Assembly (NCBI GenBank): GCA_019694795.1
Contig: JAIBBF010000013.1
Coordinates: 1 to 64,000 of the forward strand
Length of the DNA stretch: 64,000 nt
Direction: 5' to 3'
From: Flavobacteriales bacterium
Lineage (GTDB): Bacteria; Bacteroidota; Bacteroidia; Flavobacteriales_D; UBA2798
Below the pieces are notes generated by a model that was not told the origin of the DNA, made no database searches, and was given only the letters and a program-made list of their open reading frames with translations. Position 1 is the stretch's first letter. Every line of letters begins with the position of its first letter. Shown one piece after another: positions 1 to 64,000 of this stretch. A program made the position numbers and the translations under genes.

Positions 1-77
1 TTGAACGCGTAAGAAATATACAAAATTAACACAACCCCTATGTTCTTTTGCCGTAAACTTGTTCAAAATTAGAACCC

Positions 78-743
78 ATGAAACGATTGTTGATTGTTCT
101 GACGTCCATTTTACTCTATACCGGACTACAAGCTCAGGCGAGTCTGAGTGTAAGCGGCAGCTCTTTCCCCGGATTGGCCGACTCCGTCTTTATGAACCAG
201 GGTGTAAGTTACCTTGTATATACCAAAAACGTTGGGAACGTCGATTTTTTCGGACCCTACACCATTCACGTTGGGGTGGATACGGGAGGGTTTCTGGTGA
301 CTCCCTTTTATTCCCAAAACTATCAAACCACGGATACGCTGTATTCGCAAGTTTCGGTCGACACCCAGGCCATCTCCCACTCCATCGATTATAACTATTT
401 CAGCGCCGGCGGAAATACGATTGTCATCTGGCCCGCTGCTCCAAATGCAATTACGCATGATAGCATAGCACGACCTATTTACGTCATAGTATTCGACGCC
501 ATCGACGAACAGGGAATGGCCATGGAATTAAACATCTACCCCAATCCGGGATCCGAATGGGTAAGAATCAATTCAAAATATGGTATTGAACAAGTAAGAA
601 TTTTGAGTGCGGGGGGACAGGAAATTCAGTGTATTCAAAATCAATCGGAAATCGATATCAGTGTTCTTCCTAAAGGAATGTATCTCTTTGTTATCACCGA
701 TAAAATGAAACACACAAAAACGTTGTGTGTTGTCCGAAACTAG
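78..743 (+). CDS. Small secreted protein with T9SS type A sorting domain
   Basis: Predicted 221-residue exported protein. Residues 1-20 form a signal peptide (MKRLLIVLTSILLYTGLQAQ) ending in the AQ cleavage context common in Bacteroidota. The middle is beta-rich with no family I recognise; it may be an adhesion-type or CARDB-like fold. The last ~50 residues carry the type IX secretion sorting signature: the YPNP motif (LNIYPNPGSEWVRI), then a predicted beta-sandwich ending in LPKGMYLFVIT and a short basic tail. By family knowledge such proteins cross the outer membrane by T9SS and are anchored or released. The ATG at 78 is chosen because it begins the signal peptide. The gene converges on the next one, the two stop codons sharing the bases CTAG. 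Function is unknown beyond secretion. Confidence 0.85.
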   Translation: MKRLLIVLTSILLYTGLQAQASLSVSGSSFPGLADSVFMNQGVSYLVYTKNVGNVDFFGPYTIHVGVDTGGFLVTPFYSQNYQTTDTLYSQVSVDTQAISHSIDYNYFSAGGNTIVIWPAAPNAITHDSIARPIYVIVFDAIDEQGMAMELNIYPNPGSEWVRINSKYGIEQVRILSAGGQEIQCIQNQSEIDISVLPKGMYLFVITDKMKHTKTLCVVRN

Positions 744-1993
744 AGATAAACTTCTTTTTTGGTAAACGACTTATTGAAGTTGACTACATAACACCTACCT
801 GCATCCTGGTACACGGCAAAATCGTTAAACACGGAAAGCATGCTGTTATGATCTTCCATTTTGGCAATAACTTTAGCTTTTGTCCAGGTGCCATTGCTTA
901 GTCGCTGCGTTAGACATAAATTTCTAACGACAATACTATTCCCGTCATCTCCACGAACTAGATCAACCCACATCACCTTTTTCCCATTGGGAGAAATGGA
1001 AGATGCCCAGGCAACGGGATCCAATTGAACAGGCATGGCCGGTTTTGGGGAAGTCCATTTTCCATTAACCAAATGCGTTTCCATGAGTGTCCAGATGGAA
1101 TCCGGATGACAAAAACGTATCCAGTCCATTTTTGATTTGTACTCGGGCCATTCTTTTTCCCTTACTTCTTCGGAGATTTTCGCAAATTCTTTCTCGGTAA
1201 TCGGAATCGACAATTGCTGCAGTAAAGCGCGATCCATCCTTGCCTGGCGGACTACCTTCAGGCTATCGTTAATGGGGATTCTTCCGTTTAAAAAGAGGGA
1301 TCTTCCTTCATTAAAAAACGGTTTGGCGGTGAGGCGAAATTGATTGGAATTAAAAAGGGGTTTTAGTTTTTCATTCGGATTTCCATACAAAATAAAATCC
1401 GGCGCATGAATAACTACATTTCCGGATTCATCCATATCGGTTGCAGTAACAAAATAGCATCCATTTTTTTCATGAAGAAATGTAGCGGCTTTCCTGAATT
1501 CAAAATATTGCGGAATGCGGTAACCGGGACTACAACCTCCAACTCCATCCACAGCATCGGTTCCAACGTAAGTAGTGATCAATTTAGTTCCATTGTAATT
1601 CACACGAAACGAAAACATGCTTTGTTTGGCACTTTCCGATTCCGAGAATTTTCTAACCAGTGGTTTCACCTCCTGCGTGCCGAAATAATAATAATGCAGA
1701 TTGCAATAGAATACAACTGTTTTACCATCGCCGGATAATTCCGGATTTAATTTCCCATCTACATAATAAGGTTGACTTGGATCAAATTCTTCATCAATTT
1801 GCTGCAACAATTCTTCGGCGGAATAGCTGCGCAACAAACTCGCATCCGGTAAGTGATACAATTTCCATTTCGAGCCGTCATCATACAACATTATACTTCC
1901 ATCCGATGAAAAAGAGAATGAATTGCCATATTGCGCATTTGCCTGCTGAGCAAAAACAATAAGGATGAAAAAAAGGACCTGTTTCATTTTCAT
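740..1993 (-). CDS. Secreted protein, possible PD40/beta-propeller, unknown function
   Basis: 417-residue protein with a signal peptide at residues 1-20 (ending QQANAQ). The mature part begins with phrases like FSFSSDGSIMLYDDGS, and later SGDGKTVVFY and ISPNGKKVMWVD. These SxDGxxxx and SPNGKKV repeats are typical of WD40-like (PD40/TolB) propeller blades, so a degenerate propeller is inferred. No catalytic motif is visible and there is no T9SS C-terminal domain, so it probably stays periplasmic. It stands alone on the minus strand, convergent with the upstream secreted gene. The alternative start at 1987 (MKQVLFF) would shorten it by two residues. Confidence 0.7.
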   Translation of the reverse strand: MKMKQVLFFILIVFAQQANAQYGNSFSFSSDGSIMLYDDGSKWKLYHLPDASLLRSYSAEELLQQIDEEFDPSQPYYVDGKLNPELSGDGKTVVFYCNLHYYYFGTQEVKPLVRKFSESESAKQSMFSFRVNYNGTKLITTYVGTDAVDGVGGCSPGYRIPQYFEFRKAATFLHEKNGCYFVTATDMDESGNVVIHAPDFILYGNPNEKLKPLFNSNQFRLTAKPFFNEGRSLFLNGRIPINDSLKVVRQARMDRALLQQLSIPITEKEFAKISEEVREKEWPEYKSKMDWIRFCHPDSIWTLMETHLVNGKWTSPKPAMPVQLDPVAWASSISPNGKKVMWVDLVRGDDGNSIVVRNLCLTQRLSNGTWTKAKVIAKMEDHNSMLSVFNDFAVYQDAGRCYVVNFNKSFTKKEVYL

Positions 1994-2032
1994 TTTTTAA
2001 GCAGTACACCTCAAGTTACAAATAGTTGAAAC

Positions 2033-2058
2033 AAAAAACCCGCCTTTGAGGGCGGGTT
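2033..2058 (-). terminator. Rho-independent terminator of frr
   Basis: AACCCGCC (2037-2044), loop TTTGAG, GGCGGGTT (2051-2058). Read on the minus strand this 8-bp GC-rich stem is followed by a run of six T (plus-strand A-run 2033-2038). It sits 22 bases beyond the frr stop. Confidence 0.9.
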
Positions 2059-2080
2059 AACAAAGTAATAACAAGAACTG

Positions 2081-2641
2081 TTAAACAGTCATAATATCCT
2101 TTTCTTTAATTTCTACCAACTGATCCACTTTTGTAATGAATGAATTGGTAAGGTCTTGAATTTTTGTTTCCGCATCTTTTGCTTCATCTTCGGCAAGACC
2201 ATCCTTTTGTAATTTTTTTACGGCTTCATTGGCATCACGACGGTGATTGCGAATGGAAACTTTTGCGTTTTCTCCCTCCGTTTTTGCGCGCTTAGATAAT
2301 TCTTTACGACGTTCTTCGGTTAATGGAGGAACAGAAATAATTAATACTTCACCGTTGTTTTGCGGGTTAAGCGATAGATTACTGTTCATGATGGCCTCTG
2401 CAATGGGTTGCAACATGTTTTTTTCCCATGGCTGAATACGAATCGTACGCGCATCGGTGGTGGTAACGTTGGCTACTTGTCCAATGGGCACATGCGATCC
2501 GTAATAATCCACCATAACTCCTTCGAGCATGGAAGGATTGGCTCTTCCGGCGCGGATTTTAGTAAGTTCACTTTCCAAATGCGAAATGGCTGAATTCATT
2601 TCTTCTTTGGTCAGGTCAATAATCATTTTTACGTCGCTCAT
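2081..2641 (-). CDS. frr: Ribosome recycling factor
   Basis: 186 residues, the usual length for RRF. It acts in the cytoplasm with EF-G to split post-termination ribosomes. The family signature is clear: LTKIRAGRANPSMLEGVMVDYYG near residues 26-48, the QPWEKNML stretch, and the helical C-terminus with KEDIMTV-type ending. It is the last gene of the rplM-rpsI-rpsB-tsf-pyrH-frr cluster, 39 bases after pyrH, and is followed by a strong terminator. The pyrH-frr pairing is a widespread bacterial arrangement. Nothing unusual is seen. Confidence 0.97.
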   Translation of the reverse strand: MSDVKMIIDLTKEEMNSAISHLESELTKIRAGRANPSMLEGVMVDYYGSHVPIGQVANVTTTDARTIRIQPWEKNMLQPIAEAIMNSNLSLNPQNNGEVLIISVPPLTEERRKELSKRAKTEGENAKVSIRNHRRDANEAVKKLQKDGLAEDEAKDAETKIQDLTNSFITKVDQLVEIKEKDIMTV

Positions 2642-2680
2642 ACTTTCAGATTGTTATGCGAAAATAAGAAATATGATGTA

Positions 2681-3394
<714 letters not shown>

Positions 3395-3410
3395 CTATTT
3401 TTTGGACAAA

Positions 3411-3437
3411 AAAAAGAGGGAACGATGTCCCTCTTTT
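3411..3437 (-). terminator. Intrinsic terminator or attenuator after tsf
   Basis: AAAAGAGGGA (3412-3421), loop ACGATG, TCCCTCTTTT (3428-3437): a perfect 10-bp stem followed on the minus strand by a run of T. It lies 13 bases after the tsf stop and 23 bases before the pyrH start. It probably ends most rplM-to-tsf transcripts, with readthrough or a separate promoter serving pyrH-frr. Confidence 0.88.
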
Positions 3438-3449
3438 CATAATAAAAAA

Positions 3450-4280
3450 TTAATTCAGCGATACTCTCTTAAAGGCGGTAGCTGTAAGTTCTTTGTCGAT
3501 ACCGGCAAGGAATTGCTTTATAGTAACCTTTGGATCTGAAATAAATTCCTGATTAAGAAGTGTAGTTTCTTTGAAGAATTTATTCAAACGTCCCTGAGCA
3601 ATTTTCTCAGCCATTTCAGCAGGTTTTCCTTCCTGAATAGCTAAATCTTTACCTACTTCCAATTCACGTGCAATTACATCTGCAGGTACTGATTTCTCAT
3701 CTACAGAAATCGGATTCATTGCAGTTACTTGCATAGCTACTTGTTTAGCGTTATCGTCACCTGCATTTTTGTTGAATGCAACGATGGTTGCCAAACGGTT
3801 TCCGGCGTGGATGTATGTTCCGATGAATTCTCCTTCGAGCATTTCATAAGATCCAATTTCAATTTTCTCTCCGATTACTCCGGTACGCTCAACGAGTTTT
3901 TCTGCAACGCTGATGCCTTTGTAATCCATTTTCAGGAAATCTTCGAGCGATTTGATTTTGTTATCCAAAGCCATTTGAAGGAAATCTTTGGTTAAACCAA
4001 CGAATTCTTCATTCTTAGCAACGAAATCTGTTTCGCAGTTCAAGGAGAGCACAACTCCGAATTTTTTATCGGCAGTGGTTCCGGCAAGTACACAACCCTC
4101 ACCTGCAGCACGATCTGCACGGTTAGCTGCTACTTTTTGTCCTTTTTTACGAAGAATATCTACTGCAGCTTCAAAATCGCCATTGGCTTCAGTTAATGCT
4201 TTTTTGCAGTCCATCATTCCTGCTCCGGTTTGCTGACGAAGTTTATTTACATCAGCAGCGGTGATTGCAACAGTTGACAT
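3450..4280 (-). CDS. tsf: Translation elongation factor Ts
   Basis: 276 residues; the nucleotide-exchange factor for EF-Tu. The N-terminal UBA-like domain has LRQQTGAGMMDCKKAL, and the contact region TDFVAKNEEF is present at its usual place (around residue 81). The C-terminal dimerisation domain ends with a PKVTIKQFLAG-type segment. Length matches the family (~275). It follows rpsB after 19 bases, the near-universal rpsB-tsf pair, and is followed by an intrinsic terminator. Confidence 0.97.
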   Translation of the reverse strand: MSTVAITAADVNKLRQQTGAGMMDCKKALTEANGDFEAAVDILRKKGQKVAANRADRAAGEGCVLAGTTADKKFGVVLSLNCETDFVAKNEEFVGLTKDFLQMALDNKIKSLEDFLKMDYKGISVAEKLVERTGVIGEKIEIGSYEMLEGEFIGTYIHAGNRLATIVAFNKNAGDDNAKQVAMQVTAMNPISVDEKSVPADVIARELEVGKDLAIQEGKPAEMAEKIAQGRLNKFFKETTLLNQEFISDPKVTIKQFLAGIDKELTATAFKRVSLN

Positions 4281-4299
4281 ATTATTCTTTTTTTAAAAA

Positions 4300-5121
4300 T
4301 TAATCTTTCTTACGAGCTACCGGTTTTTTTGCGGCAGGCTTTTTCTTTCCTTCTTCGCCTACTTCTTCGTCGATATTAGCAATGCGCTTGTTGTCCATTA
4401 CTTCTTCGCCATCGTCTTCAGCATTTTTATCTGCTTTACGCTCGCTCAATCCTTCAGAGATTGCAGCAACCATAATGTCGATGATTTTTCCGATGGATTT
4501 AGAAGCATCGTCGTTCGAAGGAATTGCGAAGTCAACACTGTTTGGATCTGAGTTGGTATCTACCATTGCAAATACCGGAATGTTCAAACGTTTTGCTTCT
4601 GCAACTGCGATGTGTTCTTTTAAAACGTCAACCACAAACAATGCAGCCGGAAGGCGTGTCATGTCGGCAATTGAACCAAGGTTTTTATCAAGTTTCGCAC
4701 GTTGACGTGAAATTTGAAGACGCTCGCGTTTTGAAAGTGTGTTCAATGTTCCGTCTACACCCATCTTGTCGATGTTCGCCATTTTACGAACTGATTTACG
4801 GATGGTAGCGAAGTTGGTAAGCATACCACCGGGCCAGCGCTCAATTACGAATGGCATGTTCACGTTTTTCACGCGGTCTGCAACTACGTCTTTCGCTTGC
4901 TTTTTAGTAGCTACGAATAATACTTTTTTACCTGACTTAGCGATTTGCTTAATGGCAGCAGATGCTTCATCCAGTTTAAGAATCGTTTTGTTAAGGTCGA
5001 TGATGTGGATGCCTTTCTTCTCGTCGAAGATATAAGGCTTCATGTTTGGATTCCACTTTCTTTTCAGGTGACCGAAGTGCACCCCTGCGTCGAGCAGTTC
5101 GTTGAAGGTAACTTTTGACAT
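4300..5121 (-). CDS. rpsB: 30S ribosomal protein S2
   Basis: 273 residues. The core (about residues 1-225) has the S2 signatures LLDAGVHFGHLKRKWNPNMK, GKKVLFVATKKQAKD, and IPVFAMVDTNSDP. It binds 16S rRNA in the 30S head-platform junction and helps recruit S1-type proteins. The last ~48 residues are an extra tail, acidic then Lys/Ala/Pro-rich (GKKKPAAKKPVARKKD). Tails like this occur in some Bacteroidota S2 proteins; its role here is unknown. The gene follows rpsI after a 128-base spacer containing a strong stem-loop, which could be an autoregulatory leader. Confidence 0.97.
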   Translation of the reverse strand: MSKVTFNELLDAGVHFGHLKRKWNPNMKPYIFDEKKGIHIIDLNKTILKLDEASAAIKQIAKSGKKVLFVATKKQAKDVVADRVKNVNMPFVIERWPGGMLTNFATIRKSVRKMANIDKMGVDGTLNTLSKRERLQISRQRAKLDKNLGSIADMTRLPAALFVVDVLKEHIAVAEAKRLNIPVFAMVDTNSDPNSVDFAIPSNDDASKSIGKIIDIMVAAISEGLSERKADKNAEDDGEEVMDNKRIANIDEEVGEEGKKKPAAKKPVARKKD

Positions 5122-5167
5122 TTTGTTTTTTGGTTTACGTTCCGTTGGACTTAATCATTATTTAAGC

Positions 5168-5213
5168 AACCTGCCGGTAGTCACGAGCCAATGGCTGATG
5201 AGTCCGGCAGGTT
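5168..5213 (-). promoter_or_regulatory. Long stem-loop in the rpsB leader
   Basis: On the minus strand AACCTGCCGG pairs perfectly with CCGGCAGGTT (10 bp). Inside, an AC/CUA internal loop is followed by UCAU/GUGA pairs, one C-C mismatch, then AGCC/GGCU closing a three-base loop. No T-run follows, so it is unlikely to be a simple terminator. It lies about 46 bases upstream of the rpsB ATG and downstream of the rpsI stop. A leader that binds S2 or another ribosomal protein is an inference. Confidence 0.55.
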
Positions 5214-5249
5214 TGGATGCTAAACAGAATATTCGTTTTCGTAAGCGGA

Positions 5250-5636
5250 TTAACGCTTGGAGAACTGGAAGCGTTTGCGCGCTTTCTTCTGACCTGGTTT
5301 CTTACGCTCAACCATACGAGGATCACGAGTCATGAGTCCTGCTGCTTTAAGAGCGGGTTTGAAATTGGCATCAACCTTAACAAGTGCGCGGGCGATTCCC
5401 AGACGTACAGCCTCAGCTTGTCCGTTAATTCCACCACCGTCAACATTTACGTTCACGTCGAACTGACCTTCAGTTCCGGTGAGCATAAAGCTTTGGTTGA
5501 TTTTATACTGAAGCGTTCCCACTGGGAAATACTCTTTGTAATCTACGTTGTTCACGGTTACGGTTCCTTTACCTTTATTGAGGTAAATACGAGCTACTGC
5601 TGCTTTACGGCGTCCGAGTGCGTTGGTAACTTCCAT
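5250..5636 (-). CDS. rpsI: 30S ribosomal protein S9
   Basis: 128 residues, normal length. It shows the S9 signatures [14 protein letters not shown] at the start, [19 protein letters not shown] in the middle, and the C-terminal [14 protein letters not shown]. The terminal Lys-Arg reaches the P-site tRNA in known 30S structures. It follows rplM after five bases, the standard L13-S9 pair, and is followed by the rpsB leader. Confidence 0.98.
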
Positions 5637-5641
5637 CTTGA

Positions 5642-6097
5642 TCAGAAAATATCGTTAAGGTTAACTGCTTTTGGATTTTGAGCCTGGTACTTATGCTCTG
5701 AACCTCCCACTACGTGAAGATTACGGAACACGGCACGACCCAAACGTGTTTTAGGGAGCATCCCTTTGATTGCGGTTTCAACCACGCGACCAGGGTGCTT
5801 TGCCAATACTTCAGTAGGAGAAGCAAAACGCTGCCCGCCAGGATATCCGGTGTAACGAACATACTGTTTCTCAGTAAGCTTGTTACCGGTTAATTTCACC
5901 TTGTCTGCGTTGATAATCACCACATGATCACCGCAATCGATATGCGGGGAAAAGCTTGGTTTATGCTTTCCACGAAGCAATTTTGCTACCTGGCTGGTTA
6001 AACGACCGAGCGGCATATCTGCGGCATCCACGAGGATCCATTCTTTCTTAACCGTTTCATTCTTGGCGTGTACGGTCTTATAGCTAATGCTGTCCAC
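5642..6097 (-). CDS. rplM: 50S ribosomal protein L13
   Basis: 151 residues, typical of Bacteroidota L13. Motifs include [40 protein letters not shown] and the [19 protein letters not shown] region. It is an early-assembly 50S protein. The start codon is GTG at 6097: the encoded N-terminus [11 protein letters not shown] matches the usual MDTLSYKTV form in this phylum, and no in-frame ATG lies nearby. A -7 promoter box lies about 45 bases upstream, making this the first gene of the rplM-rpsI-rpsB-tsf operon. Confidence 0.97.
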
Positions 6098-6140
6098 TGT
6101 AATAGAGTTTTAATCTGTTATTTCCCGGAAATTGGGGCTG

Positions 6141-6148
6141 CAAATTTA
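6141..6148 (-). promoter_or_regulatory. Bacteroidota -7 promoter box of rplM operon
   Basis: Minus-strand TAAATTTG matches TAnnTTTG exactly and is followed by CAG. A TTTGG that could be the -33 element lies about 18 bases upstream of it. The expected start point is near 6137, giving a leader of about 40 bases before the GTG of rplM. Confidence 0.65.
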
Positions 6149-6241
6149 CAACTTAATTTTACAAAGCCAAACTTTTCAACACGGACATGTGGAATCACTT
6201 GACACTTTTTTAATGATAGAACTGGTAATCAGCCCAATAAA

Positions 6242-6736
6242 TTAAATTCCGGCAGGTGATTTTTCCGGGTTTTCAACGCTTTCGGAGCTCCCGGTGCGGA
6301 GGAAATAGTAGTATTGGTCCGAATCGATAAAATGAAGATTAAGCCTTAAACTATCCAGTAATTCGATCTTGAAGTAATAGTAATTGTTTGGACTTTCTTC
6401 CAAACGCATTATAGTGCCCTCGAGTGAACGTTCTCCGCCTTTATCGGGAAAATCGGAATACAGTACGGCCGGGTTTACAGAAACTGTATCGTGATTGTAA
6501 ATATCAATCCAATTTCGCTCATCGAAAATCACCCGGTGCATGCTGTCTTTTACATCAAACCATTCTCCCAGCATCGGTTCAGAAATGGTTGCACCATGAA
6601 ATACTTCCTCTAAAGGTTGATTAGGTACTGCAGTAGTGGATTTTTTCTCTTCACAGGCACACCATGTGATGAAGAACAGAAAAAAAGGCAGCAGAAAAAA
6701 TCGGCTGCCTTTATTGGTTTGAATATACATGAACAT
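6242..6736 (-). CDS. Small lipoprotein of unknown function
   Basis: About 164 residues from the ATG at 6736 (6730 is an alternative). The N-terminus MFMYIQTNKGSRFF leads into a hydrophobic stretch ending ITWCAC, followed by EEKKST. Cys then acidic/Lys residues is the usual surface-lipoprotein pattern in Bacteroidota, though the lipobox is loose. The rest (for example PMLGEWFDVKDSMHRVIFDE) resembles a small lipocalin-like barrel, an inference only. The start lies four bases after the kbl stop, so translation is probably coupled to kbl. An upstream in-frame extension overlapping kbl lacks a signal peptide and is not used. Confidence 0.7.
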   Translation of the reverse strand: MFMYIQTNKGSRFFLLPFFLFFITWCACEEKKSTTAVPNQPLEEVFHGATISEPMLGEWFDVKDSMHRVIFDERNWIDIYNHDTVSVNPAVLYSDFPDKGGERSLEGTIMRLEESPNNYYYFKIELLDSLRLNLHFIDSDQYYYFLRTGSSESVENPEKSPAGI

Positions 6737-6740
6737 GAAA

Positions 6741-7931
6741 TTATTTAATAACTCCCAGCTCTTTGCCCACTTTTGCAAATGCAGCAAGCGCTTTATCGAG
6801 GTGTTCTTTTTCATGTGCAGCAGAAAGCTGAACACGAATACGTGCTTGTCCTTTCGGAACCACCGGATAAAAGAAACCGGTAACATATATTCCTTCTTCG
6901 AGCATTTTAGAAGCAAAATCCTGCGCCAGTTTTGCATCGTACAACATAATAGGCACAATGGCTGATTCACCGTCTTTGTAATCGAGTCCGATTTTCTTTA
7001 CACCGTCTTTAAAATAGTTGATGTTCCATTCCAGCTTATCACGCAGTGAAGTGGTTTCGCTGAGCATATCGAACACTGCAATACTTGCACCAACAATGTG
7101 CGGAGCGAGCGAATTAGAGAATAAATACGGACGTGAACGCTGACGTAACATTTCGATGATTTCTTTTTTACCGGTTGTAAATCCACCCATTGCTCCTCCG
7201 AGCGCTTTTCCTAATGTACCGGTGATAATATCTACACGTCCAATCACATTTCTTAATTCGATGGAGCCTCTTCCGGTTTTACCAATGAATCCTGTTGCAT
7301 GCGATTCATCCACCATTACAAGTGCATTGTATTTATCGGCCAGGTCACAGATTTTATCCAATGGAGCTACGAATCCATCCATGGAGAAAACGCCATCGGT
7401 TACAATCATTTTAAAACGACATCCGGAAGCTTTCTTTAATTGTTCTTCGAGGTCAGCCATATCGCAATTCTTATAGCGAAAACGTTGTGCCTTACACAAA
7501 CGAACGCCGTCGATGATGGAAGCGTGATTTAATTCGTCGGAAATAATTGCATCCTCTTCTCCCAGCAAAGGTTCGAAAACGCCACCATTCGCATCGAAAC
7601 AAGCAGCGTAGAGAATGGTGTCCTCGGTCCCGAGAAAATGTGCGATTTTATGTTCCAGTTCTTTATGAATATCCTGTGTTCCGCATATAAAACGCACAGA
7701 ACTCATTCCGTATCCATGGGTATCGAGGGTTTTATGAGCAGCCTCCACCACTTTTGGGTGAGAGGACAAACCGAGGTAATTGTTGGCACAAAAAATAAGC
7801 ACTTCTTTCCCGGAATTCACCTTTACAGCTGCTCCCTGCGGAGTGGTAATAATTCGTTCGCGCTTAAACAATCCGGAGGATTCGATGCTTTGTAATTCCT
7901 GCTCCAAATGAGCTTTCATGTTTCCGTACAT
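6741..7931 (-). CDS. kbl: Glycine C-acetyltransferase (2-amino-3-ketobutyrate CoA ligase)
   Basis: 396 residues, the usual length. A PLP-dependent alpha-oxoamine synthase that cleaves 2-amino-3-ketobutyrate with CoA to glycine and acetyl-CoA, the second step of threonine breakdown. Visible motifs: [13 protein letters not shown] (45-59), [12 protein letters not shown] (131-142), VDESHATG (207-214, the Asp that contacts the PLP ring nitrogen) and [10 protein letters not shown] with the PLP-binding Lys at 242. The closely related AONS/ALAS enzymes share these motifs, but the N-terminus and [11 protein letters not shown] pattern fit Kbl. No threonine dehydrogenase is nearby. An exact -7 box lies upstream at 7954-7961. 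Confidence 0.93.
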
Positions 7932-7953
7932 AGAAAATAATTTATGTGAGCTT

Positions 7954-7961
7954 CAAATTTA
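7954..7961 (-). promoter_or_regulatory. Bacteroidota -7 promoter box of kbl
   Basis: Minus-strand TAAATTTG, an exact TAnnTTTG match. TTTGG lies 16-17 bases further upstream as a possible -33 element. The predicted start near 7950 leaves a leader of about 20 bases before the kbl ATG at 7931. Confidence 0.65.
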
Positions 7962-8065
7962 TAGGAAATTCCTTAGCCAAAGAGGGCGGATTAAATCTTC
8001 GAAAATTTTATCTTCGGGCATGGGATTGGCACGATTATGGCAAATCCCCTCTCAAATTCTGCGTT

Positions 8066-9280
8066 ATGAAAAAATTATTACTCCTTTTCCTCGGATTATC
8101 CGGCACCTGGGCCTCGGCTCAAAACATTCTGGATAACAAAGTTACATTCAAATACACCCAACTTCCAGCTGTTAAAATTAACGATGCCACCAAAACCTAT
8201 TCCGTTGAAGTGAGCATGAGCTATCAGCAACGAAATACCGATTCGACCAATGCTTATGATCTGGCCAGCAAAAATTACCTGACCACTTTAAGCACCTATA
8301 TGGACGCCTACGATCAGCAAAAAGCACAAATTGATCGTCAGCATTTAAACAACATGATCATCTGGGAAAACCAGGTTATAGCAGGAAATACAACTGCAGT
8401 TGCGCCTGTAAAACCACCTTATCCGGGAATGAATCCGCCGGTTCGCCCGAAAAAACCATTTCTGATTAAGGAAATTCAACCCACTTCGATTATTCCGGCG
8501 ATTAAAATTGATGGTCTCACCCAAAACACGGGATCGGCAGCAAAAATTAAAATTGTATTCGAAGGATTTGAAAAAGGTATGATTAAACTGGAACAAAGTG
8601 GTACTGCTCCTGCCATCAAATATTTTTATTCCATTCAATATCGTCATCCACTCTCGCTGCAAGTTGAAGCTGCCGGAAAAGGCATGGTGTATAGTCAACG
8701 CATGGCTGAGACCGAAGGATTCAGAAGCTGGAGGACGAAAGAATTCAAAACAAAATCTGAATTGGAATTGTGGTGGTACGACAATGAAAACATCGTTTGG
8801 GAAGAACGCCAAACCCAAGCTATCCAGGAAAACATTTCGGTGTTGAATAGTTATTTTGTTAGCACCTATGGATACCCTGTTCAATCGCGCAGAATTGAAT
8901 TGTATAGCGCAAAACAAAAAAATATAGATTATTCTGATGTTCAAAAAGCTTATTCTACCATGGAAACGGCTTTGTTAATGTTGGCTTATCCTGATAAAAT
9001 TCAACAGGCCCAGGCAAAATTGCAGGAAGCCCTCGGGATGTACAATCAAATTTTACAGGAATCAAATCCTAACGATAAAAAGGCTCGTGTTGACGCCAAC
9101 GTAACTTCAGCTTGTTTAGTAAACATGACTGAAGCTTATATCTGGTTAAATGATTACTCCAATGCAGAAATGACCGCTAATAAAGTGATCACCATTGGCG
9201 TAAATAAATACGAAAGAGATGCGCGTGCTCATTTAGAATTTATCCGATTCCAACAAGCTCGTTATGCTGCCAATCAATAA
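8066..9280 (+). CDS. Secreted protein with C-terminal TPR-like repeats
   Basis: 404 residues from the ATG at 8066, chosen because it opens a clean signal peptide (MKKLLLLFLGLSGTWASAQ). An in-frame extension to 7946 has no signal and overlaps the kbl promoter. The middle contains a Pro-rich linker (PVKPPYPGMNPPVRPKKP). The C-terminal ~100 residues are helical with TPR-like spacing (AYSTMETALLMLAYPDKIQQAQAKLQEAL..., TEAYIWLNDYSNAEMTANKV). No enzyme motif and no T9SS domain are visible, so a periplasmic role is likely; the function is not known. Confidence 0.75.
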   Translation: MKKLLLLFLGLSGTWASAQNILDNKVTFKYTQLPAVKINDATKTYSVEVSMSYQQRNTDSTNAYDLASKNYLTTLSTYMDAYDQQKAQIDRQHLNNMIIWENQVIAGNTTAVAPVKPPYPGMNPPVRPKKPFLIKEIQPTSIIPAIKIDGLTQNTGSAAKIKIVFEGFEKGMIKLEQSGTAPAIKYFYSIQYRHPLSLQVEAAGKGMVYSQRMAETEGFRSWRTKEFKTKSELELWWYDNENIVWEERQTQAIQENISVLNSYFVSTYGYPVQSRRIELYSAKQKNIDYSDVQKAYSTMETALLMLAYPDKIQQAQAKLQEALGMYNQILQESNPNDKKARVDANVTSACLVNMTEAYIWLNDYSNAEMTANKVITIGVNKYERDARAHLEFIRFQQARYAANQ

Positions 9281-9306
9281 TTGAAGAAAATAAATTTCGA
9301 TAAATG

Positions 9307-9334
9307 AAAAGGGAGTCTTTCGACTCCCTTTTTT
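9307..9334. terminator. Bidirectional intrinsic terminator
   Basis: AAAAGGGAGTC (9307-9317), loop TTTC, GACTCCCTTTT (9322-9332), with T tails on both strands. It separates the convergent secreted TPR protein and the MerR gene, and overlaps the last codon region of the latter. Confidence 0.88.
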
Positions 9335-10208
9335 ATTTCAGCATAGAAACAAATTCCTGAACGCTGGATATTTTTATTATGTTTTTCGGATAGGAAAGCG
9401 TTGCGTCGGCTATCACCTGGTGACCGGTTATGTAGATATTTAAATCCGGAAAATTCCTGTGCATTTTGTTAATGTAATCCTGAACGGTTTCTTCTGTCAT
9501 CGGCGATACGAAAAAAGTTAGCATCGCATCGGAAGGAGTAATTTTGGTGACTTTTTCAAGATCATCAAAAGGAACGGCTTGTCCCAGATAAATGACTTTA
9601 TATCCTCTGTTCCGCAAGAGATAATTATAAAACAACAATCCTATTTCATGCAATTCGTTCACCGGTAAAAACAAGATGAAAGTCCCTTTGTTTTTGGGTT
9701 TATCTTTTAACGAATCGCTCGCCACCATCAGCTTCTGCCGAATGAGATGCGAAATAAAATGTTCCTGTGCCGGATTAATAGATCCGGTTTGCCACAATAC
9801 GCCGATTTTAGTAAGGAAAGGATACACCACGTACAACATGGCGCGTTCGAATCCTTTCAGTTGAATGCATTCATCCAGTACCGATTCAAAACTGTCTTCA
9901 TCCATCTGGATCATCGACACCACCATTCGTTCAATGAAAACATCCTCGGAACCGGAAGACTTTTGCAACTCCAGCACTTTTTCCGAAAGCTCTTCGTCGC
10001 TAAGTCCGGCAATACGCGAGATTTTGAGTCCGCAAGAATTAAGGATGGCAATATTGAGAATACGTTTCAGCTCGGAATCTGAATACTTCCTGATGTTCGT
10101 TTGGGTTCTGTCGGGCTCAATAATATTATAGCGCTTCTCCCAAATACGCAATGTATGCGCTTTGATTCCCGTTAAATTCTCAATATCCTTAATCGAGTAC
10201 TTTTTCAT
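9333..10208 (-). CDS. MerR-family regulator with B12-binding domain (CarH/LitR type)
   Basis: 291 residues. Residues 1-70 are a MerR winged helix (YSIKDIENLTGIKAHTLRIWEKRY). Residues ~88-165 form a four-helix B12-cap domain with W139 and E149-H150, spaced as W131 and E141-H142 of CarH. Residues ~175-290 are a cobalamin-binding Rossmann domain with ELHEIG, giving the lower-axial His (H187). The position matching CarH His132, the upper ligand formed after photolysis, is Gln140 here. By family knowledge this is a cobalamin-dependent repressor; whether it senses light or only B12 is open. It is the third gene of a minus-strand run behind an ABC-2 exporter, 38 bases after the permease. Confidence 0.88.
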   Translation of the reverse strand: MKKYSIKDIENLTGIKAHTLRIWEKRYNIIEPDRTQTNIRKYSDSELKRILNIAILNSCGLKISRIAGLSDEELSEKVLELQKSSGSEDVFIERMVVSMIQMDEDSFESVLDECIQLKGFERAMLYVVYPFLTKIGVLWQTGSINPAQEHFISHLIRQKLMVASDSLKDKPKNKGTFILFLPVNELHEIGLLFYNYLLRNRGYKVIYLGQAVPFDDLEKVTKITPSDAMLTFFVSPMTEETVQDYINKMHRNFPDLNIYITGHQVIADATLSYPKNIIKISSVQEFVSMLK

Positions 10209-10246
10209 AGCCTATACCTCTCACAACAAACACTCTTCACAATTGT

Positions 10247-11464
10247 TTAGCCGATTTTTAAAATATTTTTCCGGTAAAATGGGATTGAAATCAGGATCAT
10301 CATCAACCCTATGAAAAACAGCACCATTAAACGGAAACCTAATAATGACCAGGAGAATTCGCGCCAAAATATATCGTAATACGCCTGCACGCCCCAATAA
10401 TTGACCGAAAACATGGAAAGTTTTTGCATGAACTCCGGCATAAAGAAGGTAGGCATCATGGATCCACCAATGGCGCTCATCACCAATACAACAATGGTGG
10501 AAAGTCCCTCAACTTGTTTCCGGCTAGTGCAAACACTCGCAATGAGCATTCCAAATGAGGCACAAGAGAAGGCCGCCAGGAAGGTGGTTAGAATTAATGC
10601 AGGCAGGTGAATTAGGATGGGCAGACCGAAAACCATCCAGGCAAAGAGCATCATGACCATTAATTGTAAAAATCCAATGAGCGTGGCCGAAAGCATTTTT
10701 CCCAATAGGAGATCGAGCGGATTGATTGGTGAAATTAATAAGCGTCGCAAGGTTCCTTTTTCTTTTTCATCGAGCAATCCTGCACCCATTGCAGCCACCG
10801 AAAAAAGGAGGGTCATTATGGCCGTTCCTGCTACAGCCTGGACCAGGGCAGGATTGGTATTATCGGGAGAAGAAAGTGATTCTTCTGCAATCATTCCTTC
10901 TACAGGTGAGTCATTATCTGAAGATGAATTCATCATGTCATCCACGTTCTGTGTGACCATCGCCAATGAAGCTGAATCTTCGATTTGAAATTCTTCCTTC
11001 ATTTTCTTCGCCAGTTTTGCTTTGATGGAAAACTTTCCTGCCACTCTGAAAATTTTAGCACTGATTAATCCTTTTAACATGGAAGCTTCTGCTGCTTTTG
11101 CCTGATCAAAGACAAAAACAAATCCACTTTCACCCTTTTCCATTCGCGATTCGTAAGCAGGAAGAATAATCAATCCACCGGTACGATCCCCTTTTTGAAT
11201 AATCGAACGTAATTTTTTTTCGTCTACCTCTTGCACTTTAAGCGCAGGGAGGGAATCGAGTTCTGCAATGAGTTGTTTGCTTTCCGGTGTTTGCGCATTG
11301 TCGGCAACGAGTACATCCAGTTCGATATCATTGTTATTTCCCCCGTTTCCACCAAATGCAAAAACAAAAAGGGTGATGAGTCCCACCGGCATTAAAAAGG
11401 TAAGCAGGACCGCTTTCTTATCGGAGAAAAACAAACGCAGATCTTTTAAAGTAATTCGAATCAT
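10247..11464 (-). CDS. ABC-2 type transporter permease
   Basis: 405 residues from the ATG at 11464, which overlaps the ATPase stop as ATGA. One N-terminal membrane segment (KAVLLTFLMPVGLITLFVFAF) precedes a ~200-residue extracytoplasmic domain. Five or so C-terminal membrane helices include the ABC-2 signature region with EKEKGTLRRLLISPINPLDLLLGKML. This is the DrrB/YhaP-type layout used for export of small hydrophobic molecules or for cell-envelope functions. It forms the transporter with the ATPase encoded just upstream; substrate unknown. The ORF can be extended upstream but only by running into the ATPase gene. Confidence 0.9.
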   Translation of the reverse strand: MIRITLKDLRLFFSDKKAVLLTFLMPVGLITLFVFAFGGNGGNNNDIELDVLVADNAQTPESKQLIAELDSLPALKVQEVDEKKLRSIIQKGDRTGGLIILPAYESRMEKGESGFVFVFDQAKAAEASMLKGLISAKIFRVAGKFSIKAKLAKKMKEEFQIEDSASLAMVTQNVDDMMNSSSDNDSPVEGMIAEESLSSPDNTNPALVQAVAGTAIMTLLFSVAAMGAGLLDEKEKGTLRRLLISPINPLDLLLGKMLSATLIGFLQLMVMMLFAWMVFGLPILIHLPALILTTFLAAFSCASFGMLIASVCTSRKQVEGLSTIVVLVMSAIGGSMMPTFFMPEFMQKLSMFSVNYWGVQAYYDIFWREFSWSLLGFRLMVLFFIGLMMILISIPFYRKNILKIG

Positions 11465-12390
11465 CAGTCGCGCAATTTGTTTCCGGTTAATGATAAAAAA
11501 ACTGATTCCAAATTGGAATAACGTACATCTATGGTTCGAATAACAATTCCTTTTTCGAAACAAAAATTCATGATTGCAGGAAGCGATGAACGTAAATCTT
11601 TACACGTAAAGTGCAAGGCATCGGAAGTTCCTTTTACCTGTATGTGTTCGTTCAGCTGAAATTCCTGATGTTCAAATGAGGAAATGGTTTCACTGTGGAC
11701 AATGATTTCTTCCTGCACATCGCCCATGGAAATTAATTCACGAAGGGTGCCCTCTGCAATAATTTTCCCTTTATCGATGATTCCAATCCGATCGGAAAAT
11801 TTTTCTGCCTCTTCCATATAGTGGGTGGTATAGAGGATGGTTTTCCCTTCGTTTTTTAATCGGCTGATTGCTTCATAAATGTTATTTCTGCTCTGCGGAT
11901 CAATGCCCACTGTTGGCTCATCCATAAAAAGCAGTTTCGGATCGTGCAATAAAGCGGCGGCAATATTGATGCGGCGTTTCATTCCACCCGAATAAGTTCT
12001 GATTTTATCATGCGCCCGGTCCGATAATCCGAAATCACCCAGAAGGGTGTTGACACGAATCCGAAGATCATTTTTCCCCATGGGATAAAGTGAACCGAAA
12101 AACATCAGGTTATCGAAGGCCGATAAATCTTCATATAGGGCAATCTCCTGTGGAACCACCCCAATCATTTTACGAATGGATAAGGGTTCTTTTACCACAT
12201 CGATACCATCAATTAAAACAGTTCCCGAACTGGGTTTTAACAAGGTAGATAAAATAGAAAGCGTGGTTGATTTTCCGGCGCCGTTGGGTCCGAGCAAACT
12301 GTAAAACTCACCCCGTTCCACTTTGAATGAAATGGACTGGACGGCAGTTTTATCTCCGTACACTTTATGTAAATCGCGAACCTCAAGCAT
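11464..12390 (-). CDS. ABC transporter ATP-binding protein (DrrA/CcmA type)
   Basis: 308 residues. Walker A GPNGAGKST (34-42), Q-loop VVPQEIALYEDL, ABC signature YSGGMKRR (133-140), Walker B LLFMDEPT (153-160) and switch His in YTTHYMEEAE. The C-terminal ~80 residues follow the DrrA-type extension. It is the first gene of an operon with its permease (ATGA overlap) and the MerR-B12 regulator. Just upstream of the ATG, the minus strand reads GTAAATTGCGCC, a near match to the -7 box; if used, the leader would be very short. The 158 bases upstream hold no gene. Confidence 0.93.
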   Translation of the reverse strand: MLEVRDLHKVYGDKTAVQSISFKVERGEFYSLLGPNGAGKSTTLSILSTLLKPSSGTVLIDGIDVVKEPLSIRKMIGVVPQEIALYEDLSAFDNLMFFGSLYPMGKNDLRIRVNTLLGDFGLSDRAHDKIRTYSGGMKRRINIAAALLHDPKLLFMDEPTVGIDPQSRNNIYEAISRLKNEGKTILYTTHYMEEAEKFSDRIGIIDKGKIIAEGTLRELISMGDVQEEIIVHSETISSFEHQEFQLNEHIQVKGTSDALHFTCKDLRSSLPAIMNFCFEKGIVIRTIDVRYSNLESVFLSLTGNKLRD

Positions 12391-12548
12391 GGGGGCGCAA
12401 TTTACAAAAGGAGACTTAGCGAACGATGATTTTGGAAATAAAAAGACCCTGCTTTATTAAAAAGAGAAAACATTGTGTTCTAAGTGTGGAATTTGCATTA
12501 CAGTGAGAATGCAAAAAAATTGGAGAAAAAGGCTGTGAAGCTAAATGA

Positions 12549-13193
12549 TTAATCGACCTTCACCTTACGTTGATTCAAATCATCGTTGGAAGAAGCAACA
12601 ATGGTGTACTCGCCATCAACAATGCGACCATCTGGATCATAGGCTACCATTTTACCGTCGACATTAATCAAGATAACTTTCGAATAAAATTCATTTCCCG
12701 ATTTATCGCGAACGATAACCAGTGTTTCTTCTCCACCGAAAACATTTCCCGCTAATAAAGCAGGTGCATCCATCGGTTTTTGATTGGAGAGTCCCTCAGG
12801 CGACTCACCACATTCGTGACGTTTAACCGTAATTAAATCGCTGTAAAAATATTCACCGTCCTTAGTCGTTTGCTTTAAGCGATAGTAAGAAACACCCGGA
12901 AGCGGATCGCGGTCGGATTCGAAATATTCTAATAGCGCAGGAGAATCGCCCAGTGCAGAAACGCGTGTAATCTCTAAAAAGTTGACACCATCCGAAGAAC
13001 GCTCGATGGTAAAGTACCCGGCATTTTCTTCTTTTAAACTCACCCAGGAAATTTCTACCTGCGGACCCACAGTTACCACGTTGAAACGCGCAACCTGTGC
13101 TTGAGTAGATGCATCAGTAAGTCCATCATTCGAAATGGAAGAGAAACTTAAGATGGCAGACGATAAATAGACGATAAGGCTCATAATTCGCAA
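12549..13193 (-). CDS. Secreted protein with Fn3-like domain and degenerate C-terminal sorting-like domain
   Basis: 214 residues. A hydrophobic N-terminus (MSLIVYLSSAILSFSS) looks like a signal peptide. Residues ~35-118 resemble the immunoglobulin-like domain often found before T9SS tails in Bacteroidota (VEISWVSLKEENAGYFTIERSSDGVNF... SYYRLKQTTKDGEYFYSDL). The end (KVILINVDGKMVAYDPDGRI... GEYTIVASSNDDLNQRKVKVD) has the strand order of a T9SS C-terminal domain but lacks the NP motif. It stands alone on the minus strand. It may be a stand-alone domain version of longer T9SS proteins; function unknown. Confidence 0.65.
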   Translation of the reverse strand: MRIMSLIVYLSSAILSFSSISNDGLTDASTQAQVARFNVVTVGPQVEISWVSLKEENAGYFTIERSSDGVNFLEITRVSALGDSPALLEYFESDRDPLPGVSYYRLKQTTKDGEYFYSDLITVKRHECGESPEGLSNQKPMDAPALLAGNVFGGEETLVIVRDKSGNEFYSKVILINVDGKMVAYDPDGRIVDGEYTIVASSNDDLNQRKVKVD

Positions 13194-13292
13194 CTTCTAT
13201 GGTTAGCAAGTTACGAAAACGTTAAGAAAAGAACAAAAATCTACACCGATTTAAAATGTTGATTTACAGTCGACTTGAAAATAACATTTTTG

Positions 13293-13697
13293 TTACAAGA
13301 TCATAACTCCCTTTTTATTGAGGAGGGGAATCTTTACAAAGTTCTCTTCTTTGATGGTTTCGGAAAGAAAAATAAACTTCTTATCGTACATTTTATCTTC
13401 GAGGAAAAAGCTCACCCAATATTCGTTATTAAGTGGAAAAACATTTTCCATAACGGGTTCAATTTTGGCAAAACTTTTGGCGGCTACCTTGTCTAAAAAA
13501 TGACGCAACTCGGAAGTTTTTCGTTGTTCGTGATCAATTTCACCATAACCACGAGATGACACCAGAACACCTTCGATGGCATGTTCTTTTAAATTCACCA
13601 AGTAGGCATTCCATTCATCCTGATTCAGTTCATTTTTTTCATTGACAATAGCTACGGCAACATCTTTCATTACCGGAATTTCGATGTCTTTCTTCAT
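13293..13697 (-). CDS. Conserved hypothetical cytoplasmic protein
   Basis: 134 residues, no signal peptide and no membrane segment. The sequence (MKKDIEIPVMKDVAVAIVNEKN, later GVLVSSRGYGEIDHEQRKTSELRHFLDKV) predicts a small alpha/beta fold. I do not recognise the family. Its ATG overlaps the stop of the serine-hydrolase gene upstream (ATGA), so the two are co-translated and probably functionally linked. Confidence 0.7.
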   Translation of the reverse strand: MKKDIEIPVMKDVAVAIVNEKNELNQDEWNAYLVNLKEHAIEGVLVSSRGYGEIDHEQRKTSELRHFLDKVAAKSFAKIEPVMENVFPLNNEYWVSFFLEDKMYDKKFIFLSETIKEENFVKIPLLNKKGVMIL

Positions 13698-14884
13698 TGA
13701 ATACTTTCTATCATTTCATAACCGGCATTGAGGTAATCGAAAAGATCCAATGGCTGATCGTTTCGCTTATCACCACGCTTATGTCCGGTTCTGACAATTA
13801 TTACGTTATCGTCGGGAACACAAATTACATATTGACCAAGAATTCCACGCATGTAAAACACTTTCTTGCCATTGTATTCCGTAATCCACCAGCAATATCC
13901 GTAGCGATCATTTTTCGATCCGTCGGTATCCAAAAGATCAGCGGGCTCGGTGGATTTTTTCACCCATTCGGAAGAAACGATTTGTGTGCCGTTCCATTCA
14001 CCCTGGTGAAGATATAATTTTCCAAAGCGTGCGAAATCTCTTCCGGCGGCATAAAAACAGCAATACGATTTTTCAATTCCGTCTTCAGCATCCAGACTCC
14101 AATACGCAAGATTTTCTGCTCCTATTTTTTTCCAAAGTTTTTCGGAAGCGTAATAAGATAATTTTGTGTTGGTAGCTTTCTCCACGCAATAGCCTAAAAT
14201 CAGTGTTGCTCCACTCTGGTAGTCGAACACTTTCCCGGGTTCTGAAACAACCTCAACGGAATTGATCATCGATAACAAATCACTTCCATAATAGGCTTCT
14301 GCATTAGACGAAAGAGGATTTCCTCCGCTCTCTGACCAATCGAGACCGGCACTCATGGTGAGCAAATGATAGAGCGTAAGTTTGGATCGGGAACCTTCGC
14401 GGAATGCGGGTATAAAATCGCCAACGGGCTGATCAACACTTTTTATTTTATGCTCATCGATTGCAATGCCAACTAAAATGGAAACAATGGATTTGGCAAC
14501 AGAAAATGAATTAGAAATAGTTGTTGGTCCAAAATCTTCTGCATAATGTTCAAACAAAAGCGAGTCGTTTTTAAACACCAATAAAGAAGTGGATTTGTAC
14601 TGATTGAATTTTTGCAAAGCGGTAGGACTCAACTCCACTTTTCCATAGGAAGAATGCGTTGGCCAGGGCTCGGGTGTTCCCTGCTCTACTTCGCGCTTAG
14701 GGAAATAATCCAGATCGCGGATTCCGGGTCCGGATTGTCCGACCAAATACGTACATGCAACTGCTTTGTAGATATATGTTTTGCCACTAATGACAATGAA
14801 CAAATTCGCTAAAATGAAAATTCCGAGAATGGAAAGAAGTGTCCATTTTAAAATTTTCCAGCTTATGGCTCCGATCCTCTTCAT
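13694..14884 (-). CDS. Serine hydrolase, class C beta-lactamase family
   Basis: 396 residues. An N-terminal membrane anchor (ILKWTLLSILGIFILANLFIVIS, 11-33) places the catalytic domain outside the cytoplasmic membrane. The penicillin-binding-protein/AmpC fold is marked by the nucleophile tetrad SVAK (S128, K131) and the YQS motif (Y222-S224, equivalent to Y-x-N). A full KTG box is not obvious; HKRG near the C-terminus (RTGHKRGDKRN) may stand in. Members act as D-aminopeptidases, esterases or peptidases, so a beta-lactamase role should not be assumed. It overlaps lipB upstream and the hypothetical gene downstream by ATGA junctions. Confidence 0.85.
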   Translation of the reverse strand: MKRIGAISWKILKWTLLSILGIFILANLFIVISGKTYIYKAVACTYLVGQSGPGIRDLDYFPKREVEQGTPEPWPTHSSYGKVELSPTALQKFNQYKSTSLLVFKNDSLLFEHYAEDFGPTTISNSFSVAKSIVSILVGIAIDEHKIKSVDQPVGDFIPAFREGSRSKLTLYHLLTMSAGLDWSESGGNPLSSNAEAYYGSDLLSMINSVEVVSEPGKVFDYQSGATLILGYCVEKATNTKLSYYASEKLWKKIGAENLAYWSLDAEDGIEKSYCCFYAAGRDFARFGKLYLHQGEWNGTQIVSSEWVKKSTEPADLLDTDGSKNDRYGYCWWITEYNGKKVFYMRGILGQYVICVPDDNVIIVRTGHKRGDKRNDQPLDLFDYLNAGYEMIESIQ

Positions 14885-15597
14885 ACGTTCAGGTTTTCCT
14901 TTACAACGAATTCGAAATCGAAAATGTTTGCAAGATTGGTCTTCAATTTTTGTTTCAATTCTTCCATATCCACTTCCCGTCCCAATTCCTTCTTCATGGA
15001 AGTAACCTGTTTATCATCGATTCCGCAGGGCACAATGTGATTAAAATAGTTGAGATCGGTATTGATATTGAATCCGATTCCATGCATGGTAACCCAGCGA
15101 CTGCATTTAACCCCCATCGCACAAATCTTGCGAGCTTTCAGCGGATCCTCAGGCTCAATCCACACGCCGGTATATCCGGGATAACGTTCGCCCTTAATTC
15201 CGTATTCATCGAGTGTTAAAATGACCGCTTCTTCGAGGTAGCGAAGGTATTTGTGGATATCCGTAAAAAAATCGTCGAGATCGAAAATCGGGTAGGCGAC
15301 TAATTGTCCGGGACCATGATACGTAATATCGCCGCCGCGGTTTATTTTATAGAAAACAGCCTCGTGATCCTGAAGTCCTTTTTCATCGAGCAGCAAATTA
15401 CTTTCTGCACCACTTTTTCCAAGCGTATATACATGGGGATGTTCGCAAAACAAGAGGTAATGTTCTGTTTTTTCTTTCACCGGCGCCTCGCGGTTACGCA
15501 TTTTTCGGTCGACCAGCTCATTAAACTTTTTTTCCTGATCATCCCAGGCCTCTTTGTAATCGATAAGCCCGAGATCCTGGAAAATTACATTTCTCAT
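14881..15597 (-). CDS. lipB: Octanoyl-[acyl-carrier protein]:protein N-octanoyltransferase
   Basis: 238 residues. Transfers octanoyl from ACP to lipoyl domains of pyruvate and 2-oxoglutarate dehydrogenases and GcvH. It shows RGGDITYHGPGQLVAYPI (87-104), the catalytic Lys in MGVKCSRWVTMHG (K164) and the acyl-binding Cys in VPCGI (C191). It follows the isomerase gene after one base and overlaps the serine-hydrolase start by four bases (ATGA), so all four genes 16579-13293 look co-transcribed. LipA is not in the window. Confidence 0.95.
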   Translation of the reverse strand: MRNVIFQDLGLIDYKEAWDDQEKKFNELVDRKMRNREAPVKEKTEHYLLFCEHPHVYTLGKSGAESNLLLDEKGLQDHEAVFYKINRGGDITYHGPGQLVAYPIFDLDDFFTDIHKYLRYLEEAVILTLDEYGIKGERYPGYTGVWIEPEDPLKARKICAMGVKCSRWVTMHGIGFNINTDLNYFNHIVPCGIDDKQVTSMKKELGREVDMEELKQKLKTNLANIFDFEFVVKENLNV

Positions 15598-15598
15598 A

Positions 15599-16579
15599 TC
15601 AGAATTTACTCAGTTCTCCTTTTAGGAAATCGATCACTTTTACTTCAATAGCATCCACTCCGCGTAAATCGGAAAGGAAACAACTTACCCAATCGCCCAG
15701 GTGAATTTGCCAGATTGCCTTTTCGAGATCTGTATTTCCTTTTGCCCAGGTTTCACGAATGTGAGGTGTATATTTTGCGATGATTTCTTTATTGATTTCA
15801 ATGCGTTTTTGGTTGCGCACATAATCTTCCTGATCGCGGAAAATGATGACGGCCAAATTCGGATTTTCCATTCTCCATCCCACCAGTTCATTGTGGTTCA
15901 TTTCCGGAACTACATGATGCCAGCACAACATTTTTGCATTTTCATTGATTTGCTGACGAAAACGAATGGCTATTCCTTCACGGTACGTGGTGCTGTAAAT
16001 AACCGGCATTTTTCCATTGAGAAAATCGGCGATGGATTTTGCTTCGGATTGAATTTCCGTTGCCTCTTTTTCAATTAAAGCAGCTGAACTTAATACTTCA
16101 TTCATGAAATTATGGGAAGTAACTCCATAAAAATTCAACACATGCAACAATTGCACAAGTGAAGCACCTAAAAATGCACGTGGTGATTTCCCCTGTGGAA
16201 GTACGACTAACCCATAACCTTTTTCCCTGGCGAAATCCGCTATCCATCCTCCGGAGGTAACACAAACAATAAATGCGTTTCGCTCGGAAGCTATTTTTAA
16301 TGCGTTGATGGTTTCTTCTGTATTTCCCGAAAAGGAAGAAGCGATAACAAGGGTTTCCTTTCCGACCCAACCCGGGATAAAGTAGCCTTTGCTGCCTACC
16401 ACAGGAATCTGCGCTTGATTAGCTGTTAATTCTGCTGCAATTGTGCCTCCTATTCCGGAGCCTCCCAAGCCGGTAATCAATACATTTTTAAAACCTGTAC
16501 CCAACGGCAGCTTGGTTTGTGTTGCAATGTCTACCGCATTCCTCAACTGTTGTGGAAATTCTTCAACTAATTTTTTCAT
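15599..16579 (-). CDS. SIS-domain bifunctional phosphoglucose/phosphomannose isomerase
   Basis: 326 residues from the ATG at 16579; a TTG seven codons upstream is possible but less likely. The SIS sugar-isomerase fold shows GLGGSGIGGTIAAEL near residues 38-52, SSFSGNTEETINAL, and the C-terminal EMNHNELVGW with the catalytic His/Glu typical of the PGI/PMI family. It interconverts glucose-6-P or mannose-6-P with fructose-6-P, feeding glycolysis and sugar-nucleotide synthesis. First gene of the run with lipB, with a -7 box just upstream. Confidence 0.9.
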   Translation of the reverse strand: MKKLVEEFPQQLRNAVDIATQTKLPLGTGFKNVLITGLGGSGIGGTIAAELTANQAQIPVVGSKGYFIPGWVGKETLVIASSFSGNTEETINALKIASERNAFIVCVTSGGWIADFAREKGYGLVVLPQGKSPRAFLGASLVQLLHVLNFYGVTSHNFMNEVLSSAALIEKEATEIQSEAKSIADFLNGKMPVIYSTTYREGIAIRFRQQINENAKMLCWHHVVPEMNHNELVGWRMENPNLAVIIFRDQEDYVRNQKRIEINKEIIAKYTPHIRETWAKGNTDLEKAIWQIHLGDWVSCFLSDLRGVDAIEVKVIDFLKGELSKF

Positions 16580-16597
16580 AGATAAATCTAAGGGTAT

Positions 16598-16605
16598 CAA
16601 AAATA
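16598..16605 (-). promoter_or_regulatory. Bacteroidota -7 promoter box of the isomerase-lipB run
   Basis: Minus-strand TATTTTTG, exact TAnnTTTG. The predicted start near 16594 leaves about 15 bases before the ATG at 16579, which supports that start over the TTG at 16600. No good -33 element was seen. Confidence 0.5.
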
Positions 16606-16681
16606 AACAAAATGATGGTGCAGAATACGATATGGACCCCTAAAAGCCCTTTTTTAGAGGGGAATATTCCGTTTACATGAC

Positions 16682-16689
16682 TATCTTTG
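16682..16689 (+). promoter_or_regulatory. Bacteroidota -7 promoter box of lysS
   Basis: TATCTTTG, exact TAnnTTTG. The lysS ATG lies 18 bases further on, so the leader would be about 15 bases. This argues for the ATG at 16708 rather than the TTG at 16687, which lies inside the box. Confidence 0.65.
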
Positions 16690-16707
16690 CCCGAAATTTC
16701 CCTTACC

Positions 16708-18222
16708 ATGTTACAAGAACTCACCGAACAGGAAGTAATTCGTCGCGAAAAACTGGATGAAATCCGTAAACTGGGTATCGATCCCTATCCTGCGGAGGAA
16801 TATCCCGTAAATGCTTATGCCGTTGATATTAAAGCGCAATTTGAAGCAGAAAAACCGGGCTTTGAAAATGTTTGTCTGGCCGGAAGAATTATGTCGGTCC
16901 GCGATATGGGTAAGGCCTGTTTTGCAGAGATTCTTGATGTAACGGGACGAATTCAGGTTTATGTCCGCCGGGATGATATTTGTCCGGGTGAGGATAAAAA
17001 TCTTTACGACGCCCTCTTTAAAAAGCTGCTTGATATCGGTGATTACATCGGTGTAAAGGGTTATGTTTTTAAAACGAAGGTGGGAGAAACCTCCATTCAC
17101 GTGAAGGAATTGCGACTGCTTTGCAAAACGCTTCGTCCGCTTCCCATTGTAAAAACCGATGAATCGGGGAATGTGTTTGATGCCTTTAGCGATCCGGAGA
17201 AACGTCACCGTATGCGTTATGTGGACCTCATCGTAAATGAAGGTGTAAAAGAAACCTTCATTAAGCGCACCAAACTGATGAATTCTTTACGCAACACCTT
17301 TAATTCAAGAGGCTATCTGGAAGTGGAAACCCCCGTATTGCAACCCATTCCGGGAGGAGCAGCGGCGCGTCCGTTTGTCACCCACCACAATGCGCTTGAC
17401 ATCCCCTTATTTTTAAGAATTGCGAATGAACTTTACCTGAAGCGATTAATCGTTGGTGGTTTTGAAGGCGTGTATGAGTTCTCTAAAAATTTCAGAAATG
17501 AGGGGATAGACCGAACGCATAATCCTGAATTTACTGCGCTCGAGATTTATGTGGCGTATAAGGACTACAACTGGATGATGGATTTTACGGAAGAGATGAT
17601 TGAGAAAGTGGCATTGGATGTAAATGGAAGCACCGAGGTGATGGTAGGCGAACAAGCGATTTCGTTTAAACGTCCGTACAAACGCATTACCATGTTCGAC
17701 GCCATTAAGGAACATACGGGGATCGACATCAGTGAAATGAATGAAGAGGATTTGAGAAATGTATGCAAGACCTTGCATATTGAGATTGAACCTTCGATGG
17801 GTAAAGGCAAGTTGATTGATGAAATTTTCGGAAATAAGTGCGAACACAATTATATACAACCCACCTTCATTACGGACTATCCGGTGGAGATGTCGCCCCT
17901 CACCAAAAAGCACCGCAGCAAAGAAGGATTAGTGGAGCGATTTGAGTTGTATGTAAACGGAAAAGAAATTGCCAACTCCTATTCGGAATTGAATGATCCG
18001 ATTGATCAGCGTGAGCGATTTGAAGAACAAATGAAATTAGGTGAACGTGGAGATGATGAAGCAATGATTATTGATCATGACTTTCTTCGTGCTCTTGAAT
18101 TTGGAATGCCACCTACTGCGGGATTGGGAATTGGAATTGATCGTTTAACGATGATGATGACCAACAATGCCTCGATTCAGGAAGTATTGTTCTTCCCACA
18201 GATGCGGCCGGAAAAACAGTAA
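16708..18222 (+). CDS. lysS: Lysyl-tRNA synthetase, class II
   Basis: 504 residues from the ATG at 16708 ([19 protein letters not shown], the usual N-terminus in this phylum). Residues ~60-150 are the OB-fold anticodon-binding domain ([18 protein letters not shown]). The catalytic domain has motif 2 [20 protein letters not shown] and motif 3 [12 protein letters not shown]. Charges tRNA-Lys. It is divergent from the isomerase-lipB run and convergent with tyrS, sharing a strong terminator with it. Confidence 0.97.
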
Positions 18223-18240
18223 TTGAAAAAATAAAAATGG

Positions 18241-18271
18241 AAAAGGAGTAATGAAGATTACTCCTTTTTTT
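18241..18271. terminator. Bidirectional intrinsic terminator between lysS and tyrS
   Basis: AAAAGGAGTAAT (18241-18252), loop GAAG, ATTACTCCTTTT (18257-18268), then TTT. A perfect 12-bp stem with T tails on both strands, placed between two convergent tRNA-synthetase genes. Confidence 0.9.
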
Positions 18272-19559
18272 ATTCGGCAATAACCAGGAAATAATTTTTC
18301 TTACCTCTTTGCAGGAGAAGGTATTTTCCGTTAATGAGATCATCCGTTTTAATGATTTGATCCGGATTGACTTTATCTTTATTCAGTGAAATGGAATTTT
18401 CATCGAGCGCGCGTTTTGCTTCGCCTTTCGATTTTAAAAATCCGGTTTTATCGGCCAACAAAGTTGCAAGGTCAATTCCGTTTTCGAGCTCCGATTTGGA
18501 AATTTTTCCTTGTGGAACTCCTTCGAAAACGGATAATAAATCTTCTTCACTTAATTTTCTCAGATGTTCGGAAGTGGATTTACCAAACAAAATATTAGAC
18601 GCTTCTAATGCCGTTTCGTAGTCCTGCACGGAATGAACACGAATGGTGATATCCTTCGCTAATTCCTTTTGCAGTTTTCGTTCATGCGGAGCCGTGCGAT
18701 GTTCAGCAATCAGTGCTTCGATTTCTTCCTGAGTTTTAACGGTAAAAATCCGGATATAATTTTCGGCATCCGAATCTGCAGCGTTTAACCAAAACTGGTA
18801 GAATTTATAAGCAGATGTTCTTTTTTTATCGAGCCACACATTTCCACCTTCCGTTTTACCAAATTTGGTTCCATCTGCTTTTTTAATTAATGGTGTAGTT
18901 AAAGCAAAAGCCTCTCCTCCATCCATCCGGCGAATTAATTCTGTACCTGTAGTAATATTTCCCCATTGATCCGAGCCACCCATTTGCAGACGGATTCCCT
19001 GATTTTTCCAGAGGTAATAAAAATCGTAACCCTGCACCAATTGGTAGGTGAATTCGGTGAATGACATTCCCTCTCGGTCATCTCCGGAAATTCGTTTTTT
19101 TACGGAGTCCTTCGCCATCATGTAATTAACCGTAATATGTTTCCCTACATCGCGGATAAACTCGAGGAATCCGAATTGTTTAAACCAATCGTAATTATTC
19201 ACGATGGTGGCGGCATTATCACCTGTGAAATTGAGGAATTTTTCGAGCTGTGCCTTTTGGCAATTCAGGTTGTGCTGAAGCGTGTTTTCATCCAGCAAAT
19301 TTCTCTCCTGCGATTTTCCGGACGGATCTCCCACCATTCCGGTAGCACCTCCTACCAGCGCCACAGGAATATGTCCGCAACGTTGAAAATGCAACAGGGT
19401 CATTACCTGTACAAGGTTTCCAACCCCAAGGGAATCGGCTGTTGGATCAAAACCTATATATGCTTTTACGGGTTTTCCGGAATTTAATAAGTCCTCCGTT
19501 CCCGGCATTATATCCTGGAGCATGCCTCTCCAGCGCAGTTCTTCGATGAAATTCTTCAT
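18270..19559 (-). CDS. tyrS: Tyrosyl-tRNA synthetase (altered HIGH motif)
   Basis: 429 residues from the ATG at 19559 ([14 protein letters not shown]). The class I core has [20 protein letters not shown], where the usual HIGH motif reads G45-V-G-N48. The second motif KFGKT (232-236) is intact, as are [18 protein letters not shown] and [12 protein letters not shown] (tyrosine and ATP site). The C-terminal ~80 residues are an S4-like RNA-binding domain ([27 protein letters not shown]). Charges tRNA-Tyr. Apart from the HIGH change the protein looks intact and is the only TyrRS in the window. A -7 box ends three bases before the start codon. Confidence 0.95.
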
Positions 19560-19562
19560 GCT

Positions 19563-19570
19563 GCAAAGAT
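19563..19570 (-). promoter_or_regulatory. -7 promoter box almost touching the tyrS start
   Basis: Minus-strand TATCTTTG, exact TAnnTTTG, followed by CAGC and then the ATG. If the usual spacing holds, transcription would begin within one or two bases of the start codon, giving a leaderless or nearly leaderless mRNA. Confidence 0.55.
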
Positions 19571-19622
19571 AGAAATTGACTTGGACTGTAGCACATTCCA
19601 TCATTCCCTGTACATTTACAGC

Positions 19623-20636
19623 ATGATTCTAGTTACAGGCGGAACCGGATTATTGGGAAGTCATTTGTTGTTTGAGCTTTGCAAACAAGGATTCCGCGTT
19701 CGTGCCCTCTATCGAAATGAATCGAAAATAAAGACCATCCTTCCCCTGTTTAAGCATTATTCCCCGGAACAAGCAGAACAACTCTTCCAGCAAATTGAAT
19801 GGATAAAAGGAGATATTGACGATATTTTTTCATTGGAGGATGCATTGGAAGGGATTGATAAAGTATATCACTGTGCCGCACTGGTAAGTTTTGATGCCGC
19901 AGACCGCGCAGAGCTGATCCGCATCAATGAAAAAGGGACCGCCAACGTAGTGAACGCTTGTCTCGACGCCAACATCTCCAAACTTTGCCACGTCAGTTCT
20001 ACCGCTGCCATTGGAAGAAGCAAAGATGATTCGCTAATTCATGAAAAAACACAATGGAAAAATGCTCCTGAAAATACCTGGTATGCCATTAGTAAATACA
20101 ATGCAGAGCGTGAAGTGTGGAGAGGAATTGAAGAAGGCTTACCTGCAGTAATTGTTAATCCAAGTGTAATTTTAGGTCCCGGCGACTGGAACTCTTCCAG
20201 CACTTCCATGTTCAGAAACGGAAGTAAGGGAATGATGTTTTACACGGATGGAGGAAATGCATTTGTAGATGCCCGCGATGTAGCCATCATTATGGTGAAA
20301 TTGATGGAAAGTCCCCTTACCGAAGAACGATTTTTATGTGTTGCAGAAAACAGAAGTTTTCGATCGTTGTTTGATGAAATTGCACAGGCATGGGGGAAAA
20401 AGAAATCCCGGTACAGAGCAGGAAAATTTTTATCAGGTTTAGCATGGAGAATGGATAAATTCATTTCCTTTTTTCTGCGCAAAAAAGCTTTACTTACGAA
20501 AGAAACCGCAAGAGCAGCACGACGGACATACCGCTACGATAACAGTAAAATTAAGCAGGCTTTAAATTTTGAATTTCGTTCAATCAAGGAAACGATTGAA
20601 AACGCGCACAACTATTTTTCAAAGCAGAAAAACTAG
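19623..20636 (+). CDS. NAD(P)-dependent epimerase/dehydratase (extended SDR)
   Basis: 337 residues from the ATG at 19623 ([16 protein letters not shown]). The Rossmann motif TGGTGLLG is at residues 4-11; the catalytic set is Ser in HVSSTAAIG and Tyr/Lys in YAISKYNAE. It most resembles dihydroflavonol-4-reductase-like and 3-beta-HSD-like reductases, which act on sugar-nucleotides, sterol-like or keto substrates. The substrate cannot be told from sequence. A Lys/Arg-rich C-terminus follows a hydrophobic helix ([15 protein letters not shown]). The TTG start 14 codons upstream lies over the tyrS promoter and is not preferred. Confidence 0.88.
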
Positions 20637-20638
20637 TG

Positions 20639-20779
20639 TTATTTCTTGGGACATTTCCCGCAACGCTTTCCCTTTTTATAATTTTTACAGCATTTGCTTT
20701 TCTTTTTGCTCTCATTAAAAAGCAATTCAAGCGGACAAACCGCTTCGCTGTCGTTAGGCGCTATGAATGGGATTTTCAT
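20639..20779 (-). CDS. 46-residue Cys/Lys-rich small protein
   Basis: A complete small ORF from ATG 20779 to TAA 20639. It encodes MKIPFIAPNDSEAVCPLELL then a strongly basic, Cys-containing tail with CC, KGKRCGKCPKK. Five cysteines in 46 residues, four of them in the last 17, suggest metal binding or nucleic-acid contact. It lacks a signal peptide. The gene fills most of an otherwise empty gap and its stop is next to the convergent epimerase stop. Similar short Lys/Cys-tailed proteins exist in Bacteroidota as far as I recall, but I cannot name the family. Confidence 0.55.
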   Translation of the reverse strand: MKIPFIAPNDSEAVCPLELLFNESKKKSKCCKNYKKGKRCGKCPKK

Positions 20780-20883
20780 GGTGCTAATTACGACTAGTTA
20801 AACAAAAAACACAATACCTAAAATCAGGTATTTATTACCAACTGAGGAAAGTCAGTAGGTTGATTTTGAGTCGACTGAAAACC

Positions 20884-20910
20884 AAAAAAAATGTCCGCCG
20901 GAGCGGACAT
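20884..20910 (-). terminator. Intrinsic terminator of the four-gene secreted-protein operon
   Basis: ATGTCCGC (20891-20898), loop CGGA, GCGGACAT (20903-20910). On the minus strand it is followed by eight T. It lies about 47 bases after the stop of the last gene (20957). Just before it, CCAAAACCCC and GGGTTTTGG segments (20912-20951) can form competing hairpins. Confidence 0.88.
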
Positions 20911-20956
20911 CCAAAACCCTGGGGTTTTGATCTGAGATGAAGGGGTTTTGGTTGAT

Positions 20957-21598
20957 TTATTCGTTCGATAGAAACTCCATCACTTTTGCAGCAAATTCTT
21001 TGGCTTTGGATAAATCGGCTTTATTGTCGTATACAGAAATACGGTACTGAACATTTAAATCACCAATAAATGTCTCACCATGGATCATATTAAAATCCTT
21101 TTTACCTAAACTTTCACTCATGCCTTTTATCACTTTAGAGTAAAACACCTGACCATTGACGTTATCTTCTTTAAAGTCCTCGTACTTGGTCGTTTCGCCT
21201 TTGTATTTCATGGTGTAGTCCTGGAATTCCTGAAGCGATTTATGTTCAAGTTCCTGACGTTGATTTCCGGAACGTGAAAGGCTGGAAGAAGTGATGTTTA
21301 ATTTATCAAATCCCACAGCGGCAGGATCGGCAGTCCATGTTCTGCGTATATCCTGATTATCGGCATTGTCATTTTTAGAATCAACGGTTAAGGTATAACC
21401 TTCGATTGTAAAATTATCCAATTTTGCAGATAACCAATTGTAGTCTTTAACTACTTCTTTGGGTTCTTCAAATACCGGTTCTTCTGCTTTTTTTTCAGTT
21501 TCAGCAGTTGTAGTTTCTTTTTTTTCTTCAGTATTTCCTCCACATGCGGTGAATAAAATAGCCGTAAAAAGTGCGATTGGGTAAATTGTTTTTTTCAT
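20957..21598 (-). CDS. Lipoprotein of unknown function
   Basis: 213 residues from the ATG at 21598 (MKKTIYPIALFTAILFTACGG). The lipobox FTAC is followed by GGNTEEKKE, an acidic/Lys surface-export pattern, then a low-complexity Glu/Lys/Thr linker to about residue 50. The folded part (VKDYNWLSAKLDNFTIEGYTLTV ... FAAKVMEFLSNE) is unknown to me. It resembles stress-type secreted PsbP-like or TIGR03067-like folds only vaguely. Last gene of a minus-strand operon with three other secreted proteins, ended by a strong terminator. Confidence 0.78.
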   Translation of the reverse strand: MKKTIYPIALFTAILFTACGGNTEEKKETTTAETEKKAEEPVFEEPKEVVKDYNWLSAKLDNFTIEGYTLTVDSKNDNADNQDIRRTWTADPAAVGFDKLNITSSSLSRSGNQRQELEHKSLQEFQDYTMKYKGETTKYEDFKEDNVNGQVFYSKVIKGMSESLGKKDFNMIHGETFIGDLNVQYRISVYDNKADLSKAKEFAAKVMEFLSNE

Positions 21599-21611
21599 TT
21601 TTTCTGAGTTT

Positions 21612-22208
21612 TTATTTTTCATTGATTGTCCATTGAAACGATTTTTCAACCGCCATATAAACACGACGGGAAAACATTTTTTTGTCGCTGGTTTTTCCAT
21701 TCATCGGTGTGTCGATAACCAGTATTCTATTGTGATAGGCAATAAGCTTCAGGTATTCAACCGATCCTCCTCCGTAATTCAATTGGATAAAAGGAAGAGT
21801 GTTTACGCGTTTAAACTGATACACCGGTTGCATGGAATAAACTTCCTTAAACATGGTGTGGGTTAATGTTCCATTTGCATAAATAAAATTCTGAACGGTG
21901 TCCATTGTGCCAAGTCGAAACAATTCATATTGCATAGGTTCTTCATTGTATCTAACAGTGAAATGCTTATCGACATACAAATACCCGCCAAGATCGATCC
22001 AGTCATATTTCCTTAACGTATCCTGAAAATGATCATCGATCTTACCTTGCTTCATTTTAAGCAAAGAGTCCTTCGAAATCATTTTTTTCTGATGCAATTC
22101 TCTGACTAGTTTGTACCATCCATCTGCAGGTTGATGTTTCGTTGCAACTTGTGCTGATGCCGGTACAAACCAACTCAGAAAAAGCAATAATGCGATTGTG
22201 CTTTTCAT
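21612..22208 (-). CDS. Secreted hypothetical protein
   Basis: 198 residues; signal peptide MKSTIALLLFLSWFVPASAQ. The mature domain has alternating Tyr/aromatic beta-strand patterns (YDWIDLGGYLYVDKHFTVRY, GGGSVEYLKLIAYHNRILVID) that suggest a small beta-barrel. No known motif. It follows the Tudor-knot-like protein gene after two bases and precedes a lipoprotein gene after 13 bases, so it belongs to the same transcript. Confidence 0.75.
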   Translation of the reverse strand: MKSTIALLLFLSWFVPASAQVATKHQPADGWYKLVRELHQKKMISKDSLLKMKQGKIDDHFQDTLRKYDWIDLGGYLYVDKHFTVRYNEEPMQYELFRLGTMDTVQNFIYANGTLTHTMFKEVYSMQPVYQFKRVNTLPFIQLNYGGGSVEYLKLIAYHNRILVIDTPMNGKTSDKKMFSRRVYMAVEKSFQWTINEK

Positions 22209-22210
22209 AT

Positions 22211-23509
22211 TCAGAACGGTTTAATGAATCCGTAATCCATATAGCGGATTTGTGGTGCGCAATAAGCTCCGTTCCCTTTATAGGGTTTAAAAACGGTAAT
22301 GTATTGCCACATCCAATAATTGCATCCGGGTTTTTCATAGATGGCAACTCCACCTTTAGCCTGTTCGGTGATGTAACCGTAATCGTCTTTATAAACCTGA
22401 AAGGATTGAACGTTATAAAAGCATTTCAAAATTTTCAGACTAACTCCCGATTCAATTTGTTTATTAAAGGTGGCATCGGCATATGGATAATCTGATTTCA
22501 CCCAACCATTATTTTCTGCCTCCGCGGTTAATTTTTCTTTACGCTTTGCGAATGCCTCATCAAATCCTTTTAAGAGTAATTCGGAATTGCCTTTTACTCC
22601 AAAGGATGCGTATGCTTTTTCGATATTTGCCACGAGGTATGGTTTAATTTCGTCGATACTACCGCACATTACAAAATCTTCAGCTCGTTTTCCATTCGCT
22701 AATGCGAATTGCTGATCGGTGTTTGAATTGGTGAGGTCGATGAAATAGCTATCCAGATTAAACCATCGCTTGGCGCGTTCAGAAATTACACCACCAACCA
22801 ATACAGCGAAAACACTGTCGCTTTTTGAAGATACCAATCCAACAACCGAAGGATTGTATCTGAAATTTTTATTGATGGTAGAGGGTAGAGGAGCGAATTT
22901 TTTAACGACCTCTTTTAAATCTGCATAATCTTTTTTTGCCTGCTCAATATAATCGAGCGGAACGGAGTAATAAAGTTTACCGGAAGGATTACACTGATCG
23001 CAAATTAAGCGTGCCAAATCATCAATAGTGTTATTTGGACGCCTGCATACTTTTTCTACTTCGGTATAAAATTCCTTATAGGGCCATGGTTCCAATAACC
23101 ATTTATCTTCTATGCCTTGGCGACCCTGTTGCTGATGCATGGGATCTGAAATTTCAACCAGACACATTCCATTTTTATAACCGGTTACAGTACCTTCCGG
23201 AAATCCCTGCGCAAGATAAACGACTTTATCGCCTGCCTTGTATTTTGTAGCAGCGGTAGTGGAAGAGTTACCCGAATTTTGAACAGATCCCATTGCGCGG
23301 ACCTCTTCTTTTTTCGCCCAGGAATCATAAGCGGCAGAGTAACCATCCCAATGCACAAAATAGCGTTCGCCATCAACTTTTAGCACGGTGGCTTTATACC
23401 ATTTCCCCTGGTATAAAACTTCTACCCGATCATTCACCTGAAAGGTGCTCTGGGCCCACAGCATGCTACTGAGCATTACTGCAGTTATCAATAAAATAAA
23501 TTTTTTCAT
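22211..23509 (-). CDS. Secreted protein with N-terminal Tudor-knot/chromo-barrel-like domain
   Basis: 432 residues with signal peptide MKKFILLITAVMLSSMLWAQ. Residues 25-71 (VNDRVEVLYQGKWYKATVL, then FVHWDGYSAAYDSWAKKEEV) match the Tudor-knot/Agenet pattern: a binding barrel with WYKA, VHWDG and YDSW at conserved spacing. A second similar barrel may occupy 90-140 (YKAGDKVVYLAQGFPEGTVTGY). The C-terminal ~290 residues are unknown, ending with a Tyr-rich region. Such domains are best known from eukaryotic chromatin proteins, but related barrels also occur in bacterial secreted proteins. Second gene of a four-gene secreted-protein operon. Confidence 0.78.
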   Translation of the reverse strand: MKKFILLITAVMLSSMLWAQSTFQVNDRVEVLYQGKWYKATVLKVDGERYFVHWDGYSAAYDSWAKKEEVRAMGSVQNSGNSSTTAATKYKAGDKVVYLAQGFPEGTVTGYKNGMCLVEISDPMHQQQGRQGIEDKWLLEPWPYKEFYTEVEKVCRRPNNTIDDLARLICDQCNPSGKLYYSVPLDYIEQAKKDYADLKEVVKKFAPLPSTINKNFRYNPSVVGLVSSKSDSVFAVLVGGVISERAKRWFNLDSYFIDLTNSNTDQQFALANGKRAEDFVMCGSIDEIKPYLVANIEKAYASFGVKGNSELLLKGFDEAFAKRKEKLTAEAENNGWVKSDYPYADATFNKQIESGVSLKILKCFYNVQSFQVYKDDYGYITEQAKGGVAIYEKPGCNYWMWQYITVFKPYKGNGAYCAPQIRYMDYGFIKPF

Positions 23510-23527
23510 CTCAGATCTTTTTAATGA

Positions 23528-23932
23528 TTAGTCTTTCGTAAGAACCAATTCTCCGCCTTCACCTTTCATGGTCATTGATTTTTCATCTAATGCAGTTACG
23601 GTGTAAGTGAATCCATCCGGATTAGTAATGGTTGTTGCGTTATTATCCTTTAAGGTTAACTGATCACCATTCATGGTGAAAGGACCAAATCCACCTTCTC
23701 CCACATTAGCTGTTCCATTATCATTAAAACTAACTTTATTACCGAATGGCGCAGTACCGGTGCTTACAGTCCAGCAAGCTCTTCCCTTACCGGCAAGTTT
23801 TTCTTTTGTAAGTTCAACTTTTGCGGCAGCAGTTTCAGATTTAGCTCCGTCTTTCGATTCTTCGGATGCTCCACCGCAGGAATAAAGTAAGCTGGCTGCA
23901 AAAATGGATACAAGGGCAAGTGTCTTTTTCAT
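23528..23932 (-). CDS. Small lipoprotein, lipocalin-like
   Basis: 134 residues. Signal peptide with lipobox LYSC at residues ~16-19, then GGASEESKDGAKSE, again an acidic surface-lipoprotein start. The rest (GRACWTVSTGTAPFGNKVSFNDNGTANVG ... EKSMTMKGEGGELVLTKD) has the short alternating strands of lipocalin-like domains common in Bacteroidota lipoproteins. First gene of the four-gene operon. About 200 bases upstream, to the next gene at 24130 on the other strand, contain no recognisable gene or clear promoter. Confidence 0.78.
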   Translation of the reverse strand: MKKTLALVSIFAASLLYSCGGASEESKDGAKSETAAAKVELTKEKLAGKGRACWTVSTGTAPFGNKVSFNDNGTANVGEGGFGPFTMNGDQLTLKDNNATTITNPDGFTYTVTALDEKSMTMKGEGGELVLTKD

Positions 23933-24129
23933 AATTTTTCGTTTTAAGTTTTTAATTGTTTACCGTCCAAAGATTCAATCTTTCAGGTTGCCCTTTCTTG
24001 TATTTTAAGGAACCCGGCGTATTCGGGAAGGAACGTGTGGGATTTGGGAACGAACGCAAAGGCTTCATTTCGAGCAAACTATTTGAAATAAAGGCGGAAA
24101 TACCTACTTTCAAGTATTATCTCTCGTCC

Positions 24130-24348
24130 ATGAAGCGTTTCAACACCCTTATTACATTATTTCTTATCGTATGTACCTCAAAGCTGTTTGCACAATCGGA
24201 GAAGGAGCTACAAAAAATCAGTGAATACGATAGTATCGCCTTTCATTTTGAAAACATTCCGAATTATGATTCGGCCATTGTCTATTACAAAAAGGAACTT
24301 GAGATTTATAAGCAAAAAACGATAAGGAAATTGGTCGCACTTATTTAA
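24130..24348 (+). CDS. Fragment 1 of split kinase: signal peptide and first TPR
   Basis: 72 residues: signal peptide then SEKELQKISEYDSIAFHFEN and a first TPR helix pair (PNYDSAIVYYKKELEIYKQK). After the A6 run at 24314 this frame adds only ten unrelated residues (ending LVALI) and stops. The true continuation lies in the -1 frame. Confidence 0.6.
   Translation: MKRFNTLITLFLIVCTSKLFAQSEKELQKISEYDSIAFHFENIPNYDSAIVYYKKELEIYKQKTIRKLVALI
24314..24320 (+). other. First A6C frameshift site in the split kinase
   Basis: AAAAAAC in the frame CAA AAA ACG. Reading AAC as the next codon after AAA (-1) gives K-N-D-K-E-I-G-R and restores the TPR pattern. A run of seven A would do the same without a shift. 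Confidence 0.75.
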
Positions 24349-24359
24349 AAATTGGACGC

Positions 24360-25622
24360 ATGCTTTCTGAAAAAGGAGAGATTGCAGAAGCTTCGGATGT
24401 TTTTTTTAAAGTTTTAACCTATGCGGAAAAATCAAACGATACCATTCGCATTGCTATTGCACATACGCGAATTGGACGATGTTATGAATTTTTAGAACAG
24501 CCTGACAAAGCCATTGAGCAATACAGAAAAGGTTTAGAGATCTCCGAAAAATTTTCGATCCATAAACAAATGATTGCGCTTTACGGAACATTAGGAAATA
24601 TGTATCTGCAGCAAGGCAAAACCGATGAATGTAAAACATTGGTTTTACGCGCCGATTCAGTGGCAAAAATTCTGAATAATCCTTATTTCACTTATGGCTC
24701 GAATAATTTAGCGGGACTATATTACCTGGCCATTGAAGATTATTTACAAGCGGAAAAATACATGAAGTTAGCACTGGATTATAATCTGGAGAAAAATCCA
24801 AATACCAGTCACACCGCAGGAACCTATTTTAATCTGGGCGATATCTATGCACGACAGAAAAAAACGAGTCAGGCCATCAGCAGTTATGAAAAAGCCTACG
24901 CCATTTTTAGTCAGCAAAACGAGAAAAAGAACATGATGGATCTCGCCAATAATTTATCGGAGTTGTATGCTACTATTGGTGACTATAAAAAAGCTTATGA
25001 ATTCCGTAAAATGTATGATGCTTATTCCGACTCCATCATAAATATTGAATCGCAGATGGCCATAGCCGAATTGCAGACAAAATATGATGTAGAGAAAAAA
25101 GATGCACAATTAAAATTACTGGACAAGGAAAACAAATTGATTGCGCAAGAGAAAAAACTCAAAGAACAGAAAGCAAATGAAGCCGAAAGGAATTTTTATT
25201 ACACTTTAGGAATTTCGATTTTGCTTCTTATCACGATTATCATTGTTATTTGGTTTTTTATTTCACGGCAAAAAATAAACAAGAAATTAAGCGAGCAAGA
25301 GATTCGTATTACACGCCTGCAAACACAAATGAATCCGCATTTAATTTTTAATGCATTGGTATCTATCCAGGAAATGATTTTAGCCGGCGATAAAATGAAA
25401 TCAGTGGATTCGGTATCAAAATTTTCGAAGTTGATGCGCAGCACCTTAAATCATTCAGATAAAGAATTTATTTCGCTCGATCAGGAAAAGGAATTTTTGG
25501 AAACCTACGCCTCCTTCGAAAACGACCGGAATCAGGGCTCCATTCAATTTACCATCTCTATAGAAGGGGCTTTGGAAAAAACGGTGCAATGGTCCCTCCT
25601 TTACTTGTTCAACCCTTGGTAG
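24360..25622 (+). CDS. Fragment 2 of split kinase: TPRs, membrane helix, phosphoacceptor domain
   Basis: 420 residues from the first ATG in this frame, although the frame is open back to 24318. TPRs fill the first ~220 residues, then a Lys/Glu-rich coiled coil, a membrane helix (~275-297) and the His_kinase core with the phosphoacceptor His in QMNPHLIFNALVSIQ. It breaks after SIEGALEK and ends in an unrelated tail (TVQWSLLYLFNPW). Alone it would lack the ATP-binding domain. Confidence 0.65.
   Translation: MLSEKGEIAEASDVFFKVLTYAEKSNDTIRIAIAHTRIGRCYEFLEQPDKAIEQYRKGLEISEKFSIHKQMIALYGTLGNMYLQQGKTDECKTLVLRADSVAKILNNPYFTYGSNNLAGLYYLAIEDYLQAEKYMKLALDYNLEKNPNTSHTAGTYFNLGDIYARQKKTSQAISSYEKAYAIFSQQNEKKNMMDLANNLSELYATIGDYKKAYEFRKMYDAYSDSIINIESQMAIAELQTKYDVEKKDAQLKLLDKENKLIAQEKKLKEQKANEAERNFYYTLGISILLLITIIIVIWFFISRQKINKKLSEQEIRITRLQTQMNPHLIFNALVSIQEMILAGDKMKSVDSVSKFSKLMRSTLNHSDKEFISLDQEKEFLETYASFENDRNQGSIQFTISIEGALEKTVQWSLLYLFNPW
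25576..25582 (+). other. Second A6C frameshift site in the split kinase
   Basis: AAAAAAC in the frame GAA AAA ACG, the same arrangement as the first site. A -1 shift, or one extra A, gives K-N-G-A-M-V-P-P and joins the ATPase domain. Confidence 0.75.
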
Positions 25623-25909
25623 AAAATGCATATAAGCATGCCTTTAAAACTAGTATAGGGTATCCCTCCATATTAGTCGAAATGAAAAAAAATAATGAAG
25701 AGAAGTCCCTAGAGATTCATGTTTCTGATAATGGTTCCGGAATGAATGCAACCGCTTCGTCAGAATCCAAAGCATTAACGATTTTAAAAAACAGATTGAC
25801 CATGATCTGGAGTAAATCGAAACAAAAAATAAATAAAGAATATTTTGAGGTCCGTAACTCCAATCCCGGAATCCACATTTTAATCCGTTTACCTTTTATT
25901 GAAGAATAA
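25589..25909 (+). CDS. Fragment 3 of split kinase: HATPase domain
   Basis: 106 residues from an internal ATG at 25589; the frame is open back to the AAC at 25580. It contains the N-box LVQPLVENAYKHAF and G1-like SDNGSGMN, then LKNRLTMIW. This is the ATP-binding half of a LytS-type kinase and would not work alone. It ends two bases before the regulator ATG. Confidence 0.65.
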   Translation: MVPPLLVQPLVENAYKHAFKTSIGYPSILVEMKKNNEEKSLEIHVSDNGSGMNATASSESKALTILKNRLTMIWSKSKQKINKEYFEVRNSNPGIHILIRLPFIEE

Positions 25910-25911
25910 GT

Positions 25912-26658
25912 ATGATACAGGCCATTATTGTTGATGATGAATCGTCGTGCAGAAACGTATTATCTGCTTTATTGCAAAGCATCGCTCCACAAGTTAAAAT
26001 TATAGGAACTGCTCAAAACGTAAATGAAGCTGTAATTCTAATTGATGAATTGAAACCTGAGTTGGTTATTCTTGATGTTGAACTTGGCGATGAATTGAGT
26101 TTTAAAATTTTCGAAAAAGTAAGTTATCGTCAGTTTTACTCCATCATCACCAGTGCGCATGAAAAATATGCCATTCGCGCATTTAAAGCCAGTTGTCTGG
26201 AATATCTCCTCAAACCGGTCGACAGTACAGAATTAGCACAAGCCATTGTAAAGTTTGAACGTCAGCGGCAAATCACGTTTAATCAAAAGAAAATCGAATT
26301 GTTGCTGGAGAATATCGGTTCGGCGGGAAATGCGATTCAAAAAATTGCTATTCCTTGTCACGATGGTTATGCCTTCGTAAACGTTGCCGACATTATCTAT
26401 TGTGAAGCGGATGCCAAATACACTAAAATTTATACGAGAAATAACGAGCATATATTATCCTCTAAAAATCTTGGTGAATTTGAAGAACTGCTCGACTACA
26501 ATCCTTTTTTTCGTTGTCATAAATCCTACATCATCAACATCAACTTCGTAAAGAAATTTTTGAGGTCAGACTCCTTGGTAGAGATGAGTAATGGAACACG
26601 GATAGATGTTGCCACCCGTAAAAAAGACGATTTTCTGAAATTATTTGAGAAGCTTTAA
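25912..26658 (+). CDS. LytTR-family response regulator
   Basis: 248 residues. Receiver domain 1-~120 with acidic pocket DD (8-9), phosphoacceptor D55 in LVILDVELGD, and Lys in YLLKPVD. The C-terminal LytTR DNA-binding domain (~140-245) has IYCEADAKYTKIYT and FFRCHKSYIINI. It is the partner of the split kinase just upstream. The LytTR domain type binds direct repeats in promoters. Its stop overlaps the stop of the convergent lipoprotein gene. Confidence 0.93.
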   Translation: MIQAIIVDDESSCRNVLSALLQSIAPQVKIIGTAQNVNEAVILIDELKPELVILDVELGDELSFKIFEKVSYRQFYSIITSAHEKYAIRAFKASCLEYLLKPVDSTELAQAIVKFERQRQITFNQKKIELLLENIGSAGNAIQKIAIPCHDGYAFVNVADIIYCEADAKYTKIYTRNNEHILSSKNLGEFEELLDYNPFFRCHKSYIININFVKKFLRSDSLVEMSNGTRIDVATRKKDDFLKLFEKL

Positions 26659-28124
26659 TGTTCCTGAAGAATCGATAATAAATCGTCGGCACCTTTAAAG
26701 GGACGAATACTGGTCATTTCGAAACTCATGCTTACCGGACTTCTGTATTTCATTTGACGGAAATCGAGTTGCTTGTATTTTTTAGAACTAAACACGGCAA
26801 CATAATTCCCCGGCAACACAGCAAACAATTTTGCCCCCGGATCAGGAATTAATACGACATTATTCCATTTTTCATAAGGGAATTTCACCAAACTACGATT
26901 GGAAGAACTCACGTAACACACTTCCTGATTCTGCAAAATACCGGCATCGCGGTCGAATTTGAAATCGGCATGAACGGAAACGGCATTTTCATCATTCAGG
27001 AAACGATCGTAATTATAAATCCCAAATTGATTAATCTCCATTGTGCGGTAAACATCTGCCAATTCATTCATGCGTTTTTCATCCGCTTTAACTTTTGCCA
27101 ATGTTTCTTCATATTTACTTTTCCACTGAGAAGCAGAAAATGCGAATAAAGATTTAAGCGACATCACCGCTTCAATTTTGCCTTTGTAAAAATGTCCGGC
27201 TTTATCATCAATTACAATCTCATATACATTTCCATAAACCTGCGTCAGTACACTTTCCGCTTTGCCTGCCCAATCGGGAAATGGAACCCCCGTTAAATTT
27301 TTCCATACCAGCATAGAAGCCAGGTATTTTTTTCCTTCGAAAGTGATGCTTTGATAATTGTAAATATTACTCCAATTGAGACCATAATCTTTAATCCTGG
27401 ATTTTGTTCCCGCGTCGTTTCTGTTTTTATTGATTAGGGAATAATTATCATTCATCATCACATCCAGCGCCGCCATGTAATTGAACGAAAAATATTCGGG
27501 TCCCAATGGAATTTTTAAAGCAGAACCATATTTCTTTTTCTTTAGTTTTTCCTTCTCCGGGTTAGGAGCACCGCCCTCATCACCCATGTAATGCCAGTTT
27601 CTGGTCCCTTGTTCATCTAAATAGAAAAAATGATAATCATTGCCCCCAACCATCGATGCTAATTGAACTGAAATGGTTTTACCACTATCCACATAAACTG
27701 TATTCCCGTTTTGTTCTGCTCTGAGTTCAAACATCCCTGCGGTTTCAAATCGTTTTAAAATTCCGGCGGCATCATAGTCCATCGGAATCCCTGCACAATA
27801 CACCGAAGCGGCATCGTGAAATTCACGGTAGTGAAACGTAACTTTTCCTTTGATGGGTCTGCGCAAACTATCTACCAATACGTTGGCGGGGACAATTATT
27901 TTTGATCCCTTGCTGCCTTCAACAAACAACTCTGCGCCGGTCTCAGCTACCAGTTCCAACTTTTGCAATGGTGGATTAAATTCGGGAACAGGAGATTTTA
28001 CCAGTGGCGGCAAAACTGCAATGGAATCCTTTTTGGGGACTTCATTTTTTACCACTACCTCTTCTTGCGAGCAGGAAGCAATAAAAACAGAAAGCAATAC
28101 AATAGTTAACACGTTCCATTTCAT
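26655..28124 (-). CDS. Large lipoprotein with ZU5-like N-terminal region
   Basis: 489 residues. Lipobox IASC (C18) then SQEEVVV. Residues ~55-110 (ETGAELFVEGSKGSKIIVPANVL ... GKVTFHYREFHDAASVYCAGIPM) follow a ZU5-like pattern (Gly, then IxVPxxxL, then GxVTFxYREF). The last ~300 residues contain long beta-strand segments and a helical piece (KYEETLAKVKADEKRMNELADVYRTME). No catalytic motif. I do not recognise the protein as a whole. It is followed on the same strand by nothing nearby and is preceded by a transglycosylase-like gene at 28144-28836, 19 bases away. Confidence 0.7.
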   Translation of the reverse strand: MKWNVLTIVLLSVFIASCSQEEVVVKNEVPKKDSIAVLPPLVKSPVPEFNPPLQKLELVAETGAELFVEGSKGSKIIVPANVLVDSLRRPIKGKVTFHYREFHDAASVYCAGIPMDYDAAGILKRFETAGMFELRAEQNGNTVYVDSGKTISVQLASMVGGNDYHFFYLDEQGTRNWHYMGDEGGAPNPEKEKLKKKKYGSALKIPLGPEYFSFNYMAALDVMMNDNYSLINKNRNDAGTKSRIKDYGLNWSNIYNYQSITFEGKKYLASMLVWKNLTGVPFPDWAGKAESVLTQVYGNVYEIVIDDKAGHFYKGKIEAVMSLKSLFAFSASQWKSKYEETLAKVKADEKRMNELADVYRTMEINQFGIYNYDRFLNDENAVSVHADFKFDRDAGILQNQEVCYVSSSNRSLVKFPYEKWNNVVLIPDPGAKLFAVLPGNYVAVFSSKKYKQLDFRQMKYRSPVSMSFEMTSIRPFKGADDLLSILQEH

Positions 28125-28143
28125 AGCAGAAAAATAATCATTG

Positions 28144-28836
28144 TTAAGGATTAGAAATGGTGAGTCGCTGAAAATAATCCACAGCTACATCTGAATAAGC
28201 ATATTGGTCCTGAGCAGAAAATTTGGTTCCGTAAGGGAAGGAAGGGAAAAAAATCAGTTTTTGAATTTCATCCTTGCTTAAATGTAATCCCGCATTATAC
28301 ACGGTGGCGATAAACCGCAGTTTATCTTCATCACTGCTCCATTTTTCCGTTGCGAACTTTTTTAAAGCGCAATCGAAAAAACACGATAAATAAACGAATT
28401 GCCAGGCTTGATCTTTCATACGATCAATGCGCGTTTTCCGGAAGGATGATCCGCTCCCGTTCAGGACCAGGAACCCGTACTCCTCCTTGAGTGACTCCTC
28501 AGATGAAACGAACCCCTCCAGCGTTTCCACAAACGATGGTTTCATCTGAAAATGACCGATTGAGAAATCGGCTGCCTTGCTACCTCCTTCAACATAAAGC
28601 CACTCCAACGTACCGGTTTCCAACAAATCGCTGAATTGCGAGTAGCGGATCAATTCCGGAAAAACTATGCCTTTCAAAAAACGCGGATCGTTACCGAACC
28701 GTTTTGAGACCATTTCAAAATACGTGCCGTTTGTTTTCATGAATTCCTGCGCCCGGGTATAATCTTTGCCAAAAACCGATGGGAAATCGGGACTTTTGCC
28801 ACTGAACATACAGAGTATTAAGAGCCAGGTTTTCAT
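28144..28836 (-). CDS. Divergent lytic-transglycosylase-like secreted protein
   Basis: 230 residues with a short hydrophobic N-terminus (MKTWLLILCMFSG) that may be a signal. The order of elements resembles SLT-type lysozyme domains. A helix with Glu in FPELIRYS (E61) could be the catalytic acid; FSIGHFQMKPSF (91-102) sits where family members have GLMQxxP; FIATVYNAG (175-183) matches the AAxYNAG helix. The order and spacing fit, so a peptidoglycan-acting function is inferred at moderate confidence. It is divergent from the DUF1003 gene and lies just upstream of the ZU5-like lipoprotein. Confidence 0.6.
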   Translation of the reverse strand: MKTWLLILCMFSGKSPDFPSVFGKDYTRAQEFMKTNGTYFEMVSKRFGNDPRFLKGIVFPELIRYSQFSDLLETGTLEWLYVEGGSKAADFSIGHFQMKPSFVETLEGFVSSEESLKEEYGFLVLNGSGSSFRKTRIDRMKDQAWQFVYLSCFFDCALKKFATEKWSSDEDKLRFIATVYNAGLHLSKDEIQKLIFFPSFPYGTKFSAQDQYAYSDVAVDYFQRLTISNP

Positions 28837-28974
28837 GCCAACGAGAACGAATGTTGAAGGTATAACGGAATCGGGAATTGAAGGTTACAACACATTCGTG
28901 AAGGATTTAACAAGGAGAAAGAATGTTTTTTCGAAAGGCAATGTTACAAATGTTTATTTTGTAAAAAAGTAGTT

Positions 28975-29676
28975 ATGGAAAAGAAAAGTGGTCAATGCTC
29001 AATTTCCGGGAAATTTTATCCTCTGGACCAACTTATTCCCGGCAAGGATATCCGTAATTCAATTTTTGAAATAATTAAATCGGATCATCCCAACTTCACA
29101 GATGAATCGCTGATCTCGCTAGATCTTCTCAATGAATACCGGAGAAAATACCTGGAAAAACTTGTGCGTGATGAAGTCGGAGAAATATCTCATTTGGAAC
29201 GCGATGTATTGGAAAACATCAACAATGATGAAATCATCAGTAAAAATCTGGATGATGAAATAAAAGGAGATTTATCCATTTCACAAATCCTTGCCGATAA
29301 AATTGCAAGCTTTGGCGGGAGCTGGACATTTATCATTTTCTTTTTTTCGTTCCTCTTTGCATGGATGCTGATTAACATTTTTGTTTTCGTACAAAAACCA
29401 TTTGACCCCTATCCATTTATTCTTCTGAATTTGATTTTATCCTGCTTAGCCGCAATTCAGGCGCCGATTATTATGATGAGTCAAAACCGAAAAGAAGAAA
29501 AAGACCGAATGCGTTCTATTCACGATTACAAAGTAAATCTGAAAGCGGAACTGGAAATAAGAATGCTACATGAAAAAGTAGATCATTTACTGGCAACGCA
29601 AAATCAGCGTTTATTAGAAATACAACAAATACAGGCCGACTTCATGGAAGATATCATGAAGCGTATGAATAAATAA
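28975..29676 (+). CDS. DUF1003 family membrane protein
   Basis: 233 residues. The N-terminus has CSISGKFYPLDQL, which could be part of a small Cys motif. Two membrane helices (WTFIIFFFSFLFAWMLINIFVF and PFILLNLILSCLAAIQAPIIMM) are separated by FDPYP, the family hallmark, and are followed by MSQNRKEEKDR and a long C-terminal coiled coil. DUF1003 proteins are inner-membrane proteins of unknown function. The gene is alone between divergent and convergent neighbours. Confidence 0.9.
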   Translation: MEKKSGQCSISGKFYPLDQLIPGKDIRNSIFEIIKSDHPNFTDESLISLDLLNEYRRKYLEKLVRDEVGEISHLERDVLENINNDEIISKNLDDEIKGDLSISQILADKIASFGGSWTFIIFFFSFLFAWMLINIFVFVQKPFDPYPFILLNLILSCLAAIQAPIIMMSQNRKEEKDRMRSIHDYKVNLKAELEIRMLHEKVDHLLATQNQRLLEIQQIQADFMEDIMKRMNK

Positions 29677-29677
29677 T

Positions 29678-31081
29678 TTACAGCGACCGAATAAAATTCA
29701 ACACATCCTCTCGTTGGGAAAGCGTAAGCTGTTTAAATTTTGTGTTCGACAATTGTGCCTCTCCTCCATGCCACAATATGGCCTCTTCAATGGATCGTGC
29801 TCTTCCATCATGCAATAAGCGTGAATGACCATTAACTATTTCGATTAATCCGATTCCCCATAAGGGCTGCGTTCTCCATTCTGATCCTGAAGCTAAAAAA
29901 TCGTTTCTTCCATCTGCAAGTCCCGGCCCCATATCATGCAGTAACAGATCGGAATATGGATGAATTTTTTGCAAGGATAAAACTGGTATATCAACAGAAA
30001 TTCCTGTTGTAAAATTCATTCTGTGACAATCTTCGCATCCAATCTGTACAAATAAATTTTTACCTCTTAAAACAGATTGATCACTCCAGTTTCTTCGGGC
30101 AGGGACCGCGAGACTTCTGCAATACAAAACAACTTTATTCAAATCCAAATCATCAATCTCGGGTGTTCCCCCATTGGGAGCAGCTGCACAATCGATTTCT
30201 GCAGAAGTACAATTTTCATTGATAAATAATGAAGTGGTAATCCCCATATCTCCTAAAAATGCCCCTGCGGTTTGCTGAAATAAATCCGGTTGATTAGCCT
30301 TCCATCCAAATCTTCCTAATTCAGATTGCAGTGTTCTGTAATTCCATACATAATTTGCTTTCCCTGAAATTCCATTTCCATCCACATCTGTTTCATCTGC
30401 ACGTTCAAGTATTTGTGATTCCGGAATAATTTCCAGAAGTCCTAATCCAATCATTTGTTGTGCTACGCGTGGCGAATAACGAATGGCAGGATCGGGATTT
30501 CCATATTTCCATTGTGAAAATTGGTAATCGGGTTGCAAAAGTTGATAGACTGTTCCATCCGGATAATTTCCATTTACCAATAGTTCATTAATGGAAATCG
30601 TTACTTCCGGATCTACTCCCAATATGGCCTGATCCTGTAATTGTCCGCCATAATTATTTTCAGGAACTGGTTCATTATGTAATCCAATACCTGAGATACT
30701 TGTCCGCACTAAAAATCCAGTTCCGAATTCACCAGGTGATGGTGGCCGTCCTCTTCCATCACGAAAGTGACAACCTGCACATGATCTGGAATTAAACAAT
30801 GGTCCTAATCCATCCCTTGCTGTTGTAATTGAAGGTGCAGTAACCCAATTCTGATTGAAAAAAGAATTTCCCGTAAAGAAGTCAAGTCCCTGCTGTGTCG
30901 ATAAACCGGGAATTTGGTGTCCGAATGCATTGGGTGTATCATCGTAAACGGTAAGTTCACCTCCTGATTTTTCTTCACCCTCTTCTGCATATAATAAATC
31001 GTCTTCCAATGAAGGATCTTTTCTGCATGAGGTCCAAACAAAAATTGAACAGGAAAATAATGCCAGAAGAAAATACTTCAT
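29678..31081 (-). CDS. Di-haem c-type lipoprotein, DHOR/thiol-oxidoreductase family
   Basis: 467 residues. Lipobox TSC (C19) then RKDPSLEDD. Two CXXCH haem sites, CAGCH (101-105) and CEDCH (349-353), and the family segments NSRSCAGCHFRDGRGRP and GIGLIEIVNGHSRLLHDGRARS. Members sit in the periplasm or outer membrane and recur beside imelysin genes in iron-uptake loci. The ATG overlaps the imelysin stop (TAATG), so the pair is co-translated. No cytochrome-maturation gene is in the window. Confidence 0.92.
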   Translation of the reverse strand: MKYFLLALFSCSIFVWTSCRKDPSLEDDLLYAEEGEEKSGGELTVYDDTPNAFGHQIPGLSTQQGLDFFTGNSFFNQNWVTAPSITTARDGLGPLFNSRSCAGCHFRDGRGRPPSPGEFGTGFLVRTSISGIGLHNEPVPENNYGGQLQDQAILGVDPEVTISINELLVNGNYPDGTVYQLLQPDYQFSQWKYGNPDPAIRYSPRVAQQMIGLGLLEIIPESQILERADETDVDGNGISGKANYVWNYRTLQSELGRFGWKANQPDLFQQTAGAFLGDMGITTSLFINENCTSAEIDCAAAPNGGTPEIDDLDLNKVVLYCRSLAVPARRNWSDQSVLRGKNLFVQIGCEDCHRMNFTTGISVDIPVLSLQKIHPYSDLLLHDMGPGLADGRNDFLASGSEWRTQPLWGIGLIEIVNGHSRLLHDGRARSIEEAILWHGGEAQLSNTKFKQLTLSQREDVLNFIRSL

Positions 31082-32262
31082 TACAATACAATTGTATAAC
31101 CCATAGATGAAGCAACATCAATAATTAAATCTGCCTGCGATTGAAGATGCAAAACAGCGTCTAATACAATTTGTCGTTCTGCAGGAATAATGATTGCTTG
31201 ATCAAAAGGTACATAAATGGAATTGCATTTGTTATCTGCATCATTGAGCGATTGAATCAACTGTGCATTAAGTGAAGTTGAAAACAATTCTGCTAACTGA
31301 CTGATGGAGGATCCGGAGACAATTGTTCCATCTACTCGCTGATAGGTTCCGGTATAGACATTATGAATACCTTTTGCATTTAAAATAATATCGCGATGAG
31401 TATTATCGCTAAAGCAAGAGTGTTCGTCCTCCTGATCCATATTATCATAAGCAACATACATTCGTTCTCCCGACAATTCTGCTCCGGATAAAACAGCCAT
31501 TCCCACCATCATTTTACGAATAGCATCGTCGTTGGAATAGGACAAAAATTCCTGACGGTAATTTCCCTGCAAAGAAGGATCCCATTCATTTTTCAATTCA
31601 TTTAAAAATGCAAGCAGCAAATCGGAAGCAATCGATAAGTACAACACTCTCCGGTCCTGATTAGAAGCTGTTCCTCCTACCGTCAGGTAATCGGTATAGG
31701 GACGTTGTCCGCAATTATTTGCTGAAGTATCCTGACCCCATAATAAAAACTCAATGGCATGATATCCCAATGCAACATTTTCTTCAGCTCCGCTTAAATT
31801 TAATTGTAGCAATAAAGAAGCAGTGATAGTTGGAAATGTAACCGGATCATTAATAATTCCTGCATTTAAATCGCCCGACACATAATCGATATACGCTTCA
31901 TCCAATGGCCAGGAATTTAAAAAAGGTTCAGGACCATCTCCATCATCAATTGCTCCACCGTAAAAACGATACACTTCAGATTGACCATAAGGCTCCCGCG
32001 CATCACGCCAGGCTTGACGGGCATCGTCGAGATTTTGTTGCGAAGGAGCTGCTATAAAAGCATCAATTTTCTGATCGAGAATTACCGCCGTTAAATAACA
32101 ATCTTCGTAATTGGCAAAAACAATGTTTGCATAACTTGTTACGATACTTTCTTTTAATGCAGCGTTAGGATCGGCAGAGTTTTCAGGTTCCGGGTCCTCC
32201 TTTTTACAAGAGGAAAAAACGGAAACAACTAGGATGGAAATAAATAAATAGTTTTTCATCAT
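31081..32262 (-). CDS. Imelysin-family (M75) iron-regulated lipoprotein
   Basis: About 393 residues from the ATGATG at 32262 (32259 is the other option). Signal peptide with lipobox FSSC, then KKEDPEPEN. The imelysin hallmark GxHxxE appears as GYHAIEFLLWG (166-176), and PSQQNLDDARQAWRDAREPYGQSE is typical of the N-terminal repeat. Family members (IrpA, EfeO-like) are envelope proteins used in iron uptake, not proven peptidases. It is coupled to the di-haem protein gene downstream. The start codons lie inside the left arm of a perfect 18-bp hairpin. Confidence 0.9.
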   Translation of the reverse strand: MMKNYLFISILVVSVFSSCKKEDPEPENSADPNAALKESIVTSYANIVFANYEDCYLTAVILDQKIDAFIAAPSQQNLDDARQAWRDAREPYGQSEVYRFYGGAIDDGDGPEPFLNSWPLDEAYIDYVSGDLNAGIINDPVTFPTITASLLLQLNLSGAEENVALGYHAIEFLLWGQDTSANNCGQRPYTDYLTVGGTASNQDRRVLYLSIASDLLLAFLNELKNEWDPSLQGNYRQEFLSYSNDDAIRKMMVGMAVLSGAELSGERMYVAYDNMDQEDEHSCFSDNTHRDIILNAKGIHNVYTGTYQRVDGTIVSGSSISQLAELFSTSLNAQLIQSLNDADNKCNSIYVPFDQAIIIPAERQIVLDAVLHLQSQADLIIDVASSMGYTIVL

Positions 32263-32298
32263 GTGGTTTTTGGTTATGCAAAAAACCACATGATGAAA
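32254..32298 (-). promoter_or_regulatory. 18-bp perfect inverted repeat covering the imelysin start codon
   Basis: TTTCATCATGTGGTTTTT (32254-32271) and its exact complement AAAAACCACATGATGAAA (32281-32298), with a nine-base loop. On the minus strand the ATGATG start codons fall in the second arm. Folded in RNA this would hide the start; as DNA it could be an operator. Confidence 0.7.
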
Positions 32299-32341
32299 TA
32301 AATTTACAATACCCGAAAAAAGGTATTTTTTAACTAAACTT

Positions 32342-33136
32342 TTAGTTCTCGCCGGTATTCAATATCATCGGCGATGTAGATCCGTTGGTAACAATCACTT
32401 TTGCATTGGGAGATGTGCTTAAATTTTTAAGCATTTCAATTTGATTGTACTGGATCAACATAGGAGTTAAAGAAGAATTGATAATAGTTTGTGCCTGTTT
32501 AATTGCTTCGGCTTCTATGATCATTCGTTCTGCTTCTTTCTTTTGTTTTTGTATGACAAATTCCATTCGCAATGCTTCTTGCTCTGCCGTTGTTTTATCT
32601 TCAATTGCTTTAACCATTTGTGCAGGAAGTAAAATATCTTTTAATAAAACTGCATCAATAACAATTCCATATTTACCGATGTGTGCACTTAATTCCTGAG
32701 CAATAGCATTTTCAATTTTATTTCGTTCTGTAGCATACAATTCTTTTGCATAATATTTAGAACTTATTTCACGTGCAGTAGCGCGAAAATTACTCAACAC
32801 AGCTACTTCTTCATAGTTTGTTCCAAATTGAACGTAAATCCTTTTGGCTGAATCGGGATTTACATGGTACAATAAACTGATCTCTGCATTTACACTTAAT
32901 CCCTCTTTAGTAGGTAATGGAAGATTATTATAAACCTCAACCGTTCGTATGTTAATCTTAATTAAGCGGGATGTAAAAGGATTAAACCATACCACCCCAC
33001 TTTCGATGGGTTTACCTTTGATGCGACCTAAGCGTTGTTTAAAGCCGATTTCACCGGGACGAACAATGGCACAGGAGGAAATAAGTATTATAGCTGATGC
33101 CAGCAAAATAACGAATTTGAATGATAGCGTTTTCAT
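32342..33136 (-). CDS. SPFH/prohibitin-domain lipoprotein
   Basis: 264 residues. The N-terminus is hydrophobic and ends ISSCAIV (C22), a possible lipobox rather than a plain membrane anchor. The SPFH (band 7) domain runs ~25-200: GEIGFKQRLGRIKGKPIESGVVWFNPF, VNAEISLLYHVNPDSAKRIY, and the helix NKIENAIAQELSAHIGKYGIVIDAV. A C-terminal charged coiled coil follows (DKTTAEQEALRMEFVIQKQKKEAERMI). Related HflC/prohibitin proteins form membrane rings that steady other complexes. It may be monocistronic; only a weak hairpin follows it, so linkage to the imelysin genes is uncertain. Confidence 0.85.
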   Translation of the reverse strand: MKTLSFKFVILLASAIILISSCAIVRPGEIGFKQRLGRIKGKPIESGVVWFNPFTSRLIKINIRTVEVYNNLPLPTKEGLSVNAEISLLYHVNPDSAKRIYVQFGTNYEEVAVLSNFRATAREISSKYYAKELYATERNKIENAIAQELSAHIGKYGIVIDAVLLKDILLPAQMVKAIEDKTTAEQEALRMEFVIQKQKKEAERMIIEAEAIKQAQTIINSSLTPMLIQYNQIEMLKNLSTSPNAKVIVTNGSTSPMILNTGEN

Positions 33137-33222
33137 AATGAAAGGATTTTAATTCCCCCATTGCCAGCCTATCCAATTTAAACCGAAAAAACCAAAGGGG
33201 ATTGATTTTAACTTTTCATTAA

Positions 33223-33252
33223 TAAAAAACCCCGGATGAATTAACACCCGGG
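33223..33252 (-). terminator. Intrinsic terminator of the M43 protease gene
   Basis: CCCCGG (33229-33234) and CCGGGG (33247-33252) around a 12-base loop. On the minus strand the stem is followed by six T (plus-strand A-run 33223-33228). It lies 24 bases after the stop at 33277. Confidence 0.8.
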
Positions 33253-33276
33253 GCCTCTCTCTATTCACCAAACGCT

Positions 33277-35349
33277 TCAGAACTTTAAATACCGAATGAT
33301 TTTAAAGGTTCCTCCACTTGCTTGTATGCTTACTAAATAAACACCGGCCGACCACTTGCTGCAGTCCACATTTGCACTTATTCCCGTCATAGAAAAATCA
33401 TGTACGATTTCTCCGGTGGCAGAATAAACCTTCACCATTTTGGTGCCGGGTGTGTTTGAATTGATCGTAAACATTTCCGAAGAAGGATTCGGAAAAAGAT
33501 CCACGATTAATTCTTCCTGTTCATCGATTCCTGTTGTTGTTGCGATATTGATGTCATCAATAAACAGATTGTTGGAATAGGCACTGCTTACATATTCAAA
33601 TTTGAAACGAATATCCGGCTGTGCCAGAGATGCAGAAATGTTCACGGCTTCATAGGCCCAGTCAGTTGCGGAAACCGGGACATAGCTTGAACCTCCTGCA
33701 CCCTGACTAGTAGCCAGCGCCAATCCTGTTATTGTTTTTCTCAATATCCAGGTTTGACCACAATCGGTTGATGAATATATTTTAAGTGTTTCAGTAATAT
33801 CATCTGCATTCATTGCATTGGTAGAAGAAGCATATCTAAAATTCAGGGTTGATCCTTGCACAGCAGTTAGATTAAAAGATGGCGTAATTAACTCATCAAT
33901 GTCTTTTGCACCATCATCAAATGGATTGGTAATGATGCTTGCGTTATTCAACATAATGCAATAATCGCCGGTATACCCTGCGCCATGATACAATTGAAAA
34001 TAGGTTTCGTTATTATCGCGGTTACGCACTATCCATTTTTCTGCGAAGGGTAAATACCATTCGAAACTTTCCCAATAAGGTGTACCGTAATCGGCAAGGC
34101 CATTGGAAACATAAATAGAATTTGTAATGGTACGCGAATCTGTTCCTTCTGCATTGTTAACCGTTAAAGAAACAGTTTTCCATCCCGGAGTTCCGAAGGA
34201 AACAGTAGGATCCTGTACAGTAGAAGTTGCAGGATTTCCATCCTGGAATGTCCATTGCCATGAAGTAGAAGCTCCATTGACTGTGTTATCGTAAAAAACA
34301 ATATTCTCATTCAGACATACTGTTGGTTTGGCAGGATAAAAATCGGCCTTAGGAGCACAACTTAATTCTGTTCCCGGTTCAACACCTGTAGCAATCAGAT
34401 TTGCAGTTGTCCAAAGATTACTGCGGTCTGCCGTATTATCAATTAAAGCAGCGCGCATACGATCTACTTGTCCTTGCGTAAACATCACACTGCAATAGGA
34501 ATAATCCATATAATTCTGCACGTTTTCATAGATGCCCGGAATACAAACGTTACCATTCAGATTGCAGGTTGTCCAGCCTTTTGTAATTGGTGTATCATCC
34601 ACCAAATCATCACCACAAATCACTCCCGGATCATTATTATTTCCCCATGGATGTTGCAGGTTTAACCAGTGCCCCACCTCATGAGTCAGCGCCCGCGATG
34701 TTCCCACATTGGAAGTTCCAATGCTACCCACATAATTGTGAAGAATAATTACGCCATCAACAAAAGCCATAAAGCCACCGGAAACGGATGAAGGATAATA
34801 AGCATAACCTGCTACTCCGTTTTCCATTTGTGCCACTACCCAAACATTTAAATATTTGTTGCGTGGCCATGCATGAAGTTTTGATCCGTCATCTCCAACA
34901 TAAGTCTCAGTTGAATAAATACGTTCTATTCCATTGGTGCAATTTCCCAGCGGATCGATGGTTGCCAAACGAAATTCAATTCCTGCATCTGCACAAAGTG
35001 TATCAAATCCATGAACAATTGCAGCGGTATCTGCATTCAGTTTGCGGTAATCGCGATTTAAAATATTTACGGCATCGATGACCTGTGCATCCGAAATGTT
35101 TTCTGCACCATTCTGGTGAATGATATGAAACACTACCGGAATGGTGTAGATCTGCTGATTAGCTCGGTTGATTTTTTGCTGATTGATGAGCTGATTAGTA
35201 ATCAATTCATGATCTGCCTCCTGTTGCAGGATCTCAGGATGATTATGGATCAGTTCTCTGCGTTTTGCATCTGAACCGCAAGGGAGATGTTGTGCCATTG
35301 CAAAAAAAGCATTGAACGACACCACAAGGGTGATAAAAATCCGTTTCAT
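33277..35349 (-). CDS. Secreted M43 zinc metalloprotease with PKD and T9SS domains
   Basis: 690 residues. Signal peptide (MKRIFITLVVSFNAFFAMAQ), then an M43 (cytophagalysin/pappalysin) catalytic domain with HEVGHWLNLQH, the HExxHxxGxxH-type zinc site (GHWLN variant), and a later Met-turn region (CSVMFTQGQ). Next is a PKD-like domain (SWQWTFQDGNPATSTVQDPTV ... KTVSLTVNNAEG). A MAM/jelly-roll-like stretch follows, and last a T9SS type A tail (VDLFPNPSSEMFTI ... WSAGVYLVSI). It is exported by T9SS and likely digests extracellular protein. Its neighbours suggest a link to iron or peptide uptake, an inference. Confidence 0.93.
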   Translation of the reverse strand: MKRIFITLVVSFNAFFAMAQHLPCGSDAKRRELIHNHPEILQQEADHELITNQLINQQKINRANQQIYTIPVVFHIIHQNGAENISDAQVIDAVNILNRDYRKLNADTAAIVHGFDTLCADAGIEFRLATIDPLGNCTNGIERIYSTETYVGDDGSKLHAWPRNKYLNVWVVAQMENGVAGYAYYPSSVSGGFMAFVDGVIILHNYVGSIGTSNVGTSRALTHEVGHWLNLQHPWGNNNDPGVICGDDLVDDTPITKGWTTCNLNGNVCIPGIYENVQNYMDYSYCSVMFTQGQVDRMRAALIDNTADRSNLWTTANLIATGVEPGTELSCAPKADFYPAKPTVCLNENIVFYDNTVNGASTSWQWTFQDGNPATSTVQDPTVSFGTPGWKTVSLTVNNAEGTDSRTITNSIYVSNGLADYGTPYWESFEWYLPFAEKWIVRNRDNNETYFQLYHGAGYTGDYCIMLNNASIITNPFDDGAKDIDELITPSFNLTAVQGSTLNFRYASSTNAMNADDITETLKIYSSTDCGQTWILRKTITGLALATSQGAGGSSYVPVSATDWAYEAVNISASLAQPDIRFKFEYVSSAYSNNLFIDDINIATTTGIDEQEELIVDLFPNPSSEMFTINSNTPGTKMVKVYSATGEIVHDFSMTGISANVDCSKWSAGVYLVSIQASGGTFKIIRYLKF

Positions 35350-35381
35350 AAAACTGAAATTAAATTGTAAGAGATAAAATA

Positions 35382-35405
35382 CAGTTCCGGATTTTTCCGG
35401 AACTG
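35382..35405 (-). terminator. Terminator-like hairpin after the TonB receptor gene
   Basis: CAGTTCCGGA (35382-35391), loop TTTT, TCCGGAACTG (35396-35405): a perfect 10-bp stem. The T-run after it on the minus strand is short and interrupted (TATTTTATC), so it may be a weak terminator or transcript-end stabiliser. Confidence 0.7.
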
Positions 35406-35427
35406 CATAGCATTAATAATTTCTTGG

Positions 35428-37830
35428 TCAGAAATTCGCGCGAAGTGTCATAGTGAAATTGCGGCCAGGCGCAGAAATTCCACTTGCAAATACCCGATAA
35501 TTCAGATCAGTGATATTTTCTATTCCTCCCTGAACTCGTAAATATTTGTTGATTTGATACGAAGCGCGAACATTAAGGGTACACCATGCGGGCATTCCGT
35601 CCGGTGCAGCCTGAGAGTAATTATCTTCTCCCACCAGGTTATAATCTTTAACCCTTTTCCATCCACTATACATGGTATAGAACTCTCCTCTGAATTTTTT
35701 CAAATTCAAAATAAAAGCTGTTCTTCCAAATACGGGAGGAATGTGGTCGAGCGGATAATCGGTAGTGTCTGTAATTACACGACCGTATGTATAATTTATA
35801 GCGCTGGTAATGCTGAAGTGTTCAGTAACGTCGGCTGCAAAATTAAAGCTGGTTCCATAAATGTAGCCTTTGTCTGAATTTTGTGCAGCAGTTACTAAAC
35901 TTGGTGTTCCATTATACACAATTGAATCTGATCCGTTAAATGTAAATTTCTGAACGGTAATCAGATTGGTTAAATAGGTATAATATCCTGTAACACCTAA
36001 ACGAACTTTTCCGTTGAACGATTTTTCAATGGTTAAATCGGCGTTATAAGTGTATTCTGGTTTTAAATCAGGATTAGGAACAATCAGCATACCCGGTGAA
36101 CTGTCGAATACCTTTCCAACATCATCGATGTTCGGTGCGCGGAAACCGGTAGAACCTAATAGAGCGATTCTCCAATCTTGAGCAGGTTTCACAATTAAAC
36201 CGAGGCTTCCTGTGAGTGCTGAATTTTTTTGCTGTACGTTGGTGTAAGGAAAATGCATGAGGGATGTATCTGAAAAGTTTGCATCCAAACTTACATTCGA
36301 GAAACGAAGTCCATCAGTTAGAATCAACTTATCGTTGATCTCCCAACTGTGGGTTACATAGATTGCAGAATACATCATTGAATTATCGCCATCGGGATAA
36401 CGGGAAGCGGAGGGTGATTCAAGTTCAGTTACAATATTGCGCGAATATCCGTTCGATTTTACCGTATTGTAACTCACCTCGGCACCATATCTGATTTCAT
36501 GTTTTTTTACCTCTTTCATCATATCAACATTGAGGCTGATCACGTTTACATTTTCTTCCTGAAATTTTTTGTTGTTGTTGTTAAAGCGTCGGCTAATGCG
36601 ACTTTCAGCAATATCCTGGAAAGAAAGTGAAACATTGAGTTGATCATACACTTTTGTTTTTTTGGTGTACAAACCCTGGTAGGCAGTCAGCAACATGGTT
36701 TCGGGACCATAATACCATTCAGCAAACTTTAAAATTCCGCCACTGTATTCCTGAAGACGATCATAACGGTTTACATTTCCGGTATTGGTGTACTGAATGT
36801 TGAGTTGATGTAATTGATGCTCGTTTGGTTTAAATCCGATTTTACTAATGACGTTATATTGTTTATAACCGGATTGCACCTGAACATTCGGATCATTATT
36901 GACAAACATTGAATCTTTGTTATTGATTCGTTCTGCATAATTCATGCGCTTCCATAAATCTCCATTGCGTGGATCGCGAAGATTTCCTTGTCTCAAATCG
37001 CCAAAATCGGAATAGGTGCCCGTGAGCATAAATGCCCATTTATTATTGGCAACATTAAATGAAAAATTTCCTGTTTTTTCGGTATTCACGGTAGAGAAAC
37101 GTGTAAATGCACTTCCGGTAACCAGACTTTTTTCATCGGTAGAAAACTGGAGTTTTCGTGTATGAAAATGCATTACTCCGCCAAGCGCATCGCTACCATA
37201 TACCGTAGATGCAGGTCCGTAAACCACCTCAACACGATCCAGCATGTTATTGTCTAAACGAATTACATTCTGAAGATGTCCCGCGCGGTAAATGGCATTG
37301 TTCATTCGAATTCCATCTACCACAATCAACACTTTATTTGCTTCGAATCCGCGAAGGATTGGAGACCCGCCACCGAGTTGACTTTTCTGAAGAAACACAT
37401 TTCCGGTTTGTGTAAGTGCATCACCTGAATTTTGAGCATTCATGAATTCAAGTTGACGCGCATTTAACACATCAATTTGTTGTGCAACATCTTCGCGTTT
37501 TTCAGTGAATTTAGAAGACGAAACAACTACTTCATCGAGGCGGACTTCAATCGTACTCATATAAACCACTCCTCCTGCAGGAATTACTTGCGCAGGATTA
37601 ATGAGTTGAGGACGAAAATCTGGATGAAAAAGCACCAACGATTCCGGTGCCGGAGATGGAAGGTTTACCTGACCTTTTGCATTGGTCATTTCTTTATACG
37701 TCCCTTTTGGATCAGACACTTCTACACCACGCAAGGGTTGCAGCGATGTGATATCGATGATAGTAAGTGTTTGAGCGCTCATGGAAAAGGACGATACCAT
37801 GAACACCAAAAGTGTAAACAGATTTTTCAT
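35428..37830 (-). CDS. TonB-dependent receptor, haemoglobin/transferrin-like
   Basis: 800 residues. Signal peptide (MKNLFTLLVFMVSSFSMSAQ), a carboxypeptidase-regulatory-like domain (~20-90), then the plug domain and a 22-strand barrel. The plug segment SPILRGFEANKVLIVVDGIR, MNNAIYRAGHLQN and YGPASTVYGSDALGGV follow the TonB-dependent haemoglobin/transferrin/lactoferrin receptor pattern. The last residues (RNFTMTLRANF) end in Phe, as outer-membrane barrels do. It lies upstream of the M43 protease and the imelysin/di-haem pair, consistent with iron or haem uptake. No TonB-box was identified. Confidence 0.92.
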   Translation of the reverse strand: MKNLFTLLVFMVSSFSMSAQTLTIIDITSLQPLRGVEVSDPKGTYKEMTNAKGQVNLPSPAPESLVLFHPDFRPQLINPAQVIPAGGVVYMSTIEVRLDEVVVSSSKFTEKREDVAQQIDVLNARQLEFMNAQNSGDALTQTGNVFLQKSQLGGGSPILRGFEANKVLIVVDGIRMNNAIYRAGHLQNVIRLDNNMLDRVEVVYGPASTVYGSDALGGVMHFHTRKLQFSTDEKSLVTGSAFTRFSTVNTEKTGNFSFNVANNKWAFMLTGTYSDFGDLRQGNLRDPRNGDLWKRMNYAERINNKDSMFVNNDPNVQVQSGYKQYNVISKIGFKPNEHQLHQLNIQYTNTGNVNRYDRLQEYSGGILKFAEWYYGPETMLLTAYQGLYTKKTKVYDQLNVSLSFQDIAESRISRRFNNNNKKFQEENVNVISLNVDMMKEVKKHEIRYGAEVSYNTVKSNGYSRNIVTELESPSASRYPDGDNSMMYSAIYVTHSWEINDKLILTDGLRFSNVSLDANFSDTSLMHFPYTNVQQKNSALTGSLGLIVKPAQDWRIALLGSTGFRAPNIDDVGKVFDSSPGMLIVPNPDLKPEYTYNADLTIEKSFNGKVRLGVTGYYTYLTNLITVQKFTFNGSDSIVYNGTPSLVTAAQNSDKGYIYGTSFNFAADVTEHFSITSAINYTYGRVITDTTDYPLDHIPPVFGRTAFILNLKKFRGEFYTMYSGWKRVKDYNLVGEDNYSQAAPDGMPAWCTLNVRASYQINKYLRVQGGIENITDLNYRVFASGISAPGRNFTMTLRANF

Positions 37831-37902
37831 TTTTAAATTTTGGATTTAATCAATAGAGAGACATCCCACCAAAGGCAGGCAACAAAATTCAGCGTTCTCA
37901 GA

Positions 37903-38466
37903 TTAAATCTCGGGAGGGGAAAAAACTCCGTTTAAAAAACCAACACCTGTAGAAACGGGAATGTCGGCAAGACATGTTGGTTCATTGGAAGGATAAAAAA
38001 GAATGGTTTCGGTTTGTTCACTGTACCATTTCAGATCCAGTAGCTTTTTAAATTCAAATCGTTTTTCGAAATCCTGATCCAGTCGTTTGAGTAAATCTCT
38101 TTTCCAATCGGATTCGGCATGGTCTTTTACACAAGCATAGGCCTTGCCTTCAGTGCGGACCACATCATACATTTCGCCCTGAAAATAGACCTCATGATCA
38201 TTTTCCCAATAAGAAGAGGGATCTTTCTGAATTTCCTCCATGGAAATATAAGTGAGTTCAGATGCTTTCAGATTGTGAAGAATTTTCTCCTTCATCTCGT
38301 GGCGAATGACCAGTCGTTTTGCCAATAGAAAATATGGCTCTCCGATAGACAGCCATAACACCACCCCGCATAAGAGAAGAGCGGGGATCAGCGACAAGGA
38401 TCGATATTTGCGAATAACGAACACCAAAACCAAAAATACGTGTTTTTTCCTTATCCTGATCCCCAC
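37903..38466 (-). CDS. Hypothetical membrane-anchored protein
   Basis: 187 residues with a GTG start at 38466; a start further in cannot be excluded. One N-terminal membrane helix (SLSLIPALLLCGVVLWLSI, ~24-42) follows a basic leader (GIRIRKKH). The rest is soluble and charged. C-terminal residues CLADIPVSTGVGFLNGVFSPPEI are unusual but unrecognised. It lies 72 bases upstream of the TonB receptor on the same strand, so the two may be co-transcribed. Confidence 0.55.
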   Translation of the reverse strand: MGIRIRKKHVFLVLVFVIRKYRSLSLIPALLLCGVVLWLSIGEPYFLLAKRLVIRHEMKEKILHNLKASELTYISMEEIQKDPSSYWENDHEVYFQGEMYDVVRTEGKAYACVKDHAESDWKRDLLKRLDQDFEKRFEFKKLLDLKWYSEQTETILFYPSNEPTCLADIPVSTGVGFLNGVFSPPEI

Positions 38467-38500
38467 CCTTAGGTTGAGGCATTTTTTTCAGGGTAAACGG

Positions 38501-39823
38501 CTAAATGCTAACCTGATACTGAAGCACCAGCATGTTTTTCCTTTCTTTTAATGTATAGGTATTGGCGTTAAAAACAGGACGATTTTGTAAGCCTAAACTT
38601 AATTTTTGAGCATGACCTTTAATCAGCCAGTTGATTCCCCCGTCAAGAACAACAGAGGGATCATCTAATTTATTGAATTGACTGTATTGCATCGAAGCAT
38701 AAGGCATTAATGTTCCTGACTTCTTCAGTAAATCCTGTTTCATCAGATAGCCTAACTGCACATAAATAGTTGTTCCTGTTCCCATCATTGGAAAAGCGGA
38801 TCCTGTTCCATTAAAGGAAGCATTAGCATTGGTGCTCTGACCCGGATTCATTACTCCATTATTGCGAACATAATTAGGTCCGTAATCCATGGAAAAAAAT
38901 CCGGCATAAGCAGAAATCGCATTTCCTTTTTCTTTATTCAATGGCATATCTAAAAATGCAGCAACCGACCAATGGAACATATCATGAAAGCTGGTATCCA
39001 CTCCATCGCTTGTCCAGGTAGCCGCCTGCTGATAAATAGCACCTGCTTCGAGATTAAGCACTTTCTTTTTTCCAAGATAGGTTCCCGTCATATACGGTGT
39101 AGTATTCGGTTCTTTATCGAAAAAATTCCAAATGAATAATCCCTGGTATTGTTTATGGTGACCCATACTCGCAAATGTTGCATCTGCATTTATTGGCGGT
39201 ATGCTTGCACCAGAAGTGGTGATGGGAAAAGGATCCGTTAATGCAATTCGATAATCCAACCGACCTAATTGTCCACGTGCATACAGCGATAATTTTCGTG
39301 AAAATTCATCCGTTTGATCTACGGTAGCTTGTGCAAATACCGGAACATCGAGCGTCATTATCGTTCCAATACTTGGCTGTGAAAAACGCGATAATCCATT
39401 GGTGATCGTTAATCCCGCTCCGATTTTTAAATAGTTCTGTCCGGCAAAAACATGGTATTCTGCCAATGCATCATGAAAGAATGCCTGAAGTTTTCTGTTT
39501 CCTGAATTCGCCGATAAATAATTGAAATTATTCATGCCGAATTGCGTGTAGAAAAAAAGATGATCGGTTAGTTGTCCGAACAACTGCATTCGGGTTCTCC
39601 TTAATCCGATATCAAATGTTTCATCTGTTGGTTCTCCCAACACCATGGTACCGGGATTACTCTGATTATATCTCAGCCAGGCCTGGTTTAAAAAGGTGGC
39701 TTTGATGTAATATTTTCCGTCTTCAGAAAAATTCTTTTTTAATTCAGGTATCTGCGCCATCACCCCGTGGGTGAATTGAACAGTGCTTATTAACAGAATA
39801 AAAAATAATTTTTTTGTTTTCAT
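38501..39823 (-). CDS. Outer-membrane porin, phosphate-selective porin O/P-like
   Basis: 440 residues, signal peptide ending VMAQ. A long run of amphipathic strands with aromatic girdles (TRMQLFGQLTDHLFFYTQFGMNNFNYL, KLSLYARGQLGRLDYRIALTDPF) and a final strand MLVLQYQVSI fits a 16-18-strand porin. The phosphate-selective porin O/P grouping is by pattern only. It starts two bases after the SulP transporter stop, so the two form an operon that would carry an anion across both membranes. Confidence 0.85.
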   Translation of the reverse strand: MKTKKLFFILLISTVQFTHGVMAQIPELKKNFSEDGKYYIKATFLNQAWLRYNQSNPGTMVLGEPTDETFDIGLRRTRMQLFGQLTDHLFFYTQFGMNNFNYLSANSGNRKLQAFFHDALAEYHVFAGQNYLKIGAGLTITNGLSRFSQPSIGTIMTLDVPVFAQATVDQTDEFSRKLSLYARGQLGRLDYRIALTDPFPITTSGASIPPINADATFASMGHHKQYQGLFIWNFFDKEPNTTPYMTGTYLGKKKVLNLEAGAIYQQAATWTSDGVDTSFHDMFHWSVAAFLDMPLNKEKGNAISAYAGFFSMDYGPNYVRNNGVMNPGQSTNANASFNGTGSAFPMMGTGTTIYVQLGYLMKQDLLKKSGTLMPYASMQYSQFNKLDDPSVVLDGGINWLIKGHAQKLSLGLQNRPVFNANTYTLKERKNMLVLQYQVSI

Positions 39824-39825
39824 CT

Positions 39826-41460
39826 TCAGGTATGTGATACTTTTTTTCGTGCTGCTGCCGGATGCGATGAGAATGGATTAAAATTTTCCAGTCCTACCAC
39901 TTTAATTTCTCCTCCGGTAGAGTGATATTCTTCTTCGAACAAATGCAATTGCTCCATGAATGAATGATCCACAAATACACAGTCGGAAAAATCGAAGGTG
40001 AGGTGATGTCCACCCGGAATTGTTTCCCATAATTTTTTATAGCCAAGAAAGTTTGAAAAAATAGCGGCATCGTGTATTTGGATGTCGATATGCTTTCCAT
40101 GTTCTTTCATGGTGTACCGTGCTTTAAACAAAGAACGAAGTGGTGCTCCGTTAACAACCTGAATAATCAGCTTGGTTAAAATTCCTGCAGCTACACCTAA
40201 CAATAAATCTTCGGCAACAGTAACAATGATTGTAACAAGAAAAATGGCTAATTGTTCTGCACCGATTTTATAGGTTCCGATAAATTCTTTTGGACTTGCC
40301 AAACGATAAGCAACAAAAATCAACATTGCCGCCAATGCTGCATTAGGAATCATTTCAATCACTGGTATCATGGCCAGCATAGCGATAAGCAGAAAAAATC
40401 CGTGAAAGAAATTAGCCCATCTTGTTTTTCCGCCATTGTTTACATTGGCCGAAGAACGAGCAACTTCAGAAATCATAGGGAGTCCACCCAACAATCCACT
40501 GAATGCATTACCTACTCCTACTGCAACTAAATCTTTATTATAATCCGATTTTCGTTTATATGGATCCATCCCGTCGATCGCTTTTACCGTGAGTAACGAT
40601 TCGATGGTATTGACAAACAAAAACATGAATACAAACTTCCAGAATGTTAACGTACCTATTGCTGCGAAACTGGCATTGAATCCGAGTGTTCCCCAGAAAT
40701 CGCCGATTTTTACCAATGAAAAGGGCTTACCGCTATGATCGTGCACAGAGGATAATCCCATATAAGCTGCCATTGGTACTGCAATGAGTAATACAATCAT
40801 TGGTGCCGGTATTTTTTTAAATACGCCTCCCATGGCTGGAAGAATAAACATGATGAGGAGCGACAACAATCCGATGGTTGCAATGCTTCCATTGGCATTT
40901 GCAATGAAGTTGGGGATATGTTCATATAATTGAATCGGCGTCATTCCTTTTGTCATGGATGGATCTACTCCCAATAAAACCGGAAACTGTTTTGCAAAAA
41001 TTAAAATTCCAATAGCTGCTAACATCCCGTGTACTGCAGAGTGAGGGAAAAAATCACTGAGTGATCCGAATTTTAATAAACCAAATCCGATTTGAATTAG
41101 TGCAGCAACTACTGCCGCTCCCAAAATCAAATGCCAACCTTCTGTTTTATCGCCACCCCCTAATTCCGACATAGCTATAACGCCGCCGGCACAAATGGTG
41201 ATAAGTCCTGCAGCAGGCCCTTTAATCGTTAATCGCGAACCGGCGAAAAAACTAACGAGTAATCCACCGATCATAGCCGTTAACACTCCCATGGCAGGCG
41301 GAAACTCACTGGCTTTTGCAATTCCCAAACTAAGTGGTAATGCGAGGAGAAAGACAAGGAATCCCGACATCATATCGGATTTCCAGTTTTGAACTAATCC
41401 TTTAATTCCATCTAACGGAATGGATTTGGAATGGTTTTTATGTTGATTTGAAGATGACAT
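39826..41460 (-). CDS. SulP-family anion transporter with STAS domain
   Basis: 544 residues. About 12 membrane segments with SulP landmarks: FLVFLLALPLSLGIAKASEFPP near the start, GSRLTIKGPAAGLI, and GLPMISEVARSSANVNNGGKT. The C-terminal STAS domain (~440-530) has HLTFDFSDCVFVDHSFMEQL. SulP proteins move sulfate, bicarbonate or other anions. The substrate is not fixed by sequence; many Bacteroidota members are annotated as bicarbonate/sulfate transporters. It is first in an operon with a porin. A 46-codon ORF overlaps its start. Confidence 0.93.
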   Translation of the reverse strand: MSSSNQHKNHSKSIPLDGIKGLVQNWKSDMMSGFLVFLLALPLSLGIAKASEFPPAMGVLTAMIGGLLVSFFAGSRLTIKGPAAGLITICAGGVIAMSELGGGDKTEGWHLILGAAVVAALIQIGFGLLKFGSLSDFFPHSAVHGMLAAIGILIFAKQFPVLLGVDPSMTKGMTPIQLYEHIPNFIANANGSIATIGLLSLLIMFILPAMGGVFKKIPAPMIVLLIAVPMAAYMGLSSVHDHSGKPFSLVKIGDFWGTLGFNASFAAIGTLTFWKFVFMFLFVNTIESLLTVKAIDGMDPYKRKSDYNKDLVAVGVGNAFSGLLGGLPMISEVARSSANVNNGGKTRWANFFHGFFLLIAMLAMIPVIEMIPNAALAAMLIFVAYRLASPKEFIGTYKIGAEQLAIFLVTIIVTVAEDLLLGVAAGILTKLIIQVVNGAPLRSLFKARYTMKEHGKHIDIQIHDAAIFSNFLGYKKLWETIPGGHHLTFDFSDCVFVDHSFMEQLHLFEEEYHSTGGEIKVVGLENFNPFSSHPAAARKKVSHT

Positions 41461-41578
41461 TTGGACGAAATTTTTTGTTGATTTCGTTCAATCGAATTTC
41501 AGTCATCAGTTGGCACAAGGAATAAAAGACACAGGCGGCGATTACGAACAGGATTTTGCTTGGTGCCCCTGTAAGCAT
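41438..41578 (-). CDS. Possible small membrane protein upstream of SulP
   Basis: 46 residues from an ATG at 41578 to a TAA inside the sulP start region (23-base overlap). MLTGAPSKILFVIAACVFYSLCQLMTEIRL looks like a real membrane helix with a charged C-terminus. Upstream in the same frame SLVLSSFA suggests a second helix before an in-frame stop, so it may be a remnant of a longer membrane protein. Weak evidence; could be chance. The other ~200 bases to 41785 hold nothing I can support. Confidence 0.25.
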   Translation of the reverse strand: MLTGAPSKILFVIAACVFYSLCQLMTEIRLNEINKKFRPNVIFKST

Positions 41579-41784
41579 GGCGAATGAGGAAAGAACGAGA
41601 CTTAATCCAGGAATACTTCTGCAAGATTAACTGTCCGGTAACCGACACCCATATCTTTTTTTCTGTATGCGAGATGTTGATCAGACATCACTGATTGTTT
41701 TCTTAAGTGAAAACGAACTTGATTTAATTGAACGTTGAATAAAAAAGCTTGTTCCATATTACAGGAACGGGACGTTTCAATTCA

Positions 41785-42159
41785 TCAAATCAGTAATGTT
41801 CGCAATTGAATAAAGCGTGGTGTGGAAATAAAAGATAAATCAGCGAAGTAAGAAGCGTGATAACCGCTATTGCTGAAAGTAGAATGAAAAGTGAAATTAC
41901 AGGGCTCAGAATAAAATACCGGTAATGCAGGGAATCGCAATCCGTCCGTATCCGTTTCTTCGAGATCTTCCAGTTCTCTTAGATCAAACAGAAAATCTTT
42001 CTTCTGTTCATCGCCGCCCATTTGAACGGAACCTTCTGAAGTTTTAACACTAAGCTCATGAAGGTAGGATCCTACATATGGCAATGTAAAAACCAATAAA
42101 TGGTAGGTCGCCAATAACAGAACGACAGCACGCAGGTTTTTGATTTTTAAAATGCTCAT
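41785..42159 (-). CDS. Small exported hypothetical protein
   Basis: 124 residues with an N-terminal membrane or signal segment (LRAVVLLLATYHLLVFTLPYVG). The remainder is acidic in the middle (DLRELEDLEETDTDG) and aromatic at the end (FHSTFSNSGYHASYFADLSFISTPRF). No known motif. The ending resembles small proteins of unknown role seen in Bacteroidota. The ~180 bases between it and gpsA hold both promoters of a divergent pair; no exact -7 box was found. Confidence 0.6.
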   Translation of the reverse strand: MSILKIKNLRAVVLLLATYHLLVFTLPYVGSYLHELSVKTSEGSVQMGGDEQKKDFLFDLRELEDLEETDTDGLRFPALPVFYSEPCNFTFHSTFSNSGYHASYFADLSFISTPRFIQLRTLLI

Positions 42160-42342
42160 AATTCACTGTAAATATTGCCCTTTTTTTAAGCAATGGAAAT
42201 CCTTTTAACAAAAAAATAACCGAATATAGAAGTATTACTATTCCGAAAAAGTCGCAAACCACTGATTACCAGTAGTAAAAAAATAATAAATCGATGGCAA
42301 TTTCAATTTGTTTATTTTGCGGTAAATAAGAATGAAATAGCA

Positions 42343-43329
42343 ATGAAAATCGGTGTTATTGGCGGAGGTAGCTGGGGAACAGCCATTGTAAAGTTGTTGA
42401 GCAACAATTTAGACCATGTTTACTGGTGGGTTCACACGAGTGAAAGTGTTGAGCATATCCGTAAGTTCCATCATAATCCACGCTATTTGCAATCGGTAGA
42501 ATTCGATCCGGGGAAACTGATCGTTACTAACCGGCTGGAAGAAATCGTACCGCAATGCGATATTCTGATCATGGCAACACCTGCTGCATTTCTTCAATCG
42601 GTTTTTGAAAAATATCCGAAAGAAAATTTCAAGGGGAAAATAATTTTCTCTGCCATCAAGGGTATGATTCCGGAATTAAATATTATTCCTGCCGATTATT
42701 TTAATCAGGTGCTTGGCGTTCCTATGGATAAGATCGGAATTATATGCGGTCCTTGTCACGCCGAAGAAGTGGCCCTGGAGCGACTAAGCTATTTAACCAT
42801 TGCCTGCTCCGATACACAAAGCGCACAAGTGATGGCCGATCATTTAAGTTGTCGCTATTTACGCACTACGGTTTCTGATGATTTATTGGGAACGGAATTA
42901 TCGGCGGTATTAAAAAATATTTATGCCATTGCATCCGGTATTTGCGGAGGTGTAGGCTACGGCGATAATTTTCAGGCTGTGTTAATTTCGAATGCAAGTG
43001 TAGAAACTGCACGATTCATTGATGTTGTTCATCCGATACACCGCGATGTAAAATCGAGTGCTTATCTGGGAGATTTATTGGTGACCGCCTATTCTAAATT
43101 TTCGCGAAACCGCACGTTCGGATACATGATTGGTAAAGGTTATTCCGTAAAAGCCGCCCAATTAGAAATGGAAATGGTTGCAGAAGGTTATTATGCCGTA
43201 AAAAGTATTGTAGAAATGAACAAAAAGTACAATGTAGATATGCCCATTGTACAATGTGTTTACAATATTATTTACGAAAAAATTTCTCCTGCTGTTGAAG
43301 TCCGCATTCTCAGTGATAAATTATCTTAA
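42343..43329 (+). CDS. gpsA: NAD(P)-dependent glycerol-3-phosphate dehydrogenase
   Basis: 328 residues, the usual length. Makes sn-glycerol-3-phosphate from dihydroxyacetone phosphate for phospholipid synthesis. Motifs: MKIGVIGGGSWGTAIVKLL (Rossmann GxGxxG), SAIKGMIPE, ICGPCHAEEVA, and the catalytic Lys with LKNIYAIASGICGG. C-terminal SSAYLGDLLVTAYSKFSRNRTFG is the substrate-binding region. It is divergent from the small exported protein and convergent with the CotH-like gene. Confidence 0.95.
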   Translation: MKIGVIGGGSWGTAIVKLLSNNLDHVYWWVHTSESVEHIRKFHHNPRYLQSVEFDPGKLIVTNRLEEIVPQCDILIMATPAAFLQSVFEKYPKENFKGKIIFSAIKGMIPELNIIPADYFNQVLGVPMDKIGIICGPCHAEEVALERLSYLTIACSDTQSAQVMADHLSCRYLRTTVSDDLLGTELSAVLKNIYAIASGICGGVGYGDNFQAVLISNASVETARFIDVVHPIHRDVKSSAYLGDLLVTAYSKFSRNRTFGYMIGKGYSVKAAQLEMEMVAEGYYAVKSIVEMNKKYNVDMPIVQCVYNIIYEKISPAVEVRILSDKLS

Positions 43330-43347
43330 GCAAAATTCGTTTCAGTT

Positions 43348-45603
43348 TTATTTCTGAATCAACACTTTTCCAGCAAAACTTCCATCGATACGGATAAAGT
43401 AAATTCCATTGGATAAAGCAGAAACATCCATGGAAACATTTCCGGTTAGAGAACCACTCCATGAATTTTCAATTTGACCCGTTGCGTTAAATACTTCCAC
43501 CTGTTTAAATGCAGATGCGGAAGAAATCACCATTCGATCGCTGGCGGGATTCGGATAAATAGAGAAACTACTCCCAACATTTTCTTCTACACCAACCACA
43601 CAATTTAAACTGTTAAATGTCGATCCCAATGTGGCAGAAAAGAGACCAGTACCGTTTGGACAACGCTGCATGGAGATATCTGCTGTTTGCGCAGAAAACA
43701 CAGAACTATCCAATACAGTTCCATCTGCTTTATTCAGATAAATACTTTCACCGGAAGCCGACAATTTAAAATTAGCATGGTACTCCAATGAAGAAGTATC
43801 CTGATCGCACCAGACAATTAAAAATGAACTGGGAGCAATAGTGGTGGCAGAGGGAAACGCCCATTTCGTAGGATTCGTTGCATCATCTGTTAAATACAAA
43901 CCGAACAAACTTAATGTTGAAGTTGAATTGTTATATAGTTCCACCCAATCGCCGAACTTTCCATTGGCATTAGCAACTGTTGCGGTATTTTGTGCCATGT
44001 ATTCATTAATGACCAGATCGCCGGAATTTAAATTGGAAACAGCGGCATCAATGGTATAAAATTCATATTCCGCACGTGCCGGAGAAAATAATCCTGCATT
44101 GTTGTTTTCAGTATAAATATAATATTGCATCTGTGCGCTGCCGCAAATAAAATAAGCTCCAAAAACACCATCTCCTGCTGCACCATCGTGATGCAAACCA
44201 TCATCCATCATTTGTGTTTTATTAAATATTTCTGATTCATGATAACGATATCCTAAATAAGAGTACACCTGATTACTGATTTGTGCAGTAATCCACACTG
44301 TATCATTCAGGGTTGGAGAAGCCGGCGCATAGTTGATGTTGGACAACACCGGTGATACTTGTTGAAACTCCGTGGTGGAATTTAAATAGGTTGCCCGTGC
44401 ATTCATCAACAAGGAAATACCGGGAATTGTCATTGGTCCGCTCGTTACACTTGTTGTAAGCGAATTCTGAAACTGCGTGTAGGTAAAAAATTTATAGGGG
44501 TCCGACTGCACTGCTGTATCAATAAGCGTCATGTAATCCTGCGCCATAGTTACATAGGCTCCATTAGTGAAAAACTCATTGGTAATGGTTTTCATGTGCG
44601 CAATATACATTCGTTTGTAGCGTGCGTCGCTGAGGATGTTTTTTATTAGGGGACGATTGGTGCTGGTGGAGTGTAGGGTTGGACTCATGTTCTGTTCTTG
44701 CGTTACAGAAAGTGGAGCACCAATTCCGGTCATGTTAAACCCACCAAAGCACATGTTCAAGTCCCAGATGATGGAATTAAATCTCCCATTATCATCCAGG
44801 TATTCGTAATAGTTTTGAGCAAAAGAACCGGTATAGCTGTCCAGATTTACAAGCACGTTATTAAATGCAAGCATCCAGATGGCACGGTCGATATCCATTA
44901 TCTTTTCAATATTGCTGAAATTATTATTGAGAGAATCGCATAAACGGATTAAATCGGTCCAGCCAAAATCGGATTTAATTTCATACTTCGAATAGTATAA
45001 AGTACTATCCGTTCCCAGATACGATAGATTAGGGAGATTCCCTCCGCCAACAGTTTGCGGATTACATTTTACCAATGTATTCCCGAAAGAATAAAAATGC
45101 GTACCTACAAAATCTTTATTTATGGATTCTGCGTTACTATATAATCCTCTTAAACTTCCGTTAATATATACCTGAGCAAAATTACATTTTGGAGCATGCA
45201 TGTAATTGCGAAGAATTTCATAAGAAAGCACTTCTCTAAACATGGATGGATCGGAAAACCCATTGCCTAATTTAATATCGGAAATTCCATTATAGGTGGT
45301 GTTGTGGGTATAATCCAACTCAATATGCAAAGGGTTCTTATTATTGTTGGCATTATAGGAACTGTTTCCTTTATATTTTACCCCCACCGAATCAAATTGT
45401 ACGCCATTCACTTTTACCCACTCGGCCACAATATATCCTTCACTGCCTGCTTTGGCTGTGTCCAATTGATAATCCCAATTCGACTGTGTAAAGTAGATTT
45501 CTATTTTCTGAATATCCGGGCCATATAAATCCGTTTGTGCATTAACGGAAAGCATGCCGCAGAAAAATGCGATAAGTAAAGTAGGACGAATCATCATTGC
45601 CAT
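43348..45603 (-). CDS. CotH-kinase-domain protein with lamin-tail and T9SS domains
   Basis: About 751 residues (start taken at 45603; 45621, 45597 and 45594 are also possible). Signal peptide RPTLLIAFFCGMLSVNAQ. The CotH kinase-like domain spans ~70-400: LHIELDYTHNTTYNGISDIKLGN, DPSMFREVLSYEILRNY and INGSLRGLYSNAESINKDFV, with SIIWDLNMCFGG as the metal-binding part. A lamin-tail domain follows (LVINEYMAQNTATVANANGKFGDWVELYNN). A T9SS tail (FSIYPNPASDRMVI) ends it. CotH proteins are atypical protein kinases. It follows a LytTR pair by 86 bases and could be its target or cargo. Confidence 0.9.
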   Translation of the reverse strand: MAMMIRPTLLIAFFCGMLSVNAQTDLYGPDIQKIEIYFTQSNWDYQLDTAKAGSEGYIVAEWVKVNGVQFDSVGVKYKGNSSYNANNNKNPLHIELDYTHNTTYNGISDIKLGNGFSDPSMFREVLSYEILRNYMHAPKCNFAQVYINGSLRGLYSNAESINKDFVGTHFYSFGNTLVKCNPQTVGGGNLPNLSYLGTDSTLYYSKYEIKSDFGWTDLIRLCDSLNNNFSNIEKIMDIDRAIWMLAFNNVLVNLDSYTGSFAQNYYEYLDDNGRFNSIIWDLNMCFGGFNMTGIGAPLSVTQEQNMSPTLHSTSTNRPLIKNILSDARYKRMYIAHMKTITNEFFTNGAYVTMAQDYMTLIDTAVQSDPYKFFTYTQFQNSLTTSVTSGPMTIPGISLLMNARATYLNSTTEFQQVSPVLSNINYAPASPTLNDTVWITAQISNQVYSYLGYRYHESEIFNKTQMMDDGLHHDGAAGDGVFGAYFICGSAQMQYYIYTENNNAGLFSPARAEYEFYTIDAAVSNLNSGDLVINEYMAQNTATVANANGKFGDWVELYNNSTSTLSLFGLYLTDDATNPTKWAFPSATTIAPSSFLIVWCDQDTSSLEYHANFKLSASGESIYLNKADGTVLDSSVFSAQTADISMQRCPNGTGLFSATLGSTFNSLNCVVGVEENVGSSFSIYPNPASDRMVISSASAFKQVEVFNATGQIENSWSGSLTGNVSMDVSALSNGIYFIRIDGSFAGKVLIQK

Positions 45604-45707
45604 TTTTGCTATTTCATGCAATAACGGTCAATTTCATTTTACATTTTGGTAATATATACCAAACATTAAAAATTGAAGATAAAATCATCTTCCCCAATGA
45701 GGAACGG

Positions 45708-46430
45708 TTAACGCATTTTATCGATGTACTCGAATAACAAGGCTTTTTGATTATCAGAATAGGGCACTTCTCGATCGTTGACCAAAACAAATCCTTTTTT
45801 AACGGCTTTGATTTTATCCAATGAAACAATAAAGGATTTATGTATGCGTAAAAAGCCCTTTCCTTCGAGCCGGCTCTCCATGTTTTTCATACTCATGCGG
45901 GTCACCAAAGGACGTGCTTGTCCGCTAAGATGAATTTTAATATAATCTTTTAATCCTTCCACCAAATAAATTTCATCGTAATGGACACGAATCAATTTAT
46001 GATCCGCGTTTACGAAAAAATAATCTTCAGAAACAGAAGTGTCGACAAGCTCCGAATCTGTAGTTGGGTTGCGTAGTTCGAATAAATCTTTCGCTTTTAA
46101 AACGGCCTTTTCGAATCGATTAAAAGAAACCGGTTTAACCAGATAATCAACCAATGATAATTCATATCCCTCAAGAGCAAAATCGGGATATGCACTAAGG
46201 ATAATTGCCATCGGTGGATGCTGAATTCCTTTTAAAAAATTAATACCGTTAATACCCGGCATTTGAATATCGAGAAAAATTAAATCGACTTTATGATCCG
46301 CCAAAGCCTGAGTTGCCTCTCTGGCATTATTGCAGGTGGCCACTAATTCTAAATAAGGAATCCTCCGGATATTATCCGCCAGCAAATCCAAAGCCAGTGC
46401 TTCATCGTCGACCGCAATACATTTAATCAT
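45708..46430 (-). CDS. LytTR-family response regulator
   Basis: 240 residues. Receiver with DDE (8-10), phosphoacceptor D54 in FLDIQMPG, and the conserved Lys in LVKPVSF. C-terminal LytTR domain (~140-238) with FLRIHKSFIVSL. The ATG overlaps the end of the kinase gene by eight bases, a typical LytS-LytTR pair. The likely partner is the kinase 46423-47466. Confidence 0.94.
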   Translation of the reverse strand: MIKCIAVDDEALALDLLADNIRRIPYLELVATCNNAREATQALADHKVDLIFLDIQMPGINGINFLKGIQHPPMAIILSAYPDFALEGYELSLVDYLVKPVSFNRFEKAVLKAKDLFELRNPTTDSELVDTSVSEDYFFVNADHKLIRVHYDEIYLVEGLKDYIKIHLSGQARPLVTRMSMKNMESRLEGKGFLRIHKSFIVSLDKIKAVKKGFVLVNDREVPYSDNQKALLFEYIDKMR

Positions 46431-47466
46431 GATCTGGAATATGTAGGATTACAACAAATTCGTTATTGATTGAAGTGATATTTAAATCATGGTTTCCGGG
46501 ATACGTTAAATCCAATCGTTTTTTGGTGTTGGAAATCCCGATTCCGCTTGTCCTTTCCCTCGCCGACTGCGGATCGTAAGAGTTTCTGACTTCGAGAACA
46601 ATCTGTTGATTACTCTGCGTTATTTTTATACTGATTTCAATTCGTTCGCAACTTGCGCTGTGTTTAAATGCATTTTCTACAAATGGAATAAATAACATGG
46701 GCGGAATCATGGTTGCTTCAAAGCCCGTAACATGTGCTTCAAAATGAATATCTGCACGATTACCAAAACGCATTTTTTGCAAATCGATATAATCTGAAAT
46801 ATAATCGATTTCTTTTTTTAGGGTTACACGATCTGCGTCCGATTCGTACAACATGTATTGCATTAAACCGGAAAGCTTAATCATCATCGGTTCGAGATCA
46901 TCCGATTTTTTCCTGGCCAGTGATACAAATCCATTTAACACATTAAAAAGAAAATGCGGTGCAACCTGAGATCTTAAAAATGAAGTTTGGGTAATCAGAT
47001 TTTCACGGATTAAATTTTCCTGTCGTTTTTCAAACTGCATGCGCTCAAGCACCAACCAGTAAATGGTACTAAGTGTTACAAACAATACAGGAGGAAAAAA
47101 CCACATGCCAAAAGGTATTCCATGATGTGGTTCTTCAATGCCCATTCTTATTTCCATCAACTCGTGCTCATCCAATTCACGATGACGATGATGTCCGGGA
47201 TGAAATTGCCAGGTGATCAGATAGCTGATGGAAAGTATAACCAATAAAAACAGACCATAATACACATACTTCTTTTCCTGAATGAGTTTGGGAAGTAAAA
47301 AATAAGCATTCACGTAAAATACGGTCACTAAAAACCCATCACTAATAAGGGAATGGAGGAAATGTCCCCCATGAAAAATAAACCTTCCCTCGATAAGCGC
47401 ATAACTTTCCGGGAGCAAAAAAAACAATGCCCAAAAAAGTATATGGAGGTAATAGTTCGACTTCAT
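46423..47466 (-). CDS. LytS-type sensor histidine kinase with His-rich outer loops
   Basis: 347 residues from ATG 47466. Four membrane helices (about 7-22, 41-58, 68-86, 122-140). Both external loops are His-rich: loop 1 has H32, H35, H38; loop 2 (87-121) has H89, H92, H93, H95, H101, H114, H115. The kinase domain has QVAPHFLFNVLNGF with the phosphoacceptor His, and the ATPase has MLFIPFVENAFKHS. It pairs with the overlapping LytTR gene. The His clusters suggest a metal sensor, an inference. Confidence 0.92.
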   Translation of the reverse strand: MKSNYYLHILFWALFFLLPESYALIEGRFIFHGGHFLHSLISDGFLVTVFYVNAYFLLPKLIQEKKYVYYGLFLLVILSISYLITWQFHPGHHRHRELDEHELMEIRMGIEEPHHGIPFGMWFFPPVLFVTLSTIYWLVLERMQFEKRQENLIRENLITQTSFLRSQVAPHFLFNVLNGFVSLARKKSDDLEPMMIKLSGLMQYMLYESDADRVTLKKEIDYISDYIDLQKMRFGNRADIHFEAHVTGFEATMIPPMLFIPFVENAFKHSASCERIEISIKITQSNQQIVLEVRNSYDPQSARERTSGIGISNTKKRLDLTYPGNHDLNITSINNEFVVILHIPDHD

Positions 47467-47548
47467 GCTTACTGCAAACAACGGAAATATGAATGAAATA
47501 TCATGCTAAATGAAGGCTATTCGACGAAAGTGGAAAAAGTCGCGACGT

Positions 47549-49354
47549 CTAGCCCGGTTTTGATTTAGACAGGGAATTAAAATATTCCAACAACACCTTG
47601 GTTTTAGCCGGACCAATGACTTCCGCAATTTTAGATTCTTCAGCTTCTTTCAGTCGTTTTAAGGATTTAAACACCTTCATTAATTGCTCCATGGTTTTTT
47701 CACCAATTCCGGGAATGGAGGTTAATTCACTTTGAATAGCTCCTTTACTTCGCCGGTTGCGGTGATGAGTAATTCCAAAACGATGCGCTTCATTCCGCAT
47801 GTGTTGAATTACTTTTAAGGATTCAGATCGTTTATCGATATACAACGGAAGACTGTCGCCCGGATAATAAATTTCTTCCAATCGTTTGGCTATACCCACA
47901 ATGGCAATTTTTCCGCGAAGTCCTAATTTCTCTAAACTATTTAATGCAGCACCTAATTGACCCTTTCCACCATCAATAACAATTAACTGGGGTAATTCCT
48001 GTTTTTCTTCCAATAAACGGGAATAACGTCTGAAAATGACTTCCTCCATTGTAGCAAAATCATCCGGTCCTTCTACCGTCTTTACATTAAAATGGCGATA
48101 ATCTTTTTTGCTCGGTTTTGCATTTTTAAAAACCACACAAGCAGAAACCGGATTTGTACCCTGAATATTGGAATTATCGAAACATTCAATGTGTCGAGGA
48201 AGTTCCGTCAACCGCAAATCTTTTTTCATCGTCTCCAAAATGCGCTCGGTAGATCGTTCAGGATCTTTAACACTTTCCTGACGATGTTTGTCCATCATGT
48301 AATACCGTGCATTTCTCTCCGATAATTCGAGTAACTGCTTTTTATCGCCACGCTGGGGAACAGTAACTAAAATCTGATCGTATTCCAGTTCAAACGGAAC
48401 GATGATTTCTTTCGCATCACTTTGAAATTTTTGACGCAACTCCGTTATGGCAATGGTGAGAATTTCATCATTGGGCTCATCGAGCATTTTTTTAATTTCC
48501 AGTGTATGACTCTGAACGATTGAACCATCGATAACCCTAAAATAATTAACGTAAGCAAACTTATCGTCGTTAACAATGGAAAACACATCCACATCACTCA
48601 CTGTGGAAGAAACCACCGTAAATTTTGATCTGTAATTTTCGAGAATATCAATTTTCGTTTTTAATTCCTGTGCTTTTTCAAATGCCAACTCCTGACTGTA
48701 AATTTTCATTTTCTCGCGAAGCTGTTTTAATACCTGCGACGTATTCCCCTTGATCAGATAACGGATATCGGCAATCATCTCATCATATTCTTCTTCACTT
48801 TGTTTGGCTTCGCAGGGTCCTTTACAATTTCCAATATGGTACTCAAGACAAACCTTGAACTTCTTTTTTGCGATATTTTCTTCGGAGAGATTGAGCTGAC
48901 AGGAACGGATGGGATACATTTGGCGGATTAATTCCAGCAAGGACCACATCATCTTTACATTAGCGTAGGGTCCAAAATAACTGGAACCATCTTTTTCCTT
49001 TCTTCGCGTATGATACACCCGGGGGAAAGCTTCATTCGAAATACAAATCCATGGATAGGTTTTATCATCACGCAACATGACGTTGTAACGCGGACGAAGA
49101 TTTTTAATCAGATTGTTCTCCAGCAAAAGCGCATCGAGTTCCGTCTCCGTTACAATGACTTTCAGATCCACAATTTTGGAAACCATAATGGTGATTCTTC
49201 CGCTATCGTGTTCCTTATTAAAATAAGAACTAACTCTTTTTTTAAGATTTTTAGCTTTTCCTACATAAAGAAGTTTGCCTTCAATATCGAAATACTGATA
49301 TACACCGGGAGAATCCGGTAAAAGCGAAACTTTTTGTTTGAGGTCCTCCTCCAT
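47549..49354 (-). CDS. uvrC: Excinuclease ABC subunit C
   Basis: 601 residues, full length. GIY-YIG nuclease at the N-terminus (PGVYQYFDIEGKLLYVGKAK), a Cys cluster (KVCLEYHIGNCKGPCEAK), the UVR UvrB-binding stretch, the RNase H-like C-terminal nuclease (HIECFDNSNIQGTNPVSACVV), and a HhH motif (LTSIPGIGEKTMEQLM). Makes both incisions in nucleotide excision repair. It follows dut after nine bases, so the two are probably co-transcribed. Confidence 0.97.
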   Translation of the reverse strand: MEEDLKQKVSLLPDSPGVYQYFDIEGKLLYVGKAKNLKKRVSSYFNKEHDSGRITIMVSKIVDLKVIVTETELDALLLENNLIKNLRPRYNVMLRDDKTYPWICISNEAFPRVYHTRRKEKDGSSYFGPYANVKMMWSLLELIRQMYPIRSCQLNLSEENIAKKKFKVCLEYHIGNCKGPCEAKQSEEEYDEMIADIRYLIKGNTSQVLKQLREKMKIYSQELAFEKAQELKTKIDILENYRSKFTVVSSTVSDVDVFSIVNDDKFAYVNYFRVIDGSIVQSHTLEIKKMLDEPNDEILTIAITELRQKFQSDAKEIIVPFELEYDQILVTVPQRGDKKQLLELSERNARYYMMDKHRQESVKDPERSTERILETMKKDLRLTELPRHIECFDNSNIQGTNPVSACVVFKNAKPSKKDYRHFNVKTVEGPDDFATMEEVIFRRYSRLLEEKQELPQLIVIDGGKGQLGAALNSLEKLGLRGKIAIVGIAKRLEEIYYPGDSLPLYIDKRSESLKVIQHMRNEAHRFGITHHRNRRSKGAIQSELTSIPGIGEKTMEQLMKVFKSLKRLKEAEESKIAEVIGPAKTKVLLEYFNSLSKSKPG

Positions 49355-49363
49355 GTAAAAAAA

Positions 49364-49795
49364 TTATTTTCCGGTGCTTCCGAATCCCCCTTCACCACGT
49401 GCAGTTTCTGTTAACACCTCCACCTCTTCCCATTCTGCGCGTTCGTGTTTGGCAATAACTAATTGGGCAACTCGTTCTCCGTTTACAATCTGAAATTCTT
49501 CTGCACTTAAATTAATCAGAATTACACCAATTTCTCCTCTGTAATCTGCATCTACGGTACCCGGACTGTTCAACACGGTAATTCCTTTTTTTAACGCTAA
49601 TCCTGAACGCGGGCGAACTTGTGCTTCATAACCAACCGGAAGTTCAATAAATAAACCCGTAGGAATTAATCGTCGCTCTAAGGGTTTTAACAATACCGTT
49701 TCAGTTAAGTTGGCACGTAAATCCATTCCGGCTGATGCAATGGTTTCATAAGTCGGAAGCGAATGCGAAGATTTATTAATGATTTTGATTTTCAT
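49364..49795 (-). CDS. dut: dUTP diphosphatase (dUTPase)
   Basis: 143 residues, trimeric type. All five motifs are seen: [41 protein letters not shown], and the C-terminal [11 protein letters not shown]. Hydrolyses dUTP to dUMP, preventing uracil in DNA. Its start overlaps the flippase stop by 20 bases and uvrC follows closely. Pairing a nucleotide-pool enzyme with a repair nuclease is reasonable but not a defined pathway. Confidence 0.97.
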
Positions 49796-51278
49796 GGGTC
49801 AATTTTTTTGGTTTTTCCATCATCCATACTACGGCGACAAATAAAATTAATAAGAACGAATGAATGATAAAACGTTGAAGTCCCCACTCCATATCTATCC
49901 ATGTACTCGCAAAATAAATGGCGAATGCAAGCGACAAATAAAAAATGCTTTTCCAAATTTTATAAGGAACGGGGTAAAATTTCTGTCCGAGAAAATAGCT
50001 AATCAACATCATGCTTCCGTAGCAGATAAAAGTGGTCCATGCCGACGCTACATAAGCGTATTCCGGAATAAAAATATAATTGAGTACCAAAGTAAGCGTT
50101 GCACCAAAAATGGCGATGTAGGCCCCATACATGGTATGTCCGCTTAACTTATACCAAATACTTTGGTTGTAATAAATTCCTAAAAAGATATTAGCGAATA
50201 ATAACACTGGAACAATGTGCAATGCTTTCCAGTAATTTTCATTGGGAACAAAATGTTTAAGGACATCGATATACAACATCACTCCCAGAAAAATTACAGC
50301 ACAAACAATTACAAAATAATTCATCACGCGTGCATAAACCTCTCTTGAATTCTTTTCTTTCTCCTGAGCAAAAAAGAAAGGTTCCGCTGCATAACGAAAG
50401 GCCTGAATGAATAAGGTGATTATAATGGATAGTTTATAAATGGCACTATAAATTCCAACCTGAGCAGATGCTGCTTCTTCACCGATTTTGGGAAGTAAAA
50501 TATGTTTCAGCATGATCCGGTCGATGGTTTCATTGATCATCCCCGCAAATCCCGCTACCAAAAGTGGTAATCCGAACAACAGCATTTTCTCGAGTAAAGA
50601 AAAACTCCATTTGCCAAAAGCTAAAATCATTTCAGGCGCCAGCAAAATGAATTTGACAAAACTCGAAATCAGATTTGCAATAAAAACATATCCCACGCCG
50701 ATGGAAGGATCATAAAACGTTTCGGTGAGCCAGTTGGATTGTCCGGATTTTACCAGTGGCATACAATAGGCCAGAAAAAATAAATTTAAACCGATATTGA
50801 CAAGAACACTGAGAATATTGACCACCGCAAATCGAACCGCTTTTCCTTCGGCACGCAGATAAGCCATTGGAATGGAGGATAGCGCATCTAATCCCACCAC
50901 AATGGAAAACCAGACTACATATTCAGGATGTTCTTTATATCCGAGTAAATCGGCTAATGGAACAGCAAATAAAATACAGGTAAAAATGAATACGGAAGAA
51001 GAGCTGAACAATGTCCAGAACGTGGTAGCAAATACACTGCGCTTATTGAATTCGTCCTTGGAGTAAAAACGGAAAAAAGCCGTCTCCATTCCATAGGTGA
51101 GAAAAATAATAAGAAAGGAAACATACGCATACATTTCACTAATAACACCATATTCCGATTCAGAAAAAACAGAACTGCTGGTGTGAAGTGGTGTAAGAAG
51201 GTAATTCAGAAAACGCGCAACAATGGAACTCAATCCATAAATTGCCGTTTGCGATGCCAGTTTTCTGATTACACTCAT
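49776..51278 (-). CDS. Oligosaccharide flippase (Wzx/MATE-like)
   Basis: 500 residues with about 12-14 membrane segments. The start [29 protein letters not shown] is typical of the polysaccharide biosynthesis protein family (PST/Wzx). A charged central loop and [22 protein letters not shown] in the middle support this. It likely flips lipid-linked sugars for surface polysaccharide. No glycosyltransferase cluster is next to it. Co-oriented with dut and uvrC. Confidence 0.9.
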
Positions 51279-51286
51279 AGAGAAAG

Positions 51287-51310
51287 AAAAAAGCCCACCC
51301 GAAGGCAGGC
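51287..51310 (-). terminator. Intrinsic terminator of the enoyl-CoA hydratase gene
   Basis: On the minus strand GCCTGCC, a TTCG tetraloop and GGTGGGC form a 7-bp stem with two G-U pairs, followed by six T. It lies just after the stop at 51324 and before the flippase start. Confidence 0.88.
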
Positions 51311-51323
51311 TGATTGATTAATT

Positions 51324-52112
51324 TTATTTTCCGCTGAATTGTGGCTTTCTTTTTTCAAGAAATGCTGTTGTACCTTCCTTAAAATCTTCGGTGCCGAAAC
51401 ATTTTCCAAATTCTTTCACTTCCTCCTGCATACCATCCATGCCGGCAATAAATCCTGCATTAACAGCACGAATTGCACTAGCAATGGCCGAAGGAGAATT
51501 TTTCATCACCTTATTGGCAATTTCCTCACATTTTGCTATCAATTCGGCTTGTGGTGTTACATAATTAACTAAACCGTATTGCAATCCTTCTGCAGCTGTA
51601 ATCATTCCCGCCGTAAAAATCATTTCGAACGCTTTTCCTTTTCCCACCAATTGAGCAAGGCGTTGCGTTCCACCATAACCCGGAATTACACCGAGTGATA
51701 CTTCGGGCAATCCCATTTTTGCATTATCTGATGCAACACGAATGTGACAACTCATGGCCAGTTCGAGTCCGCCTCCCAATGCAAATCCGTTTACAGCGGC
51801 GATAATGGGTGTGGATAAGCGCTCTGCAAATGTAAATAAGCGATCGTGACCATCCTTACTCAAAGCCTTCCCTTCTTCCACTGAAAAAGCGGCAAACTCA
51901 GAAATATCAGCACCAGCAACAAAGGCTTTTTCACCGCTACCGGTGAGAATGATTGCACGTACAGAGGTGTCTTCATCAGCACGTTGAAGTGCTGTGTGTA
52001 ATTCGGTAATAGTATCGCGGTTAAGAGCGTTGAGTTTATCGGGACGATTAATGGTAATGTATGCGATTCCGTTTTCGGTGCGGAACAGAAGATTCTGGTA
52101 GTTCATAAGCAT
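51324..52112 (-). CDS. Enoyl-CoA hydratase/isomerase (crotonase)
   Basis: 262 residues. Crotonase signature with KAFVAGADISEFA (oxyanion hole region), GGGLELAMSC (first catalytic Glu) and LPEVSLGVIPGYGGTQRLAQ (second catalytic Glu). It hydrates 2-enoyl-CoA in fatty-acid or short-chain acyl-CoA degradation. Possible starts are 52112 and 52106. A -7 box lies 10 bases upstream of the first. Confidence 0.93.
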   Translation of the reverse strand: MLMNYQNLLFRTENGIAYITINRPDKLNALNRDTITELHTALQRADEDTSVRAIILTGSGEKAFVAGADISEFAAFSVEEGKALSKDGHDRLFTFAERLSTPIIAAVNGFALGGGLELAMSCHIRVASDNAKMGLPEVSLGVIPGYGGTQRLAQLVGKGKAFEMIFTAGMITAAEGLQYGLVNYVTPQAELIAKCEEIANKVMKNSPSAIASAIRAVNAGFIAGMDGMQEEVKEFGKCFGTEDFKEGTTAFLEKRKPQFSGK

Positions 52113-52122
52113 TGTGTTTTTA

Positions 52123-52130
52123 CAAAAATA
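52123..52130 (-). promoter_or_regulatory. Bacteroidota -7 promoter box of the enoyl-CoA hydratase gene
   Basis: Minus-strand TATTTTTG, exact TAnnTTTG. The predicted start point near 52119 leaves only about seven bases before the ATG at 52112, or 13 before 52106. Confidence 0.55.
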
Positions 52131-52167
52131 GCAAAAGCCCGATGTAAAAAAAGATGTTTTTTAAGGG

Positions 52168-55100
52168 TTAGGCAGAATGGACCGGTAAGGCCACGAAAAA
52201 ACCTGTGCCTGTGCCCCAGGAAGTTTCAAACCATATCTTACCATTGGCATTTTCCACAATGTTTTTTACCATGGCAAGACCAAGTCCCATTCCGGTTGAT
52301 TTAGTCGTAAAATTCGGCGTAAAAATTTTATCAATTTTTTCCGGAGCGATCCCTGTACCATTATCCCTGATCTCCACCACAAAGCGATCCTCATTCTTCT
52401 TCAGGTAAACATCCACTTTACCCATTTTATTCTCAGGAATGGCCTGAATGGCATTTTTTATGAGGTTATTGAACACCCGCACCATTTGGTCCTTATCTGC
52501 ATAAATAATGGCTTGCTGCAAATCCATTCGGGCAATTTTCACCTGAACATCGGGAGTGTCCTTATACAATTCAACTGCATTGTTTAAAACCGTACACAAA
52601 TCGATTAACTCTTCCTGCGCTTTCGGCATTTTGGCAAAATTGGAAAACTCAGTGGCGATATTTGACAAGGCATCGATTTGTTCAATTACCGTATGCGTAA
52701 AGCGATTTAATTTTTCGTTCCAGTCCGGATCTTCGGGACGCAGGGAGCGTTGCATGTGTTGTATGCTTAAGCGCATGGGTGTAAGCGGATTTTTAATTTC
52801 ATGCGCCACTTGCTTGGCCATTTCGCGCCATGCACTTTCCCTCTCCGATTTTGCCAATTCCACAGCATAATGTTCCAACTCACTCACTTTTTTATTGTAC
52901 TCTTCCACCAGCGATCCGATTTCATCTTTTCCCTTATAGGCAATCGGCTTATTGGTTTTCCCCAGTTGGATATTTGCAAGACTTTGCTGAACAAGACGCA
53001 ATGGTTTTGTAATCCAGTTCGAAACAAACAATGCTGCAAGAATGGATAATGCAAACAGCACTACAAAAATATTGAGAATAGCCACCAGGAAGCTCGATAA
53101 TTCCGTTTCCAATGCGCTTTGTTTGGCAAAATATGGCAGGTTGAGATATCCCAGTAATTCATTGTGATCGTTAAGCAAAGGAACATAAGCGCTCAGGTAA
53201 TGCATATTACCGATGACTTCATCCTGAATGAATTCACTGTTTTTCTCATGTGTCATTTGATGAAATGCTTCCGGATTCATTTGCGAGGATAATAATCCAC
53301 TCTGGAAAATTTTGGGACGAGAACTCGCAATTAAAGAACCGTCTTTATCGTAAAGGTTTATGTCGGACAAAAACACCGATGAGAATTTATCGAGAATATA
53401 GCCCACATAATTTTTTAGTTCTTTACCTAATTCCTGTTCCCTGCCCAATTTATGTGTCACCTCTATTCTTACACTTTGAATCTTTTCTGAAATAATGTTG
53501 TGATTTTTTTCCTGGTATTGATCCGCAATAAAATAACGCGTTCCCAATCCAAATAACACCAGCGAAATCAGTAATACGCCCACCAATAAGAACTGTACTT
53601 TACCTTGAAGACTTAAATGAATTGCTGTTATTCCGCGCGATAATTGTTTTAATGAAAATCCGGTTATAACAATCAAACAGAAAAGCGTAAATAAATACGA
53701 GAATGATGTTGCCTGATTGATAAAACGCTCTTCGGGTCGGCTTAGAATAAGCATGGTTCTATCGTCGACCTGATAAAACAAATGATCGTAATTGTTTTCC
53801 TTCCTGAATTCGTATTTCGATTTTAATGCAGGATAATGACTACTCAACAAACTGTAGCGGTATGACCCAAAGCGGTTAACCTGAACGCTGTCCACATAAC
53901 GGGCATAGGAATATTGATGGATCACATCAATTTTATTAGATCCCTTGTCCATTAACAATTCCGGGAATCCAATATCCTCCGGAATTTTTTTACTTCTCAA
54001 TTCGCAAAATAAAAATCCTTTTGGCGATTCATTACGGAGGCTTACGGGAAGTTTAATTACATAACTGAGTTTATTGACTGAATTATAAATAAAATTCATG
54101 TTGCCGCTGAACTTGGACGGTACGCCATTTTCGAGAATGATATTATCCAATTCGGAAAATTCGCGCACCGGTGCAAATCCTTCCAGGCCGAGCGGTGTGC
54201 TATCGGAGGAAAACAAATAATACTGAATATCGAAATTGTTCCAGTCGCCCGAAAAATATTTTTTTTCAAGCTCCTCTTCAAATTGTGTTTTAGAAAAATT
54301 ACGTGTTGAATCGAAGGCATTATTAAGCACATTACTTCTTAATAGATCCGTCTCCATTTCAGAATATAAAATTTCGACAATAGGATCCTCATCGGTGGCC
54401 AGTTTCTCTGCAAGCACAATTCGGTTTTGACCTTCTTTAGCACTGGTAAATTTAGATAATGCATGCGCCGTAAAGCCGGAAAAGGTTAGCAACAGCAAAA
54501 CAGTGACATTAAAGCTTACTGTTTTCGTTTTAGAATAATAATGCACATAAAAGAGTACCCCCAATACAAAAACCGGCCAGAGAATTAGTAATAAATCGCG
54601 CTGACCAATGATGTGTTGTATCACCAAATCGATGATGGCCAAAAGTGCAACCACCAAAAACATGTTTCGCGGTTTCGTTTGCATGGAGACACTGGTTCTG
54701 AATGCAAATTCACAAAACAGATAAAAAGCAAAAAAGAGTAATCCAATTATGATAAATCCAACAAAACTATAAAGCGATAAATTGAAAATATTATTGATGT
54801 TAAACTCAATATTGGAGTCCTCAATCAATCCCTTTAACAATACGCCTATAATAAATCCATACACCAGAATCAGCAAGACCATGGCCCCGGAGAGTACGGT
54901 TGCCAGCGTTTGATTTCCTGCCAGTCGGTAAGAAAAAGCACGCGACCGGGCATCGAGAAAATAAAAAACGTAGAGAATTAAAAGAGCATTAATTAAAAAA
55001 TCACCCAGTGATGGTAAAAAGAAAGATGCCGCAAATAAATCCGGTTTGAACAATTCAAATTCATACAATGCAGAGGGAAATTCCATGACCAATGACCAGT

Positions 55101-55884
55101 ACCGTAGTAATCCCACACTAAAGACTAACAATATAGAAGCGTAAAACGATCCAACAAATCGCTCAAGATTAATGCATTCTTCCTTTAGGAAACGGACAAG
55201 AAGTACCATTCCTCCCAGTAGCAATACCGCAATAAAATACAAAGCCGAATCGGATCGCGCATCGTTTTCATTGAGCATTATGCCAAATAGAAAATCTCCT
55301 TCTCCCGATTGAATGGAAATTAAATCGTCGGAGGGTTCATCCATTAACATGGCTGTTTCGGGAATACCAAATGCCGGATGAAAAGCATCGGAAAGAAATT
55401 TATTCCGGTTCAGGTAATCGTGACGCAGAAGGTATAGTCCGACAATCGTTCGTTCTTCATCCACCTGTTTGCGAAAATAACGGTACCAACCATTGCGCAA
55501 CTTCAATACACCTTTGTTGCTCATAGAAGCCAGTTGCAAACTATCGGGCAAAGAATGTGCGGTAGTCCAAAATTCTGCTATTCCATTTTTAAAAACGAAA
55601 AGCGATTTGTTATCCTCATTTCCCAGTGATTTCAGCAATAATTCTGAACGCTCAAAAATGGTTTCCGATTTATTTTCATTGAGAATACGCTCCAGTTGAT
55701 TCATGCTGGAACCCAATTCCGCATCCAGATCAACAATGGCGGATTCTACCTGTTCACGCAGCGAATCATGATCCAGCGCAACAAAAGATGATTTGTAGAG
55801 CGAACTTCCTGTCCAAATCATTCCAACGGCTATAATCAAAACCGTGTAACGATGAAAAATGATATTTTTTATTTGCTGCATCAT
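52168..55884 (-). CDS. Very large NtrY-like sensor histidine kinase
   Basis: 1238 residues. An N-terminal membrane helix (12-30), a ~190-residue outer domain, then a block of about eight helices to ~residue 480. A second large outer domain, more helices and a dCACHE-like region follow. After a final helix (LNIFVVLFALSILAALFVSNWI) comes a HAMP domain. The core HisKA region near residue 1030 has VAHEIKNPLTPMRLS, and the ATPase has NNLIKNAIQAIPENK, DNGTGIAPEKI and GMGLGLAMVKNIVE. Domain order resembles NtrY-type kinases but with far more membrane segments. Its ATG overlaps the upstream gene by four bases. No response regulator is adjacent. Confidence 0.93.
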   Translation of the reverse strand: MMQQIKNIIFHRYTVLIIAVGMIWTGSSLYKSSFVALDHDSLREQVESAIVDLDAELGSSMNQLERILNENKSETIFERSELLLKSLGNEDNKSLFVFKNGIAEFWTTAHSLPDSLQLASMSNKGVLKLRNGWYRYFRKQVDEERTIVGLYLLRHDYLNRNKFLSDAFHPAFGIPETAMLMDEPSDDLISIQSGEGDFLFGIMLNENDARSDSALYFIAVLLLGGMVLLVRFLKEECINLERFVGSFYASILLVFSVGLLRYWSLVMEFPSALYEFELFKPDLFAASFFLPSLGDFLINALLILYVFYFLDARSRAFSYRLAGNQTLATVLSGAMVLLILVYGFIIGVLLKGLIEDSNIEFNINNIFNLSLYSFVGFIIIGLLFFAFYLFCEFAFRTSVSMQTKPRNMFLVVALLAIIDLVIQHIIGQRDLLLILWPVFVLGVLFYVHYYSKTKTVSFNVTVLLLLTFSGFTAHALSKFTSAKEGQNRIVLAEKLATDEDPIVEILYSEMETDLLRSNVLNNAFDSTRNFSKTQFEEELEKKYFSGDWNNFDIQYYLFSSDSTPLGLEGFAPVREFSELDNIILENGVPSKFSGNMNFIYNSVNKLSYVIKLPVSLRNESPKGFLFCELRSKKIPEDIGFPELLMDKGSNKIDVIHQYSYARYVDSVQVNRFGSYRYSLLSSHYPALKSKYEFRKENNYDHLFYQVDDRTMLILSRPEERFINQATSFSYLFTLFCLIVITGFSLKQLSRGITAIHLSLQGKVQFLLVGVLLISLVLFGLGTRYFIADQYQEKNHNIISEKIQSVRIEVTHKLGREQELGKELKNYVGYILDKFSSVFLSDINLYDKDGSLIASSRPKIFQSGLLSSQMNPEAFHQMTHEKNSEFIQDEVIGNMHYLSAYVPLLNDHNELLGYLNLPYFAKQSALETELSSFLVAILNIFVVLFALSILAALFVSNWITKPLRLVQQSLANIQLGKTNKPIAYKGKDEIGSLVEEYNKKVSELEHYAVELAKSERESAWREMAKQVAHEIKNPLTPMRLSIQHMQRSLRPEDPDWNEKLNRFTHTVIEQIDALSNIATEFSNFAKMPKAQEELIDLCTVLNNAVELYKDTPDVQVKIARMDLQQAIIYADKDQMVRVFNNLIKNAIQAIPENKMGKVDVYLKKNEDRFVVEIRDNGTGIAPEKIDKIFTPNFTTKSTGMGLGLAMVKNIVENANGKIWFETSWGTGTGFFVALPVHSA

Positions 55885-56561
55885 TTCACCCGGTGATAAT
55901 ATTCGGGAACATTAAATCCGCCTCCGGATACGAATGTCTGCATTTGAATTTCATTCAGGTTAAGTAAATAAATGGTGCTGCCATTGATGGTTTTTCGGGT
56001 ATAGCCGGGACTGTTTTTTATCAGCAATTCATTCTGTTCGGTTTCATGATCTACGGCGGACCAAATTATGGAGTACTGTTCATTTTCTTTTTTCAACTCA
56101 AGAAGATAAACCGTCCATTTCCCTTTACCGGATCGTGTACTAAAGAAAAATTGTTTATCCTTTCCCTTCAGCACCATGCTATCGCAAAAACGAAAAACCG
56201 TTTGCTCGAATTCGAGTCCGAAAATCAACGTATCGTTTTTCATTACCACTTCAACGGGACGATCGGGATAAACGCCATACAACAAATTATCGCGCAAGTG
56301 CCAATTGTTCTGCGCCATTAATTCCGAGCGTGCAATCACCACAGGTGTGATCAATCGCATGCGGATAGAATCTTTACGGATCATCATGGTAAGCAGGGTA
56401 TCCTTTTTGCTTCGATAGTCGCCCAGCAGCTCGTCGGGGAATTGTTGCAGCGCTTTGGCATTGGAGGGTTGTGCTTGTGTAAAATAAAAGGAACTGCCTT
56501 CCTGAGCGTATCCCTGAAGGAAGCTTCCAAGCGTAACAAGTATCAAAAAAAGTATTCGCAT
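55881..56561 (-). CDS. Secreted hypothetical protein coupled to the large kinase
   Basis: 226 residues; signal peptide MRILFLILVTLGSFLQGYAQ. Mature part is beta-rich (FPDELLGDYRSKKDTLLTMMIRKDSIRM) with no known motif and looks like a lipocalin-like sensor or chaperone, unproven. Its stop overlaps the kinase start as ATGA, so the two are made together, which suggests it contributes to the kinase signal. It is divergent from recJ. Confidence 0.72.
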   Translation of the reverse strand: MRILFLILVTLGSFLQGYAQEGSSFYFTQAQPSNAKALQQFPDELLGDYRSKKDTLLTMMIRKDSIRMRLITPVVIARSELMAQNNWHLRDNLLYGVYPDRPVEVVMKNDTLIFGLEFEQTVFRFCDSMVLKGKDKQFFFSTRSGKGKWTVYLLELKKENEQYSIIWSAVDHETEQNELLIKNSPGYTRKTINGSTIYLLNLNEIQMQTFVSGGGFNVPEYYHRVK

Positions 56562-56578
56562 AAGATCGTTTAGGGTTG

Positions 56579-56601
56579 TACCTTTATCCCATCAAAAGGT
56601 A
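56579..56601. promoter_or_regulatory. Inverted repeat between divergent recJ and kinase operon
   Basis: TACCTTT (56579-56585) and AAAGGTA (56595-56601), nine bases apart. Each half resembles a -7 box on its own strand (TACCTTTA and TACCTTTTG). It may be face-to-face promoter boxes of the divergent genes or an operator. Confidence 0.4.
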
Positions 56602-56613
56602 TTCCATAAAAAT

Positions 56614-58356
56614 ATGCAAAAAAGGTGGGTATTTGCGAAAGCATTGAAAGAAGTTGAGTCGACACAAGCAATTGCGCTTTTAGAGGAGAAATTGCAGGTA
56701 CCTGAGCTGATTGCCCGTTTATTGGTTCGCAGGGGAATTCATAGCTACGAGGAAGCCAAATCTTTTTTCCGTCCATCACCCGGTGAAATGCCCGATCCCT
56801 TTTTGATGAAGGACATGAATAGAGCGGTGGACCGTCTCCAACTTGCTATAGCGAATAAAGAAAACATACTGATTTACGGCGATTATGATGTTGACGGAAC
56901 CAGTTCGGTTGCATTGGTATATGCCTATCTAAGCCGATTTCACGAGAACATCGACTATTACATTCCCGACCGATACGCTGAGGGCTACGGGATTTCAACC
57001 CAAGGGATTGATGCAGCGGAAAATAGTGATGTGAAGCTGATTATTGCATTGGACTGCGGCATAAAATCTATTGACAAAATTCAATACGCCAAAGAAAAAG
57101 GAATCGATTTTATTATTTGCGACCATCACCGTCCCGGTGACGAATTACCGGATGCCGTTGCAGTTTTAGATCCCAAACGTGAGGATTGCGCCTATCCCTA
57201 TAAAGAACTTTGCGGTTGCGGAGTGGGATACAAACTATTGCAGGCCTGGACCAGAAGCACCCAACGAGACGAGAATGTCCTCTTCGAATACATCGACCTT
57301 GTGGCTGTGGCCATTGCTGCAGATATTGTTCCTATTACCGGAGAGAACAGAATATTTACCTATTACGGATTAAAAAAAATCAATGAATCGCCAGCGCATT
57401 GGGTAAAAGCCATTTTGCTTTTATCAGGAAAAACATTGCCGCTCGATATTTCTAATCTCGTATTTATAATTGCACCACGCATCAACGCAGCAGGAAGAAT
57501 CGACTCAGGAAAAAATGCAGTTCGTTTACTTACCTCACAGAGTGAAAAAGAAGCACTGGAATGCGCCTCGCAAATTGACCAGAACAATGATGAACGAAAA
57601 CATCTGGACAAAGAAATTACACGCCACGCATTGGAGTTAATTGAAGCGAATGAACAATTAAAAGTTGCCAAAACCACTGTATTATTTCACGACAGCTGGC
57701 ATAAAGGAGTGGTAGGCATTGTGGCTTCACGTTTAACCGATACCTATTATCGTCCCACAATCCTCCTTACCAACAACAATGGAAAACTAACGGGATCTGC
57801 CCGCTCGGTGCGCGATTTTGATGTGTACGACGCCATTGAAGCGTGTAGTCATTTACTGGAGCAATTCGGGGGACATAAATATGCCGCAGGCTTAACCTTA
57901 TCGATTGAAAATTTTGAAGCATTCCGTGATGCGTTCGAAAAACAAGTGGCAGCTACCATTCCGGATGAACTTTTGATTCCTGCCATTGAAATTGAAGAAG
58001 AAATAAGTTTTGAATTACTTCGCAAATCGAAACAGGAAGAACTTCCGCGCTTTTATAGAATACTTAAACAGTTTTCACCTTTTGGTCCCGGAAATATGAA
58101 CCCTGTATTTGTTGCGAAAGGATTGAAGGATTCCGGACTTGCACGTTGTTTAAAGGATGAGCATTTAAAAATGAGCGTTTATCAGAATGATAAGTCGCTG
58201 CAATTTGATGCCATTGCATTTGGAAAGGGGAATTTATTGAATGAAATTCTGAGTGGTAAAAAATTCGATATGGCCTTTACGCTGGAAGAAAATTACTGGA
58301 ACGGAAAAACTTCTTTGCAGTTAATGGTGAAAGATATCCGAATTACAGAAGAATAG
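56614..58356 (+). CDS. recJ: Single-stranded-DNA-specific exonuclease RecJ
   Basis: 580 residues, normal length. DHH phosphoesterase core: YGDYDVDGTSSVALVYAY (motif I), ALDCGI (motif II), CDHHRPGDELPDA (motif III) and HKGVVGIVASRLTD. DHHA1 domain and an OB-fold follow, then the C-terminal SFELL-type region. A 5'-to-3' nuclease in recombination and mismatch repair. The stop lies two bases before a convergent gene stop; GAAGAATA and TATTCTTC (58348-58367) form a hairpin across both stop regions. Confidence 0.96.
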   Translation: MQKRWVFAKALKEVESTQAIALLEEKLQVPELIARLLVRRGIHSYEEAKSFFRPSPGEMPDPFLMKDMNRAVDRLQLAIANKENILIYGDYDVDGTSSVALVYAYLSRFHENIDYYIPDRYAEGYGISTQGIDAAENSDVKLIIALDCGIKSIDKIQYAKEKGIDFIICDHHRPGDELPDAVAVLDPKREDCAYPYKELCGCGVGYKLLQAWTRSTQRDENVLFEYIDLVAVAIAADIVPITGENRIFTYYGLKKINESPAHWVKAILLLSGKTLPLDISNLVFIIAPRINAAGRIDSGKNAVRLLTSQSEKEALECASQIDQNNDERKHLDKEITRHALELIEANEQLKVAKTTVLFHDSWHKGVVGIVASRLTDTYYRPTILLTNNNGKLTGSARSVRDFDVYDAIEACSHLLEQFGGHKYAAGLTLSIENFEAFRDAFEKQVAATIPDELLIPAIEIEEEISFELLRKSKQEELPRFYRILKQFSPFGPGNMNPVFVAKGLKDSGLARCLKDEHLKMSVYQNDKSLQFDAIAFGKGNLLNEILSGKKFDMAFTLEENYWNGKTSLQLMVKDIRITEE

Positions 58357-58358
58357 GT

Positions 58359-58832
58359 TTATTCTTCAGAAGGCAGTAAATGATCGAAATTTACCGCAGT
58401 ATAAAACCAACACACTTCCGAAACCTCATCGCCATTAAGGGCGCTGTCGCCAAGATCGATGTGCGAACGAAAATCGGTGTATCCCAATTCGGTTTCTTCA
58501 AAATCGAAACCCTGCTCGTCCAATTCGGCAAGTGTTTCTTCCATATCGGCAAAGATCTCCACTTCGGTTTTCCCGATGATTACAATACCATCCAGCACTT
58601 CCACCGATTCCAGTTCATTGTAATCGTTAAATCCTAATCGAATCCAATCTTCTTCATTTCCCAGCAGTTGCTCATAACTATCTTCATTGGCAAATCGACC
58701 CTCGTTTTTTGCTGCATCATAGTGAAGCAGTTTGCGTAAAACATCACGCTTAGTGCCAAAAAACAATTCCAATTGGGCATTATCTACAGAATAAATACCG
58801 GTGTGCTCAACAAATTTCCAGGTCATGACCAT
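58359..58832 (-). CDS. Conserved hypothetical acidic protein
   Basis: 157 residues, strongly acidic, no signal or membrane segment. Start at 58832 (58826 also possible). Residues such as WKFVEHTGIYSVDNAQLELFFGT and the C-terminal HIDLGDSALNGDEVSEVCWFYTAVNFDHL suggest a single alpha/beta domain. I do not recognise the family; size and acidity recall small immunity-type proteins, but there is no toxin nearby. Divergent from the CvfB-like gene. Confidence 0.7.
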   Translation of the reverse strand: MVMTWKFVEHTGIYSVDNAQLELFFGTKRDVLRKLLHYDAAKNEGRFANEDSYEQLLGNEEDWIRLGFNDYNELESVEVLDGIVIIGKTEVEIFADMEETLAELDEQGFDFEETELGYTDFRSHIDLGDSALNGDEVSEVCWFYTAVNFDHLLPSEE

Positions 58833-58861
58833 TATTTTCTGCCAATATAGGCTGCTTATCG

Positions 58862-58869
58862 TACATTTG
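58862..58869 (+). promoter_or_regulatory. Bacteroidota -7 promoter box of the CvfB-like gene
   Basis: TACATTTG, exact TAnnTTTG, 10 bases before the ATG at 58880. The expected leader would be about seven bases. Confidence 0.55.
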
Positions 58870-58879
58870 AAAAAAATAA

Positions 58880-59743
58880 ATGCGCATGTCAGGACTTGGT
58901 CACTATAACGATTTCACCATTCTACGTTTTCTCGAATTTGGAGCCCTGCTGGATGGTGGCGAATGGGGCGAGTTGAAACTGGCCAAACGCTGCATTCCCG
59001 ATGGCGCAAAAGCGGGTGATGCGGTTCGTGTGTTTTTATATACCGACTCCGAAGATCAACCTGCCGTAACCACGGATGCACCATTGTGTGAAGTCGGTGA
59101 TTTTGCCCTGCTGGAATGTTTGGAAGTGAACAACTATGGCGCATTTCTCGATTGGGGCATTCCCAAGGACCTGATGGTTCCTTTTAGAGAGCAAAAACAA
59201 AAAATGGAACCGGGCCGGCAATACATGGTTTACGTGTATGTGGACGAAAGCAGTAAACGTATTGTGGCCTCTTCGAAAATTGAGCGTTTTCTGGACCAAA
59301 CATTTCCCCGCTTTGAAGAAGGTCAGGAAGTAAAAATTAAAATTTGCGGTCAGAACGACCTGGGATATAAAGCCATTATTGAGGGCACGCATAGTGGAAT
59401 TTTATACCGCAATGAAATTTTCCGTAAGCTGCGTATTGGAGAAGAATCTACTGCCTTTGTAAAAAAGGTGAGAGAAGACGATAAAATTGATTTGATACTG
59501 GATCGTCCCGGTCCCAAAAAAGTTGATGCACTCAGTCAGAAAATTCTCGACACACTTGCCGACAGAGGGGGCTTCATCAATGTAACGGATAAAAGTGATC
59601 CTGAATTTATTTCCATGCTTTTCGGTGTAAGTAAAAAAACCTACAAAAAAGCGGCCGGAGCATTATATAAAGCAAGAATGATCCGCATTGAGGATGACGG
59701 CATTTATTTAAACAGCGAAACCCGATCCGGAAGTAAAAAGTAA
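58880..59743 (+). CDS. S1-domain RNA-binding protein, CvfB/YitL family
   Basis: 287 residues. An S1-like region at the start (YNDFTILRFLEFGALLDGGEWGELKL), then two further S1-type barrels (CEVGDFALLECLEVNNYGAFLDWG; GQEVKIKICGQNDLGYKAIIEGTHSGILY). It ends in a winged-helix domain (SDPEFISMLFGVSKKTYKKAAGALYKAR). This is the CvfB (conserved virulence factor B) layout: three S1 domains and a winged helix that bind RNA. Its 3' end overlaps the convergent lipoprotein gene by 36 bases. Confidence 0.92.
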   Translation: MRMSGLGHYNDFTILRFLEFGALLDGGEWGELKLAKRCIPDGAKAGDAVRVFLYTDSEDQPAVTTDAPLCEVGDFALLECLEVNNYGAFLDWGIPKDLMVPFREQKQKMEPGRQYMVYVYVDESSKRIVASSKIERFLDQTFPRFEEGQEVKIKICGQNDLGYKAIIEGTHSGILYRNEIFRKLRIGEESTAFVKKVREDDKIDLILDRPGPKKVDALSQKILDTLADRGGFINVTDKSDPEFISMLFGVSKKTYKKAAGALYKARMIRIEDDGIYLNSETRSGSKK

Positions 59744-60238
59744 GCGAATACAGGGTTTACCGTAACGAATGGATTCATCACTTAAATAAATTTCGAGTCC
59801 CGTTTCGGAATTGATCCACGAAAAAATGCCGGCATCCGAATGAGCTTCACCCTTTTTCAGGGTGATTTGTTTCCGAAAGGATTCCATTATTTCGTTCAGA
59901 AATTCCGGATTATTCGAGAACGCAAGCAAATCCATTTCAGAAATTTCTCCATTCAGCAAGCGAATTGAAAATTCAAAATACGCATTGCTTTGTCCGCACA
60001 TTGGAATGGAGTCGATCGTTTCAACCGGAGTCTCCACCAATGGAAAACCAATTCGGTGTTCCGCTAACTTAACCGATGGGTCTCCCAAGCGCAAACCTAA
60101 AATATCACCATCTGTGGTGGAGAAAAAAAGTTCTGCCACACATTCTTCCGGTTGCAGAAGAAGATCCATCGGATTTTTCTTTTTGCCTTTACAGGATGCC
60201 AGGCAAAGTAAGATCGACAACAACACTAAAATTCTCAT
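59708..60238 (-). CDS. Lipoprotein of unknown function
   Basis: 176 residues from the ATG at 60238 (MRILVLLSILLCLASC). Lipobox LASC (C16) then KGKKKNPMD, a basic start unlike the acidic surface lipoproteins elsewhere here. The rest resembles the GxxLGxPSxxLxEHRxG pattern of a small alpha/beta domain. Not recognised. It overlaps the convergent CvfB-like gene by 36 bases, and the exonuclease gene lies upstream on the same strand. Confidence 0.72.
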   Translation of the reverse strand: MRILVLLSILLCLASCKGKKKNPMDLLLQPEECVAELFFSTTDGDILGLRLGDPSVKLAEHRIGFPLVETPVETIDSIPMCGQSNAYFEFSIRLLNGEISEMDLLAFSNNPEFLNEIMESFRKQITLKKGEAHSDAGIFSWINSETGLEIYLSDESIRYGKPCIRLLFTSGSGFAV

Positions 60239-60273
60239 GCAACAAAACAATAAAAAAGCCGGTGAACGAGCAA

Positions 60274-60957
60274 CTAATTGGAACTAATATTTAATTTTTC
60301 ATATACATCCATCAGTACCTGTACATCAGCTCTGCAATAGGCTGCTATTCCACTGATATTTCCATCTTCCCAATAGGCCTTCGCCACCTGGTCGCCGCTC
60401 ATGGAATGTTTGGGCGATTCCAGATCGAAAACATGGGCCAATAACTCGAGCGAAGTAAAATGCTTGTAGTCGCCAAACTTCCACCAGTCCATCGTATCAA
60501 TATGCTGAATCTCCCATGGTTTTTTATGCTGAAGTTGTAATTCTTCCGGCAATGGAATTCCGCGAATGAGCATCCGGCGCGCTAAAAAGGGGAAGTCAAA
60601 TTCCTTTCCGTTGTGTGCACAAAGTATTGCTCCTTCGGGAAATTCTTCCCGTAAAAAATTTTTGAATTGATAGAGGAGGCGGATTTCATTATGACCATAT
60701 ATCAATTTGCTTTTCCTAGTTTTCGTTTTTCCTCTTCTTCCGTACCAGGCCAATCCGATACAAACCACCCGTGCAAACTCTGCATAAATTCCGGCTTTCT
60801 CGTATAGCTGCTCTACCGAAAGTTCAGAATGTTTTATGGAGGACTTCATTTTTAATTCAAAAAGTCGCTTTCCCTGAGGATCTAGGTCCTTAAAATGATA
60901 AATCAGTGGCACCGTTTCTATATCTAAAAAAAGGATTGCCGATGAAGAATTTCTCAT
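60274..60957 (-). CDS. 3'-5' exonuclease, PolB exonuclease-like
   Basis: 227 residues from ATG 60957. DEDD exonuclease motifs: FLDIETVPLIY (D and E of ExoI), CAHNGKEFDFPFLARRM (ExoII), and AYCRADVQVLMDVY (ExoIII). It belongs to the stand-alone family related to the proofreading domain of family B DNA polymerases; role probably DNA or RNA processing. The minus-strand sequence CTATTTTGCACC lies directly before the ATG, close to the -7 box but one base short. Confidence 0.9.
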   Translation of the reverse strand: MRNSSSAILFLDIETVPLIYHFKDLDPQGKRLFELKMKSSIKHSELSVEQLYEKAGIYAEFARVVCIGLAWYGRRGKTKTRKSKLIYGHNEIRLLYQFKNFLREEFPEGAILCAHNGKEFDFPFLARRMLIRGIPLPEELQLQHKKPWEIQHIDTMDWWKFGDYKHFTSLELLAHVFDLESPKHSMSGDQVAKAYWEDGNISGIAAYCRADVQVLMDVYEKLNISSN

Positions 60958-61079
60958 GGTGCAAAATAGATGCAAATTCGGATTCAATTGAAATCAAAAA
61001 TTCTTCAAATTTTCATTTCGGCAAAGTCCCAGTATTCTTGTAAAATGGAAGGATAATGTTATTTTTATAAAAAATCAGC

Positions 61080-62936
61080 ATGAGAAAGAGTCTCGTTTTA
61101 ATTCTGCTTATCCTATTTGCAGCTTGCGGAAAGCAATTTGATGCCAAGGAATTCTATTCCTATCCCAAAGCAACTTCAGTTTTTAAATCGTTTGATGAAA
61201 ACTATGTGATGCCCGATGGCAAATTCATCGAGTTTCAAAAACGACCTGATGGATATTTTGTGATAGTAAAAAGCCAGAACGATCCCGACAAAATCGAAAA
61301 CGAATACTTGTATTGGTCGAAAAAAACAAACCAATATGAACCATTACCCGCTTCATTTCGAAAATCAGGGGAGTATTATCGTTCGACAGCTATGAGTTAT
61401 TATGCCGGACAAATCTATGCCTTTGATCACTCGCTCTATTATAATTATCCCGAAGCGGCAGATGAAAGTATTGCACAATTAGAAGGCGTTGAAAATCTCG
61501 ACGACACCCTGATGGAAGCTTTGGGTCGTGCCTATTTTTCGAAAGCGGAATCGTTATTAGGTGATAAAAAAGTGGGTAATGAACGAACTTTTTTACGTGC
61601 GGAGAATAAGGACGAATACATTGACATTTGCAAAAAAGAAAACGAAACCTACGAAGTCATCCGTAAACGTAATCCCGAATACGAAGTGTTGGTTGGAAAC
61701 ATCGGAACAAAAATAGCGCATGATAAAGTCACCGCCTGGAGCGAATTAAAAATGGCAGGATTTGATGCGGATGCTGCTGCATTTTTAGAGGATAATATTT
61801 ATAGTAAAGCACTAATTGCCTATGCCAAAAACCTGTTGAATTCTTGTCCGGATAATGCCATCTTATTTACCTTCGGCGATAGCGATACCTTTCCTTTGTG
61901 GTATGTGCAGGAGAAAATAAACTGGAGAAAAGATGTTGCAGTGATCAATACCAGTCTGATTAATCTACCACATTATTTGTTGTACAGCAAAAAACAACAT
62001 CGTTTAAGCACGACGTTGAGTGATGATTTTTATCAGCATCGTTCTTCGGAAGTAGCTTTGTTTAACAATGGCGTTTTTAAGACGAGTCCTCCTGCAGTGC
62101 GGGATGAATTACTATCCATGGAGCAGAATTATAAATCGCTTGGTGAAAATAAAAACGAGTATGTTACCATCCCCGACCGAATAATGGCGCTGTCCAATCC
62201 CAAAGCCCTTCAGGATTCTTCCTATTGGTTTGAGATTAATTTTGATTTTAAGAACCCTTACCTGATGCGTTCTGAAATTTTCCAGCTGGATCTCATTCAA
62301 AATCATTTTTCCGAAAGAGCGATTTGTTTTTCGCAATTGTATCAGAATACCATTTTAAAAGCCTGCGATAGGAAAAATCTAATTGGTATGGTGCAATGCA
62401 TTGATCCAAAAAAACCGGTGCATGAAACAGAAATCGGAAGTTTTTTGATCGATCCTTATTTGAATCACGCTTTGTATAAAGAAAAATTTATTCTTGATTT
62501 TGATCCGGAAGACCTCCAGCGAAACAGTCACTTTCTGGATGCATATTATGTGTTTTACACTCAAACCGCCGAAGCCTATTTAAGCGAGCAAGACAGCAGC
62601 AAAGCTAAAATGCTGATCGAAGAACTTGAACAAAAGATTCCGGTGAAAGAACTAAAAGATGCCGAAATGAGCTGGTTTAGACTTGCAACTTTCTATTTTA
62701 ACATAGGAGAACTCCAAAAATCTTCTGAATATTGCAAAAGCATTTTGAATTCGGTGGAGCGCGCTCTGCAACAACATCTCGCCGAAGATGAAAGTGTGTT
62801 TTACCTGATAAAAAGTGGCATGCTTAAAGATATAATCAGCAAGATCAATCAGAAACAACTGCAATCAAAATATCAGGAACTGGAACAAAACTATTATTCC
62901 AGATATCCCTCCACCATTAACCCTTATTCACTCTAA
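61080..62936 (+). CDS. Lipoprotein with DUF2723-like soluble domain and TPR-like C-terminus
   Basis: 618 residues. Lipobox FAAC (C16), then GKQFDAKEFY. Residues ~245-305 contain NAILFTFGDSDTFPLWYVQ and DVAVINTSLINLPHYLLYS, close to the ...FTNGDNDTFPLWYxQ...NLSLL pattern of the soluble C-terminal half of DUF2723 membrane glycosyltransferase-like proteins. The membrane part is absent. The last ~80 residues are TPR-like helices (FYFNIGELQKSSEYCKSIL). It starts the unit with the Crp/Fnr regulator, whose ATG follows one base after the stop. Function unknown; a glycan-related role is an inference. Confidence 0.75.
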   Translation: MRKSLVLILLILFAACGKQFDAKEFYSYPKATSVFKSFDENYVMPDGKFIEFQKRPDGYFVIVKSQNDPDKIENEYLYWSKKTNQYEPLPASFRKSGEYYRSTAMSYYAGQIYAFDHSLYYNYPEAADESIAQLEGVENLDDTLMEALGRAYFSKAESLLGDKKVGNERTFLRAENKDEYIDICKKENETYEVIRKRNPEYEVLVGNIGTKIAHDKVTAWSELKMAGFDADAAAFLEDNIYSKALIAYAKNLLNSCPDNAILFTFGDSDTFPLWYVQEKINWRKDVAVINTSLINLPHYLLYSKKQHRLSTTLSDDFYQHRSSEVALFNNGVFKTSPPAVRDELLSMEQNYKSLGENKNEYVTIPDRIMALSNPKALQDSSYWFEINFDFKNPYLMRSEIFQLDLIQNHFSERAICFSQLYQNTILKACDRKNLIGMVQCIDPKKPVHETEIGSFLIDPYLNHALYKEKFILDFDPEDLQRNSHFLDAYYVFYTQTAEAYLSEQDSSKAKMLIEELEQKIPVKELKDAEMSWFRLATFYFNIGELQKSSEYCKSILNSVERALQQHLAEDESVFYLIKSGMLKDIISKINQKQLQSKYQELEQNYYSRYPSTINPYSL

Positions 62937-62937
62937 G

Positions 62938-63579
62938 ATGGCCGAAGTATTAGAACAAATTCTACGAACCAGGTTTAAATCGCTCAACGATGAAGCCTTG
63001 ATTCAGGACATTCTCGAAAACGGGAAACTGCATACCTGCAATAAGGAAGAGACTATTATTAGTCCCGGCGCCTACATTAAAATGGTTCCGCTCATTGTGT
63101 ACGGATCCATTCGCATCAGCAGGCTCGACAACGACGGTAAGGAAGTTTATCTCTATCATTTACATCCGGGTCAAACCTGTGCCATATCGCTCAATTGCTG
63201 TATGAGTATGAAGCCTTCCGAAATCACTGCCATTGCCGAAGAAGAAACAGAATTTGTTTCCATCCCGGTGATGCTGCTCGATGAATGGACAGTGAAGCAT
63301 AAGGCCTGGAGAAATTTTATGTTTGAAACCTATCGCGAGCGTTTTCATGAATTGATTGAGACCATCGACAATATTGCATTTCATAAACTGGATGATCGTC
63401 TGGTAAAATTTTTATCCGACCAAAGCAAGGCCAGCAAGAGTAAAACATTAAATCTCACCCATCAGCAAATTGCCAACTCCCTGGGTTCTTCCAGAGAGGT
63501 AATTTCCCGCTTGCTCAAACAACTGGAACGCGATGGAAAAGTGAAGCTCGGCAGGAATGAAGTCAGCCTGCTTTCGTGA
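62938..63579 (+). CDS. Crp/Fnr-family transcriptional regulator
   Basis: 213 residues. Cyclic-nucleotide-binding-like domain (~30-130) with VYGSIRISRLDNDGKEVYLYHL and PGQTCAISLNCCMS. No Cys set of the FNR iron-sulfur type is at the N-terminus, though CISLNCC could matter. C-terminal winged helix with LTHQQIANSLGSSREVISRLLKQLERDG. The recognition helix keeps R-E-x-x-x-R spacing (SREVISR) as in CRP, which reads TGTGA. A TGTGA-N6-TCACT site lies four bases downstream of the gene. One base separates it from the lipoprotein gene. Confidence 0.93.
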   Translation: MAEVLEQILRTRFKSLNDEALIQDILENGKLHTCNKEETIISPGAYIKMVPLIVYGSIRISRLDNDGKEVYLYHLHPGQTCAISLNCCMSMKPSEITAIAEEETEFVSIPVMLLDEWTVKHKAWRNFMFETYRERFHELIETIDNIAFHKLDDRLVKFLSDQSKASKSKTLNLTHQQIANSLGSSREVISRLLKQLERDGKVKLGRNEVSLLS

Positions 63580-63583
63580 TTTG

Positions 63584-63599
63584 TGTGAGAAAAGTCACT
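63584..63599. promoter_or_regulatory. Crp-like operator upstream of the rhodanese gene
   Basis: TGTGA-GAAAAG-TCACT, matching the CRP consensus TGTGA-N6-TCACA at nine of ten defined bases. It lies about 21 bases upstream of the -7 box for the rhodanese gene and directly after the Crp/Fnr gene. Confidence 0.6.
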
Positions 63600-63620
63600 T
63601 CCCCGCTTTTCGATTTGAAC

Positions 63621-63628
63621 TAGTTTTG
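63621..63628 (+). promoter_or_regulatory. Bacteroidota -7 promoter box of the rhodanese gene
   Basis: TAGTTTTG, exact TAnnTTTG, 23 bases before the ATG at 63652. The predicted leader is about 20 bases. The Crp-like site lies around the -33 region. Confidence 0.6.
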
Positions 63629-63651
63629 CGTCAGAAATAAATCGAAAAGTC

Positions 63652-63933
63652 ATGAACATTAAAGACCTCGTTAACGACCCAAAAACCGTATTAATCGACG
63701 TAAGAACGCCTATGGAGTACCAGGACCAGCACGTTGAAGGTTCTCTGAATATTCCACTGGATACTATTCCCGAAGAAGTAGAACGCATCCGTTCGATGAA
63801 TGCTCCGATAGTAGTTTTCTGTCGCTCCGGCGCAAGAAGCGGACAAGCGATGATGTATCTGCAGCAGTCGGGCATCAGCAATGTGCACAATGCCGGTGGA
63901 ATAGGCAACGTATTAATTTTAAAAATGAACTAA
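63652..63933 (+). CDS. Rhodanese-domain sulfurtransferase
   Basis: 93 residues. A single rhodanese domain with VRTPMEYQDQHVEGSLNIPL and the active-site loop VFCRSGARSGQA, in which Cys is the sulfur carrier. Cytoplasmic; no signal peptide. A second gene of similar kind begins two bases after its stop. Crp/Fnr plus rhodanese pairs are common in Bacteroidota and are thought to act in sulfide or redox responses. Confidence 0.94.
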   Translation: MNIKDLVNDPKTVLIDVRTPMEYQDQHVEGSLNIPLDTIPEEVERIRSMNAPIVVFCRSGARSGQAMMYLQQSGISNVHNAGGIGNVLILKMN

Positions 63934-63934
63934 G

Positions 63935-64000
63935 ATGATGGGCTTACTTAAAAACCTGTTTGGAAGTAAAACCGATTTCAGAGCCATGATGAAAAATGGA
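63935..64000 (+). CDS. Partial gene, probably a second rhodanese-like protein
   Basis: Begins ATGATG at 63935 and runs off the window after 22 codons: MMGLLKNLFGSKTDFRAMMKNG. The start MGLLKNLFG followed by a helix resembles N-termini of rhodanese-like domain proteins that follow a rhodanese gene in Bacteroidota; only 22 residues are visible, so the identity is tentative. Confidence 0.45.
   Translation, partial: MMGLLKNLFGSKTDFRAMMKNG

Follow-up and report, generated by a model that had tools for sequence, protein, structure and literature searches.

Three reading frames on the forward strand, at positions 24130–25909 of the window (the 64,000 nt stretch of contig JAIBBF010000013.1 that was analysed), hold one gene for a TPR/His_kinase sensor kinase of the LytS type. 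The frame is broken at two places, homology runs across the breaks, a relative of the kinase and the adjacent response regulator gene are intact, and breaks of this kind are rare elsewhere in the genome. The gene is probably a recent pseudogene of an ordinary TPR LytS-type kinase, fixed either in the species or in the MAG's dominant strain. An alternative form of the same reading is a lesion carried by a minority strain or by the consensus, with the response regulator still intact. A decaying gene had been one of several options listed in a first-pass annotation of this DNA. A gene broken recently is the version that fits best, given that this was the only frameshift found in about 520 kb of aligned sequence and that the kinase has an intact counterpart in another genome.

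One sensor kinase gene spread over three frames

Read in order, the frames give a signal peptide, TPR repeats, a transmembrane segment, a His_kinase dimerisation domain (QMNPHLIFN) and an ATPase domain (LVENAYKHA, DNGSGM). The first piece (24130–24348, + strand) contains the signal peptide (MKRFNTLITLFLIVCTSKLFAQ, recognised by inspection) and the first TPR helix; its frame is lost past an A-run and closes at a TAA stop (24346–24348). The second piece (24312–25622, + strand; first ATG at 24360, TAG stop at 25620–25622) contains the TPR repeats, the transmembrane segment and the dimerisation/phosphoacceptor domain with QMNPHLIFN, and matched the Pfam families TPR_12 (1.1e-22) and His_kinase (1.2e-16). 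The third (25580–25909, + strand; internal ATG at 25589) is the HATPase_c region, which keeps LVENAYKHA and DNGSGM. Its Pfam match was partial (3.4e-05; 24.7 bits, below the 26.4 cut-off), and the intact kinase of locus L033, described below, likewise fell below the HATPase_c cut-off (21.9 bits).

The gene has the His_kinase domain with an NPH motif that is expected of a LytS-type (PF06580) kinase, as well as a neighbouring LytTR response regulator, while the HATPase_c N-box and DNGxG motifs, expected within the same polypeptide, sit in another frame. The regulator gene (25912–26658, + strand) begins 2 nt past the kinase stop and is intact (LytTR, 1.7e-20; Response_reg, 2e-13). TPR-containing LytS/His_kinase (PF06580) kinases of Bacteroidota with LytTR regulators show the same domain order and the same gene order; a literature search on TPR-LytTR kinases returned nothing useful.

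The GC values of the kinase-regulator operon (24130–26658) are 35.7% and 36.7%, against 40.7% for the median gene, which places them near or below the 5th percentile; this A+T-rich operon was possibly acquired. It is followed by a convergent gene of unknown function (26655–28124, − strand), the stop of which overlaps that of the regulator by 4 nt. On the other side, the gene at 22211–23509 (− strand) codes for an exported protein with a weak N-terminal Agenet/Tudor-like match (8.4e-06, just under the cut-off), an odd feature for a bacterial exported protein.

Position of the two breaks

Since the first frame closes at the TAA at 24346, and the middle frame opens no earlier than 24312, break 1 is confined to 24312–24346. 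For break 2 the stops set limits of 25463 (from which the last frame is open) and 25620 (the TAG that closes the middle frame), and homology tightens this interval to about 25565–25590. In a sliding coding log-odds analysis the frame switched at about 24310 and about 25570. At each break there is a run of six A followed by C: at 24314–24319 (+ strand) it is framed CAA AAA ACG, and at 25576–25581 (+ strand), immediately 5′ of the ATPase N-box, it is framed GAA AAA ACG. The first-pass annotation had placed the breaks at AAAAAAC framed xAA AAA ACG, which proved exact at both positions. It had also called for the same direction of correction at the two sites, and homology to the intact L033 kinase does resume in the new frame past each A-run. 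Its remark that the ATPase is left separate holds as well, the N-box lying just beyond break 2 and the ATPase motifs falling in a different frame from His_kinase.

Other homopolymers of the gene serve as internal controls. The T8 run at 24400–24407 and the A8 run at 25685–25692 (both + strand) need no frame correction. A seven-A run followed by C, annotated earlier as reading in frame, indeed does so, although its coordinates are 24858–24864 (+ strand) and not 24854–24860. Six-A runs occur in about 20–25% of the 36–45 nt intervals of this A-rich gene, so that finding one at both breaks amounts to a coincidence of about 5%, before any mutational preference for A-runs is considered. A-runs are hot spots for single-base losses. 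The identical framing is what one would expect if an A-rich gene had twice lost a single A, and is not a signature.

Apart from the two frame breaks, no nonsense codon or further lesion was found in the kinase gene. Relative to ordinary segments, the coding scores of the pieces fell at the 8th (first), 44th (second) and 2nd (third) percentiles. The low values of the first and third pieces hint weakly at drift; these are short segments, and composition could also explain the percentiles.

Homologues of the kinase

The closest relative found was the kinase of locus L033 (Bacteroidia MAG ES-bin-35, JACMLS010000799.1), which is a single open frame. The read-through kinase aligned with it over 564 columns (30% identity, E 1e-55), starting with KQKNDKE at break 1 and spanning break 2 to the C-terminus. 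Break 2 is flanked by separate matches that lie in different frames. At break 1, the match past the break picks up at NDKE, from 24318, while the upstream signal peptide and short helix are too short to match on their own. The L033 locus shows the same kinase-then-regulator order, and its regulator, also intact, is 46% identical to the LytTR regulator described here. Unlike the present gene, the L033 kinase has one open frame, and its DNA has no A6 run at either equivalent site. Among the matches listed across the order, the homologues were open frames without stops, mostly of 600 to more than 1,000 residues. The breaks were thus missing from the relatives, none of which was conspecific.

No orthologue of the kinase was found in the same genus or family. 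The nearest kinase match in the same-genus genome was only 25% identical, and the kinase-regulator system therefore looks accessory. Searches for close relatives gave nothing above 29–31% identity in genome_contigs, and none at all in viral_contigs.

Frameshifts in the rest of the genome

The proteins of the same-genus genome and of other relatives were compared by tblastn with about 1.26 Mb of the genome, sampled as stretches. About 521 kb were aligned in total, and the aligned stretches contained 1,362 A/T runs of at least six bases (among them 987 of six, 283 of seven and 86 of eight). Neighbouring matches in differing frames were seen at five places, one of them the kinase gene. The other four candidates, at three loci, were adjacent ordinary genes: L137 and L141 each hold a kinase-regulator pair, and L134 holds a gene pair. 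The kinase gene was therefore the only frameshift in the aligned portion, and no other tested A-run was broken. In the reverse search, the same-genus genome showed 16 frame jumps, almost all of them at or next to 2-N pads, which indicates that the tblastn detector is sensitive to single frame breaks. Many frame jumps of that genome (G001, L081–L120) coincide with 2-N pads within genes, an assembly trait of the record, and its proteins are split there. A coding-statistics HMM and an overlapping-frame scan were unreliable for breaks with short overlaps, and both missed the kinase gene; the top candidate for a frame break in the window (10249–12453, − strand) was an ABC ATPase-permease pair instead.

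These counts bear on the main rival explanation, namely that each A-run was recorded one base short through a local error of sequencing, assembly or strain-mixture consensus, the organism's gene being intact. At both sites the discrepancy is the same, one A missing from a homopolymer; the remainder of the gene is intact, and the record is a 124-contig draft, all of which would speak for an error. In the GeneTack analysis, moreover, singleton frameshifts validated by homologues were assigned to recent indels or to sequencing errors, and many were expected to be the latter (PMC3711429). Against this, no second frameshift was seen among the 1,362 runs, and the longer T8, A8 and A7 runs within the kinase gene are correct. 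Homopolymer indels are thus rare in this record, which makes two independent errors in one 1.8 kb gene unlikely. With the error rate at its upper 95% limit, the probability of two errors in the kinase gene is about 5e-5, a value that is not negligible over some 3,000 genes, and for this reason error remains the main rival. Under uniform error, two given lesions placed among about 285 A/T7-type runs would share a gene with a probability of about 1%. Assembly error, an option already raised in the first-pass annotation, is made less likely by a yield of one frameshifted gene in the aligned sequence, and we consider it to have perhaps a minor share of the probability. A search of the literature on homopolymer errors in MAGs returned nothing useful.

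Phase variation and slippage

A reversible on/off switch, with replication slippage adding or removing a seventh A, appears improbable. Homopolymer indels are reversible, the gene codes for a sensor, and two switch points would be expected to hold it mostly off. Two independent switches within one gene would be odd, however, and the sampled genes contain more than 1,300 other A6/A7 runs, so nothing marks these two sites as hypermutable. Phase-variable tracts are, in addition, normally longer than six or seven A.

Still a little less probable is productive slippage at both sites, transcriptional at A6 or by −1 ribosomal shifting on AAA, which would yield a little full-length kinase. The framing and direction of the two sites agree, and the frame overlaps are open on both sides. 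In 730 kb of ordinary genes, however, the string xAA AAA AC was counted 73 times in this frame; 24 of these are the exact codons [G/C]AA AAA ACG, and flanking homology shows that at least seven of the 24 are read without a shift. With a motif this common in frame, efficient slippage would harm those intact genes. The T8, A8 and A7 runs of the kinase gene would slip more, yet are untouched, and two successive shifts of low efficiency would multiply. Nor does the frame CAA/GAA AAA ACG correspond to a conserved in-frame X XXY YYZ heptamer: it is not canonical, since a single tRNA would be able to re-pair, and it is not conserved in L033. The RNA folds 3′ of the breaks were no better than those of shuffled sequences (z of 0.08 and 0.71; folding without pseudoknots), and so gave no sign of a stimulatory structure.

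As to run length, most descriptions of useful transcriptional slippage in bacteria concern runs of about nine; in some bacteria shorter ones may slip as well (PMC1088944). Insertions during transcription increase exponentially as runs lengthen, and E. coli and Buchnera yielded no case in which the frame was restored (PMC5574713). The 730 kb of coding sequence examined here contain 1,004 runs of six A, against four of A9. Over the sampled stretches (genome G000), coding A-runs fall steadily up to length eight (103) and drop sharply at nine (4), and T-runs go from 25 to 1, a pattern suggestive of selection against coding runs of at least nine. The genes Thermus dnaX (A9) and Shigella mxiE share with the kinase a frame change at a homopolymer; the kinase differs from them in having runs of only six, a motif common in frame elsewhere, unconserved sites and the need for two consecutive shifts. 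GeneTack requires, for programmed events, sites conserved in clusters of five or more (PMC3711429), whereas the kinase breaks are not conserved in several homologues. The slippage option of the first-pass annotation is thus contradicted by the same-frame motif in intact genes, by the longer untouched runs and by the unbroken homologues. Its most specific form, in which paired A6C sites throttle the sensor kinase so that most of the product is truncated and a trace is full-length, is the least credible of all.

A probable recent inactivation of the kinase

We therefore favour a pseudogene. The gene would once have encoded a membrane-anchored LytS-type sensor kinase with periplasmic TPRs, in an operon with its LytTR response regulator. 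The frame would then have been destroyed by two losses of one base, in the simplest case one from each A-run, leaving a loss-of-function allele. As written, the first piece would be a 72-residue export-signal stub, the second would lack both the export signal and the ATPase, and the third would lack the phosphoacceptor domain; with each piece missing essential parts, no functional kinase is expected. The breaks would accordingly lie in the organism's own DNA and abolish activity, and the retention of the catalytic motifs and of the regulator suggests that inactivation was recent. A second lesion in the same gene is expected under relaxed selection. The two lesions are alike in type, however, and no further one is present, a pattern that a local sequencing or consensus error would also fit. 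The kinase resembles the singleton frameshifted genes of GeneTack (PMC3711429), i.e. homopolymer frameshift pseudogenes, in having homology-validated breaks in one lineage, at A-runs and unconserved in relatives; it differs from them in having no nonsense codons or deletions yet.

Taken alone the finding is of little importance, one accessory sensor kinase being broken in a genome that still has its intact regulator. It does carry a caution: homopolymers in matching frames at a pair of breaks give the impression of programming, yet are to be expected in an A-rich gene, and the apparent signal vanishes once the motif is counted genome-wide.
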